A stretch of 64,000 nucleotides of DNA. Origin: Akkermansiaceae bacterium (GTDB lineage: Bacteria; Verrucomicrobiota; Verrucomicrobiia; Verrucomicrobiales; Akkermansiaceae). The translations under genes and the position numbers were made by a program. Below the pieces are notes generated by a model. That model had not been told where the DNA came from, did not search any database, and was given only the letters and a program-made list of their open reading frames with translations. The stretch covers positions 1 to 64,000 of the forward strand of contig JAPKCM010000013.1 of the NCBI GenBank assembly GCA_028822935.1, read 5' to 3'. Shown here one piece after another: positions 1 through 64,000 of this stretch (positions are counted from its first letter, which is position 1; every line of letters starts with the position of its first letter).

Positions 1-330
1 AAATGCCTCGACACCAAAACTCCTAATGAGATCTTCCTCAGCAACTGACTCGCGTGCTTCCGGATTGAAATCGACCCCGGCTGCCTCAAGCTCTTTGACC
101 GCTGCCTTAAAGTCATCTACTTCAAACGCCACGTAATTCCATTCACCACCAAAGACCCCCATCGATTCTCCAGTTGATGGGTGAATAGCCGTGAGTATCT
201 CGTTATCGAACTCCTCGAATATTTCCTGAAACTCTCTCCACAAAATTTCGGATTCTCCCTTGAAGCGTTTTGAATTTCCTTCCCTTAAAAGGTGATCTCG
301 ATAGAATTCTCCGAAGATCTGAACTGATGA
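1..330 (-). CDS. VOC-superfamily (glyoxalase-like) protein, partial at the window edge
   Basis: The minus-strand frame is open from a TAA at 331-333 to base 1 and continues outside the window. Its translation includes EWNYVAFEVDDF followed by AAVKELEAAGVDF, which is the typical second half of a vicinal-oxygen-chelate module. A stretch reading FYRDHL further upstream resembles the module's start. The first in-frame ATG is only at 162, inside the domain, so the real start is unclear: TTG may be used, or the 5' end may be damaged. The frame reaches the start of the divergent DUF3570 gene, leaving no room for a promoter. The substrate cannot be predicted. The family call rests on one motif region. 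Confidence 0.45.
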
Positions 331-1490
331 TTACTCCCTACCGTCACCTTTTCCCAGCCCTGCCGCTCCTCGCCTCTACTTCTGCAAGCTCCGGTCAGGA
401 TGTTCTGCGCTACAAGTTCCAGTATTACGATGAGAAAAACGGCCGTATCGATGTCATCTCACACTACCTCGACTACAAGCACAGCTGGCTCCAGAAAAAT
501 GGCACCGACAAGACCACTCTCGGACTCCGTCTTGCCATCGATAGCCTCAGCGGCGAGACGCCCACCGGAACTTATTATAATAACGAACCAGACAGATGGA
601 GATTTCAACAAATCGACGATACCCGTTATGTCACCGTAGTTTCATTGGATCACGAAATCGATGACCACACCCTCAGCTTCGAATATGCCCGCAGTGAAGA
701 AAACGACTATCTCTCCAATGCCGTCGCCCTTAAATGGCGTAGTGAACTTTTCGACAAAAATACCACCATCACGGGCGGTATTGCGGTGGCACTCGATACC
801 GTAAAGTGGACTGACTCCACGGAGATCTCGGAAGACAGAAGTAAGGACACCATCGATCTCAGCCTCGGCGTCTCCCAGCTACTGGGCACCCAGACCATCC
901 TCGACGTCACTCTTGGCTACGGAAACTCGGATGGCTACCTCGCCGATCCTTATCGGCGAATTTCTAAAGACCAACTTGAATTTGGATTTCTAAACACCAA
1001 CCATTTTGTCGAAAGCCGCCCCGACAACCAAGACCGCTGGGTCGCCAAGGTTGGTGCGCGCCACTACCTCCCCAATCTCAAAGCTGCCCTAGCCGGATCC
1101 TACCGCTTCTTCGCCAACAGCGATAGCTTGGTCGGCCACACTTTCGAACTGAAGTGGGTGCAAGAAATCAATAATCAGCTCAGCGTGACTCCCTATGTCC
1201 GCTACTATCAACAGAGCAGAGCCGATTTTTACTACCCCTCACTAACTGGAACTGAAATCAACGGAACCGATCTCAACGACGGCACCCCGCCGCACTATTC
1301 TTCAGACTACCGCCTCTCTTCGCTCAATGCCTTCACTGCGGGCGTCAAAGCGACCTACGAGTTCTCGGAATCAATGAGCTTCGATATCCAACTCGAGCGC
1401 TATGAAATGAATGGCCGCAGCGCCGGAACACCCGACATCTTGTTCCCGAAGGCCAACGTGCTTTCCATCGGGGCCAACTGGACCTTTTAA
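327..1490 (+). CDS. DUF3570 outer-membrane beta-barrel protein
   Basis: A 387-residue protein with an N-terminal signal peptide and long runs of alternating polar and hydrophobic residues ending in a final Trp-Thr-Phe, as in outer-membrane beta-barrels. The N-terminal pattern (LRYKFQYYDE, then LGLRLAIDSLSGETPTG) is what I recognise as DUF3570. The start was set at the ATG at 327 because it directly precedes the hydrophobic signal segment; an upstream ATG at 270 would add a polar extension. It lies 3 bp before an ApbE gene and close to a DUF4266 lipoprotein, an arrangement I recall as recurrent. Residues 72-78 (DSLSGET) resemble the Asp-x-x-Ser-Gly-Ala-Thr site flavinylated by ApbE. The biochemical role is unknown. 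Confidence 0.82.
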   Translation: MITPYRHLFPALPLLASTSASSGQDVLRYKFQYYDEKNGRIDVISHYLDYKHSWLQKNGTDKTTLGLRLAIDSLSGETPTGTYYNNEPDRWRFQQIDDTRYVTVVSLDHEIDDHTLSFEYARSEENDYLSNAVALKWRSELFDKNTTITGGIAVALDTVKWTDSTEISEDRSKDTIDLSLGVSQLLGTQTILDVTLGYGNSDGYLADPYRRISKDQLEFGFLNTNHFVESRPDNQDRWVAKVGARHYLPNLKAALAGSYRFFANSDSLVGHTFELKWVQEINNQLSVTPYVRYYQQSRADFYYPSLTGTEINGTDLNDGTPPHYSSDYRLSSLNAFTAGVKATYEFSESMSFDIQLERYEMNGRSAGTPDILFPKANVLSIGANWTF

Positions 1491-1493
1491 ACG

Positions 1494-2441
1494 ATGACCG
1501 CTGAAGAACTCACCGCCGGATTGTTCAAGCTCCGCTTCAAGGCGCTTGGGACAAACTGTCTCGTGCAGTTCCGCGCCCCATCCATCGAATCGGCCAAAGG
1601 ATACCGTAGCGAAGCGCTCGCCTGGATCCGCGCGTTCGAAGAAACCTGGTCGCGCTTCCGCCCGGATTCCCTCCTCTGCCACATCAATGCCTCCGCCGGA
1701 ATCAATTCGGTGAAACTGACGCCCCAACAGGACGAAATCATCAAGCTCTGCGAGCACACTTTTCGAACTTCCAAAGGAATCATCGATCCCACTTCCTACC
1801 CGCTCACGAAACTCTGGGACGGGGCCGCCCAACGGGACCAGGTTCCCGAAGAAAACGAGATCGCCCGGACCCGCGAATCCATCGGCTGGGATAAGGTCGA
1901 GCACTCTCCCGGCTCCGTCTTCCTTCCCGAAAAAGGGATGGCCCTCGAGATCGGCGGATTTGGAAAAGAGTATGCCGTCGACCAGCTCATCGCACTCGCC
2001 CGCTCCTACCAGATCGAGCACGCCCTCGTCGACCTCGGCCGCGATGTCGCCACCCTGGGCTCCCCTGTCCATGGACCCTACTGGGTCGTGGGAGTGGAGA
2101 ATGCCCGCGAGCTCGATGCCCCGCTCCATCGTCTCGCCATCACCAATCAAGCCCTCGCCACCTCCGGAAATGGACGTCGTTTCCGCACCATCGGGGGCGA
2201 AAAATACGGCCACATCATCGACTCCCGCAGCGGCCACCCCGTCAAAAACGAACTCCTCACCGCCACCTGCCTCGCGACCGACTGCCTCACCGCCGGACTT
2301 CTCTCCACCAGTGCCTGCATATTGGGGATTGATTCCGGGATGGAGAAAGTCGATCGTAGCTTCCACACTGAGGCCCTTTTTCAAACCGCAACGAACACTC
2401 TTTTTTCAAGCAACATCCACCTTCATCTCATCGCCCCATGA
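1494..2441 (+). CDS. apbE: FAD:protein FMN transferase (ApbE family)
   Basis: ApbE enzymes transfer FMN from FAD to a Thr or Ser of exported proteins. The 315-residue product carries the family signature in GMALEIGGFGKEYAVDQ (about residues 148-164), the following VDLGRDVATLG block, and a C-terminal NELLTATCLATDCLTAG segment matching the metal-binding end of the fold. No clear lipobox or signal peptide is visible at the N-terminus, so export is uncertain. The gene starts 3 bp after the DUF3570 gene, and its TGA overlaps the next gene's ATG (ATGA), so all three are probably co-translated. The neighbouring barrel or lipoprotein may be the substrate; that is inference. Confidence 0.9.
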   Translation: MTAEELTAGLFKLRFKALGTNCLVQFRAPSIESAKGYRSEALAWIRAFEETWSRFRPDSLLCHINASAGINSVKLTPQQDEIIKLCEHTFRTSKGIIDPTSYPLTKLWDGAAQRDQVPEENEIARTRESIGWDKVEHSPGSVFLPEKGMALEIGGFGKEYAVDQLIALARSYQIEHALVDLGRDVATLGSPVHGPYWVVGVENARELDAPLHRLAITNQALATSGNGRRFRTIGGEKYGHIIDSRSGHPVKNELLTATCLATDCLTAGLLSTSACILGIDSGMEKVDRSFHTEALFQTATNTLFSSNIHLHLIAP

Positions 2442-2644
2442 AAATTCTCCTCGCTCTCACCCCTCTCTTCTTTCTCGTATCCTGCGCCAAGGTTCCCAGC
2501 GATCAACGCGGCTATCTCGCCACTAAAGTGATGAAGCCTGACCGCGATCCGCTCGGCAACGCGATGGCCGACCATATGTATTTCTCTCGCGAAGCCTCCC
2601 AGGGCGGAAACGGGATCGGCGGCGGCGGGTGCGGATGTAACTAG
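2438..2644 (+). CDS. DUF4266 small lipoprotein with Gly/Cys-rich tail
   Basis: A 68-residue protein with a lipoprotein signal (hydrophobic run, then LVSCAK) whose mature part is about 50 residues. It ends in a Gly-rich tail with two cysteines, GGGGCGCN. Length, lipobox and tail match DUF4266. It starts inside the apbE stop codon (ATGA overlap), which indicates translational coupling with apbE and the DUF3570 barrel. The two terminal cysteines could bind a metal or haem, or be modified; nothing in the sequence decides this. The family's function is unknown to me. Confidence 0.82.
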   Translation: MKILLALTPLFFLVSCAKVPSDQRGYLATKVMKPDRDPLGNAMADHMYFSREASQGGNGIGGGGCGCN

Positions 2645-2657
2645 ACTTTTCGATCCG

Positions 2658-3521
2658 ATGAACCTTCGTATTCACGCGCAACGCGCCACCCATCTTCTCA
2701 GTAGCTCGCTCGCCGTGGTGGCGCAGCGACTTCCCTTCATTAAGAATTTCGCTCCGCTACTTTCCTCGCCAAGCAGTCTTCGGCTTGCGATGCCCTTGAC
2801 GGTCACCTTTGCAGGGACCGACACCCTCACGGGGCAGACCACGATTGTCGCTCCGCTCAACGGCTTTGATAACCCCACGGAAACCACTGTCGGCGAAGAG
2901 TTTCTCTGGGCCTTCAATACCCAAGGAAATCACAGTGCCAGATCTTTCGACGTCCAAGGACTCCCTCCAGGCGTCAACTATTCCTTCGGGCTTCCAAGCA
3001 CACCCAGTCAAGGAGGAGTTCTCTCGGGTTCCGTTTCCGAGCCCGGTCCCTTCGAGGTCACAATCGTGGGCTATCGCGACCCTAACTTCGGAAGGCAAAA
3101 GACTCCCACCTACACTCTCATTATCAACGCCACCCAGGACGAGACCCCCTTCGAAGCTTTCCAAAAAACTTTCTGGATGGGCGATGACCTCGCCAATGAA
3201 GCCATCTCAGGTCCCAATGCCGACCCGGACGGCGACGACATCCCGAATCTCCTTGAGTTCACCCTCGGATTCGACCCCACCACAAAGGAAACCATCCCCG
3301 GCACCTTCGGTGTCGATCCCGATGACGAGACCGACCTCCTCTGGGAGGTTCCTTACTTAGGCACCGGTAACATGACCTTTCAAGAAAGCACCTCGCTGGA
3401 TGGCGATCACTGGACCGACGTCGCCGAGGGCCAAATCGAAATCCTCCCAAATTCGATCCAACTGCGCGCCACCAAGGAGGACGCCTCGAAGAAGTTCTTC
3501 CGCTTGAAGGCAACCCTATAG
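2658..3521 (+). CDS. Secreted protein with Ig-like region and thrombospondin type 3-like repeat
   Basis: The 287-residue product has a basic N-terminus and an amphipathic/hydrophobic stretch to about residue 47. A region with the look of a putative Ig fold follows (residues 50-150: GLPPGVNYSFGLPST, GGVLSGSVSEPGPFEVTIVG). An acidic calcium-binding repeat (DPDGDDIPNLLEFTLGFDP) sits near residues 190-208. The C-terminal 70 residues resemble the tail often found after such repeats in PVC secreted proteins. It lies 14 bp after the DUF4266 gene and may be part of that operon, perhaps displayed at the surface. Its stop codon forms the loop of a perfect hairpin (3509-3531). No enzymatic function is evident. 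Confidence 0.65.
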   Translation: MNLRIHAQRATHLLSSSLAVVAQRLPFIKNFAPLLSSPSSLRLAMPLTVTFAGTDTLTGQTTIVAPLNGFDNPTETTVGEEFLWAFNTQGNHSARSFDVQGLPPGVNYSFGLPSTPSQGGVLSGSVSEPGPFEVTIVGYRDPNFGRQKTPTYTLIINATQDETPFEAFQKTFWMGDDLANEAISGPNADPDGDDIPNLLEFTLGFDPTTKETIPGTFGVDPDDETDLLWEVPYLGTGNMTFQESTSLDGDHWTDVAEGQIEILPNSIQLRATKEDASKKFFRLKATL

Positions 3522-3531
3522 TAGGGTTGCC
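3509..3531 (+). promoter_or_regulatory. Perfect 10-bp hairpin spanning a stop codon, just before the MBOAT start
   Basis: GGCAACCCTA at 3509-3518 pairs perfectly with TAGGGTTGCC at 3522-3531. The 3-nt loop (3519-3521) is the TAG stop of the preceding gene. No T-run follows, so it is not a typical terminator. The right arm ends 5 nt before the MBOAT ATG at 3537 and occupies the ribosome-binding region. It could couple MBOAT translation to ribosomes finishing the upstream gene. Confidence 0.5.
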
Positions 3532-3536
3532 CGCAG

Positions 3537-4913
3537 ATGAATTTCTCGCTCCCGGCCTTTTGGCTCAGTCTCTTTTCCGGACTGACCGTCATCTGGCTGC
3601 TCACGCGATTGATCCGCCAAAATTCAGCCCACCGCTGGCTCCTCGCCGCGCTGAGCCTCACCCTCCTCGGACTCGAGAGCGCCTTGACCCTCGCGGTCTT
3701 TCTCTTCGTCTTCAGCGTCACCTATCTCGCTCTGCGCTGGCTCGCCCGACAGGAAAAATCACCGCCGCTCTTCATCGCGCTGGTGGTCGTCTTTCAGTTC
3801 CTGCCCCTTCTATTCTTCAAGTACGGAAATTTTCTTACTTCGCAGGTTTTCAACGAAGCACCGGGCCTCTTGCGAGATCTCATCATCCCCGTCGGCCTCT
3901 CCTTTTATACCTTCCAAATGGTCGGCCTTCTCGTCGACACCGTCAAAGATCGCCTCCCCCTTCCCTCCTTTCTGAACTGCCTCAACTTCGCCTCTTTCTT
4001 CCCTCAAATTGTTGCGGGCCCCATCGAGAGACGCAGCAACCTCCTTCCGCAAATGGAGCGCTTCCGTTTCCAGCTCGACTGGAATTCCGTCGAGCGCGGC
4101 GTCCGCTGGATCATCCTCGGACTCTTCATGAAGCTCACCCTGGCCGAAAATATCGCAGCGGAGTCAGCAGCCGTCACCATCGACCCCGGAAACCCCTTCC
4201 TCGTGTGGCTCGAGTGCCTCTTCTTTTCCTTCCGCATCTACAATGATTTCGCCGGTTACAGCTTCATCGCCTACGGCATCGCCACTGCCCTTGGAGTAAA
4301 ACTCACCCTCAACTTCCTCAGCCCTTACTGGACCACTAACTTCCGCGACTTCTGGCGCCACTGGCACGTCTCGCTCAGCCAATGGTTCCGCGACTACCTC
4401 TACATTCCGCTCGGGGGAAACCGCAGCACCTGGAAGCCCGCGCTCATTCTCCTCGTCTTCGCCGCCTCAGGAATCTGGCACGGCGCCGGATGGAACTTCG
4501 TCCTTTGGGGCGCCCTCCACGGCCTCCTCGTTCTCCTCCCTCCATGGGAAAAATTCCGCATCCCGAAGCCTCTCGCTTGGTGCCTCCACCTTAGCCTCGT
4601 CGCCTTCACCTGGCTCTTCTTTTTCGAGCGCGACAGTGCCCTCCTTTTTGAAAAAGTGACCACCCTTCTGAACCCGATGACCTACTCCCCCGAGCATCTC
4701 AAGGCCATCATGTCCGCCTTCCCGAACAAGAGTGCCATGATCGCTTCCGGCGCGATTCTCGCCCTCTGTACTCTGGCCGTTGGCCTCGAAGGTTTCAGCC
4801 TCAAGAAACCCTACGCCCTCCTGACCCACCGCTTCACCTGCCTGGTGATGATCGTCCTCATCTACCTCTTCCAACCCGCCACTTACCATGAGTTCATCTA
4901 CTTCAACTTCTAA
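3537..4913 (+). CDS. MBOAT-family O-acyltransferase (AlgI-like)
   Basis: A 458-residue polytopic membrane protein with about ten hydrophobic segments. It carries the family core WRHWHVSLSQWFRDYLYIPLGG near residues 276-297 and the catalytic histidine in GIWHGAGWNFVLWGALHG (His315). Such enzymes move acyl, usually acetyl, groups across the membrane onto secreted polysaccharides. The next gene overlaps by 26 bp and encodes a membrane-anchored SGNH-like protein, the usual AlgJ/AlgX-type partner that finishes the transfer outside. No polysaccharide synthase is adjacent, so the acceptor glycan is unknown. The start follows the hairpin described at 3509-3531. Confidence 0.88.
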   Translation: MNFSLPAFWLSLFSGLTVIWLLTRLIRQNSAHRWLLAALSLTLLGLESALTLAVFLFVFSVTYLALRWLARQEKSPPLFIALVVVFQFLPLLFFKYGNFLTSQVFNEAPGLLRDLIIPVGLSFYTFQMVGLLVDTVKDRLPLPSFLNCLNFASFFPQIVAGPIERRSNLLPQMERFRFQLDWNSVERGVRWIILGLFMKLTLAENIAAESAAVTIDPGNPFLVWLECLFFSFRIYNDFAGYSFIAYGIATALGVKLTLNFLSPYWTTNFRDFWRHWHVSLSQWFRDYLYIPLGGNRSTWKPALILLVFAASGIWHGAGWNFVLWGALHGLLVLLPPWEKFRIPKPLAWCLHLSLVAFTWLFFFERDSALLFEKVTTLLNPMTYSPEHLKAIMSAFPNKSAMIASGAILALCTLAVGLEGFSLKKPYALLTHRFTCLVMIVLIYLFQPATYHEFIYFNF

Positions 4914-5829
4914 AAAGTGGCTCCTCTTCTACCTCGCTGCTCTGGTCCTGACCGCCGGAGTCGGATTGATCTACGCTACTCGCTTCGAACCAGAAACCCA
5001 GTTCTGGACCAAGATCTTCCAACAACGCCGTGTCGAAATGGCCAAGCGCTCAAACACCCCTCACGTCCTCTTCACTGGCGACTCCGCCTGCGCCTTCGGA
5101 ATCGATCCCAAAGCCTTCACCCAAGAAAGCGGAATCCCCTCCTTCAACCTGGGAGGCACCCGCCAAATGGGAACAGAGATCTTCATGGAAGAGGCACTCG
5201 GTCAGGCAAGAAAAGGCGATACCATCGTCCTAATTTGTAACCCAATGCTTCTCGTCGAAGCCGAGTCCACGCCTCTTACCAAAGCAGGTGCGCAAATGGC
5301 CTTCGCGCTTTCGGGAGAATCCGACCTCTCCGAAAAAATCACCGCCTCTCGCCCCGGCTTCAACCATCTCATCACACACGGAGCCAAGCTGGGTCTCCGC
5401 CGACCCGCCTTCGCTTATCAGATCGAAAACTACCAACCGGGAGGACTTGTCACCACCGCAGAACGCCCTGAGCAATCAGGACAGAGCGATGCCTTTGAAA
5501 TGTCGCAAAGCGATCTCATCACAGCAAGTCACTCTCTCTCCTACTGGGCCAAGCGCTGCGAAGTAGCCGGAGCCGCCCTCGCCTACCTCATGCCTCTTGA
5601 GTTCACTTCTCAAGAAGTTGTCGCGAAAAATCGCGAGTTTAAAGACGCCTTCCGCCTCGACTTCGCCGCAAAGGTTTCCTCAGTCAAATTTCTAAAATCT
5701 CCCCAGCAAGGCTGCTCGTCCGACAGCTCCCTTTTCGCCGACACCCTTTTCCATCTCACTGCAGAAGGTGCTGCCACCTTCACTCGAGAACTTACCCCAG
5801 AAGTAGTCCGCACTATCCAAAGTCCGTGA
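4888..5829 (+). CDS. Membrane-anchored SGNH/AlgJ-like partner of the MBOAT acyltransferase
   Basis: A 313-residue protein with one N-terminal transmembrane segment (about residues 9-31) and an extracytoplasmic domain. SGNH block I is visible as FTGDSACAFGIDP with the candidate nucleophile Ser66, a block II-like glycine lies in NLGGTRQMG, and an Asp285/His289 pair (DTLFH) sits near the C-terminus. These give the three residues expected of an SGNH esterase or acyltransferase. It overlaps the MBOAT gene by 26 bp, supporting a two-component polysaccharide O-acylation system. The sequence is divergent, so the family call relies on motif and context. Confidence 0.7.
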   Translation: MSSSTSTSKKWLLFYLAALVLTAGVGLIYATRFEPETQFWTKIFQQRRVEMAKRSNTPHVLFTGDSACAFGIDPKAFTQESGIPSFNLGGTRQMGTEIFMEEALGQARKGDTIVLICNPMLLVEAESTPLTKAGAQMAFALSGESDLSEKITASRPGFNHLITHGAKLGLRRPAFAYQIENYQPGGLVTTAERPEQSGQSDAFEMSQSDLITASHSLSYWAKRCEVAGAALAYLMPLEFTSQEVVAKNREFKDAFRLDFAAKVSSVKFLKSPQQGCSSDSSLFADTLFHLTAEGAATFTRELTPEVVRTIQSP

Positions 5830-5867
5830 TGCGCGCTGATTCCCCCTAGCATCAAGCTCTCTGAAAT

Positions 5868-5886
5868 GGGCTGAAAGCCCAATTTT
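5868..5886 (+). terminator. Putative terminator after the MBOAT pair
   Basis: GGGCT (5868-5872) and AGCCC (5876-5880) form a short 5-bp hairpin with a 3-nt loop, followed by AATTTT. It lies 39 bp after the stop of the SGNH-like gene. The stem is short, so strength is doubtful. Confidence 0.4.
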
Positions 5887-6030
5887 CACCTAAACACCTT
5901 CCCAATTAGTAATTTTCCGCCGCGATTCGTAAGATTCCCCCCCGAAATCGCATTATAGAACACAGCAATTTACTCTGGCCACTCCATCGACCTCCCGAAA
6001 GAATCGCTCTCGAAGCTCACCTGTCGTCCC

Positions 6031-7476
6031 ATGTCCGATCCTCTTCTTGATTCTCATCTCCACCTGAACCGACGTCACTTCTTCGGAAAATCAGCCCAAG
6101 GCCTCGGCGTCGCCGCTCTTTCCTCACTCTTCGGCGATGACTTGCTCGCTTCCGACACCCCCGCTCTCGTCGCTCCGGATCTCGCCCCCAAAGCCAAGCG
6201 AATGATCTACTTGTTCCAAAGTGGAGCTCCCTCACAACAAGACCTTTTCGACTACAAACCAAAGCTCGTCGATAACTTCGGCAAGGAACTCGGCGACTTC
6301 GTCGAATTGAACCAGCGCAAGACCGGCATGAGCGCCGGGCAAAAAAGTTTCCCCATCGCCGGCACGCGCTACAAATTCGAAAAACACGGCCAGTCCGGCA
6401 CCGAGATCTCCGAACTCCTCCCGCACATCTCAAGCATCGCCGATGACATCTGCCTCATCCGCTCGATGTCCACCGAGGCCATCAACCACGATCCCGCAAT
6501 CACCTTTTTCCAAACCGGTTCCCAAATCCCCGGACGCCCCAGCATCGGTTCCTGGATGTCCTACGGTCTCGGCTCAAACAACAAAGATCTTCCCGCCTTC
6601 GTCGCCATGGTCTCCCGCGGCACCGGACGTCCCAATTGCCAACCGCTCTACGACCGCCTCTGGTCCTCCGGCTTCCTCCCCACCCAACACGCCGGAGTAA
6701 AGTTCATGAGCACCGGCGACCCCGTCCTCTATCTCTCGAACCCTAAAGGTCTCAGCGGAAAAGCGCGCCGCAAAATGCTCGACCACCTCGCCGAACTCAA
6801 TGAACAGAAGCTCGACGAATTCGCCGACCCCGAGATCGCCACCCGCATCAAGAGCTACGAGCTCGCCTACCGCATGCAGACCTCGGTTCCCGAGCTCACC
6901 GACATCTCCGACGAACCGCAGCACATTCTCGACATGTATGGACCCAACGTCCAAACGCGCGGATCCTACGCCTACAACTGCCTCATGGCCCGACGCCTCG
7001 CCGAGCGCGACGTCCGCTTCATCCAGCTCTTCCACATGGGCTGGGACCAGCACTTCACGCTACCGAAACAACTTGGCGGTCAGTGCGAGGACGCCGATCA
7101 ACCCTCCGCCGCGCTCATCAAGGATCTCAAAATGCGCGGCCTTCTCGATGACACCCTCGTCGTCTGGGGCGGCGAATTCGGAAGGACTTCGTACTGCCAG
7201 GGAAAACTCTCCCGCGACAACTACGGCCGCGACCACCACCCTCGTTGTTTCTCGCTCTGGGCAGCCGGCGGCGGCATCAAGCCGGGCATCACTCACGGCG
7301 CGACCGATGATTTTTCTTACAACATCACCGAGAAAAAAGTCCACGTCCACGACCTCCACGCCACCATTCTTCACCAACTCGGAATCGATCACGAAGCCCT
7401 GACCTACAAGTTCCAGGGCCGCCAATTCCGCCTCACCGATGTGCACGGCCACATCGTCAAAGACATCCTTTCCTAG
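6031..7476 (+). CDS. DUF1501 domain protein (Tat-exported, sulfatase-like fold)
   Basis: A 481-residue protein typical of PVC bacteria. The N-terminus has a twin-arginine signal (LNRRHFF at residues 12-18, then an Ala/Gly/Leu-rich stretch), so it is probably exported folded. Family landmarks include YLFQSGAPSQQDLFDYKP, SMSTEAINHDPA, and VVWGGEFGRT followed by GRDHHPRCF, the metal-site-like residues of this sulfatase/alkaline-phosphatase-related fold. The PSD1 gene begins 3 bp after its stop, which is the standard pairing in Verrucomicrobiota and Planctomycetota. The pair is thought to act together in the periplasm, possibly on polysaccharides; the reaction is not established. Confidence 0.92.
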   Translation: MSDPLLDSHLHLNRRHFFGKSAQGLGVAALSSLFGDDLLASDTPALVAPDLAPKAKRMIYLFQSGAPSQQDLFDYKPKLVDNFGKELGDFVELNQRKTGMSAGQKSFPIAGTRYKFEKHGQSGTEISELLPHISSIADDICLIRSMSTEAINHDPAITFFQTGSQIPGRPSIGSWMSYGLGSNNKDLPAFVAMVSRGTGRPNCQPLYDRLWSSGFLPTQHAGVKFMSTGDPVLYLSNPKGLSGKARRKMLDHLAELNEQKLDEFADPEIATRIKSYELAYRMQTSVPELTDISDEPQHILDMYGPNVQTRGSYAYNCLMARRLAERDVRFIQLFHMGWDQHFTLPKQLGGQCEDADQPSAALIKDLKMRGLLDDTLVVWGGEFGRTSYCQGKLSRDNYGRDHHPRCFSLWAAGGGIKPGITHGATDDFSYNITEKKVHVHDLHATILHQLGIDHEALTYKFQGRQFRLTDVHGHIVKDILS

Positions 7477-7479
7477 GCC

Positions 7480-10530
<3,051 letters not shown>

Positions 10531-10604
10531 TCACTCACAAGTGAACCCAGAGCGGGCTTAGTTAGGCTCCCTAGCCCAAGCGCCAACAGCGTGAGCTAAC
10601 GTAG

Positions 10605-10629
10605 CCCCAGGCACTGCCTAGGGGTTTTT
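10605..10629 (+). terminator. Putative rho-independent terminator after PSD1
   Basis: CCCCAGGC (10605-10612) pairs with GCCT-A-GGGG (10616-10624, one bulged A) around a 3-nt loop, followed by TTTTT at 10625-10629. It is located 75 bp after the PSD1 stop. Confidence 0.6.
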
Positions 10630-10706
10630 GTGCAAAGCAATCGTAGGCAAGCCTCAAATATCACTCCTCCTATCGGCCACCCGCAGCTCTCTCTAAACGC
10701 CCTCGT

Positions 10707-11018
10707 TTACAAAAACGAACACACGTAATGACACGCGCCGTCCTTCACCGAAATGGTGAATCCCGAATTCGCCGCCACCTCAAAACTTTTCCCACTCGGC
10801 ACCTCCTTCAACTCTTCAGTCCCATCGAGCACATACGAACAATCCCCTCCCACAATCTCCATCCGCTCCGCCGCTTCCGTCCCGAAATGATATTCGCCCG
10901 GAAGAATGACCCCCAAGGTCTTCCGTGACCCATTGGCCAAAAGAATCGTGTGGGAAATAACGTTCCCATCAAAATAAACATTCCCCTCTGCAAGCGCGGT
11001 GACATTTTCAAACTGCAT
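10707..11018 (-). CDS. ppnP: Pyrimidine/purine nucleoside phosphorylase (PpnP, cupin)
   Basis: A 103-residue cupin nearly collinear with PpnP (formerly DUF1255/YaiE). Visible family blocks are FENVTALAEGNVYFDG, SRKTLGVILPGEYHFGTEAAE and SGKSFEVAANSGF. PpnP cleaves purine and pyrimidine nucleosides with phosphate, giving free base and ribose-1-phosphate in the cytosol. I chose the ATG at 11018 because homologues begin at this Met-x-Phe-Glu-Asn; a longer frame to 11087 would add 23 residues that run into the upstream gene. GAGCGGA lies just upstream as a weak ribosome-binding site. It lies 43 bp downstream of the DUF4328 gene on the same strand. Confidence 0.9.
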   Translation of the reverse strand: MQFENVTALAEGNVYFDGNVISHTILLANGSRKTLGVILPGEYHFGTEAAERMEIVGGDCSYVLDGTEELKEVPSGKSFEVAANSGFTISVKDGACHYVCSFL

Positions 11019-11061
11019 TCCGCTCAAATCGGATCTTATCCTCCAAAGCGCAAGATCAATG

Positions 11062-11808
11062 TCATCGCAGCCCCAAATCACTAGCACGCAGACGCTGGAT
11101 CAAACTCAAGCGGAGCACCATCAATCCCCCATAGACCGTGCTCAAAATCGGCACAGGACTCAGCACTAAGCTCACCCGATAAAAAGCCGCAAGTTCCTCA
11201 CTCGTTTCTGCTCCAGAATAAAGAATAATCGTCATCACTCCAACCCCTAGATTTGCGATCCAGAATGACCACCACGCCCCCACTAATTTTCCCATCGTCA
11301 GCCCCAAGGGCTTCTGTGAAGCATCGCAAATCCATGCCATTGCCTGAAAAGGAATCCAAAATTGCGCAATCGGAATAAAGTGCAACGCCCACGACACCAC
11401 GGGGCTATACGATTTCCTACCTCGATAAATCGCCGTAGCACCGTCACGGCTATTAATGAGCCACGCATTTTTGCAAACTCGTGACGTCCAAACACACCAT
11501 ATAATTGCCAAGACGAGCCAGAGAATCAAATAGACGTTATCAATCCACTCGGAGAGACGAGTCACCTTTAAATAAAATGACGATTCATCATCAAAGCTCC
11601 TTTCGCTAAACACTCGGAGGTTAGTCCAGTCAATAAGGCTATAGATCACGTCACCCAAAACACTCACCGCCAGAATCCCGGCAATCACCTTACTCAGAAC
11701 TCCCACCTCGTGGTAACCTCCGTATGGAGATCCTTGGCCTGGATGCCGAGGCAGCGGTGGCGAAACCTCAACGCTCGTGCTGGGGGGAAGATAGAGATTT
11801 TCGCTCAT
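11062..11808 (-). CDS. DUF4328 integral membrane protein
   Basis: A 248-residue protein with a Pro-rich cytosolic N-terminus (first 30 residues) and four to five transmembrane helices: about 37-60, 90-112, 137-160, 170-195 and 210-235. The segment PVVSWALHFIPIAQFWIPFQAMAWI is the hallmark of DUF4328, whose function is unknown. It precedes ppnP on the same strand with a 43-bp gap, so the two may be co-transcribed. Nothing suggests a transporter or enzyme role. Confidence 0.75.
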   Translation of the reverse strand: MSENLYLPPSTSVEVSPPLPRHPGQGSPYGGYHEVGVLSKVIAGILAVSVLGDVIYSLIDWTNLRVFSERSFDDESSFYLKVTRLSEWIDNVYLILWLVLAIIWCVWTSRVCKNAWLINSRDGATAIYRGRKSYSPVVSWALHFIPIAQFWIPFQAMAWICDASQKPLGLTMGKLVGAWWSFWIANLGVGVMTIILYSGAETSEELAAFYRVSLVLSPVPILSTVYGGLMVLRLSLIQRLRASDLGLR

Positions 11809-11904
11809 TAATTAACAACGACGACTCTCTAACATCTTCAAAATCACAGATCACCAAAAAACAATTCGCCAGCAGCAATTTCACAGGGAAAACTGCCGCC
11901 CGCC

Positions 11905-12879
11905 GTGCGCACCACCGACTTCCACTACGACCTCCCCGATGAACTCATCGCCTCCCGCCCCCTCGAGGACCGGGCCGCCTCCCGCATGATGGTCATCGAT
12001 CGTGAGAAGGGCACCATCTCCCACCACCACTTCCGCGAGTTCCCCGACCTCCTTCCGCCCGACCACCTCCTCGTCCTAAATGACACCCGCGTCATCCCCG
12101 CACGCGTCTTTTCAAACGACAGAAAAATCGAGCTCATCCGCACCGACGCCCCCGACCCGTCGAACTGGTGGTGCCTCGTCCGCCCCGGCAAAAAAATGAA
12201 GCCGGGGCGCACCGTCGAAGTCGGCTCCAGCACCGGCACCGTCATCGAGACTAATGACAAAGGTGAGCGGCTCATCCGCTGGGACACCCCGCCCGATCTC
12301 GACAAAGTCGGCCAACTTGCCCTCCCCCACTACATGGAGCGCGAGCCCGAGAAAGCCGACCGCGAACGCTACCAAACCGTCTACGCAAAAGAGGATGGTG
12401 CCATCGCTGCCCCCACCGCCGGCCTCCACTTCACCCCCGAGCTCCTCGCCGGCCTCGACCACACCTTCCTCACCCTCCACGTCGGCGTCGGCACTTTCCG
12501 CCCCGTCAAAGCCGAGGACCCACGCGAGCACGACATGCACTCCGAGCGTTACAGCCTCAACGCCGATGCCGCCTCCCGCATGAACTCCGCCCCTAAGATC
12601 GCCGCCGTCGGCACCACCGTCACCCGCGTCCTCGAACACCTCGCACGCGATGGCCAACCCTTCTCCGAGACCTCCGGCGCCACCGACATCTTCATCTACC
12701 CGCCCTACCAGCTTAAAGCCGTCGACACCCTCCTCACCAACTTCCACCTCCCCTGCAGCACCCTCATGATGCTCGTCTCCGCCTTTGCCTCTCGCGAGCT
12801 CATCCTCGAAGCCTACCACCAAGCCGTCGCCGAAAAATATCGCTTCTACTCCTACGGCGACTGCATGCTCATCCTCTAG
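11905..12879 (+). CDS. queA: S-adenosylmethionine:tRNA ribosyltransferase-isomerase QueA
   Basis: QueA converts 7-aminomethyl-7-deazaguanine in tRNA to epoxyqueuosine using the ribosyl part of S-adenosylmethionine. The 324-residue product has every family block: DFHYDLPDELIASRP at the N-terminus, LVLNDTRVIPARVF, AAPTAGLHFTPELL, VGVGTFRPV, and near the end TNFHLPCSTLMMLVSAFA. Translation most likely begins at the GTG at 11905, since homologues start M-R-T-x-D-F and no ATG is nearby. It is slightly shorter than some homologues (about 340-350). It stands alone, divergent from the DUF4328 gene. Confidence 0.96.
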   Translation: MRTTDFHYDLPDELIASRPLEDRAASRMMVIDREKGTISHHHFREFPDLLPPDHLLVLNDTRVIPARVFSNDRKIELIRTDAPDPSNWWCLVRPGKKMKPGRTVEVGSSTGTVIETNDKGERLIRWDTPPDLDKVGQLALPHYMEREPEKADRERYQTVYAKEDGAIAAPTAGLHFTPELLAGLDHTFLTLHVGVGTFRPVKAEDPREHDMHSERYSLNADAASRMNSAPKIAAVGTTVTRVLEHLARDGQPFSETSGATDIFIYPPYQLKAVDTLLTNFHLPCSTLMMLVSAFASRELILEAYHQAVAEKYRFYSYGDCMLIL

Positions 12880-13010
12880 ACCTTCGGTCAGTTGACAGTT
12901 CTCAGAATTTAGAGTTTTTCTCTCAATCTCCGCCTTTCTCGTTTCCAGTTTCAAAACTTTGGAATTTGTTTAGAGTTTCAATTTCTAGAATTTAGAATTT
13001 CCTCCCAAAA

Positions 13011-13592
13011 ATGCCCACCCTAGACGAACTCTTCGACCTGCTAGACGAAGCAGAAGAAAACGACCAACTCGCCAGCGCCCGCTTCCTCTACGAAGCCATC
13101 CTCGCGCAAGACGAAAGCAACCCCGGCCTCCTCATCCTCCACGCCTCGAACCTCATCGAGCTCGGAGACCTCACCGAAGCCGAGCGCATCCTCGAAACCA
13201 TCGAAGCCGATGAAGAAACCCTCCCCGGCCTCACCACCCAACGGGGCCACCTCGCCCGCGCCCGCGGTCTCCTCGAAGAAGCCGAAAAATTCTACCGCGA
13301 CGCCCACAAGCTTGATCCTACCGATGACGAGAACCTCCTCAATGCCGCCGGCATGGCCTTCCAGCGCGGCGAAACCGCCAAGGCAGAATATCTCCTCCGC
13401 CAAGTGATCGCAAACGACAGCGAAGACATCCTCGATGCCTGGTTCACCCTCGGCACCCAGCTCATCGCCCAACAAAGATACGAAGAATCTCGTACTTCTT
13501 TCGAAGAAGTCATCAAGATCGAGCCCCAGCACGAACTCGCCCACGAGTGGATCGCCGACCTCAACTTCCGCGAAGTCCTCACCCGGGATTAA
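13011..13592 (+). CDS. Tetratricopeptide-repeat protein, cytosolic
   Basis: A 193-residue acidic protein with no signal peptide, built of about five helical hairpins of TPR type. The repeats show the usual A-x-x-x-(Y/F/L)-x-x-A/V rhythm, for example ARFLYEAILAQDESNPG and AEKFYRDAHKLDPTDDENL. TPR proteins act as adaptors; the partner here is unknown. It lies 131 bp after queA and is separated from it by an AT-rich segment containing repeated AGAATTTAGA-like words. No operon partner is evident. Confidence 0.75.
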   Translation: MPTLDELFDLLDEAEENDQLASARFLYEAILAQDESNPGLLILHASNLIELGDLTEAERILETIEADEETLPGLTTQRGHLARARGLLEEAEKFYRDAHKLDPTDDENLLNAAGMAFQRGETAKAEYLLRQVIANDSEDILDAWFTLGTQLIAQQRYEESRTSFEEVIKIEPQHELAHEWIADLNFREVLTRD

Positions 13593-13689
13593 AAAAACGT
13601 AGCAGAGGCTCTCAGCATCTGATCTGCAATCCCAAGAATTCTATTCGATTGGCTCAAATTTGAACCAGTAATTTGAGCCATCCTGCTCT

Positions 13690-13915
13690 CGTTCAGAAGC
13701 CCTCATACGTAACGAAGCCCAACGGGATGGAACACTCCACGCTCATCCCTAAAGGGGCGATCTAATCTCCCGTATCCTTCAATCAGAAGCCCCATCCCCG
13801 GAAGGGATTCAAACGATAGCGCAGGGTTGCAAACCCCGGGACCTCAATCTCCCAAAGATCCCGCACACCGGAGGGCTACCGGACCCGATCTTCCAACATA
13901 CCCGAGAATCAACTC
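13690..13915. repeat. Probable interspersed intergenic repeat (PVC-type)
   Basis: The 13593-13943 gap has no convincing gene. Its middle reads like the C/G-rich interspersed repeats I recall from Verrucomicrobiota and Planctomycetota intergenic regions: short blocks such as GGGATTCAAACGATAGC, GGGTTGCAAACCCCGGGA and CACCGGAGGGCTACCGG, several with small internal inverted repeats. Only one copy is seen in this window, so the assignment is by resemblance and needs a genome-wide comparison. Confidence 0.35.
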
Positions 13916-13943
13916 TAACCCTCCCTCGCTAGCCCGTCATCCC

Positions 13944-14240
13944 CTACTCCGCCTTCTTCCCACTCTTAAAATCGATTCTAAGACTGATGAGTCGAAGAAC
14001 CACACTCAGCGCGCAACAGAATCCCGCTACCCCCGCCCCGATAAAAACTCCCCAAATCATCCCGACAGAAGCGGCATACCGCACCGGATGAGAAAGCTCC
14101 TCCCCGTATCCCCCAAACAAATTGTTCACAAAACCAGGCGAAAGACTTCCAATCAATGCTGCAAACCCTCCACCTACGACGGCAGCCCCAATCGCTCCAG
14201 CAAGGATGATTAGAAAAAAGTGAATCGCTGTCTTTGTCAT
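13944..14240 (-). CDS. Small membrane protein, unknown
   Basis: A 98-residue protein with two or three hydrophobic helices (about residues 5-31, a short Gly-rich loop, and 56-86), then a basic tail ending KSGKKAE. The Gly-rich middle (AAVVGGGFAALIG) suggests closely packed helices. I do not recognise a family. It lies downstream of the flavoprotein gene on the same strand with a 275-bp gap, and its composition agrees with neighbouring genes, which supports it being real. Confidence 0.55.
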   Translation of the reverse strand: MTKTAIHFFLIILAGAIGAAVVGGGFAALIGSLSPGFVNNLFGGYGEELSHPVRYAASVGMIWGVFIGAGVAGFCCALSVVLRLISLRIDFKSGKKAE

Positions 14241-14515
14241 GTCAGTATCTTTTTGGATGCAATTCGTTAAGATCCAATATTAGAGCTGCAAAAGCGATTC
14301 GTCAAACACTCCAGAAGAAAGCGCGCGAACGCCATCAATCGCCCCTCCTCTTCCTTTCAGCAGCTGTCGGAAGATACTCTCGCCCCGAAAAAACCTCCTT
14401 TACGAAAAAGCGTGTCGTTCTCCAAATCTCGGTGTTCTTAAACTCGATATAGTCAGTCACCTGAGAATCGGGCTCCGACTCATAAAAAGGCCGAACCCAC
14501 CCCGACTCTGGCCCA

Positions 14516-15736
14516 TCACATTCCCCCCGAAATCGCCATCCCCGCCAAGTGCCCCGTCGTCCAAGCCGCTTGAAAATTAAACCCGCCCGTCACCCCATCG
14601 ATATCAAGCACCTCGCCCGCGAAGTAGAGACCCGGAGTGGCCTTGCTTTCCATCGTCTTGAGATTCACATCCTTGAGAAGCACTCCACCGCAAGTGACGA
14701 ATTCATCCTTATTGATACTCTTTCCAAGCACCTGAAATCGGGCTTCGATCAGCTGTCCGATCAGCGCCTTTTCCTGATCACGCGTGAGCTTCGCCCAAGT
14801 CATTTCATCGGCAATTCCAGCCGCCTCACAAAGGCTCTGCCAAAGCCGCCGCGTGACTCCATCGATCAACGAGCGCTTGAGCACCTTACGTGATCCGTGG
14901 TTCTGCCGCTCATTTTTAAAGATGCCCGTGATCGTCTCTTCCGTCTCGCTCCCGCTCCAATTAATCCGAAGCTCAAACTGGTAATCGACCTCGGCCAGGC
15001 TCCGCGCGCCCCAAGCCGAAGCTTTGAGAATGGCGGGCCCGCTCAATCCCCAGTGCGTGATCAAAACAGGCCCAGTGGTCACTTGCTTGCCTGCATGCAC
15101 CGTAGCATTCGGCACCGAGACCCCGGGGAGATCTTTAAGACGGGCATCATTAATCTTAAAGGTGAAGAGCGAGGGCACAGCCGGATCAAGCGCGTGCTGA
15201 AAGTCCTCCGCAGGGATGCGCGCCTGCTTGGTGCGAATGCCACCCGTCGCCACGAGCACGTTCTTCGCCTGCAGCGTCTCACCCGTCGACGTCACCATTT
15301 CAAAATACCCCGCCTCCGTCTTCACGATCGAATCCACCCCGCAGCGCGTCCGCCACTCCACCCCCGTTTCCCGCGCGGCCTTCGTCAGGCAATCAATGAT
15401 CGTCTTCGAGTCATCCGTCACCGGAAACATCCGCCCATCACCCTCGACCTTCAGCTCCACCCCACGCGACTCAAACCACTCCACCGTGTCACTCACCTGA
15501 AAGCGATGAAACGGCCCAATGAGCGACTTCTTCCCCCTGGGATAATTCTCCACCAACTCCCGCGGCTCGAAACAATGATGCGTCACATTGCACCGTCCCC
15601 CGCCCGAGATCCGCACCTTCGTGAGCACCTCCGCTCCCTTTTCTAAAATCAAGACCTCCGGCACCCCCATCTCCCCGGCCGTGATCGCCCCGTAGAACCC
15701 CGCCGCTCCTCCACCGATCACTACCAATTCATGCAC
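14516..15736 (-). CDS. NAD(P)/FAD-dependent oxidoreductase, BaiN/HI0933 family
   Basis: A 406-residue flavoprotein. The dinucleotide-binding fold starts at once (VVIGGGAAGFYGAI, residues 5-18). It is followed by the signature KVRISGGGRCNVTH (about residues 40-53), FPVTDDSKTIIDCL, LVATGGIRTKQ, and a C-terminal FAD-binding block GLYFAGEVLDIDGVTGGFNFQAAW. All match the YhiN/HI0933/BaiN family, whose members are soluble flavoproteins of mostly unknown substrate. Length is normal (about 400). It is monocistronic or leads a short unit toward the small membrane protein. Confidence 0.9.
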   Translation of the reverse strand: MHELVVIGGGAAGFYGAITAGEMGVPEVLILEKGAEVLTKVRISGGGRCNVTHHCFEPRELVENYPRGKKSLIGPFHRFQVSDTVEWFESRGVELKVEGDGRMFPVTDDSKTIIDCLTKAARETGVEWRTRCGVDSIVKTEAGYFEMVTSTGETLQAKNVLVATGGIRTKQARIPAEDFQHALDPAVPSLFTFKINDARLKDLPGVSVPNATVHAGKQVTTGPVLITHWGLSGPAILKASAWGARSLAEVDYQFELRINWSGSETEETITGIFKNERQNHGSRKVLKRSLIDGVTRRLWQSLCEAAGIADEMTWAKLTRDQEKALIGQLIEARFQVLGKSINKDEFVTCGGVLLKDVNLKTMESKATPGLYFAGEVLDIDGVTGGFNFQAAWTTGHLAGMAISGGM

Positions 15737-15846
15737 CCGCCTAGTGGAGCAGAAAGCAAGCGCTCTGTAGAGTCTCGCAAAACACCCTTTTCTAACTTAC
15801 AAAGTAAATACTTATATTTACTTTGTAATTTTCATATTCAGAAAAA

Positions 15847-17275
15847 ATGAAGACGCACCGACTTCTTTTCATCGCACTCACCACCCTCATTTCCCAACCC
15901 TCCAACGCGGCGAGACAGCTCCTCGTTCAGGAAGGAGATCTCGTCGAATATTTGCCCTACACACCCAAATCCGTCCTCTGGTTTAACCCCACGGAAATCA
16001 TCTCTTCTCAAAAAGCCCCGCTCGGCTTCGGCAGGCCCTCCCTCTTCCTGGAGATCGCCACCCCTCTCAATTTCAATCGAATCTACCTCAAGGAAACCTT
16101 CGATCTCAAAGAACTTCCAAAATCGCTCGTGCTCACCATGAAACACAATAGCGGCCCATTTGCCCTTTATCTCAACGGACAATCCCTTGGAACGGTCGAA
16201 GACGACTTCCCAGAAACTAACCCTCAAGGCTTTCGCCAATACGACTTCACCTATCACCTCTCCAAACTCAGACCCTTCAAGCTCAACCACTGGGCTCTCT
16301 ACGCCGTCACCGACATCGTAATCCCCATCCTCCATGGCGAACCACAAACACCCGAAGACCACCCTCTCCAATTCGATCTCGGCAATGATATCCTCCACGA
16401 AACCGGAAAAGGGATCTTCTTCGACATCCACAGAGCCCCCAACCAATCAAACGCCCGCTTTACCATCCAACCCCACCGACAGCACCTCCATCGATCTCTC
16501 GGTCTACCACAATGACGAGAAGGTCTTCGATATCACACCCGGAGCTCCAAATACTCTCGTCCATATCTTAAACCCTGGAGAAGACTCAGCCTGCTACGAA
16601 CTCCGTGCCATCAATGACCAAGCCGCCGAAGCCGGCGAATTCTTCCTGATCCGATCCGGTAACGACCGCATCACCATCCGAATCCCGGCCAACGACACCA
16701 TCGTCACCCGAACCACACCCACCGGCAAAGGCTCACTCCACCAAGCCATCCTCAACACCAATCTCCTCCCGGGTCCAGACTCGATCTTCTTCAGTGATGC
16801 TGCGGGTGTCTCCTTCTTTCAGGAACCCGTCACCATCAACCTCGGAGACACCCAACTCCCTGACTTCGGAAAGGATCCTCTCATTATCTGGGGACCCAAT
16901 TCGCACCAAAGACTCACCATCCGCTCCCAAAGAAATCGCATCTTTTCAAGCTCATCGTCCGACGACCTAACTCTCAAAAACCTTGTCTTCCAAGACACCT
17001 CGTCTGCCGTCTTCCTCTCACGCTACCAAGGGAGATTCAACATCTCTAACTGTGAATTTATCGACTGCACCATTCCCCTCGATCTCTACACCCGCACCTA
17101 CTCCCCCATCATCAATCAATGCCTCGAAGCCAAAACCAGACGACTTAATCGTTTTTGGGCCCACTCAATCAAATCACTATGGTCATGTTGCCATCGTAGC
17201 AAGGGTGGGGAGACGCAAAACTGGAAATCGCGCAACAGAATCCAGGCCCAAAAGGAAATTCCCGGGCCTCCATGA
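15847..17275 (+). pseudogene. Secreted protein gene broken by a single-base frameshift
   Basis: A first frame (15847-16515) encodes a signal peptide (TLISQPSNAA) and a jelly-roll-like region (PFALYLNGQSLGTVEDDF). A second frame, shifted by one base, continues sensibly with TDSTSIDLSVYHNDEKVFDI. Removing one C from the CCCC run at 16471-16474 joins the two into one protein of over 400 residues that also contains GSLHQAILNTN and a right-handed-helix-like LTLKNLVFQDTSSAVF segment, as in PVC choice-of-anchor or parallel-helix proteins. This is either a true frameshift or a sequencing error in the C run. After about 17120 the frame loses protein character where a CHAP fragment begins. Confidence 0.65.
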
Positions 17276-17315
17276 ACCTCCAGCTTCAGAACGGATCCTG
17301 AAGGCTAACAAATGA
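17127..17315 (+). pseudogene. C-terminal fragment of a CHAP-domain (peptidoglycan hydrolase-like) protein
   Basis: In the third frame the sequence reads KPKPDDLIVFGPTQ then NHYGHVAIVARVG. This is the strand around the catalytic histidine of CHAP amidase/endopeptidase domains (pattern P-x-G-D-L-I-V-F then G-H-V-A-I-V). It then runs to a TGA at 17313-17315. The upstream part with the catalytic cysteine is absent and replaced by the end of the broken gene before it. The fragment therefore looks like a deletion or recombination remnant rather than an active enzyme. Confidence 0.5.
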
Positions 17316-17402
17316 TCGTGTCCTCGGATGATTCAGAATGCCAAAGACCTGAGCACCAGTGACTCCATAATTCCCGTCCAAATATCTTTGCCATTCGCAG
17401 AG

Positions 17403-18614
17403 CTACTTCTTCAAGCTCACACAAACCAACTTCCCGCCGTTCGAGCGGGCAAAAAGTCGACCGTCCGAAAACGCCGGCGGCGACCAGCAAAGCTTCGGCA
17501 AAATTTTGTGGCGACCCGTGATGGAAAACTGATTGCCGCTCTCTTTTCCAAAGATGAGCTCCCCTGTTTCGGAGAGAATGATGAGCTTGTCGCCCGACAT
17601 CAAAGCCGAGCCGCGGGATCCTGAAATGGGCGTCACCCACTTCAGCTTTCCCGTTTTCATCTCCATGCGATAGACTTCCGCCTTCATTCCCTTGTCTCCG
17701 AAGACCCCAATAATATCGCCCTCCTTCGGCAGCGCATTTTGAAAAATCATGCGCCGCTCGCGATCGCGGTGCAGCTCCTTGGGCTCGTCTCCTGATAGAT
17801 CAAGCACGATGTTGCCCATGCCATAGCCCGAGGAGAGGTGGAGCATGTTGTTTTGAAAGACTGGATTAGAGGCATTGACGTCGTAGGGCGTTCTCCAGGT
17901 GTAATCAAAAAGAACGACACCCTTCGCCGCGAGATCATAAGCCACAAGCTTGCGACCATGAAAAATGAAGGCCGTTTTCTTCCCGCGATAGTCCGCGATC
18001 ACCGGTGCGGAATAACCGGCCTTGGCCGCATCCTCCGACTGCCAGCGCAGCTCTCCTGATTTCTTATCGAGAGCGACGAGCGCACCACTTTTGGGACAAG
18101 GAAGACAAAGCAATAGATCTTCGAAAATCGTGGGCGAGGCCGAGTAACCCCACATCGGGGCCTTCCCCTTAAAGTCCTTTTTGAAACTCTTCGTCCACGC
18201 GATCTTTCCCGACTTCAAATCGTAACACGCCAAGCGACCGCTTTTGGACAAACCGTAAACCCGACCTTCATGGATCAAGGGCGTGGCACCCGGACCCCCG
18301 GTGTAAAACTTCGGGTCCAATTTTTCCTCGTAAGTGTCCTTCCACTCCACCTCCCCCGTAGCTGCATCGAAGCACCAAACGGTATCCTTGTTGTCCGAGT
18401 TTCCCACCGTCACTGCGAGACCACCCGCCACTGAGATCGACGAACAGCCTTTCCCAATGTCAGCCGTCCATAGCGTCTTGGGCGCTTCATCGTTCCAATC
18501 GATGTGCAGTTCTTCCGCAACTGACCCATTTCCCTGGGGACCCAAAAAACCGGGCCAATCCCCGGCATAAGAAATGACAGGAAGAGCGAGCAAAAAGGTC
18601 AAAAGCACTTTCAT
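17403..18614 (-). CDS. Secreted PQQ-like beta-propeller protein
   Basis: A 403-residue protein with a signal peptide (residues 1-17, ending SYAG) and the PVC-typical mature start DWPGFLGPQGNGSV. Repeated propeller blades show A-x-D-x-x-x-G-x-x-x-W motifs, such as CFDAATGEVEWK, CYDLKSGKIAWTKSF and ALDKKSGELRWQ. It is periplasmic and may bind a ligand; the catalytic residues of true quinoprotein dehydrogenases are not evident, so an enzymatic role is unproven. It faces away from the lipoprotein and sulfatase genes to its right. A paralogue lies at 54841-56097. Confidence 0.85.
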   Translation of the reverse strand: MKVLLTFLLALPVISYAGDWPGFLGPQGNGSVAEELHIDWNDEAPKTLWTADIGKGCSSISVAGGLAVTVGNSDNKDTVWCFDAATGEVEWKDTYEEKLDPKFYTGGPGATPLIHEGRVYGLSKSGRLACYDLKSGKIAWTKSFKKDFKGKAPMWGYSASPTIFEDLLLCLPCPKSGALVALDKKSGELRWQSEDAAKAGYSAPVIADYRGKKTAFIFHGRKLVAYDLAAKGVVLFDYTWRTPYDVNASNPVFQNNMLHLSSGYGMGNIVLDLSGDEPKELHRDRERRMIFQNALPKEGDIIGVFGDKGMKAEVYRMEMKTGKLKWVTPISGSRGSALMSGDKLIILSETGELIFGKESGNQFSITGRHKILPKLCWSPPAFSDGRLFARSNGGKLVCVSLKK

Positions 18615-18798
18615 TGGTCACTACCAATAGCCCCTTCCATCCAAGTTGCAAGGTGCCGCTTTTGAGAGCCCCTCTCTTCCCAGAATCATCGCCTTCATTT
18701 CACTAAATGTCGCTCTCCTTGAATTTCGGAAGTCAGGAAAAAAGCGGACACTTTTTTGCCCATCTTGCTTATTTCGGAGTTTTTTGTAAGATAGCCAG

Positions 18799-18981
18799 AT
18801 GCTTCGCTGCGCCCTGATCACGATCGTCTGTGCTTTAATCTCCTCTTGCTCCCTCATCACCACTCCGGTGAAGATCGTCGGAAAAGCCACCACCACCACC
18901 ATCGGCCTCACCGGAAAAGCCGCAGGCGCTGGAATCAGCGCTCTCACCCCCGGCGGCGATTGCGAAGTCGCGGAAGAATAG
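18799..18981 (+). CDS. Small lipoprotein
   Basis: A 60-residue protein with a lipoprotein signal peptide and lipobox (LISSCS, lipidated Cys17). A Thr/Gly/Ala-rich mature part (VKIVGKATTTTIGLTGKAAGAGI) and an acidic end follow. TTGCTT (18765-18770) and TAAGAT (18787-18792), 16 bp apart, could form a promoter very close to the start. It lies 29 bp before a sulfatase gene and may be co-transcribed. A similar small lipoprotein is at 32368-32556. Function unknown. Confidence 0.65.
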   Translation: MLRCALITIVCALISSCSLITTPVKIVGKATTTTIGLTGKAAGAGISALTPGGDCEVAEE

Positions 18982-19010
18982 CCCAAATAGAATCGTATCA
19001 AGGCACAATC

Positions 19011-20459
19011 ATGCGCTTCCTGATTCTCTTCTGCCTTGCCCTCACCGCTTCGCTTACCGCGAAGAAGCCCAATTTCCTCTTTATCATCGTCGATGACCAA
19101 TCGCCGTTTGACCTCAAGGTCTACGATCCCAAGTCGGCTTTGGAAACACCCAACATCGACCAACTCGCGCACGATGGACTCGTCTTCGATGGCTCCTACC
19201 ACATGGGCTCCTGGATGGGCGCGGTCTGCACCTGTTCTCGTCACATGATCATGACCGGGCGCAGCGTCTGGCACCTCCCTTCTAACAACCCCAAGAAGAA
19301 AACGGGACCCAACGGAAACAACCCCGCACTCGTCCCGCTAAATCTTGAAAAAAACTCGCTCGCCGCCGTCTTCAACCGCGCGGGATACGACACCATGCGC
19401 ACTTGCAAGCGCGGCAACTCGTTCTCCGGCGCGAATAACCAATTCCAAGTCGTCAAGGACGCCACCAAACGCGGCGGCACCGATGAAACCGGCTCTCATT
19501 GGCACGGCCAACAAGTCCTCGACTACCTCGACAGCCGCGAGTCCACCAAAGACAAAGATCCCTTCCTCATCTACTTCGGCTTCTCCCACCCGCACGACGA
19601 GCGCAACGGAAAGCCCGAACTCCTCGACAAATATGGCGCCAAAAATCACCGCGATAAAAAATTCCTCCCCACTCTTAATCCCAAGCAGCCTGAGCTTCCC
19701 ATCAACTACCTTCCAAAACACCCCTTCTCCCACGGCCACCCCAACCTCCGTGATGAAGTGAGCGTCCCTGGCGTTTGGAAGAATCGCGATGAAGCCACCA
19801 TCCGCAATGAAATCGGCCGCGAATTCGCTTGCTCCGAAAATATCGACATCCAAATCGGACGCGTCCTCAAGAAAATCGAAACAATGGGCGAAATCGATAA
19901 CACCTACATCATTTACACCTCCGACCACGGCATGGCCATCGGCCGCCACGGACTCCAGGGAAAACAGAACCTCTACGAGCACACCTGGCGCGTCCCTTAC
20001 ATCGTCAAAGGCCCTGGCGTGAAAAAAGGCCGCGTGCAAGGAAACATCTACCTCCTCGATACCCTCGCTACCCTCTGCGACCTCGCCGACATCAAGCCCC
20101 CGAGTACCAACGAGGGAACCAGCTTCAAACCCGTCCTCACCGGCGATAAGAAAACGATCCGCGACACCCTCTTCGGCGTCTACGCCGGAGGCACCAAACC
20201 CGGCATGCGTTCTGTGAAAAAAGGCGACTGGAAACTCGTCAAATTCGACGTCCTCGATGGCCAAGTACGAGAAACGCAATTGTTCAACCTCAAGGAAAAC
20301 CCCAACGAATTCCTCCCCGAGCACCGTAAAAATAATCCCAAGCTCACCAACCTCGCCACCTTAAAAGAGCATGCCGCCAAACTAAAGGAAATGGAAGCCC
20401 TCCTCAAATTCGAGATGGAGCGCCTCAACGATCCCTATCCTCTCTGGAATCAGAAGTAA
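19011..20459 (+). CDS. Secreted sulfatase (family S1) with atypical C-x-C-S-R active-site motif
   Basis: A 482-residue protein with a signal peptide (residues 1-17) and the alkaline-phosphatase/sulfatase fold: PNFLFIIVDDQSP (metal-binding Asp pair), TPNIDQLAHDG, and YTSDHGMAIGRHGL near residue 302. The formylglycine site reads C73-T-C-S-R77, with Cys where the usual Pro or Ala stands, followed by the canonical M-T-G-R. The start at 19011 fits the signal peptide; the frame is open 165 bp further upstream but that stretch is an Arg/His-rich shadow of the lipoprotein gene. The sulfated substrate, probably a polysaccharide, is unknown. Confidence 0.88.
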   Translation: MRFLILFCLALTASLTAKKPNFLFIIVDDQSPFDLKVYDPKSALETPNIDQLAHDGLVFDGSYHMGSWMGAVCTCSRHMIMTGRSVWHLPSNNPKKKTGPNGNNPALVPLNLEKNSLAAVFNRAGYDTMRTCKRGNSFSGANNQFQVVKDATKRGGTDETGSHWHGQQVLDYLDSRESTKDKDPFLIYFGFSHPHDERNGKPELLDKYGAKNHRDKKFLPTLNPKQPELPINYLPKHPFSHGHPNLRDEVSVPGVWKNRDEATIRNEIGREFACSENIDIQIGRVLKKIETMGEIDNTYIIYTSDHGMAIGRHGLQGKQNLYEHTWRVPYIVKGPGVKKGRVQGNIYLLDTLATLCDLADIKPPSTNEGTSFKPVLTGDKKTIRDTLFGVYAGGTKPGMRSVKKGDWKLVKFDVLDGQVRETQLFNLKENPNEFLPEHRKNNPKLTNLATLKEHAAKLKEMEALLKFEMERLNDPYPLWNQK

Positions 20460-20659
20460 GCTGCCTCCAACTCCCCCATGCCCAGTAAGGGAAAAAGCGC
20501 GATGGGTCCCGGCATGATCGGAACCGTGGCCGTCCTCGCCAGCCTGACTACTCCAGTGGTTATGAAGGCAAAAACAAATGCCAACAAGAATAAGAAGATT
20601 AACAAGATGAAGTTATCTTTTTCCAAGCGGATAGATCGATCCAGACCATGACCAGCCAT
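20450..20659 (-). CDS. Small membrane protein, unknown
   Basis: A 69-residue frame with a strongly hydrophobic central helix (about residues 17-40, FILLIFLFLLAFVFAFI) and a second Pro-rich hydrophobic stretch near the end. It overlaps the 3' end of the convergent sulfatase by 10 bp and follows the DUF2007 gene on the same strand with a 45-bp gap. This context makes it plausible as its partner. No family recognised. Confidence 0.4.
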   Translation of the reverse strand: MAGHGLDRSIRLEKDNFILLIFLFLLAFVFAFITTGVVRLARTATVPIMPGPIALFPLLGMGELEAAYF

Positions 20660-20704
20660 CTCTTTAGAAAATTACGTATCGGTGATCAGAAGAAATATGG
20701 ACTT

Positions 20705-20938
20705 TTAGGATTCGTCCTCGCTCACATCCGCGTCCTTCAATTCTTGAAGAATCTGAAGGGCGCGCTCGCTGTCACCTTCCGGCACCTGAAGGCGGATTCC
20801 CTGCTTCGCCATACTGATAAAAGGATCGACCGTCGCGCTGACCTCATCTGGAATAAAGGCTTCGATCCCGCGGGCCCCCAAGTTCATTTTCATCGTTTGA
20901 GCAAGGTCCAAACTCATCACACGAGCAATCGTTTTCAT
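20705..20938 (-). CDS. DUF2007 domain protein
   Basis: A 77-residue soluble protein with the compact beta-alpha-beta pattern of DUF2007: MKTIARVMSLDLAQTMKMNL, then GIEAFIPDE, and IRLQVPEGDSERALQIL near the end. DUF2007 resembles PII-like ferredoxin folds and is sometimes called a putative signal-transducing protein; the ligand is unknown. I preferred the Met at 20938 over the one two codons upstream because homologues begin at the M-K/R-T strand. Confidence 0.75.
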   Translation of the reverse strand: MKTIARVMSLDLAQTMKMNLGARGIEAFIPDEVSATVDPFISMAKQGIRLQVPEGDSERALQILQELKDADVSEDES

Positions 20939-21084
20939 TGGCACAAGCTAGCACCTTAAGGCCCTAAAAAAAAGCCCGCTTCTTACGAAGCAAAATTTTG
21001 AAAAATCGAAATAAATTAACAGACCTATCCTTCGGACTCTTTAGAATTCCAATCTTCTGTCAGTTCTGCACAATGGCGGAACTC

Positions 21085-22935
21085 ATGATCAAACTTTTAC
21101 TCGTTCTCCTTTTCCCAACTCTCGCCCTCGCAGCAGACCGGCCCAACATTCTCTGGATCGTAAGCGAGGATAATTCGTCCCACTGGCTGGGCTGCTACGG
21201 AAATGACGACGCTCAAACGCCGAACCTCGATGCCCTGGCCGCCCGCAGTACGCGCTTCACCGCCGCCTACTCGAACGCGCCTGTCTGCGCCGTCGCCCGA
21301 GCCACCATCCTCATGGGTATCTACTCTCCGGCCATGGGGACACAGCACATGCGCAGTCGCCATGCCATTCCTGACAAGCTGACTCCTTACGTCACCCATC
21401 TCCGGAAGGCTGGCTACTATACGAGCAACGCTTCCAAGACTGACTATAATTTTGCCGGAAACGACAAAGCCCTCTGGGACGAATCCTCACGTAAAGCCCA
21501 CTACTCCAATCGCCCCGAAGGAAAACCCTTCTTCTCCATCTTCAATCTCACTGTCTCCCACGAGAGCAATCTCTTTCCCTCAAAAATCGCTGGCAATCGC
21601 AAGAGGGGCCTCATTCCCGAGACCCCACGCCTCGATCCCGCCAAGCTCACACTTCCGCCTTACCTCCCCGACCTCCCTGAGATGCGCCACGACTTCGCGG
21701 TCTACCACGACACCATGACCGCGCTCGACACGCAAATTGGCGGCATCCTCGCCAAACTTGAGAAGGACGGCCTCGCCGATGACACCATCATTTTCTACTA
21801 CGGCGACCACGGTGGCCCCACTCCTCGCGGCAAGCGCTACCTCCACGACACCGGCGTTCGCATCCCGATGGTCATCCACGTCCCTGAAAAGTGGCAAAAG
21901 CTCAGCCCCTTTAAAAACGGAACCGTCAGCGATGAAATCGTCTCCTTCGTTGATCTCGCACCCACCACCCTCTCACTCGCCGGGCTCAAGGACGACCCAC
22001 AAATGCAAGGTCGCCCCTTCATGGGACCCAATCGCGAAGAACCCGGTGAGGAGCCCTACGCCTTCCTCTTTGCCGATCGCTTCGATGAGATCTACGGCCT
22101 CCGCCGTGGTATCACCACCGGCCGTTACAAGTACGTCCGCCATTTCACCCCGCACACCTGGGCCGCACCCTACTCCTTCTACCAATTCCAAATGGCCTCC
22201 TGGCCTGCTTGGCACGAAGCTTGGAAAAAAGGAACGGTCACCGGTGTCCACGCCTCGCTTTGGGAAAACAACCAGCCCAGCGAAGAGCTCTTCGATACCC
22301 AAACTGACCCCTGGGAAATCAAGAACCTCGCTGCTGATTCCACCCACGAAGAGCTTCTCACGTCGATGCGTGGCAAACTCCTCAAGCACATGCTCGAGAT
22401 CCGCGACACCGGTCTCATCCCTGAACCTCTCTTCGATACCGTCCGGGGCGACAAAACCATCATGGAAACCGTCGCCGACGCTTCCGAGTCCAAATGCCGG
22501 GATCTCCTCACTATTGCCTTCCTGGCCTCCTCCGGCGATTCTGCTGGCCAAGCAGCTCTGGAAGCAGCCACTAAGCACAAAAGCCCCCTCGCGCGTTTCT
22601 GGGCTTACAGTGGGCTCGTTACCCTTGGCAAGAAAGCATCCTCCAGTGAAAAGATGATCGTCGCCGGCCTCAGCGATCCTGTTCCCCTCATTCGCGCCCA
22701 AGCGGCCATCGCCCTCCATAACATCGGTCACAAGCAATCCGCGGTCCAAGCGCTCATCAAGGAGCTCGATGCGAACCTTTCCGTTACCAACGAAGCGATG
22801 ATCATCAACACCCTCATGCAAATCCGTGAAACCAAAGCGATTCCTAAGAGTTGGTTTAATAAATGGTTAAATGGAAAGTCAGGAGAACTTCGCTTAGGCA
22901 CTCTCGCTAAGAGTGTTTCGATGTTCCACAAATAG
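21085..22935 (+). CDS. Secreted sulfatase (family S1) with HEAT-like C-terminal region; C-x-V-A-R motif
   Basis: A 616-residue protein. The signal peptide covers about residues 1-17 (ending LALAAD), which sets the start at 21085; two upstream Mets (20998 and 21073) would add a polar extension. The catalytic domain shows NILWIVSEDNSSHWLGCYG, TPNLDALAARS, FYYGDHGGPTPRGK and PTTLSLAGL. The formylglycine site reads C68-A-V-A-R72, with Val at the usually Pro/Ala position, so maturation is uncertain. Residues about 470-600 are alpha-helical with HEAT-like repeats (ASSSEKMIVAGLSDPVPLIRA), a tail I have seen described on PVC sulfatases. Substrate unknown. Confidence 0.88.
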   Translation: MIKLLLVLLFPTLALAADRPNILWIVSEDNSSHWLGCYGNDDAQTPNLDALAARSTRFTAAYSNAPVCAVARATILMGIYSPAMGTQHMRSRHAIPDKLTPYVTHLRKAGYYTSNASKTDYNFAGNDKALWDESSRKAHYSNRPEGKPFFSIFNLTVSHESNLFPSKIAGNRKRGLIPETPRLDPAKLTLPPYLPDLPEMRHDFAVYHDTMTALDTQIGGILAKLEKDGLADDTIIFYYGDHGGPTPRGKRYLHDTGVRIPMVIHVPEKWQKLSPFKNGTVSDEIVSFVDLAPTTLSLAGLKDDPQMQGRPFMGPNREEPGEEPYAFLFADRFDEIYGLRRGITTGRYKYVRHFTPHTWAAPYSFYQFQMASWPAWHEAWKKGTVTGVHASLWENNQPSEELFDTQTDPWEIKNLAADSTHEELLTSMRGKLLKHMLEIRDTGLIPEPLFDTVRGDKTIMETVADASESKCRDLLTIAFLASSGDSAGQAALEAATKHKSPLARFWAYSGLVTLGKKASSSEKMIVAGLSDPVPLIRAQAAIALHNIGHKQSAVQALIKELDANLSVTNEAMIINTLMQIRETKAIPKSWFNKWLNGKSGELRLGTLAKSVSMFHK

Positions 22936-23252
22936 ACTGCGTTCATGAAAACGAAGTCATTTGTCCCCATCCCCTAGAGAGTGTGAACGGGTAATTTTTA
23001 CTATCTTCTTCTTCTTATAGGGAAGAATAACTCGCCCAAATCACTGTTCCACTTAGCACCACTTATGTTCCACCAGACCAATAACCCGTGAAGAGCACTG
23101 CGAAGAACGACCAGAAATCAGCATAAGAATGGGAATGGCCCAAGTTAATCAGAATTACTCCCTAAATATTCACACACTTACCAAGAGAAGATTTTAAGAA
23201 AACGAACCCTTCCTAAGTTCTTGTTTCCCAAATTGTTCCACTCGACTCGTTT
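22936..23252. other. Gene-free gap with three TGTTCCAC octamers
   Basis: No convincing coding frame or riboswitch is visible. The octamer TGTTCCAC, which is half of a parS-like palindrome, occurs three times in the same orientation at 23045-23052, 23066-23073 and 23234-23241. A DnaA-box-like ATATTCACA lies near 23166. The flavin riboswitch signature often found before rib genes is absent. Confidence 0.4.
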
Positions 23253-24302
23253 ATGCCCATCCAACCCAGCGACACCCCCTGGATGAACCTTGCCCTTGCT
23301 GAGGCAAAACAAGGCAGCGGACTTACCTCCCCCAACCCCGCAGTCGGATGCGTCATCGTCAAGGACGACATCGAACTCGCCCGGGGCTGGCACCATAAAT
23401 ACGGCACCCACCATGCGGAGCGCGCCGCTCTCACCAAACTCGAACCTGGCCAAGCCAAGGGCGCCACCGCCTACGTTACCCTGGAACCCTGCAGCAGTCA
23501 TGGTACCACCGGGGCCTGCACCGAAGCACTCATCGAATCCGGAATCACCCGTGTCGTCTACGCCATCAGCGACCCCAACCCTTCCCACGCCGGAAATGCC
23601 GACCGCATCCTCTCCGCAGCGGGCATCGATGTCTCCTCCGGCCTCCTCGAAGAAGAAGCCCGCCACCTCATCCGCGGTTTCGCCATGGTCCAAACTGAAA
23701 AACGCCCCTGGGTCATCGCCAAAACCGCGATGTCCCTTGATGGCCGTATCACCCGCCCACCTAGCGAAAGCCAATGGCTTACCGGCCCCGAAGCCCGCGA
23801 AGACGTTCAACTTCTTCGCGTCGAGGTCGACGCCATCATCACCTCCGGCGCCACCGTTCGCCAAGATGACCCCGCCCTCACCCTCCGCAGCCCCGCCATT
23901 TCTTCCCGGAAAAAACAACCCCTCCGCGTCGTCCTCACTCGCTCCGAGATCGACCAATCGACCTATCAAATTTTCAACGACGGTCATCCCACCCGTCTTT
24001 TCCAAAATATCCCTATCTCAGAAGTTCTTCGTACTTTGGCCAGCGATGGCATCAACACCATCCTCTTAGAATCCGGCGGTGACCTCATGGGTTCCTTTCT
24101 CGATGAAGGCCTCATCGATGAATTCGTGATCTACTACGCTCCCATAGTTACTGGTGGCCCCACTCCCGCGATCGGTGGAAAAGGAGTAGCGACCCTCGAA
24201 GAACGCCATTCTCTCAAAAATACCAGTCTCGAAAAAATTGGCCCCGACTTACGTATGCGTGGGATCATTGATCGTAACGGGCCGCCTCCGCTGGTTCGAT
24301 AG
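23253..24302 (+). CDS. ribD: Bifunctional riboflavin biosynthesis deaminase/reductase RibD
   Basis: A 349-residue two-domain enzyme. The N-terminal zinc deaminase (about residues 1-145) has NPAVGCVIVKDD, THHAERAAL (His-Ala-Glu) and LEPCSSHGTTGAC (the two zinc cysteines). The C-terminal reductase domain (about 150-349) has RPWVIAKTAMSLDGRIT, SQWLTGPEAREDVQ and LLESGGDLMGSFL. It deaminates and then reduces the GTP-derived pyrimidine on the way to riboflavin in the cytosol. No other rib gene is adjacent and no FMN riboswitch was seen upstream. Length is normal. Confidence 0.95.
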   Translation: MPIQPSDTPWMNLALAEAKQGSGLTSPNPAVGCVIVKDDIELARGWHHKYGTHHAERAALTKLEPGQAKGATAYVTLEPCSSHGTTGACTEALIESGITRVVYAISDPNPSHAGNADRILSAAGIDVSSGLLEEEARHLIRGFAMVQTEKRPWVIAKTAMSLDGRITRPPSESQWLTGPEAREDVQLLRVEVDAIITSGATVRQDDPALTLRSPAISSRKKQPLRVVLTRSEIDQSTYQIFNDGHPTRLFQNIPISEVLRTLASDGINTILLESGGDLMGSFLDEGLIDEFVIYYAPIVTGGPTPAIGGKGVATLEERHSLKNTSLEKIGPDLRMRGIIDRNGPPPLVR

Positions 24303-24397
24303 ATGAATTTTAAGTGCCTTCAAAAACTTTAGGGAGTTACTTTATCTAGTCCTGGAACAGAACATAAAATTGTTCTGACTAAATACTATCTCTGGAT

Positions 24398-25050
24398 CTA
24401 GTAGGTGATTCCTTGCGCTTCAAGAAATGTCTCAGCGTTCTTTCCCTTGAGCGTCGCTAAGGTAGAAAGTAGTACCGCCTGAAGGCACTGTGGCATTCCC
24501 ACGCTGGTGGAAAGCGGGGCGCGGTTCACGGGCCAGCCTGTTCTCGGGTTGAGGATGTGCGAGATCTTTTTGCCCTTATGCATGATATAGCGGTTGGCAT
24601 TTCCACTGGTGGCGATCGCTCCCTTTTCGAAACGAAAGGAGGCTCGGGTATTCGTGGCGGTGGCCTGTTTGATACCGACAGCCCAGCTCTCACGGGAGAG
24701 CGGTTTGCAGGTGGCCGCAAGGTCCCCTCCGAAGTTTACAAGGATCGGGCAGCTAAAGGATTCTGCCACGAGTTGAAGCGCAGTATCGACGGCATATTCT
24801 TTGCCAAACCTACCGAAGTTGACCTGCATTCCATTGAGAACTTGCAGGATCTTGAAAAATTTATTCCTTCTATCGTGGCGATCAATCTAGGGCACAAGTG
24901 GGAAACCATGCCGGTATCGGACTGAGTTTTTCTCGTGAGATTGTCGTACTTTTGGGAGGGGCGATCAGGGTGTCGCAAGTGTCGGCCAACCGAATTGCGT
25001 TTGAGGTGAGTTTGCCCAGGTGAGCGCGCTCGTTGATCTGTGATTCTCAA
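24398..25050 (-). pseudogene. Decayed ApbE (FAD:protein FMN transferase) gene
   Basis: The largest intact piece, 143 residues from the ATG at 24829, carries the C-terminal half of ApbE: GMQVNFGRFGKEYAVDTAL, ILVNFGGDLAATC, GAIATSGNANRYIMHKG and HILNPRTGWPVN. Homology continues upstream of that ATG in the same frame for 20 codons (DRHDRRNKFFKILQVLNGM) until an in-frame TAG at 24887-24889. Further upstream, weaker similarity (DRPSQ, then SDTGM) lies in another frame. About half the gene, including the N-terminus, is thus missing or shifted. The downstream part is well conserved, so decay looks recent. An intact paralogue lies at 1494-2441. Confidence 0.7.
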
Positions 25051-26058
25051 CTAGCCAAACATCTGCGTCCAGTGACGCTCGTATTGGCCAACTCCGATTT
25101 TCTTGTGGCCGCCACGGAACATATTCTTGTGGTGACCGGGAGAGTAAAACCATCCTTTGTTGGCGCCTTTGGGAGACGTTGATCCCATATAAATGTTTTC
25201 ACCAGACCAGCCGGTCCCCTCTTTCGCAGCGCGGTCACCGGGGGTTTTCTTTCCTGGAACCGGAGATTCGTGCGCGAAGAATTTGAATTTGTTCATGTCT
25301 TCGGAGTGGCCTCGGCTGGCATCGCAAAGCTTGGGGTCGATTACTAAAGCACTGATACCCAGTAACATGCGCCATTCATTGACTTCACGAATACACTCTC
25401 GCTCGCCCTGTGGAATTTTTTCCTTCTCCGCGATGTCGTCGTTTTTCTTCATGATGCGGAGACCATCACGGTCGAGCCCGCTGAGTTGGGTGGCGACGTC
25501 TTTTTCCTTCTGTAGGATCATCGACGCGGATTCTTCTTCGTCGGGAAGAATTGCTGCTTCGACGAGGGCGTCGCGGAAGTTTGCCAAGACAAGAATCATC
25601 TCGCGCATTTTTTGAAGAGCGGGTTTCGAGGTCGAGAGAAGTTCCTCGGGAGTGGGCATGAGGATTTTTCGGAGCCCCTCGATCGCAGCTTTCGAGACTT
25701 TGGGAATTTCCTTCTTCATCGGGACCTCCGGCATATCGCGAACCCTCATGAAGTCGGTCCGGTAGCTCTTGATCATTTTATTTTGTTCGGTCTTGAGGGA
25801 GCCGGAATACTTGCTTTTAGCGTCGGCTTCGAAGTCAGAGAGATATTTGTCCCGCAGCTTGGGCCAGGTATTATCGTACTCTTTTAAGATGGCTTCAATC
25901 TCGGTGGTCTCAAGAGTTTCGAGGCTCTCAATGAGGCTGTCGGTGCTTGTTCCGGTTTCGATACAAGTTTGCAGACGCGCGAGGATTTCATCGGTGGCTC
26001 GGGGAGCCGCGAATGAGAAGCTGGTGATTAGACCGAAAAGAAGGACAACGCGAAACAT
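25051..26058 (-). CDS. Secreted CAP-domain protein
   Basis: A 335-residue protein with a signal peptide (residues 1-17, SFSFAAP), a long helical, Lys/Glu-rich middle (about 20-210), and a C-terminal CAP/SCP domain (about 215-335). CAP landmarks are REVNEWRMLLGISAL, SRGHSEDMNKFKFFAHESP, GWSGENIYMG and PGHHKNMFRG, including the His and Glu of the conserved cleft. CAP proteins occur in many secreted factors and their activity in bacteria is mostly unknown. A strong terminator lies just upstream at 26097-26125, so the gene must have its own promoter in that short gap. Confidence 0.85.
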   Translation of the reverse strand: MFRVVLLFGLITSFSFAAPRATDEILARLQTCIETGTSTDSLIESLETLETTEIEAILKEYDNTWPKLRDKYLSDFEADAKSKYSGSLKTEQNKMIKSYRTDFMRVRDMPEVPMKKEIPKVSKAAIEGLRKILMPTPEELLSTSKPALQKMREMILVLANFRDALVEAAILPDEEESASMILQKEKDVATQLSGLDRDGLRIMKKNDDIAEKEKIPQGERECIREVNEWRMLLGISALVIDPKLCDASRGHSEDMNKFKFFAHESPVPGKKTPGDRAAKEGTGWSGENIYMGSTSPKGANKGWFYSPGHHKNMFRGGHKKIGVGQYERHWTQMFG

Positions 26059-26096
26059 GGTGATATTAAATGCGATGATGATACTTTTGTCTTTGC

Positions 26097-26125
26097 AAAA
26101 AAGAGGGCTCCATCATGGAGCCCTC
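26097..26125 (-). terminator. Strong rho-independent terminator
   Basis: Perfect 10-bp stem GAGGGCTCCA (26103-26112) with TGGAGCCCTC (26116-26125) and loop TCA. On the minus strand it is followed by six Ts (26097-26102). It ends the transcript of the basic secreted protein at 26144-26521 and insulates it from the CAP gene. Confidence 0.9.
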
Positions 26126-26143
26126 ATTGATTAGAAGTGATTT

Positions 26144-26521
26144 TTATCGGCAGCTTGGAGTGCGATAGCCTCTACGGTAAGACGACCGTTGTTGGCTTCT
26201 CCGTGGATCATAGTAGGGCCTGCGCTGCTGGTAGTGGCTTCGCACATAGGGGTTGTGCTGTTGATGTCCCCTTTGATGAACATTCCTGTGGCTGCTTCCG
26301 CAGCGGTGCACGGTGGGAACGCTGTAGTGGCGGTAGATCGGGCGGCGGTTGCAGTCGTAGCCAATGAATACACGCTTGGTTTGGATGGCGCATCCACAGG
26401 AGTAGTGTTCACTGACGGAGGTGGTGGAATACTCGATGCGCAGGCTTCCTGCTTGGGCAATTGATGGGAGAGCGATGCCACTAGCGGCCAGTCCGATGAT
26501 GAGAGTCAGTATTTTTTTCAT
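26144..26521 (-). CDS. Small secreted His/Arg/Tyr-rich protein
   Basis: A 125-residue protein with a clear signal peptide (residues 1-24, ending AQAG). The mature part is about 100 residues, very rich in Arg, His, Tyr and Ser, with five cysteines (CGC, then single Cys at three later places). Blocks such as RGHQQHNPYVRSHYQQRRPYYDP look low-complexity. A cationic, possibly nucleic-acid- or metal-binding cell-surface role is possible but unproven. It has its own strong terminator, consistent with a real, monocistronic gene. Confidence 0.65.
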   Translation of the reverse strand: MKKILTLIIGLAASGIALPSIAQAGSLRIEYSTTSVSEHYSCGCAIQTKRVFIGYDCNRRPIYRHYSVPTVHRCGSSHRNVHQRGHQQHNPYVRSHYQQRRPYYDPRRSQQRSSYRRGYRTPSCR

Positions 26522-26644
26522 AGTTCTTTAGGTTTTGGTTTCCCGGTGCTGATCAATGCGACGGGGCCTATCCCAATTTCATTCAAAGAAAAGTTTCCGT
26601 TTGGTGTCGTGTTAGGAGTGAGAGACCGTTCCAAAAGTGGACTC

Positions 26645-26676
26645 ACATTATAATGAATGATTATTCAATAATGTGG
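26645..26676. promoter_or_regulatory. AT-rich imperfect palindrome upstream of 26706 gene
   Basis: CACATTAT (26645-26652) is inverted as ATAATGTG (26669-26676), and inside it TGAAT (26655-26659) is inverted as ATTCA (26664-26668). It lies 30 bp before the next ATG and could be an operator or promoter element. No T-run in the right place supports termination. Confidence 0.4.
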
Positions 26677-26705
26677 TCTAATGTAGGTAAGAAGAAATTA
26701 ATTTT

Positions 26706-27044
26706 ATGAACGAAGATAAGCAAAATCAAGAGACGGAAACAGCCAAGCGGCAGTTTGAAAATATGGGAGAAGCATTCCGTTCGGGAAGTGAAGCCGGAGC
26801 TCAAAAGGCCCGTGAAGCTGCCCCGACGGTAAAATCTGCTTTCGCAGATGCGGTTCATGACCTCGCCTTCGGCTTGGCCTACGGAAGCAACTTTGTGGGT
26901 GCCTTTGCAGAGGAGTTTGTTCCTCAGAGTGTCCGTGATGGATTTGCGAAGGGAGCCGCGGCCGGCCGTGCTGCGAGCCACAAAGCTCGTGAGAAGGCTG
27001 CTGATGTGATTACTCCCGAAAAGAGTGGTTCCGAGCTTGCCTGA
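26706..27044 (+). CDS. Small Ala-rich protein, unknown
   Basis: A 112-residue soluble protein. It has an acidic, Gln-rich start (residues 1-20), an Ala/Gly-rich amphipathic middle (SGSEAGAQKAREAAPTVKSA, then DLAFGLAYGSNFVGAF at about 56-71 as a weak hydrophobic helix), and a second helical Ala-rich tail. It has no signal peptide. The pattern resembles small PVC-restricted helical proteins. Codon composition (G-ending, unlike the genes to the left) agrees with mnmG to the right. An operator-like palindrome lies directly upstream. Function unknown. Confidence 0.65.
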   Translation: MNEDKQNQETETAKRQFENMGEAFRSGSEAGAQKAREAAPTVKSAFADAVHDLAFGLAYGSNFVGAFAEEFVPQSVRDGFAKGAAAGRAASHKAREKAADVITPEKSGSELA

Positions 27045-28133
27045 TAAGATGATGAGAAGCTCTTAATCTTTCTGAACGAACGAGCCCCCTACCGACGTCT
27101 TAAATTTGTAACAAATGTTTATTGTTGCGTGTGTGCTCAGCAGCGGTTCTTCCTTCGGGATGGGCCGCTGTTGTTTTTTTGGGTTTCGTTTGAAGAGAAT
27201 CTAGGACGAGATAAATCGTCCTAAATGGGAGGCGATCAATTTTTGCGTCCTCGAGTGAGTCGATTGCCCTGCTTGGCGAAGCTGTTGTTTTTTGAGTAGC
27301 GCGGGCAACAGGACAGGACAGTTTAATCGAGGCGATTCTCAAGCACTTTAAGTGGCCCCTTTTTCGTCCTAAGCCCCCTATATATAGTGGTTTGGGGAGT
27401 TTGAGAAAAAAACGATTTTTGGGCTCTTTTTGGAATATTTGCTCGAATTTGCACTTTTTTGGCTAAAATTGTTCTTTTTCGTCATATGGCGTTTTTAAAG
27501 AGCGGCCATTTTTACCTTTTTTAGGTAGATTGATTCTATTTCTGCTCAGCTGGCAGGAAGGGGACCCTTGAAGTGAATCTTTTTCTCCTTTTTGATGTTC
27601 TGCCCGAATCATTCCTTCGTTTGTCGGACCTGCTATTTTTCTCTTGATCGGAGTTTTCATCGGATGGGGTTCTTTCTGAGATGCGCTTCCAAGGGATCAG
27701 ATTCCGGTGATAGAGAAACAGCGAAATGGTTGAGAGTCTTTGATCGATCTAATGCGTCAGTTTCGTCTGAGTTCGATTGCAAAGATCATTCGACTGAAGG
27801 GAGATCAAAAAATTCTTCGGCTGGAGCAAGAATATCTGGATCTTTGGATCATCTTGAGATCTTGAAAAAGCGGACTTCTCCCCTGCCCTCTAGTGGGCTC
27901 TTATTTTGGGGGCGTTGCGGAAGCCGGGTTATCTTCAGAACGAACTTCTTTGTTTAAACTGAAATGTGTCTGCTTCACACCTCCCGCTCGTTCAGGAGGC
28001 CATTGAATAATGAGAGTTCGAATGAGAAAGATCGACTTGCGTTGAGTCAGATCGAGATCGGTCTGTTGGGCGATTCCAAGTAGCGAGCGCCTCTTGTCTT
28101 TTCAGCTTTTCTTGCTAGGGTTCCGCCCTTTCC
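27045..28133. other. Candidate chromosomal replication origin region (gene-free, 1.1 kb)
   Basis: No convincing gene is seen in this gap. It holds an AT-rich tract (about 27380-27560, with many runs of T and A) followed by an unusual density of GATC: twelve sites between 27646 and 28059, nine of them within 216 bp, where fewer than two are expected by chance. It lies directly upstream of mnmG, a common neighbour of oriC, and mnmG carries two parS-like palindromes. The + strand changes from C-rich to G-rich just to the left. Canonical DnaA boxes (TTATNCACA) were not found, which weakens the call. Confidence 0.5.
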
Positions 28134-29996
28134 ATGTATCGCTATCCTAAAGAATATGATGTCCTTGTGATTGGCGCGGGACACGCTGGTGTTGAGGCGG
28201 CTCTCGCTGCTGCTCGTCTCGGTGCCCAGGTCGCTGTGCTGACCCAGAATCTTGATACGATCGGGCAGATGAGCTGCAACCCTGCCATTGGTGGCTTGGC
28301 CAAGGGACACATGGTTCGCGAAATCGATGCGCTCGGTGGAATCATGGCGGAAAACACCGATGCGACCGCAATTCAGTGGCGTATGTTGAATGCGGCCAAG
28401 GGGCCCTCGGTCCGTGCTCCCCGGGCCCAGTGCGATAAGAAAGCTTACCAGTTTCGCATGAAGCGGATCCTCGAAGGAACCCCAGGCTTGGATCTCCATC
28501 AAGGGAATGTCGCCGAGATTCTAGTAGAGAACGACGAGGTTCGTGGGATTCAAACCTCCCTCCAGATGGAGATTGCGGCAAAGTCGGTTATCCTTTCAGC
28601 GGGTACCTTCATGCGTGGTTTGATGCATGTTGGAAAGAAGAACGAAAAAGGGGGCCGCATGGGCGATGCCTCCTCTACGGTTTCGGAATCGCTCAAGGAG
28701 CTTGGTTTTGATGTCGACCGTTTCAAGACTGGGACCCCTTGTCGTCTCAACGGACGGAGTATTGATTTCTCCAAATGCGAGCGCCAAGATGGCGACTCCC
28801 CTCCCCCCCTATTCTCATATTTTCCTGAGTTGATTCGGAGGGAAAGGAATGACCTTTTTACTCTCAATCACTGGGCTGAGAATTCGTTCCACGTGGAACA
28901 AGTTCCTTGCTGGATGACTTTCACGAATCCCAAAACTCACGATGTCATCCGCGATAACATCCACCAGTCCCCCATGTATTCGGGTCAGATTGAGGGCGTG
29001 GGTCCCCGCTATTGTCCTTCTATTGAGGACAAGGTGGTTCGTTTTGCAGAAAAGGAACGGCATCAGGTTTTCCTGGAGCCAGAGGGTCGACACACCTTGG
29101 AATACTACGTCAATGGAGTTTCGACCTCTCTGCCCTACGATGTGCAGCTTGATTTCTTACGTAGTATCGAGGGTCTAGAAAACTGTGAAATGATCCGCCC
29201 TGGCTACGCGGTAGAATACGACTACTGCCCCCCTACGCAGCTTCATCCGACTCTGGAGACCAAGAGAGTCTCGGGGCTTTATTTTGCAGGGCAGATTAAT
29301 GGCACCTCAGGATACGAGGAAGCGTCTGGTCAGGGACTCATTGCAGGAGCGAATGCGGCTCTTAAGGTGGCTGGTAAAGGTGACTTTGTTTTGGGTCGGG
29401 AACAAGCTTACCTTGGTGTGATGGTCGATGATCTTGTCACAAAGGGCTGCACCGAGCCCTATCGAATGTTCACGAGCCGGGCCGAATATCGCCTCCTTTT
29501 ACGTCAGGATAATGCGGATGAGCGCCTCTCCCCTCTCGCTTCGGATCTTGGTCTCCTTCAGGGAGAGCGGAGAGAGATGGCTGCCAAGAAGCTTGAAGGT
29601 CTTGTGGAAGGGCGATCTTTCATTCGCGGGGCGAGTCACGAAGGCATCAAATTGGACCATTGGTTCCGGCGTGGTGGGAATTCCTGGGTGATGCTTCCTG
29701 ATGAAATTAAAGAGAAGTTCCACGTGGAACTTTGGCCGATTCTCGAGTCAGATTTCAAATACGAGGGCCACATCGAGCGTCAACGCATGGAGGTGGAACG
29801 AGTCAAAAAACAGGAGTCCGCCCTCATCCCTTTCGATCTCGACTTCCATACTATCAAGGGACTCAAGACAGAGGCCAAGCAGCGCTTTACCTCGATCCGT
29901 CCACGGACGCTTGGGCAGGCAGGCCGTATTAGTGGCATTACTCCGGCGGACATTACCCTTCTGGTGATTTACCTTCGGAAGCTTGAGAAGTCCTAG
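28134..29996 (+). CDS. mnmG: tRNA uridine-5-carboxymethylaminomethyl synthase, large subunit MnmG (GidA)
   Basis: MnmG with MnmE modifies the wobble uridine of several tRNAs using FAD and methylene-tetrahydrofolate. The 620-residue product has the FAD-binding start [21 protein letters not shown], then [57 protein letters not shown], and the C-terminal MnmE-binding block [19 protein letters not shown]. Length is normal. The gene contains two 14-bp parS-like palindromes at 28886 and 29717. Its TAG stop shares the palindrome CTAG with the stop of convergent trmL. Confidence 0.98.
28885..28900. promoter_or_regulatory. parS-like centromere site 1 (inside mnmG)
   Basis: The sequence C-GTTCCACGTGGAAC-A contains the perfect 14-bp palindrome GTTCCACGTGGAAC (28886-28899). 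It matches the widely conserved ParB-binding consensus TGTTNCACGTGNAACA at every inner position; only the outermost left base differs. It encodes SFHVEQ within MnmG. Confidence 0.8.
29716..29731. promoter_or_regulatory. parS-like centromere site 2 (inside mnmG)
   Basis: A second copy of GTTCCACGTGGAAC (29717-29730), flanked by A and T. It lies 831 bp from the first and again matches the inner 14 bases of the ParB site. Two exact copies of a 14-bp palindrome within one gene are not expected by chance. Confidence 0.8.
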
Positions 29997-30442
29997 TCAA
30001 GTGACTCCGCTTGGCGGCAAGCCTCATACAGGACGATTCCAATCGAAGTCGCCAGGTTGAGCGAGCGGGTGCTCCTCTCAATCATGGGGATGCGGAGGGC
30101 ATTGGCGCGTTGGGTCCACTCTTCGGGCAGCCCCTTTGATTCCCGACCGAAGATGAGAAAGTCCCCTCTCTCGAACTTCGCTTGCCAGAGCCCCTTACTT
30201 GCCTTGGTGCTGAGGAACCAGAGTCGCGCGTTAGGGTTTGCATTTTGGAAGTCATCGAATGATTCCCAGACTCGCAAATCGACATCCTTCCAGTAATCGA
30301 GGCCGGCTCGTCGCACCGCTTTCTCATCGAGAGAGAATCCGAGGGGTTTGATGAGGTGAAGAGTCGATCCTGTAGCAAGAGCGAGTCGTCCTGCTGCTCC
30401 TGCGTTGTAGGGAATTTCTGGAGCAACGAGGACGATGTTCAT
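29993..30442 (-). CDS. trmL: tRNA (cytidine/uridine-34-2'-O)-methyltransferase TrmL
   Basis: A 149-residue SPOUT-class methyltransferase. It methylates the wobble-base ribose of leucine tRNAs with S-adenosylmethionine. Family blocks: [60 protein letters not shown], the last forming the trefoil-knot cofactor site. Length is typical (about 150-160). It is convergent with mnmG and the two reading frames overlap by 4 bp, both stop codons being TAG within CTAG. Confidence 0.95.
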
Positions 30443-31074
30443 GAAGCGAACTTTAGAAAGATTTGCCGAAAAAGAGAAGCGAGCAGTTGCGAGATCGACT
30501 GGATTGCCGCGGAATCAAGAAAGACAGACCACTAGTCAGAGTGGCATTTTGAAAATTCTATCCCAGATCTATGACGCGACCTATTTTAAGCGGTATTTAC
30601 TTCCTCGAGCGATCTACTGGAACGGGTAAGTTAAATTTGTCTAAATTCGTCAAATTGATTTCAAAAAAGAGCGAATCACAAATATAGACAACTTGAATAT
30701 TGTGTTGGAGGGATGCCAAAGTTGCACAAATTGGATGATTATGAGGCATTTTCGGGTTTAGAACGTGGAGCCTGACGAGAAAATCAGAGTGACGATCTGA
30801 AACGGTCTTGAAAACAGAGCTCCTATGGTGGGAAGATGATTCTACAGATTTTGGCTGATGAGATGATTCGAGGAAACAACTTGATCCCCTAGCACCACCA
30901 CTGAGGATCAACGCTGCCATTTCGAGAAAGCGCCCGGCTCTTGATTCCAACGCGCAGCGCTCTTTCCTAACTATTTAAAAACATCATTCGTCTCTTTTGA
31001 AATGCGGAGTGGTATAAGTCTGGATGCTCTGGAACTCGGCCGGCCCGTCTTGGTTCCGGATGAATCAAGCCCAC
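30443..31074. other. Gap without recognised gene
   Basis: About 630 bp between trmL and the rpmA terminator. Short open frames on both strands have no protein-like composition, signal peptide or recognisable motif. No tRNA or other structured RNA was recognised. Part of it must hold the trmL promoter. Confidence 0.4.
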
Positions 31075-31102
31075 AAAAAAGGCGGACCCTTTCGGATCCG
31101 CC
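31075..31102 (-). terminator. Rho-independent terminator of rplU-rpmA
   Basis: GGCGGA (31081-31086) pairs with TCCGCC (31097-31102), extended past one mismatch by two C-G pairs around a TTTC loop. On the minus strand the stem is followed by TTTTTT (31075-31080). It lies 26 bp after the rpmA stop. Confidence 0.85.
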
Positions 31103-31128
31103 TCTTTGAAAATAGAAGTGCAGCTTCT

Positions 31129-31377
31129 TTAGTCTGCAAGTGCAACATTGATCCGGCGGCCTTTCTTATCGAAGAAGACGTTGCCGGGAGTAAGAGCGAA
31201 GAGGGTATGATCCTTGCCCATGCCGACATTAGCACCTGGATGCCATTTGGTGCCGCGCTGGCGGATGAGGATGTTCCCTGCGATGACGACTTCGCCACCG
31301 AACTTTTTCACGCCGAGACGCTTGCTGTTTGAATCGCGTCCGTTTTTGACGGAACCCTGTCCTTTTTTATGAGCCAT
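31129..31377 (-). CDS. rpmA: 50S ribosomal protein L27
   Basis: An 82-residue protein with the invariant [24 protein letters not shown] start and [23 protein letters not shown] core. L27 reaches the peptidyl-transferase centre with its N-terminus. There is no N-terminal cleavable extension of the Firmicutes kind, since the protein starts directly at M-A-H-K-K. It follows rplU by 26 bp in the conserved rplU-rpmA order and ends in a strong terminator. Confidence 0.99.
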
Positions 31378-31403
31378 GATTAAGTGGTGTTATAGTGTCG
31401 AGA

Positions 31404-31718
31404 TTAAGCCTGGATCCCGGTGATCTCGAGCTTGGTAAGGTGGCTGCGGAAGCCGATCGTCTTGTGGTATCCCTGACGACGCTTGAATTTGAAGGCGATG
31501 CCCTTTTTTCCTCGATACTGCTCGATGACTTTAGCGGTCACGCCTGCGCCCGAGATGGTTGGAGCACCAACCGTGGTGGCGGAACCGTCGTTGATGAGGA
31601 GGACCTCACCGAATTTGATTTCTTCGTCAGCAGCTACAGGAAGTTTGTCGACACTGATGGTGTCGCCTTCCGAGACGCGATACTGCTTACCGCCGGTTTT
31701 AAAGATTGCGTAGGCCAT
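31404..31718 (-). CDS. rplU: 50S ribosomal protein L21
   Basis: A 104-residue protein with the family start MAYAIFKTGGKQYRVSEGD and C-terminal KRRQGYHKTIGFRSHLTKLEI. L21 binds 23S rRNA and is required for large-subunit assembly. It leads the rplU-rpmA operon. The promoter and leader lie in the 170-bp gap shared with divergent tsaE. No obvious Shine-Dalgarno sequence precedes the ATG (CTCCCATTCAAC). Confidence 0.98.
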   Translation of the reverse strand: MAYAIFKTGGKQYRVSEGDTISVDKLPVAADEEIKFGEVLLINDGSATTVGAPTISGAGVTAKVIEQYRGKKGIAFKFKRRQGYHKTIGFRSHLTKLEITGIQA

Positions 31719-31890
31719 GTTGAATGGGAGCTAGGTTTGAATCTGAATTAGCGAGACCAACTCACCGATTCAGGGGGCGGGAACTCACCACAGGGAGGCG
31801 AAAAGAGCAAGATTTTTTTGAAAAAGAAGATGAAGAAACTTATTGTGATTGAGCTCGGGTCGCATTGAGGTTGCTCCAGCCCCTTCCGCA

Positions 31891-32322
31891 ATGCCTCTTA
31901 CCCTCCCTATTCTCCTGCCTGATCTTGCCGCTACCTTATCGGCGGGAGCTGATTTGGCCAAGGAATTGAAGGCTGGTGAAGTAATTGCTCTGGTGGGCGA
32001 TCTTGGGGCCGGTAAAACTTCGCTTACGCAGGGAATTGTGGGCGCCTTGGGAGGTGGAGACGTGACGAGTCCAACTTTTTCGCTGGTTCAAGAATATCGG
32101 ACCGGGGGCCTTGAGGTCTACCATTTCGACTTTTACCGGGTGGAATCAGAGCATGAGTTGCTCGATCTCGGGTGGGACGACTACTTGGACCGGGATGCGC
32201 TCGTGATTGCGGAGTGGCCGGGTCGATTTCCGGATGTTTTTCCAAAAACAACGCGCTGGCTTCGTCTGAGCCACCACGAAAGCGGACGACTTCTCGAGGA
32301 AATCTCACCAGAAACCCATTAA
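31891..32322 (+). CDS. tsaE: tRNA threonylcarbamoyladenosine biosynthesis ATPase TsaE
   Basis: A 143-residue P-loop ATPase. TsaE cycles the TsaB-TsaD complex that makes t6A37 in ANN-decoding tRNAs. Walker A is GDLGAGKTS, followed by the family motifs TSPTFSLVQEY, YHFDFYR and IAEWPGRF. The start at 31891 (MPLTLPILLPD) places the Walker A motif at the usual distance; an upstream ATG at 31849 would add 14 unrelated residues. It is divergent from rplU. Confidence 0.94.
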   Translation: MPLTLPILLPDLAATLSAGADLAKELKAGEVIALVGDLGAGKTSLTQGIVGALGGGDVTSPTFSLVQEYRTGGLEVYHFDFYRVESEHELLDLGWDDYLDRDALVIAEWPGRFPDVFPKTTRWLRLSHHESGRLLEEISPETH

Positions 32323-32367
32323 AAACATTCCATCCAATAAGAAATCAAAAAATCTTGGTTATCAGGA

Positions 32368-32556
32368 TTACTGTTTTTTCTTGGAGGGTTCCTTAACAGG
32401 CTCCGTAATTTCGATTCCCAAGCCGACGGAGCGACCGACACTCTTAAGAGTTCGTCCGGGAATCTGAATCAGTGAGCGGGCGACTCCGCAGGAAGAAAGT
32501 GAAACCGTTGCAAGTGCGAGGCCGAGAACTGCGGAGCGGAGGAGAAGCTTTTCCAT
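32368..32556 (-). CDS. Small lipoprotein
   Basis: A 62-residue protein starting at 32556. It has a lipoprotein signal and lipobox (VSLSSCG), then a basic mature part GVARSLIQIPGRTLKSVGRSVG and a Lys-rich end (EPSKKKQ). Its pattern, Cys followed by a short S-L-I stretch, Pro, then basic and Gly-rich residues, resembles the lipoprotein at 18799-18981. An in-frame Met at 32595 would add 13 residues before the signal and is less likely. Function unknown. Confidence 0.6.
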   Translation of the reverse strand: MEKLLLRSAVLGLALATVSLSSCGVARSLIQIPGRTLKSVGRSVGLGIEITEPVKEPSKKKQ

Positions 32557-32681
32557 AGCCCATCCATAGAGGGCGGCATTCTCCGGGTCAATCATCCAGA
32601 TTTGACTGAACTTATTGATTCGTGAAATATTTTTTGCTGAGGTGTCGTTTAGATCGAAGATCTTTGATACTTCTTTTCAAC

Positions 32682-34610
32682 ATGCGCTGTTTCTCACTGT
32701 TCTTCCTTCTCATCGTTGCAAGCCCCGCTGCGCAAATCATCCGTGCGCCCTATGTTCAAATGGCGACTCACGATTCGATTCGTGTGGTCTGGAGAACGAA
32801 TGGCGACTCAGCACCAACGGTGAAAGTGGGTTTGAAGCCCGATGAGCTGATGACAGAGGTTCCTGCGGCACAGATTCTCACCCGCCTCCACGAAACGGTC
32901 GGTGGTGAGCACGCCATTTTTAAAGACGCCGCAACTGACACGCAGCAGTTTGAAGCGACAATTTCAGGACTGGATCCCCGCACGACTTACTTTTACGGAA
33001 TCTTCGATGGCCAGGAGAGAATCACTGCGGCTGATGAGACCTATCAATTCACTACGCACCCAACACCAGGAAGTGACGCTCCCGTTTACTTCTGGGTGGT
33101 AGGGGATTCAGGAACCGGAGGAACAGCTCAAGCCCAGGTCCATAACGCGATGCGGGATTACGTTTCCGCGACCGACCGCAAACTCGATTTCTACATTCAT
33201 GTGGGTGACATGGCTTACGGTTCGGGAACGAACAATGAATTCTCAGATCGCTTTTTTAAAATGTATGAACCGACCTTGAGAAACACCGTTTGTTGGGCGT
33301 CGATGGGCAATCACGAAGGACGCACCTCAAAGGGTGAAACCGGCGTTGGTCCCTATTACGATGCCTATATTCTTCCCGCCCAGGGACAAGCAGGTGGCCT
33401 TCCTTCAGGGACAGAAGCTTACTATTCTTTCGACTACGGAAAAGTTCACTTCATTTGCCTCGACTCGCACGATTTGGATCGTCGACCTTCTGGCGCGATG
33501 GCCCAGTGGCTCAAGGCCGACCTTGATAAAACGAAGGCAGACTTCCTCGTCGCCTTCTTCCACCACCCACCTTACACGAAGGGTTCTCACGACTCCGACA
33601 AGGAAGTCCAACTCATCGAGATGCGGGAGCACATCATGCCGATCCTCGAATCGGGCGGCGTGGACATTGTCTTCACCGGGCACTCGCATATCTATGAGCG
33701 TTCCATGCTCATCGATGGTGCCTACCAGACTCCCACGACCGCTGAGGGAGTGGTGCTTGATGATGGCGATGGCAACCCCGAAGGCGATGGCGCTTATAGA
33801 AAGAGTGAAGGGCTACAGCCTCACAACGGCGTCATTCAAATCGTCACCGGCCACGGAGGCACCGGCGTGAGAATGGGAAGCGTCTGCCCGATCATGAAAC
33901 GTATCGTGGTAGAAAATGGCTCCTGCCTGATCTCGATCACGGGAGACACTCTCAGCGCGGAAATGATCAGCCTAAATGGCGTTATTCGCGACACCTTCGC
34001 CATCCAGAAAAAAGGAACTGTCGAGCACACTGTCATCGTCAATCCCGCCAAGCCGGACGTCTTGGACATGCGTCCCAAGAAAGCGACTCCGCAAACTGCT
34101 CCTAAGAACGCCACTCCGCTCATCGCAAAGAATGCGATCTGGTCCTACCTCGCTGGAGAGCATCCCTCTGATGATTGGACTTCCGCAGAATTCGATGCCT
34201 CCGCATGGAAGAAAGGGAAGGCCGGCTTCGGATACTCGGACGACGACGACACCACTGTGTTCGATGACATGAAGGGGAGATACACGGTTGTCTACCTCCG
34301 CAGCACCTTTACTCTCCCTGATAAAGCAAATTTGAATGCGATCAGTCTCAACGTGTCCTACGATGATGCCTTTATCGCCTATATCAATGGCAAGGAGGTC
34401 CTGCGTGTCGGTATTGATAAGGGCAGGGGAGCGGCGGCCGACGGATTCACGGTCCACGAAGCGAATGGAAATTTTAATAATTTTCCTCTGCCTCAGATTC
34501 GCAAGTTCCTCAAGCCCGGTGAGAAAAATGTTCTTACGATCGAAGGTCACAACGCCAACATGGAGAGTAGCGACTTCACTCTTCATCCGACTCTTCTCAT
34601 AGGGAAATAG
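32682..34610 (+). CDS. Secreted purple-acid-phosphatase-like metallophosphoesterase
   Basis: A 642-residue protein. After a signal peptide (about residues 1-17) an Fn3-like purple acid phosphatase N-domain follows (RAPYVQMATHDSIRVVWRTNG). The metallophosphoesterase domain (about 125-400) has WVVGDSGTGG, HVGDMAYGSGTNNEF, SMGNHEGR, VAFFHHPPY and FTGHSHIYERS, the standard metal ligands. The C-terminal 160 residues (DDWTSAEFDASAWKKGKAGFG, then LNVSYDDAFIAYINGKEVLR) form a jelly-roll-like carbohydrate-binding module. I set the start at 32682 to match the signal peptide. It is likely a periplasmic or surface phosphatase. Confidence 0.88.
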   Translation: MRCFSLFFLLIVASPAAQIIRAPYVQMATHDSIRVVWRTNGDSAPTVKVGLKPDELMTEVPAAQILTRLHETVGGEHAIFKDAATDTQQFEATISGLDPRTTYFYGIFDGQERITAADETYQFTTHPTPGSDAPVYFWVVGDSGTGGTAQAQVHNAMRDYVSATDRKLDFYIHVGDMAYGSGTNNEFSDRFFKMYEPTLRNTVCWASMGNHEGRTSKGETGVGPYYDAYILPAQGQAGGLPSGTEAYYSFDYGKVHFICLDSHDLDRRPSGAMAQWLKADLDKTKADFLVAFFHHPPYTKGSHDSDKEVQLIEMREHIMPILESGGVDIVFTGHSHIYERSMLIDGAYQTPTTAEGVVLDDGDGNPEGDGAYRKSEGLQPHNGVIQIVTGHGGTGVRMGSVCPIMKRIVVENGSCLISITGDTLSAEMISLNGVIRDTFAIQKKGTVEHTVIVNPAKPDVLDMRPKKATPQTAPKNATPLIAKNAIWSYLAGEHPSDDWTSAEFDASAWKKGKAGFGYSDDDDTTVFDDMKGRYTVVYLRSTFTLPDKANLNAISLNVSYDDAFIAYINGKEVLRVGIDKGRGAAADGFTVHEANGNFNNFPLPQIRKFLKPGEKNVLTIEGHNANMESSDFTLHPTLLIGK

Positions 34611-34640
34611 TCGCGCGAAACCCTCCATCAATTCGGCTCC

Positions 34641-35498
34641 ATGCGCCGCCTTCTCATTTTCCTCCTCTTGTGCCTCCCTCTGGGAGCGCACTACGATGTG
34701 AATGCGGCAGTCGCCGAGCTGACGAAGAAGATCAGCAAGGCCCCCACGGCGGAACTCTACTATAAGCGCGCCATCGAGTTTCGCGCGCTCCGCGAAAAAG
34801 TCCACGCCGTTTCCGACCTCCGGGCGGCGCTCAAGCTCAGTCCCCATCAACCATCGATGGCTGCCTTGGCCGAAGTTCTTTCTGGCAAAGAGGAGCACGA
34901 GGAAGCCCTTCGTCTCGGCCACGAATTGCTAGAGCTCAGCGATACGCCTGCCAACAATGCCCTCCTTGCGAGACTCTCACTGGATGCGGGAGATTATGAG
35001 AATGCCCTGCGATACATTCAGAAAGGCCCTCCTTTAAAAGACGATACCTTCCTCCTTCAGGCCTACCTGTTAGAGAGAGAGGGAAAGCATGAAGAGGCGG
35101 CCCGAATTCTTAAGGCAGGACATAAAAAAACGAAAAGTATCGTACTTAGAAACGCCTGGTTGGATGCCGCGATCAGTGCGGGGCAGATTGACCAGGTTCT
35201 CTCTATTTTGAACGAGGAAATTTCCTCTTCGCGCTTCACTGCGACGCACCGGATCCGGAGAGCCCGCCTCCTTCAAAAAAGTGATCCCCAGTCGGCAAAA
35301 CTGGATCTCAAAATCGCCCTCGCCGAACTCTCTCCACGGATCAAACCGGTCCGACCCGATCTCACCTTAATCTATGATCGCGGAGTCGCCTTGGCACTTT
35401 CAGGAAACATGGAAATGGCGTCGAGAGATCTCGCGACCCTGCGGTCCTCCTCGCTCCCGTCATTGAGCTACGCGCTGCTGACGGGATTGCTTCGTTGA
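34641..35498 (+). CDS. Secreted TPR-like protein
   Basis: A 285-residue protein with a signal peptide (residues 1-16, LPLGAH) and repeated helical hairpins of TPR type: AELYYKRAIEFRALREKVHAV, HEEALRLGHELLELSDTPAN, and DTFLLQAYLLEREGKHEEAARIL. It starts 30 bp after the metallophosphoesterase gene, so the two are probably one operon. TPR proteins in the periplasm usually hold complexes together; the partner might be the upstream phosphatase, but nothing shows this directly. Confidence 0.75.
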   Translation: MRRLLIFLLLCLPLGAHYDVNAAVAELTKKISKAPTAELYYKRAIEFRALREKVHAVSDLRAALKLSPHQPSMAALAEVLSGKEEHEEALRLGHELLELSDTPANNALLARLSLDAGDYENALRYIQKGPPLKDDTFLLQAYLLEREGKHEEAARILKAGHKKTKSIVLRNAWLDAAISAGQIDQVLSILNEEISSSRFTATHRIRRARLLQKSDPQSAKLDLKIALAELSPRIKPVRPDLTLIYDRGVALALSGNMEMASRDLATLRSSSLPSLSYALLTGLLR

Positions 35499-35666
35499 GA
35501 TCTAATTTTTTCTGTGGTCTGTCGAATTGATTGAGAGATAGGGGCCGTGGGGGTGGTTTAGCCGTGGGTGGATTTACTCTTTTTTGGACACTTGCGATGG
35601 TTGCGATATTATGGAGGTTGATGTGCAGTCTTGCGTGATTGTCACCCCCGCGTGATTTGTTAGCTT

Positions 35667-37760
35667 GTGGCTGTGCCGCGTCTGACCGTCGATGGAAAAC
35701 ACTTCCTTTTGGATGGGAAGCGGCACTTTTTGCGCTGTGTCACTTACGGGCCTTTTCCCGAGGAGGCGGGGCTGAAGGATGCGCTCGAGCTTGGGCGTAT
35801 CCACGATTCGGGCTTCGATGCGGTTCGGACATACGGCCTGCCAGGCAAGGAGTTTCTTGACGAGGCAGAAAAGGCGGGCCTCCTTGTGCTTCCCACTCAC
35901 GCTTGGGCCCATGGCTGTGACTTTTTTGCGGAGGCCTCCATTTTTGAGAAGGCAAAACGTGACCTGGCCGATTGGCTTGGGAAGCAAGGTGATCATCCCG
36001 CGCTGGGGGCGCTCTTTGTCGGAAACGAGATTCCATCGGACATCGCGCGCTGGATGGGACCTGCCAAGGTCCGGGAGAAGCTCGACGAACTGATCCTTTT
36101 TGCGAAGGAGCACGCCCCGACTCTTCCGGTCGCCTATGCCAGCTTTCCCACCACGGAGTTTCTCGAACCGCTCCATGCTGACTTTACGGCCTTCAATCTC
36201 TTTCTTGAGGATCCTGAAGCGCTCAAGAACTACCTCGCCCGGCTCCACCACATTGCTGGTGATCGTCCCGTGATGGTGACGGAGTTTGGCCTCGATACCC
36301 AACGCAACTCCGAGCAGATGCAAGCGGAACTGCTTTCGCAAGCGCTCGTTCTTTGCGAGGAAGAAGGTCTCGCGGGCTGCGCCCTATATGCTTGGTCCGA
36401 TCACTGGTTCAATAGTGGGAGGTCGATGGATGAATGGTCCTTTGGACTGACCCGCCGCGACAGATCGGCAAAGCCAATTCTCGGGCGTTTACCCAATTCA
36501 GCAGCTTCAGCTTTAACGGATTTTCCTAAGTTTTCGGTCATTATTTGTACTCGAAATGGAGCCGGTCGCTTGGCGCTGTGTCTCGAGGCTGCGAGAGCGC
36601 TGGAGTATCCTGATTTCGAAATTATGGTCGTCAATGATGGCTCCACGGACAGGACGAAAAGTTTCTTGGATCAGCAGGAGGGCATTCGAGTGATCCATCT
36701 TGAACCTTGTGGTCTTTCCGCCGCCCGAAATAGGGGAGCGGTCGAAGCTACTGGCGATATTCTCGCATATACCGATGATGATTGTCAGGTTGATCCGCAT
36801 TGGCTGAGTGAATTGGCGCGCGTCTTTTTGAGGTCAGAGGCCGCGGCAGTGGGGGGCCCAAATTTGTCGCCACCGATCGAGAGCCTTTCGCTCGCACTTA
36901 CCACGGCTGCGCCCGGTGCACCGACCCACGTCATGCTGAGCGACCGCGAAGCGGAGCACCTGCCTGGCTGCAATATCGCGGTGCGAAAGGAGGCCTTCGA
37001 AAGGGTGGGGGGCTTCGATGAAATCTTCCACGTTGCCGGTGACGACGTTGACTTTTGTTGGAGGCTTCGTGATGCCGAAATGACGCTCGGATTTAGTCCG
37101 GCGGCTTTCGTTTGGCATCATCGGCGCGCCACGCCATGGCGCTATTTGAAGCAGCAGATGGGCTATGGAAAAGCGGAAGCGCTCCTCTTCACGAAACAGC
37201 CGCAGCGCTTTGGCGAGGGCGGGATTCGCTGGGCGGGATCGGTCTACCAGGGAGGTGCCCTCGGCGTGCAAACGGGTGACTTTTTATACACCGGCCCTAC
37301 TGGTGAAGCGCCCTATCAGTCACTTGCGTTGACTCGCCAGCCCGAGAGGGGACTGGCACACCAATTTGACACCGCTTGGCCGCGTTTTCTTTTAAACGTT
37401 CTTTCTTTGCTCTCTGTGCGTCTTCGCTGTTGGACGCGGCTTCGTTACGGTGGGCGGGGAAGGCCCGAGCGCATTATCGTTTCTGAAGAAGCCCCGCCCC
37501 GTCCCAATCGAAGTCTCACCCTTTGGCATGGAGAGGGGAGGGGGCGTCATCATTTCTACCAAGCGCTTCAAGAAAATGGCTGGGGCCCCTGTGCGGATCA
37601 TGATTGGGATCTACAACTGGGGGATGCCCGCCTCTTCGCTGCGACCGAGCAGAGCGGGACTTCCAGCAACCGCACCTTCGTGCGACTCCATGCACCGACC
37701 TCGCTGATTTCTTCGCTCATTGTCATTGCGCGAGACTTGGGCTTTCAAAAGGAGGCCTGA
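35667..37760 (+). CDS. Fusion of a glycoside-hydrolase-like domain and a family 2 glycosyltransferase
   Basis: A 697-residue protein, probably starting at GTG 35667. Residues about 1-285 look like a clan-A (beta/alpha)8 glycosidase: GKHFLLDGKRHFLRCVTYGPF at the start, an acid/base-like Asn-Glu in FVGNEIPSD (about 118-121) and a nucleophile-like Glu in VMVTEFGLDT (about 206). Residues 289-560 are a GT2 domain: FSVIICTRNGAG, VVNDGSTDRT, YTDDDCQVDP (the DxD-like metal site), and GDDVDFCWRLR. No signal peptide is seen and the last 130 residues are not assigned. An ABC ATPase gene follows after 18 bp. A role in making or remodelling an envelope glycan is plausible. Confidence 0.75.
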   Translation: MAVPRLTVDGKHFLLDGKRHFLRCVTYGPFPEEAGLKDALELGRIHDSGFDAVRTYGLPGKEFLDEAEKAGLLVLPTHAWAHGCDFFAEASIFEKAKRDLADWLGKQGDHPALGALFVGNEIPSDIARWMGPAKVREKLDELILFAKEHAPTLPVAYASFPTTEFLEPLHADFTAFNLFLEDPEALKNYLARLHHIAGDRPVMVTEFGLDTQRNSEQMQAELLSQALVLCEEEGLAGCALYAWSDHWFNSGRSMDEWSFGLTRRDRSAKPILGRLPNSAASALTDFPKFSVIICTRNGAGRLALCLEAARALEYPDFEIMVVNDGSTDRTKSFLDQQEGIRVIHLEPCGLSAARNRGAVEATGDILAYTDDDCQVDPHWLSELARVFLRSEAAAVGGPNLSPPIESLSLALTTAAPGAPTHVMLSDREAEHLPGCNIAVRKEAFERVGGFDEIFHVAGDDVDFCWRLRDAEMTLGFSPAAFVWHHRRATPWRYLKQQMGYGKAEALLFTKQPQRFGEGGIRWAGSVYQGGALGVQTGDFLYTGPTGEAPYQSLALTRQPERGLAHQFDTAWPRFLLNVLSLLSVRLRCWTRLRYGGRGRPERIIVSEEAPPRPNRSLTLWHGEGRGRHHFYQALQENGWGPCADHDWDLQLGDARLFAATEQSGTSSNRTFVRLHAPTSLISSLIVIARDLGFQKEA

Positions 37761-37778
37761 AACTGCTAGGGTCGGGCC

Positions 37779-38441
37779 ATGATTTCTGTGCGCGACCTGA
37801 CTGTGAACTACGAGACCCCGGGTGAGACGATTACCGTTCTTGATGGCCTCAACCTCGAGATCGCCGATGGCCAGGCCATTGCGGTGGTGGGCCCCTCCGG
37901 AAGTGGAAAGACCACTCTTCTTAATGTCCTCGGTGCCATGCTGCCTGCGACTTCTGGCGAAGTGATCATCGGCGGAAAGGACATTGCGGGCTTGAAGGAG
38001 AAAGAGGCGGCGAGCTTTCGCAACCAAGAGCTTGGTTTCATTTTCCAGCAGCACCATTTGCTTCCCCAACTCACCGTCTTGGAAAACGTCCTCGTCCCAC
38101 GGCTCGCCGGAGGCTGGAAAGAAGAAGAAAAGATCACCCGTGAGCGCGCGAAAGAACTGCTCGAGCGCGTTGGCCTGGGGCATCGCCTCACCCACTTGCC
38201 TTCCGCTCTTTCCGGCGGCGAGAAGCAACGCGTCGCCGTCGCCCGCGCCCTCATCAACGAGCCCAGCCTCATCCTCGCCGATGAACCCACCGGTGCCCTC
38301 GATGGTGAAACAGGCACGAAAGTCGCCGACCTCCTCCTCGAAGTGCAGCAGGAAAAAGGCGTCACTTTGATGGTTGTCACCCACGACCTTGATCTCGCCG
38401 CACGTGTGAGTGGAGAAGGGGACATGATTAGCCTCACCTAG
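37779..38441 (+). CDS. ABC transporter ATP-binding protein, LolD/MacB type
   Basis: A 220-residue ABC ATPase with Walker A GPSGSGKT (38-45), Q-loop FIFQQHHLLPQLTVLENV, signature LSGGEKQR, Walker B LILADEPTGALD and a switch histidine in VVTHD. The pattern (LNVLGAMLPATSGEV, PTGALDGETG) fits the LolD/FtsE/MacB group that works with FtsX-like permeases in lipoprotein or peptide export. No permease gene is adjacent in this window, which is unusual. It starts 18 bp after the GH-GT2 fusion, so it may be co-expressed with it. Confidence 0.9.
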   Translation: MISVRDLTVNYETPGETITVLDGLNLEIADGQAIAVVGPSGSGKTTLLNVLGAMLPATSGEVIIGGKDIAGLKEKEAASFRNQELGFIFQQHHLLPQLTVLENVLVPRLAGGWKEEEKITRERAKELLERVGLGHRLTHLPSALSGGEKQRVAVARALINEPSLILADEPTGALDGETGTKVADLLLEVQQEKGVTLMVVTHDLDLAARVSGEGDMISLT

Positions 38442-38505
38442 CCGCCAGCTGTTTTTTCGAAAGGGCGGTGGCAGGTCAGAACCCGCTCCTCCCGGAGGAT
38501 GATCG

Positions 38506-38542
38506 CGCAGACGACCTCAATCATGGTTCGAGGTCGTCTGCG
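38506..38542. repeat. Perfect 13-bp inverted repeat between the ABC and dehydrogenase genes
   Basis: CGCAGACGACCTC (38506-38518) is exactly inverted as GAGGTCGTCTGCG (38530-38542) around an 11-nt loop. No T-run follows on either strand, so it is not a standard terminator. It may be an mRNA structure, an operator, or a termination signal of a different type. Confidence 0.6.
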
Positions 38543-38640
38543 TGACTTCTATGTCGGATCAAGACAAGCGAGTAGGGGATATTCATATTTGGCCGTAAGG
38601 AATCGCTCCTTCTCTCGTATTCTTCTTCTTGCCCTTCGCT

Positions 38641-41610
38641 ATGAAAACCATCCTCGCCGCTGTCCTCCTTTGTCTCGGAACCGTCCAATCCATGGCCGCT
38701 CCTTTTTGGATCTGGTCCTCCAAGTCCCCACGCGCCAACGATCAAGTCACCTTCCGAACTTCATTCGAGATTCCAAAAGACGGCGTCTCCATTGCTAAGC
38801 TGACCTTCACTTGCGACAACGGCGCCACCGCCTTCCTCAACGATAAGAAAATCATCGTCAATGAGGACTGGATGAAGCCCTCGGCGATCGATCTCACCGA
38901 CAATCTCAAGATCGGCAAAAATATCCTCACTTTTAAGGCGACCAACCAAGGAGGCGTCGCGGCCTTCGTTGCCCAATTGAAGATCAAAGACAAAAACGGC
39001 AAGACCACTTCCATCGAGTCCGGCGGGACTTGGGAAGCGCTCGCCCAAGGAAGCAACAAATGGACTCCCGCCATCGTCATTGCAAAATATGGTGAGGGCC
39101 CGTGGAATAATGCCCTCAGTGCCTCCTCTTCACAGCCCGAAGCAGTCGCGGGGGAAGTGATCACGCTTCCTGGCTTTACCGCCGAAAAACTCTACACCGT
39201 GCCGAAGTCCGAGCAGGGGTCTTGGGTCGCCATGACGGTTGATCCTCAAGGCCGCCTCATCACGGGAGATCAATACGGCGGGCTCTATCGCGTCACCCTT
39301 ACCGGCTCCGAACCCAAGGTCGAAAAGCTCCAAGCCAAGGTCAAAGGAGCCCACGGCCTCTGTTACGTCTTCGATTCCCTCTACATCCTCAAGAACGAAG
39401 AGAAGGGGCAACACGGGCTCTATCGTCTGCGCGACACCAACAATGACGGCCAGTTCGATGAAGAAAAACTCCTCCGCGAATTCCAAGGCGGTGGCGAGCA
39501 TGGTCTCCATAGCATCATTCCCAGCCCCGACGGAAAGTCGCTCCACCTCGTCTTCGGAAACCACACCAACGTGCCTGAAAAATTGGATCGCTCCCGCCCG
39601 GCCCTCGCTTGGTCGGAAGATCATCTCCTTCCCCGCATGTGGGACGCCAATGGCCACGCCCGAGGAAAACTCGCGCCCGGTGGTTTCATTCTCAAGACCG
39701 ATCCGGATGCCAAGGAGATCGAAATGATCGCCTACGGATTCCGGAATGAATTCGATGCCGCCTTTGACCAAAATGGCGAACTCTTCGCCTTCGATGCCGA
39801 TATGGAATGGGACGTTGGCTCTCCCTGGTATCGCCCCACCCGCGTTTATCATGCGGTCAGTGGACTCGATGCCGGTTGGCGTTCTGGAACTGGAAAATGG
39901 CCCAGCCACTATCCCGACACTCTTCCTCCCACGGCCGATATTGGCCCCGGCAGCCCTACTGGCGTTGTCATCGGAACCGGAGCTAAATTCCCCGGCAAAT
40001 ATCAACACGCTCTCTTCATCAACGATTGGACCTATGGGACGATGTATGCCGTCCATTTTGTCCCGGATGGGGGAGGCTTCAAAAGCACCGTCGAGGAATT
40101 CGTGAGCGGCCGCCCGCTCCCTCTCACCGACGTCATCATTCACCCGCAAGACGGCCACATGTATTTCATGATCGGTGGACGTCGCACCCAATCCGCCCTC
40201 TACCGCGTCACCTACACCGGTAAGGAATCCACCGCCCTGGCGCCCGCTCCAGCGGTCACGCCTGAGGCCAAGCTCCGGAAGAAATTGGAATTATTCCATC
40301 AAACGAACGCCAACGCCACAGACACCATGATGGTCGTAAAATATCTGGGTCACCCGGATCGTCACGTGCGTTATGCCGCTCGCGTCGCGGTGGAACGGAG
40401 TAAAACAAGCTCATGGATGAAGCCCTCCCTTTCGCAAAGTGAACCATGGGCCGTCATCGAGGGCGCAGTGGCGATCGCTCGTGTTGGAGAAGCCAAGCAT
40501 CAAAGCGCGATTCTTAGTGCCCTTGGCAAGCTCAATCCAAAGTCTCTCAGCCAAGACCAACTCCTTGGCTGGCTTCGGGCCCACTCGCTCGCCTTCACCC
40601 GTCTGGGCGCACCTAAGGATCCCGCTGCCATCGTGGCGCGTCTTGCGCCACTTTTTCCCTACGGAGAGAACACCGTGGACCGCGACCTTGCCGAGCTCCT
40701 GATCTACCTCGGTGAACCTTCCGTTATTGCCAAATCGCTTCAACTCATGGCGACCGCGAAAGACGATCACACCGCGATCGCCAACGAAGGCTTGCTTGAT
40801 CGTAATGCGGGCTACGCTAGCGCTGCTCGCAAGGCTCACAACAGCCGACCCAACCTTCAGCAATACAGCTATCTCTATCTTCTTCGAAATGCCAAGACCG
40901 GCTGGAACTCCGGGCTTCGCAGAACCTACTTCTCATGGTTCCCTCGCGCCGCTTCCTGGGAGGGCGGAAATAGCCTGAAGAAATTTATCGAGAACATCCG
41001 CAACGAAGCGCTCGTAAACATCGCGCCCGATTCTGAAAAAGCGGACCTCGATGCCCTTTCGAAAACTCCTCCTGCCGCTCTCGCCAACGCGAAACCACCC
41101 AAAGGCCCCGGCCGTTCGTGGACCGTGGTCGGTGCGGTCGCTGAACTCGAAAAGCGCAAGACCGGTCGCAATTTCAAACGCGGTCAGGAACTTTATCAGG
41201 CCACCGCCTGCGCCAACTGTCACCAAATCGCGGGTGGAGGAGGAGGAATCGGCCCCGATCTCACCGGCTCCGGAAATCGCTACACGCTCAGCGATCTCAT
41301 GGAGAACATCGTCCACCCTTCTATGGTCATCTCCGACCAGTACGGCAGTGAAACCATCATCATGAAGGATGGCTCGACCGTCGTCGGCCGCCTTGGCGGT
41401 GAAAGCGAAACTTCCATCTCCATCATGACGAATCCCTTCGCGCCCGAATCTCTCATCGAGATCCCGCTCAAGGACATCGAGTCGCGCCTAGCCTTGCCCG
41501 TTTCAATGATGCCGCCCGGACTAATCAACACCATGAACCCGGACGAACTCGCCGACCTTGTCGCCTACCTCATGTCGGGAGCCAATCCTGATCACAAAGT
41601 CTTCAAATAG
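38641..41610 (+). CDS. Secreted dehydrogenase-like protein with HEAT repeats and C-terminal cytochrome c (PVC type)
   Basis: A 989-residue protein. After a signal peptide (residues 1-19) a jelly-roll-like module (about 20-160) is followed by a beta-propeller glucose-dehydrogenase-like domain (about 175-520, including GLYRLRDTNNDGQFDEE and YGFRNEFDAAFDQNGELFAFDADME). HEAT-like helices follow (about 540-760). A C-terminal haem c domain has the motif CANCH (about 856-860) and a distal Met region near VSMMPPGL. This is the PVC-type haem-binding domain architecture. It probably oxidises a sugar or alcohol in the periplasm and passes electrons to the haem. The start at 38641 was chosen for the signal peptide. 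Confidence 0.88.
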   Translation: MKTILAAVLLCLGTVQSMAAPFWIWSSKSPRANDQVTFRTSFEIPKDGVSIAKLTFTCDNGATAFLNDKKIIVNEDWMKPSAIDLTDNLKIGKNILTFKATNQGGVAAFVAQLKIKDKNGKTTSIESGGTWEALAQGSNKWTPAIVIAKYGEGPWNNALSASSSQPEAVAGEVITLPGFTAEKLYTVPKSEQGSWVAMTVDPQGRLITGDQYGGLYRVTLTGSEPKVEKLQAKVKGAHGLCYVFDSLYILKNEEKGQHGLYRLRDTNNDGQFDEEKLLREFQGGGEHGLHSIIPSPDGKSLHLVFGNHTNVPEKLDRSRPALAWSEDHLLPRMWDANGHARGKLAPGGFILKTDPDAKEIEMIAYGFRNEFDAAFDQNGELFAFDADMEWDVGSPWYRPTRVYHAVSGLDAGWRSGTGKWPSHYPDTLPPTADIGPGSPTGVVIGTGAKFPGKYQHALFINDWTYGTMYAVHFVPDGGGFKSTVEEFVSGRPLPLTDVIIHPQDGHMYFMIGGRRTQSALYRVTYTGKESTALAPAPAVTPEAKLRKKLELFHQTNANATDTMMVVKYLGHPDRHVRYAARVAVERSKTSSWMKPSLSQSEPWAVIEGAVAIARVGEAKHQSAILSALGKLNPKSLSQDQLLGWLRAHSLAFTRLGAPKDPAAIVARLAPLFPYGENTVDRDLAELLIYLGEPSVIAKSLQLMATAKDDHTAIANEGLLDRNAGYASAARKAHNSRPNLQQYSYLYLLRNAKTGWNSGLRRTYFSWFPRAASWEGGNSLKKFIENIRNEALVNIAPDSEKADLDALSKTPPAALANAKPPKGPGRSWTVVGAVAELEKRKTGRNFKRGQELYQATACANCHQIAGGGGGIGPDLTGSGNRYTLSDLMENIVHPSMVISDQYGSETIIMKDGSTVVGRLGGESETSISIMTNPFAPESLIEIPLKDIESRLALPVSMMPPGLINTMNPDELADLVAYLMSGANPDHKVFK

Positions 41611-41836
41611 GGGAACAGCCTGTCGGGGATCTTGTGGAAATTACGGGCCAAGGTCAGGCCACCGTCTCAAAGAGTTTAAAATGATGAGGGAGGCAGGCTT
41701 GCTCGAAAGAAAGAAGGAAGGGGTCCGCGTCTACTACCGGGTCGAAGACCTCCTCGTCTTTGACCTCTGTGAATTGGTCTGCGGTAAGTTGAACCGCGAC
41801 CACAAGAGTCTCGGGGAAATCGAGTACCTTATTTAA
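41611..41836 (+). pseudogene. Truncated, frameshifted ArsR-family regulator
   Basis: Reading right after the stop of the preceding gene, one frame gives EQPVGDLVEITGQGQATVSKSLK, then a TGA. Shifting by one base gives MMREAGLLERKKEGVRVYYRVEDLLVF to a TAA. Together these form the recognition helix and wing of an ArsR/SmtB winged-helix repressor. The join needs one extra A in the AAAA run at about 41679-41682. The first 25-30 residues are missing, cut by the end of the dehydrogenase gene. It therefore cannot encode a normal regulator. Confidence 0.7.
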
Positions 41837-43361
41837 ATGGCGGAGCTTCGTAGTGGGTGCGGAGGCGATGGAATTCTTTCGTGAGTTCTTCCTGCACCTT
41901 GGCGTATTCGGGCTGGCGGTAGACGCTTTTCATTTCTTGAGGGTCGTTGACGAGGTCGAACATTTGCCATTCGTCGCTTCCGGGGAGGAAGAACAGTTTG
42001 TGCGTTTCGGTGCGAACGCCGAAGTGCTGAGGGACATTGTGTTCCCCTTTTTCATAGTAGGAATAGTAGAGTGATTTGCGCCAGTCCTTGGCCTCACCCT
42101 TGAGAGTGGGAACGATGGATTTTCCTTGAATCTCGGCAGGGATTTTGAGTCCGGCAGCTTCGAGGAAGGTGGGAGCATAGTCGATGTTTTGAATCATCTC
42201 CTGAGGCCGTGAACCGGCTTTGGTCACTCCGGGCCAGCGGATGACGAAGGGCATCTTGAAGGACTCTTCAAACATCCAGCGCTTGTCATACCAGCCGTGC
42301 TCGCCGAGGTAGAACCCTTGGTCGGAGGCGTAGATCACGATGGTGTTTTCGGTCAGGCCGTTCTTGTCGAGGTAGTCCAACATCTTGCCCACGCTGTCAT
42401 CGACCGCTTTCACGGTGCCGAGGTAGTTTTTCATGTAGCGTTGGTATTTCCACTGCACGATTTCCTTGTGGCTCATCGAGCCGACCTTTTTCAAGAATGC
42501 TTGATTTTCGGGTCCAAAGTGGGCGTCCCATTCCTTCTTCTGCCCCGCATTCATGCGACCATATTCCGCCATGCCATAGCGATCAGGACCGGGGAGTTCG
42601 ATGCCTTTGCGCTCGTTTTTTCGGACTTTCGCGTCGTAGGTCCAGTGGAAGTGGCGGTCGATCTCCATTTCGTTTTCGGAGAGAGATTTACTGCGATTGG
42701 CGTAGTCGTCGAAGAGCGAGGGAGGCTCGGGAATGGTGAGGCCGTCGAAGGATTTGAGATGGCGTAAAGCGGGCGCAAAGGTCCGGTGGGGTGCCTTGTG
42801 CTGGCACATGAGGAAGAAGGGTTTTTCCGGATCGCGCCCGTCGAGCCACTTGATGGCCTTGTCGGTGGTGATGTCGGTGCAGTAGCCGGGGAACTTCTTT
42901 TTACTGCCGTCCATCTGAAGGAAGACGGGGTTGTAGTAGCTGCCCTGTCCCGGGAGAATTTCCCAGTGGTCGAAGCCCACCGGATCAGAAATGAGATGCC
43001 ATTTTCCGAAGACTGCGGTATTGTATCCCGCTCCGTGGAGTGCTTTGGGCACGGTCCATTGGGTTTGGTCGAGACCTTTGCCTGAGTTGCGAAGGAAGCC
43101 GTTTTTGTGGCTGTGCTTTCCCGTAAGAATGGTGGCGCGGGAAGGGCCGCAGATAGAATTGCCACAAAAGGAGTTTTTGAAAATGGCACCGCTCGCTGCA
43201 AGGCGGTCGATGTTCGGAGTGGGAGCGATCTTGGCCAAGTCCCCGCCATAGGCTGAGATCGACCGGAGCGCATGGTCGTCGGAGAAGAGGAAAACGATGT
43301 TTGGCTGCTTGGCGTGGATGAAGGAAGCCGCCAAAAATGACAAAAGGGCAAAGAATCTCAT
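41829..43361 (-). CDS. Secreted sulfatase (family S1), canonical CGPSR
   Basis: A 510-residue sulfatase with signal peptide (residues 1-17). Landmarks: NIVFLFSDDHALRSISAYGG (metal-binding Asp pair), TPNIDRLAASGAIF, and the formylglycine site C71-G-P-S-R followed by ATILTGKHSHKNGF; later KWHLISD, FFLMCQHKAPHR, and YASDQGFYLGEHGWYDKRWMFEES. It matches the choline-sulfatase/arylsulfatase-like group common in Verrucomicrobiota. The modification enzyme needed for the Cys is not in the window. The gene ends convergently with the ArsR remnant, overlapping 8 bp. Confidence 0.93.
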   Translation of the reverse strand: MRFFALLSFLAASFIHAKQPNIVFLFSDDHALRSISAYGGDLAKIAPTPNIDRLAASGAIFKNSFCGNSICGPSRATILTGKHSHKNGFLRNSGKGLDQTQWTVPKALHGAGYNTAVFGKWHLISDPVGFDHWEILPGQGSYYNPVFLQMDGSKKKFPGYCTDITTDKAIKWLDGRDPEKPFFLMCQHKAPHRTFAPALRHLKSFDGLTIPEPPSLFDDYANRSKSLSENEMEIDRHFHWTYDAKVRKNERKGIELPGPDRYGMAEYGRMNAGQKKEWDAHFGPENQAFLKKVGSMSHKEIVQWKYQRYMKNYLGTVKAVDDSVGKMLDYLDKNGLTENTIVIYASDQGFYLGEHGWYDKRWMFEESFKMPFVIRWPGVTKAGSRPQEMIQNIDYAPTFLEAAGLKIPAEIQGKSIVPTLKGEAKDWRKSLYYSYYEKGEHNVPQHFGVRTETHKLFFLPGSDEWQMFDLVNDPQEMKSVYRQPEYAKVQEELTKEFHRLRTHYEAPPFK

Positions 43362-43771
43362 AGGGTTGAAAGTGGCATACCGGATGGAGGAACTTTGGGA
43401 AGGATGAAGTCGCTTTCGCCGACAGTAGTTCTAACGACTACGGGCAGATCTTCTGAATTTTTTTGATATCTCCAATCGGCAACTTTGTTCAGGTTGATCT
43501 AAGATTGGGAGCTGTCCTTGTTCCATGAAATTCCTCCTCCTGCTTCTCACCGATATCCCGTTTGTTGGTTAAGGTCATGCCGATCTGGTCGCCCTAGCCG
43601 AGAAGTGGGAAGTCCCTCAGCCTCACACAGAGCAGCACTGTGAGTGTGGAGATGGCCGTCTTCATATTTTGGCAACGGGGATGTGGAGGGTCGGCCAAGA
43701 TCAGAAAATAAGACAGGCAAATCAGATGTCGAACACGAAAGATGAAAATGAACCGAGTGACGCCGAGGCCG
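43362..43771. other. Gap with a possible decayed small gene
   Basis: From ATG 43525 a frame gives a signal-like MKFLLLLLTDIPFVG, then TAA at 43570-43572, then stays open for 75 codons (HADLVALAEKWEVPQPHTEQH and onward) to a TGA at 43797-43799. The look is that of a damaged secreted or metabolic gene, but no family is recognised. The rest of the gap holds the sulfatase promoter and nothing else visible. Confidence 0.25.
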
Positions 43772-44227
43772 TCACTCTCCCACGCATTGTTCGCTGAGAT
43801 TTTTCAGAGCTTCGTCAATCCTGTAAAGATCAGCCTCTACCATGCCACTGGCGATCACACCTTCAACATCTCCCATGACGCTTATATAGCTGGACCGAGA
43901 GGCCCATACTCTCACCCGCCACGTAAAATCGGAACCCGGATTTATCACGAAACTTCGACTTCGTATTAGTGAACGCTCCCGAATGGTAATCGTGCCGGCC
44001 TTTCTGCCGATCTCTACTGATTTGGTTACTGCTGAAATCATCAAGATACTCGGAAGGATCGCAATGAAACAAAATCCTCCGAGTAAAAAGAAAAGCATCG
44101 AATCCGACATGTTGCTATGGCGCAAATCCGATTGATAAATCCATAAAATAGCAAAGAGAAAAATAATGGTAGCTGTGAATCCACCAGCCCCTGCTCGCAG
44201 GCCCGATTTGATGAAGTAATTGGCCAT
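43772..44227 (-). CDS. Two-helix membrane protein with soluble tail, unknown
   Basis: A 151-residue protein taken from the Met at 44227 (MANYFIKSGLRAGAGG). Two transmembrane helices (about residues 15-36 and 45-66, IFLFAILWIY and FFLLGGFCFIAILPSIL) are followed by a 75-residue beta-rich soluble domain (TITIRERSLIRSRSFV, WRVRVWASRSSYISVMG), perhaps PH-like. The frame is open to a Met at 44275 but those residues lack a clear role. Its base composition is A/T-richer than its neighbours, possibly a foreign or fast-evolving gene. No family recognised. Confidence 0.55.
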   Translation of the reverse strand: MANYFIKSGLRAGAGGFTATIIFLFAILWIYQSDLRHSNMSDSMLFFLLGGFCFIAILPSILMISAVTKSVEIGRKAGTITIRERSLIRSRSFVINPGSDFTWRVRVWASRSSYISVMGDVEGVIASGMVEADLYRIDEALKNLSEQCVGE

Positions 44228-44309
44228 TTCAAAGCGAACAGTATTTATTCGTATCGTCAGGATCTGACATAACACCTTTGGTGTTTGGAGACTTACACAG
44301 CGAGTCGCC

Positions 44310-45749
44310 CTAGTATTTCAGCCCAAGATCATTGGCACGAACTTCGCTTAGTTTGGCTTTCATCTTTTGCCGGAAGCGGGTGATGACTGCGGCGTGCTTG
44401 GGATCGCTGGCGAGGTTGGTGTATTGCTTGGGGTCCTTCTTCATATCGAAGAGTTCCTCTCCCTTATTGCCTGTGTTGCCATATTGAATGTAGGCCCAGT
44501 CGTGCTCGCGGAGGAGGAAGCCTTTTCCGTTCACACTAAAGGCGGCATCGCGGACTTCGTGTTTGGGATTGTCAAAGACTGACGAGATGTTTTTCCCCTG
44601 AAGGCGGTCGGGAATTTCGAGGCCGCAGAGGTTTGAGAGCGTGGGATAGAGGTCGAGAAGTTCGACGAGTGAGTGGCACACTGCGGGCTTCTTTCCGGGG
44701 ATGCGCACGATCAGCGGAACGGCGGCCGATTCATCGTGGAGGCTGACCTTGGCCCAGAAATCGTGCTCACCAAGATGGTAGCCGTGATCGCTGGTGAAGA
44801 TGACGATGGTGTTGTCGTCGAGGCCGGCCTTGGTGAGGGCATCGAGCACCTGTCCGACCATGCGGTCCATGTAGACGACCGAAGCGTAGTAGCCACCCAC
44901 CGCTTTCTTTTGGCGACGCACATCCATCTTCATGTTCTTACTCGTCTTGTAGTTGATGCCCATCTTGGGAATGTCATCCCAATCGCCCTTCACTTTTTCC
45001 GGGAGGTCCATGGTGTCGTAGGGAAGGAAGTCTTTGTAGTCCTTGCGGGGGGCGACGAAGGGGACGTGAGGACGGACAAATCCCACTCCGAGAAAGAAGG
45101 GCTTTTCGCTGTCCTTGTGTTTCTCAATAAGTTCGGCCGCTTTCGCGGCGGTCTTGCCGTCCGAGTGGACAAGGTCATCGCCGTCTGCTTCGACGACCAC
45201 GAAGGTGTTGCCTCCGACTGGGCCGGGCTTCCTTCCGTCGTGATTACTTTCCAATGTTTCACCGTCACCGGGAGCGCGCCACTCGGGGCCCTGGGAGTTG
45301 AAGCGCTCGGTCCACGAGATGGGATCGTCGGCACCGTCGGTTCCTTTCTCGATGCCAATGGGAACGCCCATGTGGAAGATTTTGGAAACGCGGGCGGTGT
45401 AGTATCCTGAGTTTTTGAAATGCTGGGCCCAGGTGGCGCGGTCGCCAATGGCGGGCCGGGGAGATCCGTAGCCGAGCATTTTGATGGCGTGGGGATAGTA
45501 GCCGCTCATGAAGGAGGCTCGCGAGGGGCCGCAGTAAGTTCCCTGGCAATAGGCTTTCGTGAAACGGGTTCCTTGGGTGGCGAGGCGGTCGATGTTCGGC
45601 GTCTTGCACACTTCGTTGCCATAGCATGAAAGCGCGGTGGCGGTGAGGTCATCGGAAATGATGAAAAGGACGTTCATCTTTTCCTTTGCCGTGCCGAGGC
45701 AGGTGAGCAGCAAGGCGATGACTGGAATGAGAGAAGTCGAAGGTTTCAT
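44310..45749 (-). CDS. Secreted sulfatase, iduronate-2-sulfatase-like, canonical CGPSR
   Basis: A 479-residue sulfatase. The signal peptide (residues 1-21) sets the start at 45749. MNVLFIISDDLTATALSCYG carries the metal-binding Asp pair, the formylglycine site is C73-G-P-S-R followed by ASFMSGYYP, and KPFFLGVGFVRPHVPFVAP and FTSDHGYHLGEHDFWAK are hallmarks of the iduronate-2-sulfatase-like branch. It lies 28 bp downstream of the metallophosphoesterase-LamG gene on the same strand, so both are probably co-transcribed. The polysaccharide target is unknown. Confidence 0.92.
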   Translation of the reverse strand: MKPSTSLIPVIALLLTCLGTAKEKMNVLFIISDDLTATALSCYGNEVCKTPNIDRLATQGTRFTKAYCQGTYCGPSRASFMSGYYPHAIKMLGYGSPRPAIGDRATWAQHFKNSGYYTARVSKIFHMGVPIGIEKGTDGADDPISWTERFNSQGPEWRAPGDGETLESNHDGRKPGPVGGNTFVVVEADGDDLVHSDGKTAAKAAELIEKHKDSEKPFFLGVGFVRPHVPFVAPRKDYKDFLPYDTMDLPEKVKGDWDDIPKMGINYKTSKNMKMDVRRQKKAVGGYYASVVYMDRMVGQVLDALTKAGLDDNTIVIFTSDHGYHLGEHDFWAKVSLHDESAAVPLIVRIPGKKPAVCHSLVELLDLYPTLSNLCGLEIPDRLQGKNISSVFDNPKHEVRDAAFSVNGKGFLLREHDWAYIQYGNTGNKGEELFDMKKDPKQYTNLASDPKHAAVITRFRQKMKAKLSEVRANDLGLKY

Positions 45750-45777
45750 AAAAGTGATCAATAGCAGTGGAGGGTCG

Positions 45778-47784
45778 TTACTGGATGGTTTCGATGATCA
45801 CGCCGCCGGTTGCCATGGCATGGGCCTTGGAGGGGGAGGAATCGGGATGCCAGGGGCCGATGCTTTCGTTGAGCGGGAGATCAATGAGGGCGTCTTTCAC
45901 TTCCTTCAAGGGGGTGACTTCGGGGCCTGAATAGAGGACCCTCGGAGAAAGGCGGACCCAATCGATTTGTCCGGTGAAGTGGTCGACGGCCTGACCTTTG
46001 CCGTTCACGTCGGCACCTACGATGAGGGGGAGGCGGTTGTCCTTGAGTTTTCCTTGTCGGGCCTCGGTGGCGAGAAGTTCACCATCAAGATAGAGGCGGG
46101 CCTCCTTGCCATCGTAGACTCCTGCAAGGGTGTGCCATGTGTCGGTTTTCAGGAGTGGGGATGCAGCGGCGACGGCGAGGTATTTTCCATCAAGATTGAT
46201 GATGAATTCCGGGCGTCCTTCACTGATGAAGATGCCGTAGCCGGAGCCTTCGGTCTTGGTCACGAGACCGGTGCGACCAACGAAGGTGTCGGCTTTGAAA
46301 CGGCACTCGAGGGTGACATTCTTAGTGACCTTGAATCGCTTTGAGGGGATGGAAAGGGCCTGGTTCTTGCCGTTGAAGCGCGCAGCTCCATTGGGAAGGG
46401 ATTTGTTTCGGTCGAGTTGGAAGTCGAGCGGGACGGGGACGGAGCGGCGGGGGATTTCGTATGCGAAGCCCTTGGCGAGATACTCGGTGTCGAGATGAAA
46501 CGCGGGAGTGGCGAAGGATCCCGTGGTAAGGGAGGCGTTCCACGAAAGGGTGAAGGTGAAGTCCTTTGATTCTCCGGCTTTGATGGTGGCGTGGTGGTGA
46601 TCCGGTTGGCAGTCAAAGGCCAATCCTTTGGTGCCATGGGAGAGGACCGCGGCGATGGAGCGGTCGCTGGGATTGGTAAGAGTCACCGTGATTTCATGCT
46701 GTCCGCCCTGATCATTCTTAAGAGGGAGGGGCGGAGTGATCTTCACGGGCGATGATTTGACTTTGTTGACTTGCGCGATGAGATCACCGGTGATTTCCCG
46801 AACGTCGAGGACCTCACCCACAGGCACCGCGGCGAGGGCAATGCGACCATTCCTGACGGTGACAATATCGTAGTGGTGGAGGTAGCCGGCTTGCGGAATG
46901 GCTCCGGACTGATTCCCACCGGTGGTGGCGAGGGTGACATATTCGATCCCATCGCGTGGGCCATCGTAGCGCATGGTGTGAATGTGTCCGGCGAAGACGG
47001 CGGAGACGTTGCCCGCATCCTTGAGACGTTTATGGACGCGCTCCCAGTCGTCGCCATAGCCGCGTCCGAGCCAGCGGGGATGGTGGATAAAGAGGAAGAC
47101 GTGTTCGGCATCCTTGGCTTTTTTGAGCGTGCCATCAAGCCAGGTGAATTGCTCGGGGCTCATTTTTTGAGCCGCTGGTTTACCGAAGGTTCGTTCTCCG
47201 GTCTTGGGGTCACCCTCGTCGGAATAGAGGACGATGAACCAGGAGTTTTTATGCTCGAAGGCATACCAAAGCGGTCCGAAGTGCATCTCATAGGACGTTT
47301 CCATCTCTCCTTCGGGCTTCTTCGATTTGTCCGGACCCCGCCAGTAGATGTCGTGGTTTCCGGCTACCGGGAACCAAGGGCAGGCGAGTTCGTTCATGAT
47401 AGACTTGTATTCCTTCATCTGAGTCATCCAGATGTCCTCGTTGCTGTAACCATTGATGAGGTCGCCGACGGTCATGACGAAGTCAGGTTCCAAAAGATTG
47501 GTGTCGCGCACGGCATCAGCGAGGATAGCGACTCCGTCGTCGGGGCCTCCGGTGCGGTCGCCGTACACGATAAAGCTAAAGGCGTCCTTCTCGTTGGGAA
47601 GAGGGAGCTTCACCTTGCTCTTGCGCGAGGTGTCGAATCGATCCGGGGTGGCTTCAACGGTTTCGTGCTTTTCACCGTGACGATGAAGGTGATGTTTGTG
47701 ACCAATGTTGGGATTGACCGGAGGGGGTTCAGCGAGGGCGGGAGAGGCGCAGAGACCGAGGAGAAGAAGGTATGAACGTTTCAT
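45778..47784 (-). CDS. Secreted metallophosphoesterase with C-terminal LamG-like domain
   Basis: A 668-residue protein. A signal peptide (residues 1-18) is followed by a His-rich linker (NIGHKHHLHRHGEKHE). The calcineurin-like phosphoesterase domain spans about 65-320: FIVYGDRTGG, MTVGDLINGYS, PVAGNHDIYWRG, FLFIHHPRW, VFAGHIHTMRYDG. A middle Ig-like region (about 350-460) precedes a LamG/concanavalin-like domain (about 475-630: LECRFKADTFVGRTGLVTK, WHTLAGVYDGKEARLYLDGEL), which may bind a polysaccharide. It precedes the iduronate-sulfatase-like gene by 28 bp, suggesting joint action on a sulfated or phosphorylated glycan. Confidence 0.88.
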   Translation of the reverse strand: MKRSYLLLLGLCASPALAEPPPVNPNIGHKHHLHRHGEKHETVEATPDRFDTSRKSKVKLPLPNEKDAFSFIVYGDRTGGPDDGVAILADAVRDTNLLEPDFVMTVGDLINGYSNEDIWMTQMKEYKSIMNELACPWFPVAGNHDIYWRGPDKSKKPEGEMETSYEMHFGPLWYAFEHKNSWFIVLYSDEGDPKTGERTFGKPAAQKMSPEQFTWLDGTLKKAKDAEHVFLFIHHPRWLGRGYGDDWERVHKRLKDAGNVSAVFAGHIHTMRYDGPRDGIEYVTLATTGGNQSGAIPQAGYLHHYDIVTVRNGRIALAAVPVGEVLDVREITGDLIAQVNKVKSSPVKITPPLPLKNDQGGQHEITVTLTNPSDRSIAAVLSHGTKGLAFDCQPDHHHATIKAGESKDFTFTLSWNASLTTGSFATPAFHLDTEYLAKGFAYEIPRRSVPVPLDFQLDRNKSLPNGAARFNGKNQALSIPSKRFKVTKNVTLECRFKADTFVGRTGLVTKTEGSGYGIFISEGRPEFIINLDGKYLAVAAASPLLKTDTWHTLAGVYDGKEARLYLDGELLATEARQGKLKDNRLPLIVGADVNGKGQAVDHFTGQIDWVRLSPRVLYSGPEVTPLKEVKDALIDLPLNESIGPWHPDSSPSKAHAMATGGVIIETIQ

Positions 47785-47896
47785 ACGCTTTGATACGGGA
47801 CAATGAGCAGAGAACTTCCCTTTCTTTCACCTGGGGTCAGAATCAATCGTTTCTCAACAATTGACTCGGTAACCAGAACAGCCTTTCCTTTGAGCG

Positions 47897-50800
47897 ATGA
47901 TGAAGATTTTCTCCCTGTTCCTCTCCGTGCTCAGTAGCGCGACTCTTTGCGCCCAGTCGTTGACTTTGGAAATCAAAGAAGAAGCGGTCACAGGGAACAA
48001 GACATTGGAAATCTCGGGCACTCCAGCCGCAGGGACGAACTACCACCTTCAATTGAGCCACGACACCCAAACCTGGTTCCCCATTGCCGGGACCCGAGCT
48101 TTGCCGTGGCAGTTTGTCGACACCGATTCTCTTGATCGGACCCGGGGATTTTATCGCGCCACTCAAAGCCCTCTCGTTCCGATCTCATCGCACTCATCCT
48201 GGAAGAACACCGTCACTCTTCCCGCCGACCCCTTTCGCTCCGCTCCCGTTCTCACCGCCTTCGGCCAGACCGAGATTCGCTGGATCAAATTCTCCATCAT
48301 CCTGGACAATGCTCCCACCGTCTACTTCCAGGACGGCAGCAAATATCAATTTCACTTCAACTTTGCCAATGACCGCCTCGATCCCTTCTCTGGAATCTCC
48401 TTCGATGATTTCAACGCCGCTTCTCTCTACCCTCCGGAACAAGAGGTCGCTTTAGGAGCCCTTCTTTTCGCCCCCGCCCATAAGGAGTTCGCCTTCGAAT
48501 TCGTCGGCCAAAATTCCTACCCACCCGAGATGCTGCGCTATCTCTACCAACTCGCCGGTGCCGCTGTCGAGCGACCCGATGATTGGTCCGGTTTCTATTT
48601 TCCGACCTTTGAGCAAGCCGAAAGCGCCCGTGAAGATGCCGAATACTTTCAACGCAACAACATTGCTCTCGGTTCCATCGCCCGATGGCAAAACTCCGAT
48701 GCCTGTTACTCCTCTGGCTGGGCCCTCGGGCGACTGGTCTTCGTTCCCGGCGCCGAGATCAAGGAAGCCTTCCGCACCGGCGCCCTTCTCTCCACCGACA
48801 TTCTCATCACCGATGGAGTCCCTTCCGAAGTCCCATTCGTCGCCGGCATTATCTCCACCGCCCCGGGGACTCCCAATTCACACGTTGCCATTCTCGCCCG
48901 CTCCTATGGCGTTCCCTTTGTTTACCTTTCGGACCAAGGAGATGTCGATGCCGCGCTTGCTCTCGACGGGCAAGAGGTCGTCCTCCGCGGAGCCTCACAA
49001 TATTCCGGCGAATGTAAGGTCGATGTCTTCGAGGCCAAAGATCTTAGTCCCGACTATCGTTCCGTCATTCTCGACCTCAAAAGCACGCCATCCCTTGAGT
49101 TCACACCGCGCGCAAACCTCGGCACCCTCACCATGGATGTCGCCACCGCCGCACTTTCTGACTCCCGCTACATCGGAGGTAAGGCCGCCAACTTCAGCCT
49201 CCTTCGCCAAACCATCCCCGATATTTCTCCCGCCGCCACCGCCTTCACCTTCGACCTTTGGGACAGCTACCTCGCTCAAACAATCGATGGAGCCTCTCTC
49301 GAAAACCTGATCGCGAACCGCCTCTTCTCCCACATCTGGCCCCCCAACATCGCTGCGCTCGATGCCGATCTCAAAGCCATCCGCGACCTGATCAAAGACG
49401 ATGCTGACTTTTCCGCCGGGCAAAAAAACTCCATCATCGCTTCCCTTCAATCGGCTGGATTCGACCCTCTCAAGAAACTCCGCTTCCGCAGCTCCACTAA
49501 CGTCGAAGACTCGGACCAATTCATCGGTGCCGGTCTTTACGACAGCTACAGCGGCTGCCTCCAGGATGATCTCGATGGCAACGACGAAGGTCCCTCCCAC
49601 TGCGATTCCAGCAAGGTAAACGAACGCGGTGTCTTCCGCGCTTTGCGAAAAGTCTACGCCAGTTTCTACAATCTCAACGCATACCTCGAGCGACTCCGGC
49701 GCGGTGTCGATGAAGATCAAGTGGGCATGGCCGTCCTCGTTCACCACTCCTTTCCCGACGAAATCGAAGCCGCCAACGGAGTCATTACCGGAAGCTTCCA
49801 ACCCTCGGGTAACAACGTTTTCCTTTTCAGTGAAATCGTCACCCAACTTGGCGCAAACTCAGTTACCAACCCTGATGGCGACAGCATCCCCGAGCTTGTG
49901 GACTCAAATTGTTACAAGGCAAACTCCGTCACTAACTGCAGTAACTTCTTCCAAGAACGCTCCAGCCTTCTTCCGCTCGGCCAATTCTCCATCATGGACT
50001 GGCAAGACGACTACAGCGCTCTCAATTCCAAAGCTCTCGACGTCGCCCGGGCCTACCAAACAGCCACTGGTATCGATCGCTTCACTCTCGAATTTGAATT
50101 TAAAAAGCTCACCGACGGCTCCTTCGTCATCAAACAAGTACGAAGAGTCCCCGAGATTGAATCCTCCGGCTCCAAAGACCCCGCTCTTGTCAACTGCCCT
50201 GTCACCTTTGAAGTCTTTCAAGGAGAAGCCGCCGATCTTTTCTCCAACCACAATCTCAAGCTCCGTCTCGGCGCCGAAACCGCAAGTCGGATGCTCGACA
50301 GCACGGGAAATACCACGAGCTTCCTCACCAAATCGGACTGGCTCCATCACAGTGATGGTGCGATTCAAGATAAAGTCGGAGCGGTTCCTTTCTGGGATAA
50401 TGCCCAATTCGCGATAGAGGACATTTTTGGCAAAGACTACGCCGTCGATTCTTGGACCGAGCTCAACTTCAAAGGCGGCAGCACCGATCTCGAATTCCGC
50501 TTCCAAATGCCCTCGGTAAACGAACTTGCGAGACAGCCCATTCGTATCCTGGGTGACTTCCGCGCAGAGCTTCACGCCACTTTCGCGGAACCTCAATTGA
50601 CTTGGCAATTTCCGGCCGGATTCACGACCACCACCTCACAAGTGGTCATTCTTGTTCCCAGCGTCACCGACCAACCCCTCCCTCCTGGATCTACCAAGAA
50701 AACACGAACTCATGAAGCCCGGTCCGGCACCCAAGTGGAGGTCAACTTCTTCTGGCCCCCCGGCCCGACCGGTCCTTCCGCCGGCTACACCGCTCCCCTC

Positions 50801-51064
50801 CAAAAATGGGACGTCACCACGATCACCGGCCTCACCACTTCCCCTATTGAACTCCGCGGTTACTTTTCCCAAACCTACCGCCCCGGCCACCACAACTTCG
50901 CCGAGGAATTTCTCTTCGAACCCCGCCTCGAAGAGGGCATTAGTTCCACCATTCTCTCCGAACTCGAAGCCCTCGATATCAAACAAATCTACCTCGAGTT
51001 TGGGAACATCAAACCAACTTTCAAAGCCATTGGTTTCGATGATCGCGTCCGGGATTTGAATTGA
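47897..51064 (+). CDS. Secreted PEP-utiliser/pyruvate phosphate dikinase-like protein
   Basis: A 1055-residue protein with an apparent signal peptide (MMKIFSLFLSVLSSATLCAQ). The mature part has a beta-rich N-terminal region, then a PEP-utiliser swivelling-like domain around residue 325 (PGTPNSHVAILARSYGVPFVY, with the phospho-histidine candidate about His328). A PPDK N-terminal ATP-grasp-like domain (about 427-760) follows, with GGKAANFSLL, KLRFRSSTNVEDSDQFIGAGLYDSY, DQVGMAVLVHHSFPDE and FEFKKLTDGSFVIKQVR. The last 270 residues are beta-rich and unassigned. The order (His domain before ATP-grasp) and export are odd, since ATP is not normally available outside the cytoplasm. Confidence 0.75.
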   Translation: MMKIFSLFLSVLSSATLCAQSLTLEIKEEAVTGNKTLEISGTPAAGTNYHLQLSHDTQTWFPIAGTRALPWQFVDTDSLDRTRGFYRATQSPLVPISSHSSWKNTVTLPADPFRSAPVLTAFGQTEIRWIKFSIILDNAPTVYFQDGSKYQFHFNFANDRLDPFSGISFDDFNAASLYPPEQEVALGALLFAPAHKEFAFEFVGQNSYPPEMLRYLYQLAGAAVERPDDWSGFYFPTFEQAESAREDAEYFQRNNIALGSIARWQNSDACYSSGWALGRLVFVPGAEIKEAFRTGALLSTDILITDGVPSEVPFVAGIISTAPGTPNSHVAILARSYGVPFVYLSDQGDVDAALALDGQEVVLRGASQYSGECKVDVFEAKDLSPDYRSVILDLKSTPSLEFTPRANLGTLTMDVATAALSDSRYIGGKAANFSLLRQTIPDISPAATAFTFDLWDSYLAQTIDGASLENLIANRLFSHIWPPNIAALDADLKAIRDLIKDDADFSAGQKNSIIASLQSAGFDPLKKLRFRSSTNVEDSDQFIGAGLYDSYSGCLQDDLDGNDEGPSHCDSSKVNERGVFRALRKVYASFYNLNAYLERLRRGVDEDQVGMAVLVHHSFPDEIEAANGVITGSFQPSGNNVFLFSEIVTQLGANSVTNPDGDSIPELVDSNCYKANSVTNCSNFFQERSSLLPLGQFSIMDWQDDYSALNSKALDVARAYQTATGIDRFTLEFEFKKLTDGSFVIKQVRRVPEIESSGSKDPALVNCPVTFEVFQGEAADLFSNHNLKLRLGAETASRMLDSTGNTTSFLTKSDWLHHSDGAIQDKVGAVPFWDNAQFAIEDIFGKDYAVDSWTELNFKGGSTDLEFRFQMPSVNELARQPIRILGDFRAELHATFAEPQLTWQFPAGFTTTTSQVVILVPSVTDQPLPPGSTKKTRTHEARSGTQVEVNFFWPPGPTGPSAGYTAPLQKWDVTTITGLTTSPIELRGYFSQTYRPGHHNFAEEFLFEPRLEEGISSTILSELEALDIKQIYLEFGNIKPTFKAIGFDDRVRDLN

Positions 51065-51226
51065 TTTCTTTGAATGAACTAAGATCGCAATGGTTTTCAA
51101 AAATTGGAAAAGATGAGAACCATCTTGATGCTTACTCGACGAAAATCATCAAGTCTGCGTAGGAATTATCCTATTGCTTTCAAGTCTCTTTTTGAAGCGG
51201 TTTTTATCGAAAATTAGAATCACTTC

Positions 51227-54200
51227 TCAAGCTTCTGCCAGGGCGGGGTCGGTTCCGATGGTTCCGATAAGAGAGTTTCGGTATTCGGTTGTTTCCAGTT
51301 CGCTTTGCCTTGCCTTAGCGCTCTCTAGCTTTTCGAGGATTCCGAGCCGGGAGATTTCGCTTTCGTGGGATTCCTTGTTCAGGAAGTCCTCCAGAGCGGT
51401 GATTTTCCGGGCGATGAGATTTTGTTCGACCGTAACCTTGGTGTCGAGGCGGGCTTGATACCAATTGGAGGCGAGGACGGTTTCGCGATCGAATAAATCT
51501 CGTACTTCGAGAGCGGTGATCGTTTTTCCTTCGAAGTGACCCTCAACCATGATGTTGAGGAGAGCTTTGAGTGGAGGACAGGCGACATCGATGGAGCCGT
51601 CTTTGAAGTAATTTTCCGCGATGCGTTTTTGAGTTTCGACGATGTTGTCGATGCCATCGATGTAGTCCTCTTCTGACTGCTCCTCGGGTCGGAGCATGTC
51701 ACTGGTGAAGACCGTTCCGGGTGCGGAGAACATGCGACCGAAGAAGGTGTTTACGAAGCTCTCATTGATGCGGTATCCGAGGCGGCTGGCGTGAATGGTG
51801 CGGCCGTCTTTTTCGAAGTCATCGATCTTATCGAGGAAGTCATTCTCGATGAGAAACTCGGGTTCACGTTCGTTGATAAACATGCGCGACCAGACTTCCG
51901 GGACGACGAGTGAGATGTCGTGTTCGAAGCGATACTTTCGACCGATGTGCCCGGCGGCGGAGGAGAAGCCGTGGTCGGTCGTCAGGATGTAGCTCACAAG
52001 GGCGGCATTAAGATCGTAGATGGGGAGCAGGGCGTTGAAGGGGCCTTTGGTGAGGGCACCTTCTGATCCGGCACCGGTGGTCGAGGGGCTCTTGCCGGTG
52101 AGGGAGGCAATGAAATCCATGAAGAGCTCGGGGAGTTCCTGATAGTGGATCGGAGCATAAACGGCGAGCGAGCGAATGCCGGGCTCGGCGGGGTTGTTGC
52201 GGCGGCCGAGGAGGACGGAATTTACCGGCATGGGAACGGGAGCCTCGTGGGAGAGGCGGCGGTAAAAGCGCGAGCCCATTTCCGCGATGTAGAGACTGCG
52301 GGGGTCTTCGAGGTCGGGACGGTTTTGGAGGTAGCGGGGATTCTTGGTCGGCTTGCCATCGACGATGCGGGGGAGGTGGGTCGAAATGACGAAGTCCGGT
52401 GAATCGGCTTCGAGGTAAGCATTGAACATCTCCTGCATCGGCGCGGTGAAATGCTCGAAGCGGATGGCATCTTTTTTCATCTCCTCGGCCTCTGCGCGTG
52501 GGATGGGTTCGTAGTTGGAGAAGAAGACGCCTTTGTGGCTGAAGTCCAACTCCGCCTGCTTGTCGTAGCCGCGGACGATGGCGTCATCGGGTCTTTGGAA
52601 GAGGCGGTATTCGCAGTTCTTGGCGAACTTGATCGAGGGCTTTACGATGTCGGGGTGAAGGCCCTCGACTTGATCCGCCGGGATGACGGTGGAGGCGGTG
52701 ATATCGTCTTCGGTTTGGATTTTCTTGGCGGGAGAGAAATCCTTTCGCAATCCAAAAGTCCGCCAGGTTCCATCTTCGGCAAATCCTACGCGCAGGTATT
52801 GTGTGACGAGTCGCTGGCGTTGGTAGATGAGTTCGTTTCCAGGGCGACCATTGATGAGATCGACACTGAAACGTGAAGCCCAACCGCCGGCTTCTTCCCA
52901 GTCGGGCTTGTAGAGACGCTTGATGACGTAGACGAGGTCGCGCACAGAACGTGAGATCGTTTCAAGCCATTCGTTGTAGGTTTTGGTGTATCCAGAGTTT
53001 GGCGTGAAAAGTCGAATGACCGATCCCAACGAACGGGTGGCGCAGAGGAGTGGACGGCTCTCTTTACCGGGCTCGTTTGGGTTCTCGTAGCGGTCGCCGT
53101 AGTCGCGATGAACGAGCTCCTGGGCTGCCTGGAAGTCCTCCTTAAAGTTGTCGACGATCACGGGCCCCGAGATCATGGCGTCGGAGAGGGATTTGGAGAT
53201 TTCCGACTTTCCGCCGCCCGAAACGGTGCAGGGTTTATGGCAAAAAGTGCCTTCGGCATTGGTCCCGATGAGGCGCCAACGTTGGCCTGCGGAGGGCTTC
53301 ACCATTTCGACTTTGTAGCCGGAGGGGAGGATATAGGTGATGCCAGGTTGGAGGGAAATCTTTTGGTCGTTCCAGGTGATCGATTGGTTGTCGAGTTGGA
53401 TGCGGACATTTGCGGGGAGGTAGAAAATGTCGGAGTGAATTTTGTCGATGCCATAGCCCTCGGGCTGGAGGTCCATGAGTTCGCCGTAGCGTTTCACGAC
53501 GTTTACGAAACGATGGTGAACGTCGCGCTTGAACTCGCTCAAGGCGAAGTCCTCACCGAGGTCGGCACCGGGGAAAGCGATGGCTCCGCCGGCGTGTTCT
53601 TCTTCGGCGTTTCCGAGGAGATTGGTGGCGTAGCTGAGCTGGGTTTTGACCTCTTTTTTGCAGTAGCCGTAATAGTTGTCGGCGATGAGGGTGACGATGG
53701 TGCCGCTGGTGTCGCGCGAGGTGATTTTGAAGGCGGAGCCATCGTTGTAGAGTTCGTCTTCGGATTCCCAGCACATGCCATCGTGCTTTTGACGGTCGCT
53801 GGCTGCGGAGAAGTGGGGGAGGCCGAGGTCCTTCTTTTTGAGCTTCGTGAGTTGGGGGGCGAGGATGACGCACCCGGTGTGTCCGGACCAATGTGCGGTA
53901 TCGAGGCGGGAGTCATTCTCGGGAAGGTAAGGGTCGCCGCCATTGCCAAAAATACTCTCTACGAAGTCGAGATTGGAGACGAGATTTCCGGGGGCGAAGA
54001 AGCGAACTTCCATGCACTTTTCCTTCGAGACCCCGGGCACGGCGGGGCAGACGATGGGACGAAGAAGGAGGGAAACGAAGACCTTAGCTGGTGTTTCGCT
54101 ATTGCCGGTAAAGGGAAGGACCATGATGTCCTCGGGAGGGTTGAGGGCGGCCTTGAGAAGTCCCGCAAAGGTTTGCAGGGGGACTTCTTTCTTGTCGGCG

Positions 54201-54682
54201 GGAACCGGAAGGCCGCCTTCGGCGACGTGGAAGACGCCCTTGGTGGTGCGGCGGTCGGAAGCGGGATTGTGACAGACGCCTTGATTGACGCGATAGGAAC
54301 TCAAGATGGATGATTTAAAAACATCCTGGTCGGGAGGGAGCGAGAGCATGCGGCCAATCCCATGACGCTCCAGAACGAGGGCTCCGGCAGGGACGAGTGC
54401 GGGAGATTCGGTATCGCCAAGGGTTTTGGCGAGGTAGTCGTGAATTGCTTGGTCTACCGGGCAAAGGTAGTCGGAAAGGAGGCGGGTTTTTTCCTGGAAG
54501 GAGGCGATGAGAGAGCGTCCGAGATCGAGGAAGGGGTAGTCCTCTTCCGAGCCCACGATATCGTGGCCTCTTGCTGCGAGCTTCAGGTTGACGAACTCCC
54601 GGAGGCGTTCTTCTTCGTCGGCTGAGGCAATGGCGGGGCCGTTTTTGGTAAATCCGATGGTGTCCTTGAGGCGGTGTGGCAT
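51227..54682 (-). CDS. PPi-type phosphoenolpyruvate carboxykinase (diphosphate)
   Basis: A 1151-residue cytosolic protein that I recognise as PPi-dependent PEPCK (EC 4.1.1.38). It interconverts PEP + CO2 + phosphate with oxaloacetate + diphosphate. The size (about 1150) is right for this family and far larger than ATP/GTP PEPCKs. Landmarks I associate with it: DRRTTKGVFHVAEGGLP, DGMCWESEDELYNDG, CHKPCTVSGGGKSEISKS (about residues 480-497, the anion loop), and ELPELFMDFIASLTGKSPSTT with GAGSEGALTKGPFNAL (about 855-885). The frame is open to 55081, but the Arg-rich extension is a shadow of the next gene, so I start at the Met at 54682. Confidence 0.82.
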   Translation of the reverse strand: MPHRLKDTIGFTKNGPAIASADEEERLREFVNLKLAARGHDIVGSEEDYPFLDLGRSLIASFQEKTRLLSDYLCPVDQAIHDYLAKTLGDTESPALVPAGALVLERHGIGRMLSLPPDQDVFKSSILSSYRVNQGVCHNPASDRRTTKGVFHVAEGGLPVPADKKEVPLQTFAGLLKAALNPPEDIMVLPFTGNSETPAKVFVSLLLRPIVCPAVPGVSKEKCMEVRFFAPGNLVSNLDFVESIFGNGGDPYLPENDSRLDTAHWSGHTGCVILAPQLTKLKKKDLGLPHFSAASDRQKHDGMCWESEDELYNDGSAFKITSRDTSGTIVTLIADNYYGYCKKEVKTQLSYATNLLGNAEEEHAGGAIAFPGADLGEDFALSEFKRDVHHRFVNVVKRYGELMDLQPEGYGIDKIHSDIFYLPANVRIQLDNQSITWNDQKISLQPGITYILPSGYKVEMVKPSAGQRWRLIGTNAEGTFCHKPCTVSGGGKSEISKSLSDAMISGPVIVDNFKEDFQAAQELVHRDYGDRYENPNEPGKESRPLLCATRSLGSVIRLFTPNSGYTKTYNEWLETISRSVRDLVYVIKRLYKPDWEEAGGWASRFSVDLINGRPGNELIYQRQRLVTQYLRVGFAEDGTWRTFGLRKDFSPAKKIQTEDDITASTVIPADQVEGLHPDIVKPSIKFAKNCEYRLFQRPDDAIVRGYDKQAELDFSHKGVFFSNYEPIPRAEAEEMKKDAIRFEHFTAPMQEMFNAYLEADSPDFVISTHLPRIVDGKPTKNPRYLQNRPDLEDPRSLYIAEMGSRFYRRLSHEAPVPMPVNSVLLGRRNNPAEPGIRSLAVYAPIHYQELPELFMDFIASLTGKSPSTTGAGSEGALTKGPFNALLPIYDLNAALVSYILTTDHGFSSAAGHIGRKYRFEHDISLVVPEVWSRMFINEREPEFLIENDFLDKIDDFEKDGRTIHASRLGYRINESFVNTFFGRMFSAPGTVFTSDMLRPEEQSEEDYIDGIDNIVETQKRIAENYFKDGSIDVACPPLKALLNIMVEGHFEGKTITALEVRDLFDRETVLASNWYQARLDTKVTVEQNLIARKITALEDFLNKESHESEISRLGILEKLESAKARQSELETTEYRNSLIGTIGTDPALAEA

Positions 54683-54840
54683 GAGTGTGGGATAAGAAGA
54701 GCAGTTCAAATGCCACGATACCTCCTCAGGTGCCGATAGGAAACCTTGTAGTTTTCCTCCATCCGAACGACAGCGGGCAGAGAGAGAAAATGCGCTCAAC
54801 ACAGTGCCGTTCGGCCGGTGGCCCGGTTTTTTTGGCTGCT

Positions 54841-56097
54841 CTAGAGCTCGTAGCACATGAGGTGGTCTTGTTCGCGGAGGTAGAGTTTGCCGTCGAGGAC
54901 GACGGGGTGGGACCAGGATTCCGCTTCTTGATGGACGGGCATGAAGGAGCCTTTGAGTTCGTAGCCATCGGGGGTGGCTTTGACGAGGGCGACGTGGCCG
55001 CTTTGGTAGCGGTAGATGAGGTGGCCATCGACGTAGGTGACGCAGGCGGAGCCGTGGCCGACGCCTTTTTCGGGCCCCCATTTGACTTCGCCGGTTTCGA
55101 CTTCGAGGCAGATGGGGTCTCCGCCGTTGTGCTTGTGGCCGCAGTAGATGTGGCCATCAATGAGGATCATGCCGCCGTGGTGGTTTTGTAAGGTTTTCGG
55201 TTTTAGGAAATAGACTTCCTCGGCGGTTGCGCCGCTGCCTTTGGCGGTGATTTTGAGGAGGGCGGATCCGGTGCCGTATCCGGTGGAGCCGAAGATGTAG
55301 TCGCCCATCGCGATGGGCGTGGGGATGTTCGCGGTGGTGTTGGCGACTTTATCGTAGTTCCACAGGAAGCGGCCATCCTTGGCGCGGACGCTGATGAGTC
55401 CGCGGCCGGCCATTTGCACGTATTGTTTTACGCCGCCGGCATTGGAGATGACGAGGGAACCGTAGCCGGCGCCGTCTTTTCCTTTTTTGCCGACATCGCC
55501 GAGTTTCGTTTTCCACTTGGTGGCTCCGGTGCGTTTGTCGAGCGAGACGATGAAGGCATCATTTCCGCCCGGGGTGCAGACGACGCGGTCGCCATCGATG
55601 AGGGGAGACTCGGAGAAGCCCCAGCCGGACATCATTTTGCCGTCCCACTCTTTCTTGAAGTCTTTTGTCCAAAGGACTTTTCCTTTGGTGGAGAGGCAGG
55701 CGATGAGGCCGTTGGAAGTGGTGAGGTAGAGCTTGTCGCCATCGATGGTGGGGACGGAGCGAGCGCCGCCGTAGCCGTGCTTGGGGATCTTGTCGGTGAC
55801 GGCGGTTTGCCAGAGGAGCTTGCCGGTTTTGGTGGAAAAGGCGCTGACGCCTTGGCCGCTTTCGAAGTTTCCGCTGGTGTAGAGGGTGTCATCGGCGATG
55901 GAGACCGAGGAGAAGCCGCGGCCGCATCCTTCACTGCGCCAGAGGAGCTTGGGTGGGTTCTTCTCCCAGTCGGTGTTGATGCCGGTTTCTGTGGAACGGC
56001 CATCGCGATTCGGGCCACGCCATTGCGGCCAATCTTCTGCGGGGGCGAGGGAGGCCGCGAGAGTGAGGATGAGGGCTGGAAGGGTAATGCGGTTCAT
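54841..56097 (-). CDS. Secreted PQQ-like beta-propeller protein
   Basis: A 418-residue protein with a signal peptide (residues 1-20, LAPAED) and mature start DWPQWRGPNRDGRSTETG, the PVC signature for this family. Propeller motifs include AFSTKTGKLLWQTAV, CLSTKGKVLWTKDF, SLDKRTGATKWKTK and CLEVETGEVKWG. It is probably periplasmic and structural or ligand-binding; catalytic quinoprotein residues are not obvious. It is paralogous to 17403-18614. It sits upstream of the PPi-PEPCK gene with a 158-bp gap, so separate transcription is likely. Confidence 0.87.
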   Translation of the reverse strand: MNRITLPALILTLAASLAPAEDWPQWRGPNRDGRSTETGINTDWEKNPPKLLWRSEGCGRGFSSVSIADDTLYTSGNFESGQGVSAFSTKTGKLLWQTAVTDKIPKHGYGGARSVPTIDGDKLYLTTSNGLIACLSTKGKVLWTKDFKKEWDGKMMSGWGFSESPLIDGDRVVCTPGGNDAFIVSLDKRTGATKWKTKLGDVGKKGKDGAGYGSLVISNAGGVKQYVQMAGRGLISVRAKDGRFLWNYDKVANTTANIPTPIAMGDYIFGSTGYGTGSALLKITAKGSGATAEEVYFLKPKTLQNHHGGMILIDGHIYCGHKHNGGDPICLEVETGEVKWGPEKGVGHGSACVTYVDGHLIYRYQSGHVALVKATPDGYELKGSFMPVHQEAESWSHPVVLDGKLYLREQDHLMCYEL

Positions 56098-56289
56098 AAG
56101 AATCGGGGGAGGCTAGCAGATTTTCAGGCGCATTGAAGAAAAGGTTTTCGGCTTTCTAATCTGGGCGATCAAGCATGGAGACGCGCGATGCGATATACTA
56201 TCGTTTGAGGCATGACGAGACGGATGATGCGTGTTGAGGAAGGGAGTTGATGCTGGTGGGGTGAAGTGAGGGTGGGTAGGTTGTTGGAC

Positions 56290-57834
56290 ATGACCTCACG
56301 GAGACTTTTTCTGGCCTACGCGGCCTCGATTGCTGCTGTTCCTCATCTTGGACGGGGGGAGATAGGGAAGAAGGCGCCCAAGTTTCAGCGTAATCCCTTT
56401 TCTCTCGGGGTGGCTTCTGGTGATCCGGATCATGAAAGTGTCGTCCTCTGGACGCGACTGGCTCCTGAGCCCTTGGTTCCCAATGGGGGAATGCCGCACC
56501 ACGCGATCGAGCTCGACTGGGAGGTCGCGGAAGATGAGGGTTTCACGAAGGGAGTTCGGCATGGAACGACGATTGCGACGCCTCAGCTGGGCCATTCGGT
56601 GCATGTGACTCCAGAGGGGCTCGAAGCGGATCGGTGGTTCTACTATCGCTTTCATTGTGGTGGGCATGCGAGCGCGGTGGGTCGCACGCGGACGCTTCCG
56701 CTGCCCGCTGCCAATCCTGATAAATTGGTGATGGCGGTGACCTCCTGCCAGAATTACGAGCAGGGGTATTTCACGGCTTACGAGCAAATGATCGAGGATG
56801 CGCCGGATCTCGTATTCCACTTGGGCGACTACATTTATGAGTATGCCGAAGGCACGAACGGCAAGATCCGCCGGGTGCAAGGGCCTGAGACGGAATCGCT
56901 GGAGAACTACCGTCAGCGCTACGCCATTTACCGACTGGATCCGCTCCTGCAAAAGATGCACGCGATCTGTCCTTGGTTTGTGACTTGGGATGACCACGAG
57001 GTGGACAATAACTACGCGAATGAGACCTCGGAACGGGATGGTATCACCGCGGCGCAACTCTTAATGCGTCGGGCGAATGCCTATCAGGCTTATTATGAAA
57101 TGATGCCGTTGCGGGAGACTTCGCTTCCCCATGGACCGCACATGAATCTTTATCGCAAGGCTTCCTTCGGGAGGTTGGCTGAGTTTCACATTCTCGATAC
57201 ACGGCAATATCGCACCGATCAGCCGAATAAGGATGGCCGCGATCCGCTCAATGCCGACGCTTTGAATGCGCGCAATACTCTCTTGGGTGATCCGCAGCGG
57301 AACTGGCTCTACAACGGACTTTTGAAGTCGAAGGGAACCTGGAATGTCCTGGCCCAGCAAGTGATGATGGGCATGCACGGTCACAAGAAGAAGGATTCCG
57401 AAGCGGTCTACTCGATGGACGCTTGGGCTGGCTACGCGGCTGAGCGCGAGACCCTTCTAAAATTCCTTGCGGATCGCCGGGTGACCAATCCTATCGTTTT
57501 AACCGGCGATGTGCATCGGCACTGGCTGAATGAATTGCGCGTGGACGACCGGAAGCCCGATCAGAAAATTGTCGCGACTGAGTTCATCGCGAGCTCTCTC
57601 ACGAGCGGGGGCGATGGGTCTGCGAAGTGGAAGGGGATTGATGATCTCATGTCCTTCAACCCGGGAATCAAATACAACAACAGTCAGCGAGGGTATCTCC
57701 GCTGCACCCTAACGCCGGAGCGTTATCAGACGGACTTCATGGTCATCGATAAGGTGACGGAGCTGGGAGGAAAGATGACCAAGCACGCAACTTTTTCGGT
57801 GCTGGCGGGAAATCCGGCGGTGGTGGGTGAATAA
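56290..57834 (+). CDS. PhoD-type alkaline phosphatase/phosphodiesterase (Tat-exported)
   Basis: A 514-residue PhoD-family phosphatase. The N-terminus is a twin-arginine signal (MTSRRLFLAYAASIAAVPHLG). The mature part has FSLGVASGDPDHESVVLWTRL, VTSCQNYEQGYFTAYEQM, FHLGDYIYEY, TWDDHEVDNNYAN and VLTGDVHRHWLNEL, the iron/calcium ligands of PhoD. PhoD enzymes release phosphate from phosphodiesters or monoesters outside the membrane. The start is set at the ATG at 56290, directly before the RR motif. It ends 4 bp from a convergent sulfatase gene. Confidence 0.93.
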   Translation: MTSRRLFLAYAASIAAVPHLGRGEIGKKAPKFQRNPFSLGVASGDPDHESVVLWTRLAPEPLVPNGGMPHHAIELDWEVAEDEGFTKGVRHGTTIATPQLGHSVHVTPEGLEADRWFYYRFHCGGHASAVGRTRTLPLPAANPDKLVMAVTSCQNYEQGYFTAYEQMIEDAPDLVFHLGDYIYEYAEGTNGKIRRVQGPETESLENYRQRYAIYRLDPLLQKMHAICPWFVTWDDHEVDNNYANETSERDGITAAQLLMRRANAYQAYYEMMPLRETSLPHGPHMNLYRKASFGRLAEFHILDTRQYRTDQPNKDGRDPLNADALNARNTLLGDPQRNWLYNGLLKSKGTWNVLAQQVMMGMHGHKKKDSEAVYSMDAWAGYAAERETLLKFLADRRVTNPIVLTGDVHRHWLNELRVDDRKPDQKIVATEFIASSLTSGGDGSAKWKGIDDLMSFNPGIKYNNSQRGYLRCTLTPERYQTDFMVIDKVTELGGKMTKHATFSVLAGNPAVVGE

Positions 57835-57838
57835 GAAA

Positions 57839-59341
57839 TTACTCGTACCTCCACTTCATGATCCAGGGATCGCCGGTTTCCTTTTGGGCGGCTTTCAGTT
57901 TTTCCTGATAGCGTTTTAGGAGTTCGGCGTGCTCGGGCATTTCCGCGAGGTTGCGGGTTTCGTTGGGGTCGGAGGAAATATCGAAGAGCTCGAAGGCGGG
58001 GCGGTGGATGTAGGAATCGACGGTGCGCTTGCCGTAGGGAGCGTCCTTGCCCCTGGTCCACTGGGCTTGCCAGGTGGCCGCGACCCAGAGGTCGGAGGCG
58101 AAGGGGTAGGGCTGGTGGTGGGCGATGTTCCAGATGATTTTGTAGTTGCGGTCGCGGTAGGAGCGCATGGGGTAGTACATCTGGATCTCGTGGAAGGTGT
58201 GCGAGGCGAGAGCGGTGTCCCAGCCTTTCGGATTGGTCTCGCCGAGGATACGGAGCCAAGAGCGGCCGTGATAGCGCGTGGGGGGCTTGCCGGAGTTCTC
58301 GCCCTTGCCCACTTTTTCATAGGGGACCGCTGCGATGGGGGCATTTCGTTTGACGCTGTAGCGTCCGGCAATTTGGAGGATGGTGGGGGTGATATCGGCG
58401 TGGGAAATGACGGCTTGGTTGACGGTGCCGCGCTCTTTCAAACGGGGATCATAGACGACGAAGGGCACGCGGAGACCGGCCTCGTAGACGGTGGTTTTGG
58501 CACCGGGGAAGGCCATGCCGTGATCGGCGGTGAAGATGAGGACGGTGTTTTCCCACTGACCGGTTTCCTTAAGAAGCTCGACGAGTCGGCCCAGGCCATC
58601 ATCGATGCGTGAGCAGGATTGGTAGTAGTTTGCGATCTCGGCGCGGGACTCCGGGGTGTCGGGGAGGAAGGGAGGGACGATGACCTCGGCGGGGTCGTAG
58701 AAGACTTCCTTGACGCCCTTGTGCGATTTCTTGTTCGGGAGGTTGCCGAAGAGGTCGGGTTTGTGGGGTCCGTCGAAGGTTTTGTCGACGCCACCGCCGC
58801 GGTGGGGATCGGAGGGGCAGAAGTAGAGGAAGAAGGGCTTCTCGGATTTTTCCTCGAAGAGGTTGCGGCAATTTTCGGCCATCTGGCGGGTGTTGCGGGC
58901 GCTCCCCTTGAGATATTGATCAAAGTGGAAAACTGATTCGGGGGCGACGTGGAGCTTGGCGATTTGGGCGGTGCGGTATCCGGCTTGCGCCATTTGTGGA
59001 GGGAGAGCAAAGGCGCGCATCGAGGGGAAAGACTCGAACTTGTGGAAGGCGTGCGTGTGGCCGTATTGCCCGTTGAAGTGATTGTGGAGGCCGGTGAGAA
59101 TGACGGAGCGCGAGGCCGAGCAGGAAGCAGTGGTGGCGAAGGCTTGGGTGAAGCGGACGCCCTCGGCTGCCAAGGCATCGAGGTGGGGCGTTTTAATGAC
59201 GGTATTTCCGTAGCAGCCTGCGACGGGGGATTGGTCATCGGTGACGAAGAGGATGACGTTGGGCTGCGGTGAGTTCTGAACAGCGAACAGTGAAGATGAA
59301 CTCTGAACGAAGAGGAGTGTGAGAATGAGGAGACGGAACAC
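57839..59341 (-). CDS. Secreted sulfatase, heparan N-sulfatase-like, C-S-A-S-R motif
   Basis: A 500-residue protein with a signal peptide (residues 1-20). PNVILFVTDDQSPVAGCYG holds the metal-binding Asp pair, TPHLDALAAEGVRF follows, and the formylglycine site is C74-S-A-S-R then SVILTGLHNHFNGQYGH. The C-x-A-x-R form is an accepted alternative for maturation. FYDPAEVIVPPFLPDTPESRAE and IFTADHGMAFPGAKTTVYEAGLRVP are typical of the sulfamidase (SGSH-like) branch. Substrate is probably a sulfated polysaccharide. It stands alone, convergent with phoD. Confidence 0.9.
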   Translation of the reverse strand: MFRLLILTLLFVQSSSSLFAVQNSPQPNVILFVTDDQSPVAGCYGNTVIKTPHLDALAAEGVRFTQAFATTASCSASRSVILTGLHNHFNGQYGHTHAFHKFESFPSMRAFALPPQMAQAGYRTAQIAKLHVAPESVFHFDQYLKGSARNTRQMAENCRNLFEEKSEKPFFLYFCPSDPHRGGGVDKTFDGPHKPDLFGNLPNKKSHKGVKEVFYDPAEVIVPPFLPDTPESRAEIANYYQSCSRIDDGLGRLVELLKETGQWENTVLIFTADHGMAFPGAKTTVYEAGLRVPFVVYDPRLKERGTVNQAVISHADITPTILQIAGRYSVKRNAPIAAVPYEKVGKGENSGKPPTRYHGRSWLRILGETNPKGWDTALASHTFHEIQMYYPMRSYRDRNYKIIWNIAHHQPYPFASDLWVAATWQAQWTRGKDAPYGKRTVDSYIHRPAFELFDISSDPNETRNLAEMPEHAELLKRYQEKLKAAQKETGDPWIMKWRYE

Positions 59342-59425
59342 GGTCTCACTACGCTAATAGGGAGAGAAATCTTTACGAAGAAATGAATCCCGAAGATTAT
59401 CCCCGTTCCATCGGCTTGCGGATTT

Positions 59426-59734
59426 TTGCTGATGGATCCCGGAACGACACAACTTACTTTTCGGGATCACCGCCTCGGCGACCGAATCATATACAAAGCC
59501 AAACGAGTCCCCCGAGAGAGTGTGCCAGTTGCCCGGAATATTGAGACCACGACGCCCTGCTTCATGATCAGCGAAAATTCACCGGAGCGAGATTCGCTTT
59601 TCATGAGCAAGCTCAAGTCGCTGAAGGTGCCGGTGGAACATCTGACCTTCCCCGACGCGCTGCATCCTTCCTGGCATTGGGACCCATGGTTCACGGTGAC
59701 GATGGAGAGGTCGCATCTTCAACAATGCGCATAG
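59426..59734 (+). pseudogene. Possible C-terminal remnant of an alpha/beta-hydrolase
   Basis: A 102-residue frame whose second half (TTPCFMISENSPERDSLFMS, KLKSLKVPVEHLTFPDALHPSWHWDPWF) resembles the end of esterase/peptidase-type alpha/beta-hydrolases, where a late Asp and His stand around 'D-x-x-V-P-x-x-x-x-x-x-F-P-x-x-x-H'. The catalytic serine half is absent. The first part has no recognisable character. It may be a relic of a deleted gene, or a coincidental frame. No other feature is seen in the 59342-59804 gap. Confidence 0.3.
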
Positions 59735-59804
59735 TATTGCATTGTGAATTTATTATAAAAACTTCACTTGCGGATCAATAAAAGCGCCATATTGTCCCAT
59801 CGTT

Positions 59805-60368
59805 ATGAGAACAACAGTCCTAATTGGAATGATGTACGCTTTCGGCTCTCTTGGCTCGGTTGCCTTCGCAGCTGATGCTAAAGAAGCCGCAGTGGCAGAA
59901 AAGATGATGGCTCACTCGATTTCCTTCAGTGGAGGTGGGTGAGGTGCTGCTGGTAAGGCCCGTGTGGCCTTGTCGAAAATGGAAGGTGTGGAAAAAGTCC
60001 TCGTTTCGGGAACTAACGCCATCGTAATTCTGAGCCCTGATCAGGATGACCTTAAGAAGGCGTCGATCCGTAAGGCTTTTGGTTCTGCCGGTCTCAAGCT
60101 TGAAAAGGTTACCAAAGGTGAATTCGATAAGCCACAGGCTGGCTACCGTTTCGTTGGAAAAGGAGGAGGATGAGCAACCACCAATGAGAGAGCGCGTGTC
60201 GCTCTTACAAAAATTAATGGTGTTAGCTTTGCTTTCGTAGGCGCACGGAGCATCGAGGTTCTTCTCGGCTCTGCAAGCGATTATGATCAGGCAGCCGTTG
60301 AGAAGGTTCTCAAGCGTGCGAAGTTTAACGTTACAGACAGCTCAAAAATGAACTCTCTGCCACTTTAA
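59805..60368 (+). CDS. Candidate periplasmic selenoprotein with tandem HMA/MerP-like repeats and two in-frame TGA codons
   Basis: One frame of 187 codons runs from ATG 59805 to TAA 60366-60368, interrupted only by TGA at 59940-59942 (codon 46) and 60171-60173 (codon 123). Without recoding it would give three useless fragments. With TGA as selenocysteine (U) it gives a signal peptide (residues 1-22, ending VAFA) and two similar repeats: SFSGGGU then KARVALSKMEGVEKV, and FVGKGGGU then RARVALTKINGVSFAF. The second half of each repeat (A-L-x-K-x-x-G-V) is the HMA/MerP helix. Cysteine stands at this site in ordinary HMA domains. Each TGA is followed by a SECIS-like hairpin, and a strong terminator ends the gene. 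TGA is an ordinary stop elsewhere in the window. No sel genes are present here. Confidence 0.72.
59951..59975 (+). promoter_or_regulatory. SECIS-like hairpin after first TGA
   Basis: AAGGCC (59955-59960) pairs perfectly with GGCCTT (59966-59971) around the loop CGTGT (59961-59965). Four further pairs including G-U wobbles extend the stem to 59951/59975. The loop starts 19 nt after the TGA, within the range known for bacterial SECIS elements, which lie inside the coding sequence. Confidence 0.6.
60188..60206 (+). promoter_or_regulatory. SECIS-like hairpin after second TGA
   Basis: AGAGCG (60189-60194) pairs perfectly with CGCTCT (60200-60205), with one more G-U pair outside. The loop CGTGT (60195-60199) is identical to the first hairpin's. 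The stem sequences differ completely while pairing is kept. The loop starts 22 nt after the TGA. Confidence 0.6.
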
Positions 60369-60394
60369 GGTCGCAGGTTACTAAAATTACACCG

Positions 60395-60430
60395 AAAAGG
60401 CCCGTCGCGTGATGCGTCGGGCCTTTTCAT
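60395..60430 (+). terminator. Strong rho-independent terminator after the selenoprotein candidate
   Basis: AAAAGGCCCG (60395-60404) pairs with CGGGCCTTTT (60418-60427) around a 13-nt loop containing GCG/GTG complementarity, followed by a short T-rich run. It lies 26 bp after the TAA. Confidence 0.85.
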
Positions 60431-60501
60431 TTTCCCTGATCTCGAAATGAAGCGAAAGCCCTCAGGCCCATCACGCGCCAATATACTCGTGGCTTGAGTT
60501 C

Positions 60502-61224
60502 ATGGCGCAATTCATTCTTACTGGGTCGGTGCGACATTTACTAATTGGAGTGACTTTGCTGCCCATCGTGGCCTTTGGGGTTCCGAGAAACACGGAGATC
60601 ATTTTCATCCATGATCTGTCGGCAAGTGCTCCGCTGACTGAAATTCTCTTCTTCGGTTACCAAGAGAATACCCACCCGTTGCTCAAAGGAGCGCCCACAA
60701 TCAATGCTTTTGATGAGACATACGTGCTAAAGGATTTTAATCCCGATATCACGCTGATTCAGGAATTCGACAACGATGGAACGATACGGCTTTGGTCTTG
60801 GGTGAGAACGCAAGGGGCAGGTCGTGTTTTTTACACGGCGAGTGTCTTTCAGCGGAGCGTGCTTGATGAACTGGATGTCATGCGCGAAGAAATCTGGGAA
60901 AAGGGGATCGCTTCTGGAGTCGGAGCGATTGCGGTGGAGGGACGTGTGCTTTCTGTGAGTGCGCCAGGGATCGTCACTCAGGTGGGCGGTGCCGTGGGTC
61001 AGGATCTCGTTGCCAATGGCGATGGCGAAGTGCTCTTTCGAGTGCGAACGAGCGTTGGGCACATCGTGAAGTCCGATACGGGCGCGCTGACGATGAATCG
61101 AGCGGGACGGTTTACTTCTTATGCCGAGCTTGCGGGGAGTGCGACTGCCAGCGACAATGAAGCGCTCTCGACAGCTGGACCTTGGTCGCCGCAAGTGCAT
61201 CGGCTTGGTCCGACCAAAGCCTAG
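60502..61224 (+). CDS. Secreted or membrane-anchored protein, unknown
   Basis: A 240-residue protein with a hydrophobic N-terminus (about residues 10-27, HLLIGVTLLPIVAFG) and a mature part of mixed beta-rich composition. Residues such as TEIIFIHDLSASAPLTEILFF and GVGAIAVEGRVLSVSAPG show no family pattern I know. VGGAVGQDLVANGDGEVLFRV looks like a Gly-rich beta region. It lies 74 bp after the selenoprotein terminator, so it has its own promoter. Base composition (G-rich coding strand) fits the right half of the window. Confidence 0.6.
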   Translation: MAQFILTGSVRHLLIGVTLLPIVAFGVPRNTEIIFIHDLSASAPLTEILFFGYQENTHPLLKGAPTINAFDETYVLKDFNPDITLIQEFDNDGTIRLWSWVRTQGAGRVFYTASVFQRSVLDELDVMREEIWEKGIASGVGAIAVEGRVLSVSAPGIVTQVGGAVGQDLVANGDGEVLFRVRTSVGHIVKSDTGALTMNRAGRFTSYAELAGSATASDNEALSTAGPWSPQVHRLGPTKA

Positions 61225-61328
61225 CAATCAAATGCCGTTGCATAGAAAGTTGTTTGCTGTAGTGCTGGCAGACAACCGAACAAAAATAGCCCTTGCTCCG
61301 CTCCAACAGGTCTTACAATTCATTAGTT

Positions 61329-64000
61329 ATGTCCAAGTGTCTCCAAGTTCTAGTATTGTTCCTAACATTAATCTCCATAGTTATCGCCGCTGAGGACGAT
61401 GCTGTAACGCTCGGGATCGGAGACAATATCCTCATTCCCGTGCTCCGTAATGACGGTGATATCCTGGCGAATACCTTGCTCATTTCTACCAATGCCATGG
61501 ATGGAAATATCACCATCCACAATGGTGCGATCCACTATGAACATACAGGGACCACCACTGGTCTCGATCAGTTCTCCTACCAAGTAGAAAACTCATCCAA
61601 TGTGCTGGAAACAGCGACCGTCAACCTCACGATTAGTGATGCTTCACGATTGCCAGCAACCACCCTCGCCTTCCCTCCAACCCCACCAGCCAACTCATAC
61701 TCGGCTGAAATCGCCTTTCCAAATATTAGAATTCAGTCCCCCACCTCCATTACCTTTCCTCCCGGCGAATCAAAACGGTTGTTCGCTACCCAGCTCATTG
61801 GACGAATCCTTCTCATTCCAGACGCCGGAAATCCTTTTTCACCATTGATCAATTCACTCGAGCTCAAACTACTAGTGAATAGCCGCCCGGAAGAAACGTT
61901 CCAAGATATTGGAGGGCGCGGACTACTTTCGTTAGCTTTTCACCCCAATTTTTCCACCAACCGCCAGCTATTTATCTCCTATACGGTAAAGATCAATGAC
62001 CTCACTTATGAGAGGCTCTCTCGTTTTTTAATGTCTGAGACATCTCCGGATTTTGTCGATCCCACTTCTGAGACTGTTTTTATCGAGCTCGAACAGACGG
62101 CATTGCCCAATAGCCATACTGGTGGTGATCTTCATTTCGGATCGGACGGCTATCTTTACATGAGTTGGGGAGACGAAGGCGGAGACAACGATGCCCATAA
62201 TAACGCCCAAAAGATCAACCAAGATTTTTGGTCGTCAATCATGCGAATCGATGTCGAAAAACGACTTGAAAACGTCGAACCCAATCCTCATCCTGCCATC
62301 AAATTGGATGAATTGAACAAGGCATACTATTCTGTCCCCTCGGATAATCCATTTTTCACCCCGCCAAATACTCCTGTCGACGTGCGCACGGAATTCTTTG
62401 CCATCGGCTTCAGAAACCCATGGAGATTCACTTTTGATCAACAGACGGGCCGCCTCATCGTGGGAGATGTTGGCCAAAATGCGCGAGAAGAAATCTCTAT
62501 TGTCAACAAAGGAGAAAACCATGGTTGGCCGTATTTCGAAGGCGACATTAGCGGCCCGAAATCTGTTCCTCCTAGCAATACCAGCGTCTTCACTTCTCCA
62601 ACATTCGCCTACCCTCACAGCCCTAGAAAATCTGTCACAGGCGGGTTCGTTTATCGAGGTGATCATATTTCTAACCTATACGGTAAGTATCTTTTTTGCG
62701 ATTATGTCACCGGTGACATCTGGGCAATCGACCTCGATATCGGGGCCTCCAGCCTGGAGCGTCTGACTGGCGAAGCCGGCATAGTTTCCATGGGAATCAA
62801 TCCATCCAACAAGGACATCTTGCTAGTTGACTATCATGACCGGCTTATCCGCAAGTTAGTAGTGACTACCCCCACCAACACACTGCCACTGACCCTCTCT
62901 CAAACAGGGCTCTTTGCAGATCTATCCACCCTCGAACCCAATCCAGGAATTATTCCCTATGACGTCAACCTCCCCTTTTGGTCGGATCATGCTGACAAAC
63001 AACGGTGGTTCTCTATTCCCAATGGAGTGGATACTATTGGTTTCAATAAAGACGCCCCATGGACTTTCCCATCCGGTATGGTCTGGATCAAACACTTTGA
63101 TCTTGAAATGACACGGGGCGACCCCTCCACTTCCAAACGTATCGAAACACGCGCCTTTGTGAAAACCGACGACTCCGCATACGGAGTCTCATACCGATGG
63201 AATGAAGAAGGAACCGAAGCCTTTCTGGTGAACGATGAAGGTGTCGAATTTGATCTCGATATCACAGAAGATGGACTTCAGAGCACTCAACATTGGCAAA
63301 TTCCGTCACGCGCCCAATGCATGAGTTGCCACAACACCCAGGCAGGTTCCTCTCTATCTTTCAACACCCGGCAACTCAATCGCCATGGTCAACTTGGAGG
63401 AAGCACAGGGAATTATATCGATCTACTCAATACCAAAGGTTATCTCACGGACTTACTGGCCAATCCTTCCACTATGCCACGTCATACTCAGGCCAACGAG
63501 ACCGACTATACGCTTGGAGTGCGTGCCCGCTCCTACCTTGATGTTAACTGCAGCTTCTGTCACCAACCCAACGGCAATACCCCCGTCGATTTTGACACCC
63601 GGGCGCATCTTCAGCTCTTTGCCACTGGTATGGTAAACGGAGCCCCCACCCGTGAATCGCACCATGCCGATGACCGATTGCTTGTTCCTGGACAAGCCAT
63701 CAGGTCCACTATTTTTAACCGTGCCTCAGAGGGCAACGGCTACTCCCGCATGCCTCCATTTGGCTCGTCTGTTGTTGACCAAGCAGGTGTTCAGCTCATC
63801 AGAGACTGGATCGAACAAGAGCTCCCCAATCACCAAACCTACGACGAATGGCGTATCACACATTTTGGGAACAGCACCTCTCCTGAGGGGGAACCTGAGT
63901 TCGACTTTGATGCTGATGGCGGTAATAATTACTATGAATTTCTGACAAAAACAGATCCGTCCTCGAATTTTGATCGTTACGATTTCAGTCTTTCTCTCCT
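61329..64000 (+). CDS. Secreted PQQ-type sugar dehydrogenase with C-terminal cytochrome c-like region, cut by the window end
   Basis: The frame is open from ATG 61329 to the last base (890 codons and 2 bases) without a stop. Signal peptide: about residues 1-21. A bacterial Ig/cadherin-like module follows (about 22-105: NDGDILANTLLIST). Then comes a glucose/sorbosone dehydrogenase propeller (about 190-510): GGRGLLSLAFHPNF, NSHTGGDLHFGSDGYLYMSWGDEG, GFRNPWRFTFD, GENHGWPYFEGD. The C-terminal part has two CxxCH haem motifs, CMSCH (664-668) and CSFCH (741-745), and later DFDADGGNNYYEF, a calcium-repeat-like end. It probably oxidises a sugar in the periplasm and passes electrons to its own haems. 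Confidence 0.85.
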   Translation, partial: MSKCLQVLVLFLTLISIVIAAEDDAVTLGIGDNILIPVLRNDGDILANTLLISTNAMDGNITIHNGAIHYEHTGTTTGLDQFSYQVENSSNVLETATVNLTISDASRLPATTLAFPPTPPANSYSAEIAFPNIRIQSPTSITFPPGESKRLFATQLIGRILLIPDAGNPFSPLINSLELKLLVNSRPEETFQDIGGRGLLSLAFHPNFSTNRQLFISYTVKINDLTYERLSRFLMSETSPDFVDPTSETVFIELEQTALPNSHTGGDLHFGSDGYLYMSWGDEGGDNDAHNNAQKINQDFWSSIMRIDVEKRLENVEPNPHPAIKLDELNKAYYSVPSDNPFFTPPNTPVDVRTEFFAIGFRNPWRFTFDQQTGRLIVGDVGQNAREEISIVNKGENHGWPYFEGDISGPKSVPPSNTSVFTSPTFAYPHSPRKSVTGGFVYRGDHISNLYGKYLFCDYVTGDIWAIDLDIGASSLERLTGEAGIVSMGINPSNKDILLVDYHDRLIRKLVVTTPTNTLPLTLSQTGLFADLSTLEPNPGIIPYDVNLPFWSDHADKQRWFSIPNGVDTIGFNKDAPWTFPSGMVWIKHFDLEMTRGDPSTSKRIETRAFVKTDDSAYGVSYRWNEEGTEAFLVNDEGVEFDLDITEDGLQSTQHWQIPSRAQCMSCHNTQAGSSLSFNTRQLNRHGQLGGSTGNYIDLLNTKGYLTDLLANPSTMPRHTQANETDYTLGVRARSYLDVNCSFCHQPNGNTPVDFDTRAHLQLFATGMVNGAPTRESHHADDRLLVPGQAIRSTIFNRASEGNGYSRMPPFGSSVVDQAGVQLIRDWIEQELPNHQTYDEWRITHFGNSTSPEGEPEFDFDADGGNNYYEFLTKTDPSSNFDRYDFSLSL

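Follow-up and report, generated by a model that had tools for sequence, protein, structure and literature searches.

The window, that is, the whole stretch of DNA analysed here, comes from a Verrucomicrobiales assembly of 4.59 Mb and 156 contigs, in which it makes up the leftmost 64 kb of contig C101 (73.9 kb). The part of interest (Table 1) extends from a PQQ-repeat gene (17403-18614) through two sulfatase genes (18846-22935) to ribD, which is preceded by a short intergenic element, and on to mnmG (gidA). Where both genes could be seen in a congener, about 600 bp at most separates the PQQ gene from ribD; here the two sulfatase genes stand between the PQQ gene and the element. Positions 24398-25050 match the C-terminal half of the ApbE family only, and the upstream part of that gene may be in another frame, pointing to a possible frameshift or a remnant. 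An ORF of 112 aa (26706-27044), with relatives in 7 of the 40 loci that we fetched from relatives as mnmG with its flanks, is separated from mnmG by a gene-free gap of 1.09 kb (27045-28133), which the sequence-only reading had put forward as a candidate chromosomal origin. None of the three chance ORFs within the gap has a Pfam match, and the window holds no Rfam match at the gathering score, so that we rejected a coding or known-RNA role for the gap.

Table 1. Features of the ribD-mnmG neighbourhood, with positions in the window.
Feature	Position	Strand	Basis
Proposed oriC core, between sulfatase gene (20998-22935) and ribD	22976-23192	+	16-sequence alignment, invariant boxes; leave-one-out profile
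Left boundary box GTGAAC; GTGAATAG in most relatives, the reverse of CTATTCAC	22983-22988	-	alignment
AT-rich block AATTTTTACTAT, proposed unwinding element	22993-23004		alignment; role inferred
(TTC)n trinucleotide tract TCTTCTTCTTCTTA, where DnaA-trios sit in other origins	23004-23017	+	nearly invariant, 16/16 sequences
DnaA-box-like GAATAAC (TTATTC on minus strand), first box beside tract	23025-23031	-	alignment
DnaA-box-like TGTTCCAC; GTTCCAC invariant 16/16	23045-23052	+	alignment
Second DnaA-box-like TGTTCCAC; GTTCCAC invariant 16/16	23066-23073	+	alignment
Reverse DnaA-box-like AATAAC	23080-23085	-	alignment
ribD-proximal box ATATTCACA; most relatives TTATTCACA or TTGTTCACA	23166-23174	+	box scan, alignment
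ribD, neighbour of proposed oriC	23253-24302	+	RibD_C, E=9.8e-44
Cumulative GC-skew minimum of contig C101	24252		cumulative skew
Structured small-RNA-like element: 5' hairpin, unpaired GUGUGUGCUC, terminator-like hairpin, T-run	27099-27185	+	conservation, fold
Species-specific spacer, AT-rich tract and GATC cluster	27200-28110		no orthologous match in 26 congeners except weak 44 bp in G007
mnmG (gidA)	28134-29996	+	GIDA, E=3.7e-163
parS-like palindrome inside mnmG	28886-28899		GTTCCACGTGGAAC match
Second parS-like palindrome inside mnmG	29717-29730		GTTCCACGTGGAAC match

The features for which the gap had been singled out are all present. Its GC content is 0.448, and its lowest 150-bp window (0.327, at 27391) has the second-lowest GC of the 64 kb, the lowest being at 26576 (0.32). 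Thirteen GATC sites occur in the gap, nine of them within 216 bp (27646-27861), which is the highest GATC density of the whole window. When the gap segment was shuffled with its dinucleotides preserved, 13 sites in total were reached by 0.45% of the shuffles, while nine sites per 216 bp were reached by none of 2000. The gap contains no TTATNCACA-like DnaA box at one mismatch, as had been remarked, and the classical neighbour mnmG does follow it.

The parS-like sites that had been reported together with mnmG are two in number and lie within the gene itself. Exact GTTYCACGTGRAAC palindromes occur nowhere else in the 4.59-Mb assembly. Among the 40 relatives' loci, 39 carry a parS site in mnmG or at most 220 bp from it (inside the gene in 37), the only locus with no such site at mnmG being L075. 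In most relatives of the order, the first of the sites is found at nucleotide 752 of mnmG or a few bases off. These predicted parS sites would provide the palindromic TGTTTCACGTGAAACA-like sequence expected near an origin.

The GC skew of the contig is -0.263 over positions 1-22979 and +0.051 from mnmG rightwards. We also sampled stretches of the skew in four relatives assembled as a single contig (G040, G058, G136 and G155). G040 (3.50 Mb) belongs to another family of the same order, and G058 (3.18 Mb) to genus g3, which we take to be Akkermansia-like. In G040, 21 sampled stretches of 20 kb were negative as far as 0.479 Mb and positive between 0.524 and 2.1 Mb; values were close to zero at 2.27 Mb, negative thereafter and close to zero again at 2.97 Mb, with a second flip at 2.27-2.45 Mb. 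The three parS cores of this genome lie at 0.484-0.489 Mb, and mnmG at 0.487 Mb. In G058, the sole parS site is inside mnmG at 1.2398 Mb, and the skew, negative before mnmG and positive from 1.25 to 2.8 Mb, flips at about 1.24 Mb, with a local minimum at 1,238,408. Since the skew of the contig flips at 24.25 kb, the only exact parS cores of the genome lie in mnmG and the flips of these relatives fall at mnmG and parS, this neighbourhood is the replication origin region, and the earlier proposal holds as far as the region is concerned.

In other bacteria, parS may lie some distance from oriC, and the locus could accordingly be a segregation centre and nothing more, with replication starting at dnaA. 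We consider this extremely improbable. The dnaA gene stands at the start of the record in both G040 and G058 (at 0.4 kb in the latter), 0.49 and 1.24 Mb away from the flip locus, and the sampled skew flips at mnmG and parS, not at dnaA. In our own assembly, dnaA is found on a different contig, and the skew around it does not change sign over 40 kb. Passages of a study in which parS and skew, backed by coverage, served to locate the origin in 12 gut species, A. muciniphila among them, likewise report that origin positions do not systematically coincide with dnaA (PMC10197239).

Within the origin region, skew alone cannot decide where initiation occurs, because the minimum is 1.1 kb from the element in front of ribD and only 2.8 kb from the gap. 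An origin inside the gap, with an unusual initiation sequence, would be in keeping with this proximity, with the AT-rich tract and the significant GATC cluster and with the position next to mnmG, which is where oriC is found in E. coli. However, a search of 27200-28120 against the 26 other congeners (27 genus genomes including our own) found no counterpart at the same place except for a weak 44-bp similarity (27446-27488, E=0.003) in the nearest relative, G007, and two further matches of 28-31 bp were located elsewhere in the genomes. Nor is GATC enriched upstream of mnmG in the 40 relatives, where 1-19 sites per 1.2 kb were counted and about 7.5 are expected. The cluster is species-specific, and conserved GATC clustering of the Dam/SeqA type is absent at this origin; we thus rejected the cluster as an origin signal, real as it is in its own genome. 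In G058, mnmG is directly preceded by the end of an ORF and has no upstream gap, yet the origin is still nearby. Finally, a profile of the element in front of ribD, described below, has no match within the gap. Because the gap is not conserved in the manner of an origin, its GATC sites are not shared, it has no DnaA boxes and G058 lacks it altogether, it is probably not the oriC site, and we give an origin hidden within it very little credence.

What is conserved in the gap is a structured element at its left end. Six of its 22 base pairs have changed on both sides with pairing kept, and its fold is stronger than that of shuffled sequences (z of -3.9 in the window and -6.5 in locus L041). In 23 of the 27 genus genomes, it shares a contig with mnmG and lies upstream of that gene; of the four with no strong match, three lack mnmG and one is cut short. 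G007 has two copies and G024 three strong matches, and a weak match in G037 was put down to chance similarity to a terminator. Against Rfam, 27099-27185 gave sub-threshold matches only. We favour, with some reserve, a small regulatory RNA, which is the likeliest reading of this element and would imply that it is transcribed. A leader of mnmG was discarded as the main reading, given that the distance to mnmG varies from 117 to 2464 bp, that an inserted reverse-strand gene intervenes in genomes resembling L038 (as judged by eye) and that in L054, from another genus, related copies are downstream of mnmG. The units in L054 (2675-2915 and about 2990-3070) are two or three tandem look-alike hairpins with GUGUGUG or a related motif, convergent with mnmG. 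Nor is there support for the element as an origin core, in view of its terminator-like form and of the DnaA-like boxes found elsewhere.

Those boxes are in front of ribD. Strict TTATCCACA DnaA-box clusters are almost absent near mnmG in any genome, but relaxed box patterns led in the genus to a site in the intergenic space upstream of ribD. The conserved element lies 3.9 kb to the left of the gap; the sequence-only reading had itself left room for an initiation site elsewhere nearby. An alignment of 16 sequences over 217 bp shows an AT-rich block, a (TTC)n tract, two GTTCCAC boxes, reversed AATAA or ACAA sites and, before ribD, a site of the TATTCACA/TTATTCACA/TTGTTCACA type. Compared with TTATCCACA, the boxes deviate at up to 3-4 bases, the last alone being close to it (TATTCACA/TTATTCACA type). 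The AT-rich block is conserved and adjoins the tract, and its sequence is that expected of an unwinding element. A profile built with the window sequence left out and searched against 126 loci (2.33 Mb) gave 14 matches. One is window positions 22979-23179 (92.1 bits, E=4.7e-26), the remainder fall in other genera, on stretches that carry mnmG or on neighbouring ones, and none is near dnaA. In its own genome, the element is the single match to the origin profile (79.5 bits).

Exactly one match was found in 22 of the 27 genus genomes, including all 13 of high quality, as expected of a locus present once per chromosome. In two of the remaining genomes (G005 and G019) the contig ends less than 2.5 kb upstream of mnmG, and in two others (G013 and G014) mnmG was not found. 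The fifth is the closest relative, G007, which has no match anywhere in its genome and no core in the approximately 470 bp assembled upstream of ribD; at this locus (L047) a repeat-containing sequence takes the place of the core in those 470 bp. Across the order, 57 of 189 genomes have a match (E<=0.01 plus a stricter filter), while the 132 with none at the strict filter include the listed Akkermansia-like g3 genomes. In Akkermansia-like genomes the profile gives weak matches or none, the one in G058 reaching 13.8 bits (E=0.042). G040 and G043 have two matches each; in G040, two origin-like cores are about 500 bp apart (C1:497151-497759, or L056:18230-18838). A parS match accompanies the element in 54 of the 57 genomes, compared with 5 of 57 for a reversed-pattern control. 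Among the 29 genomes listed, element and parS share a contig in 28, with a median distance of 5.9 kb, and are at most 12.1 kb apart in 25; they are farther apart in G121 (17 kb), G179 (24 kb) and G124 (43 kb), and on different contigs in G184.

Relaxed DnaA boxes scanned around mnmG form clusters that coincide with local skew minima in three other genera, in G034 (+12.8 kb against +12.0), G058 (+3.4-3.5 kb against about +3.0) and G040 (-8.9/-8.4 kb against -8.4). For two genomes the position was predicted from the profile before the skew was sampled. In G136, the local minimum (403,451) is 3 kb from the model position (406,505), and the sign is the opposite one in the samples at 0.3 and 3.8 Mb. 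In G155, most samples are negative to the left of 2.42 Mb and positive to its right, with exceptions at 1.2 Mb (positive) and 5.2 Mb (negative), and the minimum of a finely sampled 80-kb stretch is 21 kb from the model position. The skew thus changes sign at or near the locus in our own contig and in G040, G058, G136 and G155. There are exceptions: G032 has positive skew to the left and to the right through almost the whole of 60 kb, and in G042 and G049 both flanks of mnmG are negative, as they mostly are in G046. Local minima away from the element were seen in G003 (-18.5 kb) and G021 (-9.3 kb), both upstream of mnmG.

An element placed directly upstream of a gene in the genus, with an unusual box sequence and tract polarity, might instead be a regulatory region of ribD or of a neighbour, the true origin being another sequence within about 10 kb. 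The element has ribD as its neighbour in the genus and also in G034, G058 and two Roseibacillus MAGs. However, ribD was sought and not found in seven loci of other genera (L053, L073, L052, L111, L104, L074 and L056), in which the core is still near mnmG. Because the core occurs there with no ribD, its general role is not the regulation of ribD, and the coincidence of box clusters with the skew minima of G034, G058 and G040 also speaks against this reading. We therefore regard the regulatory explanation as unlikely, and retain the element as the proposed oriC. Taken as a whole, it is highly probable that oriC is at 22976-23192, that the parS palindromes in mnmG are the ParB sites and that the gap is not the initiation site.

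The origin could open as follows. DnaA would bind the cluster of variant boxes (GTTCCAC, the TTATTC type and the terminal TATTCACA), and its filament would extend over the adjoining (TTC)n tract, whereupon the AT-rich block beside the tract would be opened. ParB would then act on the parS palindromes in mnmG, 5.8 kb to the right, so that the new origins are segregated. The gap would take no part in initiation, holding the conserved RNA-like element followed by a spacer peculiar to the species.

The orientation of the tract is peculiar. In the window, following the TTATTC-bearing strand leads into a purine-rich (AAG)n tract beside the box, and in the congeners that have the box TTATTC(C/G/T)CA at no more than two mismatches, the TTC tract runs opposite to this nearest box. 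In B. subtilis, the boxes read TTATCCACA on the CTA strand. The tract of the genus sequences does not conform to the DnaA-trio rule for the basal unwinding system (BUS) as given in the passages cited, namely a DnaA box 0-16 bp from at least three NAN trios in the polarity of the box (PMC8287927). In H. pylori, reversal of the trio polarity is reported to inhibit unwinding (PMC8235120, in part). It is conceivable, if rather doubtful, that Verrucomicrobiales origins use a tract of reversed polarity, with (GAA)n on the box strand instead of (CTA/CTT)n. If so, the initiator would engage a pyrimidine 3'-TCT-5' tract or the opposite strand, which is outside the published trio rule.

In the limited literature searched, we found no paper joining "DnaA-trio" with "Verrucomicrobia", and none of the matches listed brought ribD and Verrucomicrobia together in one paper, the wider literature being outside that search. 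The proposed element offers a concrete, testable oriC sequence for the Verrucomicrobiales, the order of Akkermansia. The analysis also shows dnaA to be unsuitable as an origin marker in this order, which bears on growth-rate estimates from metagenome coverage.

The arrangement can be compared with several known systems. As in E. coli, the origin is in the mnmG neighbourhood and not at dnaA, but here it adjoins ribD, about 3-13 kb from mnmG and on either side according to the genus, GATC richness is not conserved, and parS is inside mnmG. The parS sites resemble the ParABS centromere (parS, TGTTTCACGTGAAACA) in being GTTCCACGTGGAAC palindromes, clustered at the origin and near-unique per genome, and differ from it in lying within the mnmG coding sequence (37 of 40 loci). 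In A. muciniphila YL44, the origin was likewise placed by parS and GC skew, with coverage there, and the origins of that study do not systematically coincide with dnaA; the passages cited from that study name no origin sequence element (PMC10197239), whereas here 22976-23192 is proposed. A further likeness is to the incC-type BUS of B. subtilis, which, in the passages cited (PMC8287927, PMC10201434), also combines a cluster of DnaA-box-like sites, a trinucleotide tract by the first box and an AT-rich block after the tract, near parS. However, the boxes of the present element are GTTCCAC/TTATTC variants and are not next to dnaA. Moreover, the complement of the trio strand has the sequence 5'-CTACTATTACTTCTACTA-3' in B. 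subtilis (PMC10201434, in part), while the tract on the box strand here is TAAGAAGAAGAAGA, that is, of opposite polarity, and the element would thus be a natural case of a trinucleotide tract running against the polarity of the trios.

Follow-up and report, generated by a model that had tools for sequence, protein, structure and literature searches.

The gene at 59805-60368 on the + strand of the window (the whole 64,000-nucleotide stretch of Akkermansiaceae DNA that was analyzed) encodes a protein with two selenocysteine (Sec) residues, and there is very little room for doubt that this is a real selenoprotein. The two-TGA frame, its conservation, the SECIS element that follows each TGA, the Sec machinery of the genome, the fold and the position of Sec within it have each been established computationally. 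That Sec is actually inserted is inferred; the computational case is very strong, without an experimental demonstration. We propose that the product is an exported protein of two tandem HMA domains that acts as a periplasmic metal clamp formed by two selenolates. We put the probability of this reading at about one half, with Sec insertion, export, metal binding and partners all inferred.

The original prediction was of a single 187-codon frame broken by two TGA codons, each preceded by Gly-Gly-Gly, and the frame is exactly as described. It runs from the ATG at 59805 to the TAA at 60366-60368, and its only interruptions are the TGA codons 46 (59940-59942, + strand) and 123 (60171-60173, + strand), lying in the contexts GGGUGAA and GGGUATT respectively. 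Pipelines that take TGA as a stop truncate the protein at residue 45. Residues 1-22 (59805-59870, + strand) form a putative signal peptide terminating ...SVAFA/AD; the N-terminus is hydrophobic, homologues have an AxA-type end, and the pLDDT of the AlphaFold2 model is low over residues 1-29. Export is inferred from this signal-peptide-like N-terminus.

The gene is a solitary one, followed by a terminator-like hairpin. Read directly from the sequence, this is GAAAAGGCCCG...CGGGCCTTTTC at 60394-60428 (+ strand), ~25 nt 3′ of the TAA. It is also seen within a sub-threshold Rfam alignment, and is absent from the list of a generic terminator scan. On the other side of the gene, conservation upstream of the ATG points to a putative promoter TTGCGG-16 nt-TATTGT (59768-59795, + strand) that ends 9 nt before the start codon. 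Almost every homologue from the same genus has a TTGC(A/G)-16/17-TAnnnT element upstream of the ATG, at constant distance, and this conservation next to the ATG suggests that the mRNA is likely to be leaderless. A generic sigma-70 promoter scan returned no score for the element. Within the neighborhoods of 32 loci there is no conserved operon around the gene, and no neighbor that would mark metal handling. Directly upstream in the window (59426-59734) is a 102-codon ORF resembling the C-terminal remnant of a larger enzyme; it is not conserved with the selenoprotein gene.

The predicted structure is that of two HMA modules, as had been anticipated. An AlphaFold2 model (30 sequences, mean pLDDT 79) contains two β-α-β-β-α-β units, comprising residues 33-108 (59901-60128, + strand) and 112-181 (60138-60347, + strand), with Sec46 and Sec123 lying where the first helix of the respective unit begins. 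Compared domain by domain (model residues 33-110 for the first), the structures fall among copper chaperones and HMA domains with Z scores of 9-11. Matches include the copper-binding domain of HMA7 (3dxs, Z = 10.8 for domain 2, 72 residues, 1.9 Å) and CopZ (Z = 10.5). The Foldseek TM score of the whole two-domain model is low, presumably due to a differing relative placement of the two domains. At the level of sequence the match to Pfam HMA is weak. The window protein does not reach the gathering threshold of PF00403 (16.1 versus 24.8 bits), while 20 of 30 family members match at E ≤ 0.1, the best at 1e-7. The ferredoxin-like HMA fold is seen in the predicted model only. HMA sequence profiles match CopA, ZntA, MerP and CopZ, and in these alignments Sec is placed on the first cysteine of CxxC. 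The metal-loop position of Sec suggested in the original prediction is therefore upheld by both model and alignment.

The loop is nevertheless not that of a standard HMA domain. The CxxC test is failed, the motifs being UxxA and UxxT with the second cysteine replaced by alanine or threonine in the window protein, and the loop methionine of GMxCxxC is mostly glycine within the two-TGA family. With both the second cysteine and the methionine lost, ordinary metal binding by a single HMA domain is impossible. The mature protein has no cysteine in any of 30 members, nor any conserved histidine, and of the 16 invariant columns none but the two Sec residues and the initiator methionine offers a ligand for soft metals.

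How might such a protein function? SelB and tRNA-Sec would decode each TGA as Sec under the guidance of a dedicated hairpin, which lies 12 nt beyond the first TGA and 15 nt beyond the second. The exported, cysteine-free product would then present one selenolate per domain, in place of the first cysteine of the GMxCxxC loop. With one domain folded against the other, or with partners engaged, the two selenolates would most likely form a clamp for a single soft metal, Cu(I), Hg(II), Ag(I) or Cd(II), which they would coordinate as a near-linear pair of ligands, and so buffer the ion in the periplasm or hand it over. This metal role is inferred solely from the predicted fold, the position of the residue and the content of ligands. 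If metal is indeed bound, this would be a natural two-selenolate metal site, and a direct test of why evolution pays for Sec where cysteine normally suffices.

The main rival retains the two-Sec selenoprotein but gives it a redox role, in which an intramolecular Sec46-Sec123 diselenide would cycle with peroxides or with partner thiols and disulfides in the periplasm. Two Sec residues in an otherwise cysteine-free exported protein are just what a diselenide switch should look like, and most selenoproteins are presumed to catalyze redox reactions (PMC13188914). Yet the predicted fold is that of HMA and not thioredoxin-like, there is no UxxC or CxxU resolving partner, and no redox gene is conserved next door; a peroxiredoxin lies ~0.7 kb away in only 6 of the 32 loci. 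We consider the redox role unlikely, while not dismissing it.

Improbable, in our view, is a third possibility, that the same selenoprotein holds or carries selenium itself, or serves as a sacrificial trap for electrophiles. It is a small exported protein with two Sec residues, and the presence of the gene tracks that of the Sec machinery. Against this, two Sec in 187 residues is a very modest load, and their strict positional conservation inside an HMA fold suggests a site rather than a store.

How well are the two TGA codons conserved? A search of 97 relatives found a homologue in 36 genomes, including the window's own, and a profile search of 387 genomes of the order gave 50 full-length copies. 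Homologues of the same architecture occur in >50 other Verrucomicrobiales genomes, with 29-70% identity in pairwise search. Every full-length copy, down to ~30% identity with the window protein, has exactly two TGA codons at these two places and no other stop (50 of 50 in the search of the order), so that the claim that the pair lies beyond chance is borne out. One shortened copy (in G019) retains the single TGA that falls within its 77 residues. Neither cysteine nor any other sense codon was seen at either TGA site among the copies found. In codon alignments of related pairs the dN/dS ratio is 0.00-0.30, both in the stretch separating the two TGA codons and in the one that follows the second; translation must therefore pass through both of them. 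As judged from these alignments, purifying selection persists past each TGA.

As far as a pattern-based scan can tell, the family seems not to extend beyond the Verrucomicrobiales. No copy outside the order came to light in 388 genomes sampled across the phylum. Scanning the contigs of 84,980 species with the single window sequence as query gave no match; an alignment-based scan of the same species gave 31 loci, all with Verrucomicrobiota-type titles except one labelled 'Bacterium', and including the cultured Roseibacillus persicicus KCTC 12988 (gene at L075:10001-10576). The original prediction had looked to cysteine homologues for confirmation. These did not materialize: no cysteine orthologue was found in the 387 genomes of the order or the 388 of the phylum, and the TGA-less matches were, where inspected, P-type ATPases or generic CxxC HMA proteins.

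Each TGA is followed by a hairpin of the bacterial SECIS type, with a stem of 6 bp and a 5-nt xGUnn loop. SECIS 1 (AAGGCC-CGUGU-GGCCUU, 59955-59971, + strand) begins 12 nt after the first TGA with a minimum free energy of -11.2 kcal/mol, and SECIS 2 (AGAGCG-CGUGU-CGCUCU, 60189-60205, + strand) begins 15 nt after the second, at -9.3 kcal/mol. Published criteria for the bacterial element require a loop of 3-9 nt, a stem of 4-16 bp, a G as the first or second base of the loop, a spacing of 16-37 nt between UGA and loop, and an energy of -7.5 kcal/mol or below (PMC13188914). All are met: the loops are of 5 nt with G second, the stems have 6 or more bp, and the distances are 18 and 21 nt. A strict SECIS-type scan covered every TGA triplet of the window on either strand, 2,252 in all; six passed, of which just two lie on the + strand, namely those of codons 46 and 123.

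Aligned across 38 loci, SECIS 1 has 95.8% of the cells in its stem paired and SECIS 2 has 99.4%. Double changes number 21 for SECIS 1, compared with 6.8 on shuffling, and 49 for SECIS 2, compared with 17.5; in neither case was the observed value reached in any of 500 shuffles, and the pairing is lost when the partner strand is slid. In SECIS 1 it is largely synonymous third bases that covary (AAG/AAA for Lys with GCC/GCT for Ala), and the signal is thus not a by-product of protein conservation. The xGUnn loop is kept almost throughout the loci, as CGUGY, AGUUC, GGUUC or GGUCA, with CGGGY in two. Taken singly, the hairpins have weak energy z-scores (-0.5 and -1.3), and Rfam gave no match to a SECIS-type family. 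The case for SECIS, which is one of sequence comparison, is carried by covariation and not by hairpin stability.

The genome also has the means to use these elements. A check for the four sel genes had been proposed, and all are present: selA (1.5e-145) and selB above cut-off, selC (tRNA-Sec, 53.9 bits, anticodon TCA, i.e. UCA) and selD (G000:C53:6429-7358). The last is itself a selenoprotein gene with one in-frame TGA (CGGU). A CACGCA-CGUGC-UGCGUG hairpin lies ~26 nt after the TGA of selD, with the same type of loop as SECIS 1 and 2. Over the 97 relatives selA is present in 34 of 36 carriers of the two-TGA gene, compared with 19 of 61 non-carriers. The two carriers without it are incomplete MAGs (72 and 83% complete). 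Outside the genus the figures are 11 of 12 and 17 of 58 (Fisher p = 9e-5), bearing in mind that kinship inflates such p-values. Taken with the TGA codons of the homologues and the covarying hairpins, these genes support the selenoprotein reading originally advanced.

TGA is an ordinary stop elsewhere in the window, ending 9 of 29 long ORFs, and this could be held to favor a pseudogene (in decay or frameshifted), or a split of the region into two or three short ORFs, each TGA being a genuine stop; that reading is refuted as far as sequence allows by the TGAs shared among homologues, the low dN/dS after each and the covarying hairpins. Equally negligible is the decoding of TGA as another amino acid (Trp, under code 4) or by generic read-through, for while the frame is open under code 4 too, the 9 TGA-terminated ORFs, the complete Sec machinery, the SECIS after each TGA and the alignment of the residue with cysteine, not tryptophan, in HMA proteins all speak against it.

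Is the family new? It is previously uncatalogued, whereas HMA- or MerP-type selenoproteins as such are already known in single-domain form. No model of NCBIfam (June 2026) or Pfam claims the window protein, and a tandem GGGU type is absent from the 119 families and subfamilies of prokaryotic selenoproteins that a 2026 review sets out (PMC13188914). The best NCBIfam or Pfam model for the window protein is NF041115 (UxxU_metal_bind), whose cut-off of 95 bits far exceeds the 21.7 bits obtained; the UxxU motif is lacking, and 27 of 30 family members match this model weakly. The two have in common an HMA-type module with Sec at the metal loop. They differ in that NF041115 describes a lone 74-position domain whose UxxU holds both Sec, while the window family has two domains with one Sec in each (GGGUxxA and GG[GT]UxxT). 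The 'putative mercuric reductase' N-terminal-like selenoprotein in Table 1 of the review is of the NF041115 type (PMC13188914).

Sec is likewise used in heavy-metal handling by the MerT/CopZ fusion-like transport selenoprotein (NF045683), the mercuric transport selenoprotein with C/SxxU (PF02411) and a ZntA-type P-type ATPase with UxxC. These are membrane transporters or fusions, whereas the window protein is small and, by inference, exported, and none of the three models matched it at E = 10. NF045648 (MbdU, a metal-binding double selenoprotein) is not among the matches at E up to 10. The second-best NCBIfam match is MerP (TIGR02052; E = 4.2e-4, 20.8 versus 92.55 bits, below cut-off), which is also a periplasmic HMA protein but consists of one CxxC domain. 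CopA and ATP7B (1p6t, 2rml and 2ew9) do have a pair of adjacent ferredoxin-like HMA domains, and this group, with CopZ, provides the best sequence-profile and Foldseek matches. Unlike the window protein, CopA and ATP7B have CxxC in each domain, are cytosolic and are joined to a P-type ATPase.

The novelty claimed at the outset thus stands for the family and not for the kind, given NF041115, NF045683 and the two MerP selenoprotein sequences reported in the GOS survey of 2008 (PMC2398784), which may or may not belong to the window family or to single-domain cousins of it. Selenoprotein discovery has as its standard the search for Cys/Sec pairs (PMC13188914), and a family with no cysteine counterpart would be missed by it. 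With the window family the selenoproteome gains one that has two obligatory Sec residues and no cysteine counterpart. A bolder claim is that this is the first example of a tandem-domain selenoprotein whose two HMA domains hold a soft metal by nothing but their two selenolates, without any sulfur ligand, that nature has no cysteine orthologue of it, and that it belongs to a whole complement of exported, Sec-based metal chaperones found only in the Verrucomicrobiales. This we advance only tentatively, regarding it as rather less likely to be right than the metal clamp alone.

Further HMA selenoproteins are found in the same genomes, comprising exported single-domain UxxxC proteins, lipoprotein forms and tandem UxxxC proteins. 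The window's own genome holds two. One (L139; G000:C100:22715-23053, minus strand) is an exported single-domain protein with GLRUASGC, a UxxxC motif one residue longer than CxxC. The motif is followed by the hairpin GUGCAGGUUGCAC, and orthologues occur in many relatives; it is apparently unmodelled in NCBIfam, the best matches of its relatives falling well under cut-off. The other (L140; G000:C67:14656-14895, plus strand) is lipoprotein-like, with an LVAC lipobox and GMTUGVGC, and related lipoprotein forms (L146-L149) have GMTUPGGC. In another family of the order, a tandem HMA protein whose two domains each have UxxxC (L141:4651-5226, in G076:C31) represents a second and separate two-Sec tandem architecture. 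A lipoprotein-like HMA protein with GVVUGGC (L145:4280-4705, in G034:C3) has UxxC, one TGA and an xGUnn-type hairpin. The hairpin loops of these further selenoproteins include GGUCU and GGUCC, a type that we take to be the loop of the E. coli formate dehydrogenase SECIS. Lastly, three genomes (G046, G292 and G337) encode exported tandem HMA proteins (L106, L107 and L108) with GMTCxxC in both domains, extra cysteines and a VCHKSGH motif, a sulfur-based counterpart within genomes that also carry the Sec protein.
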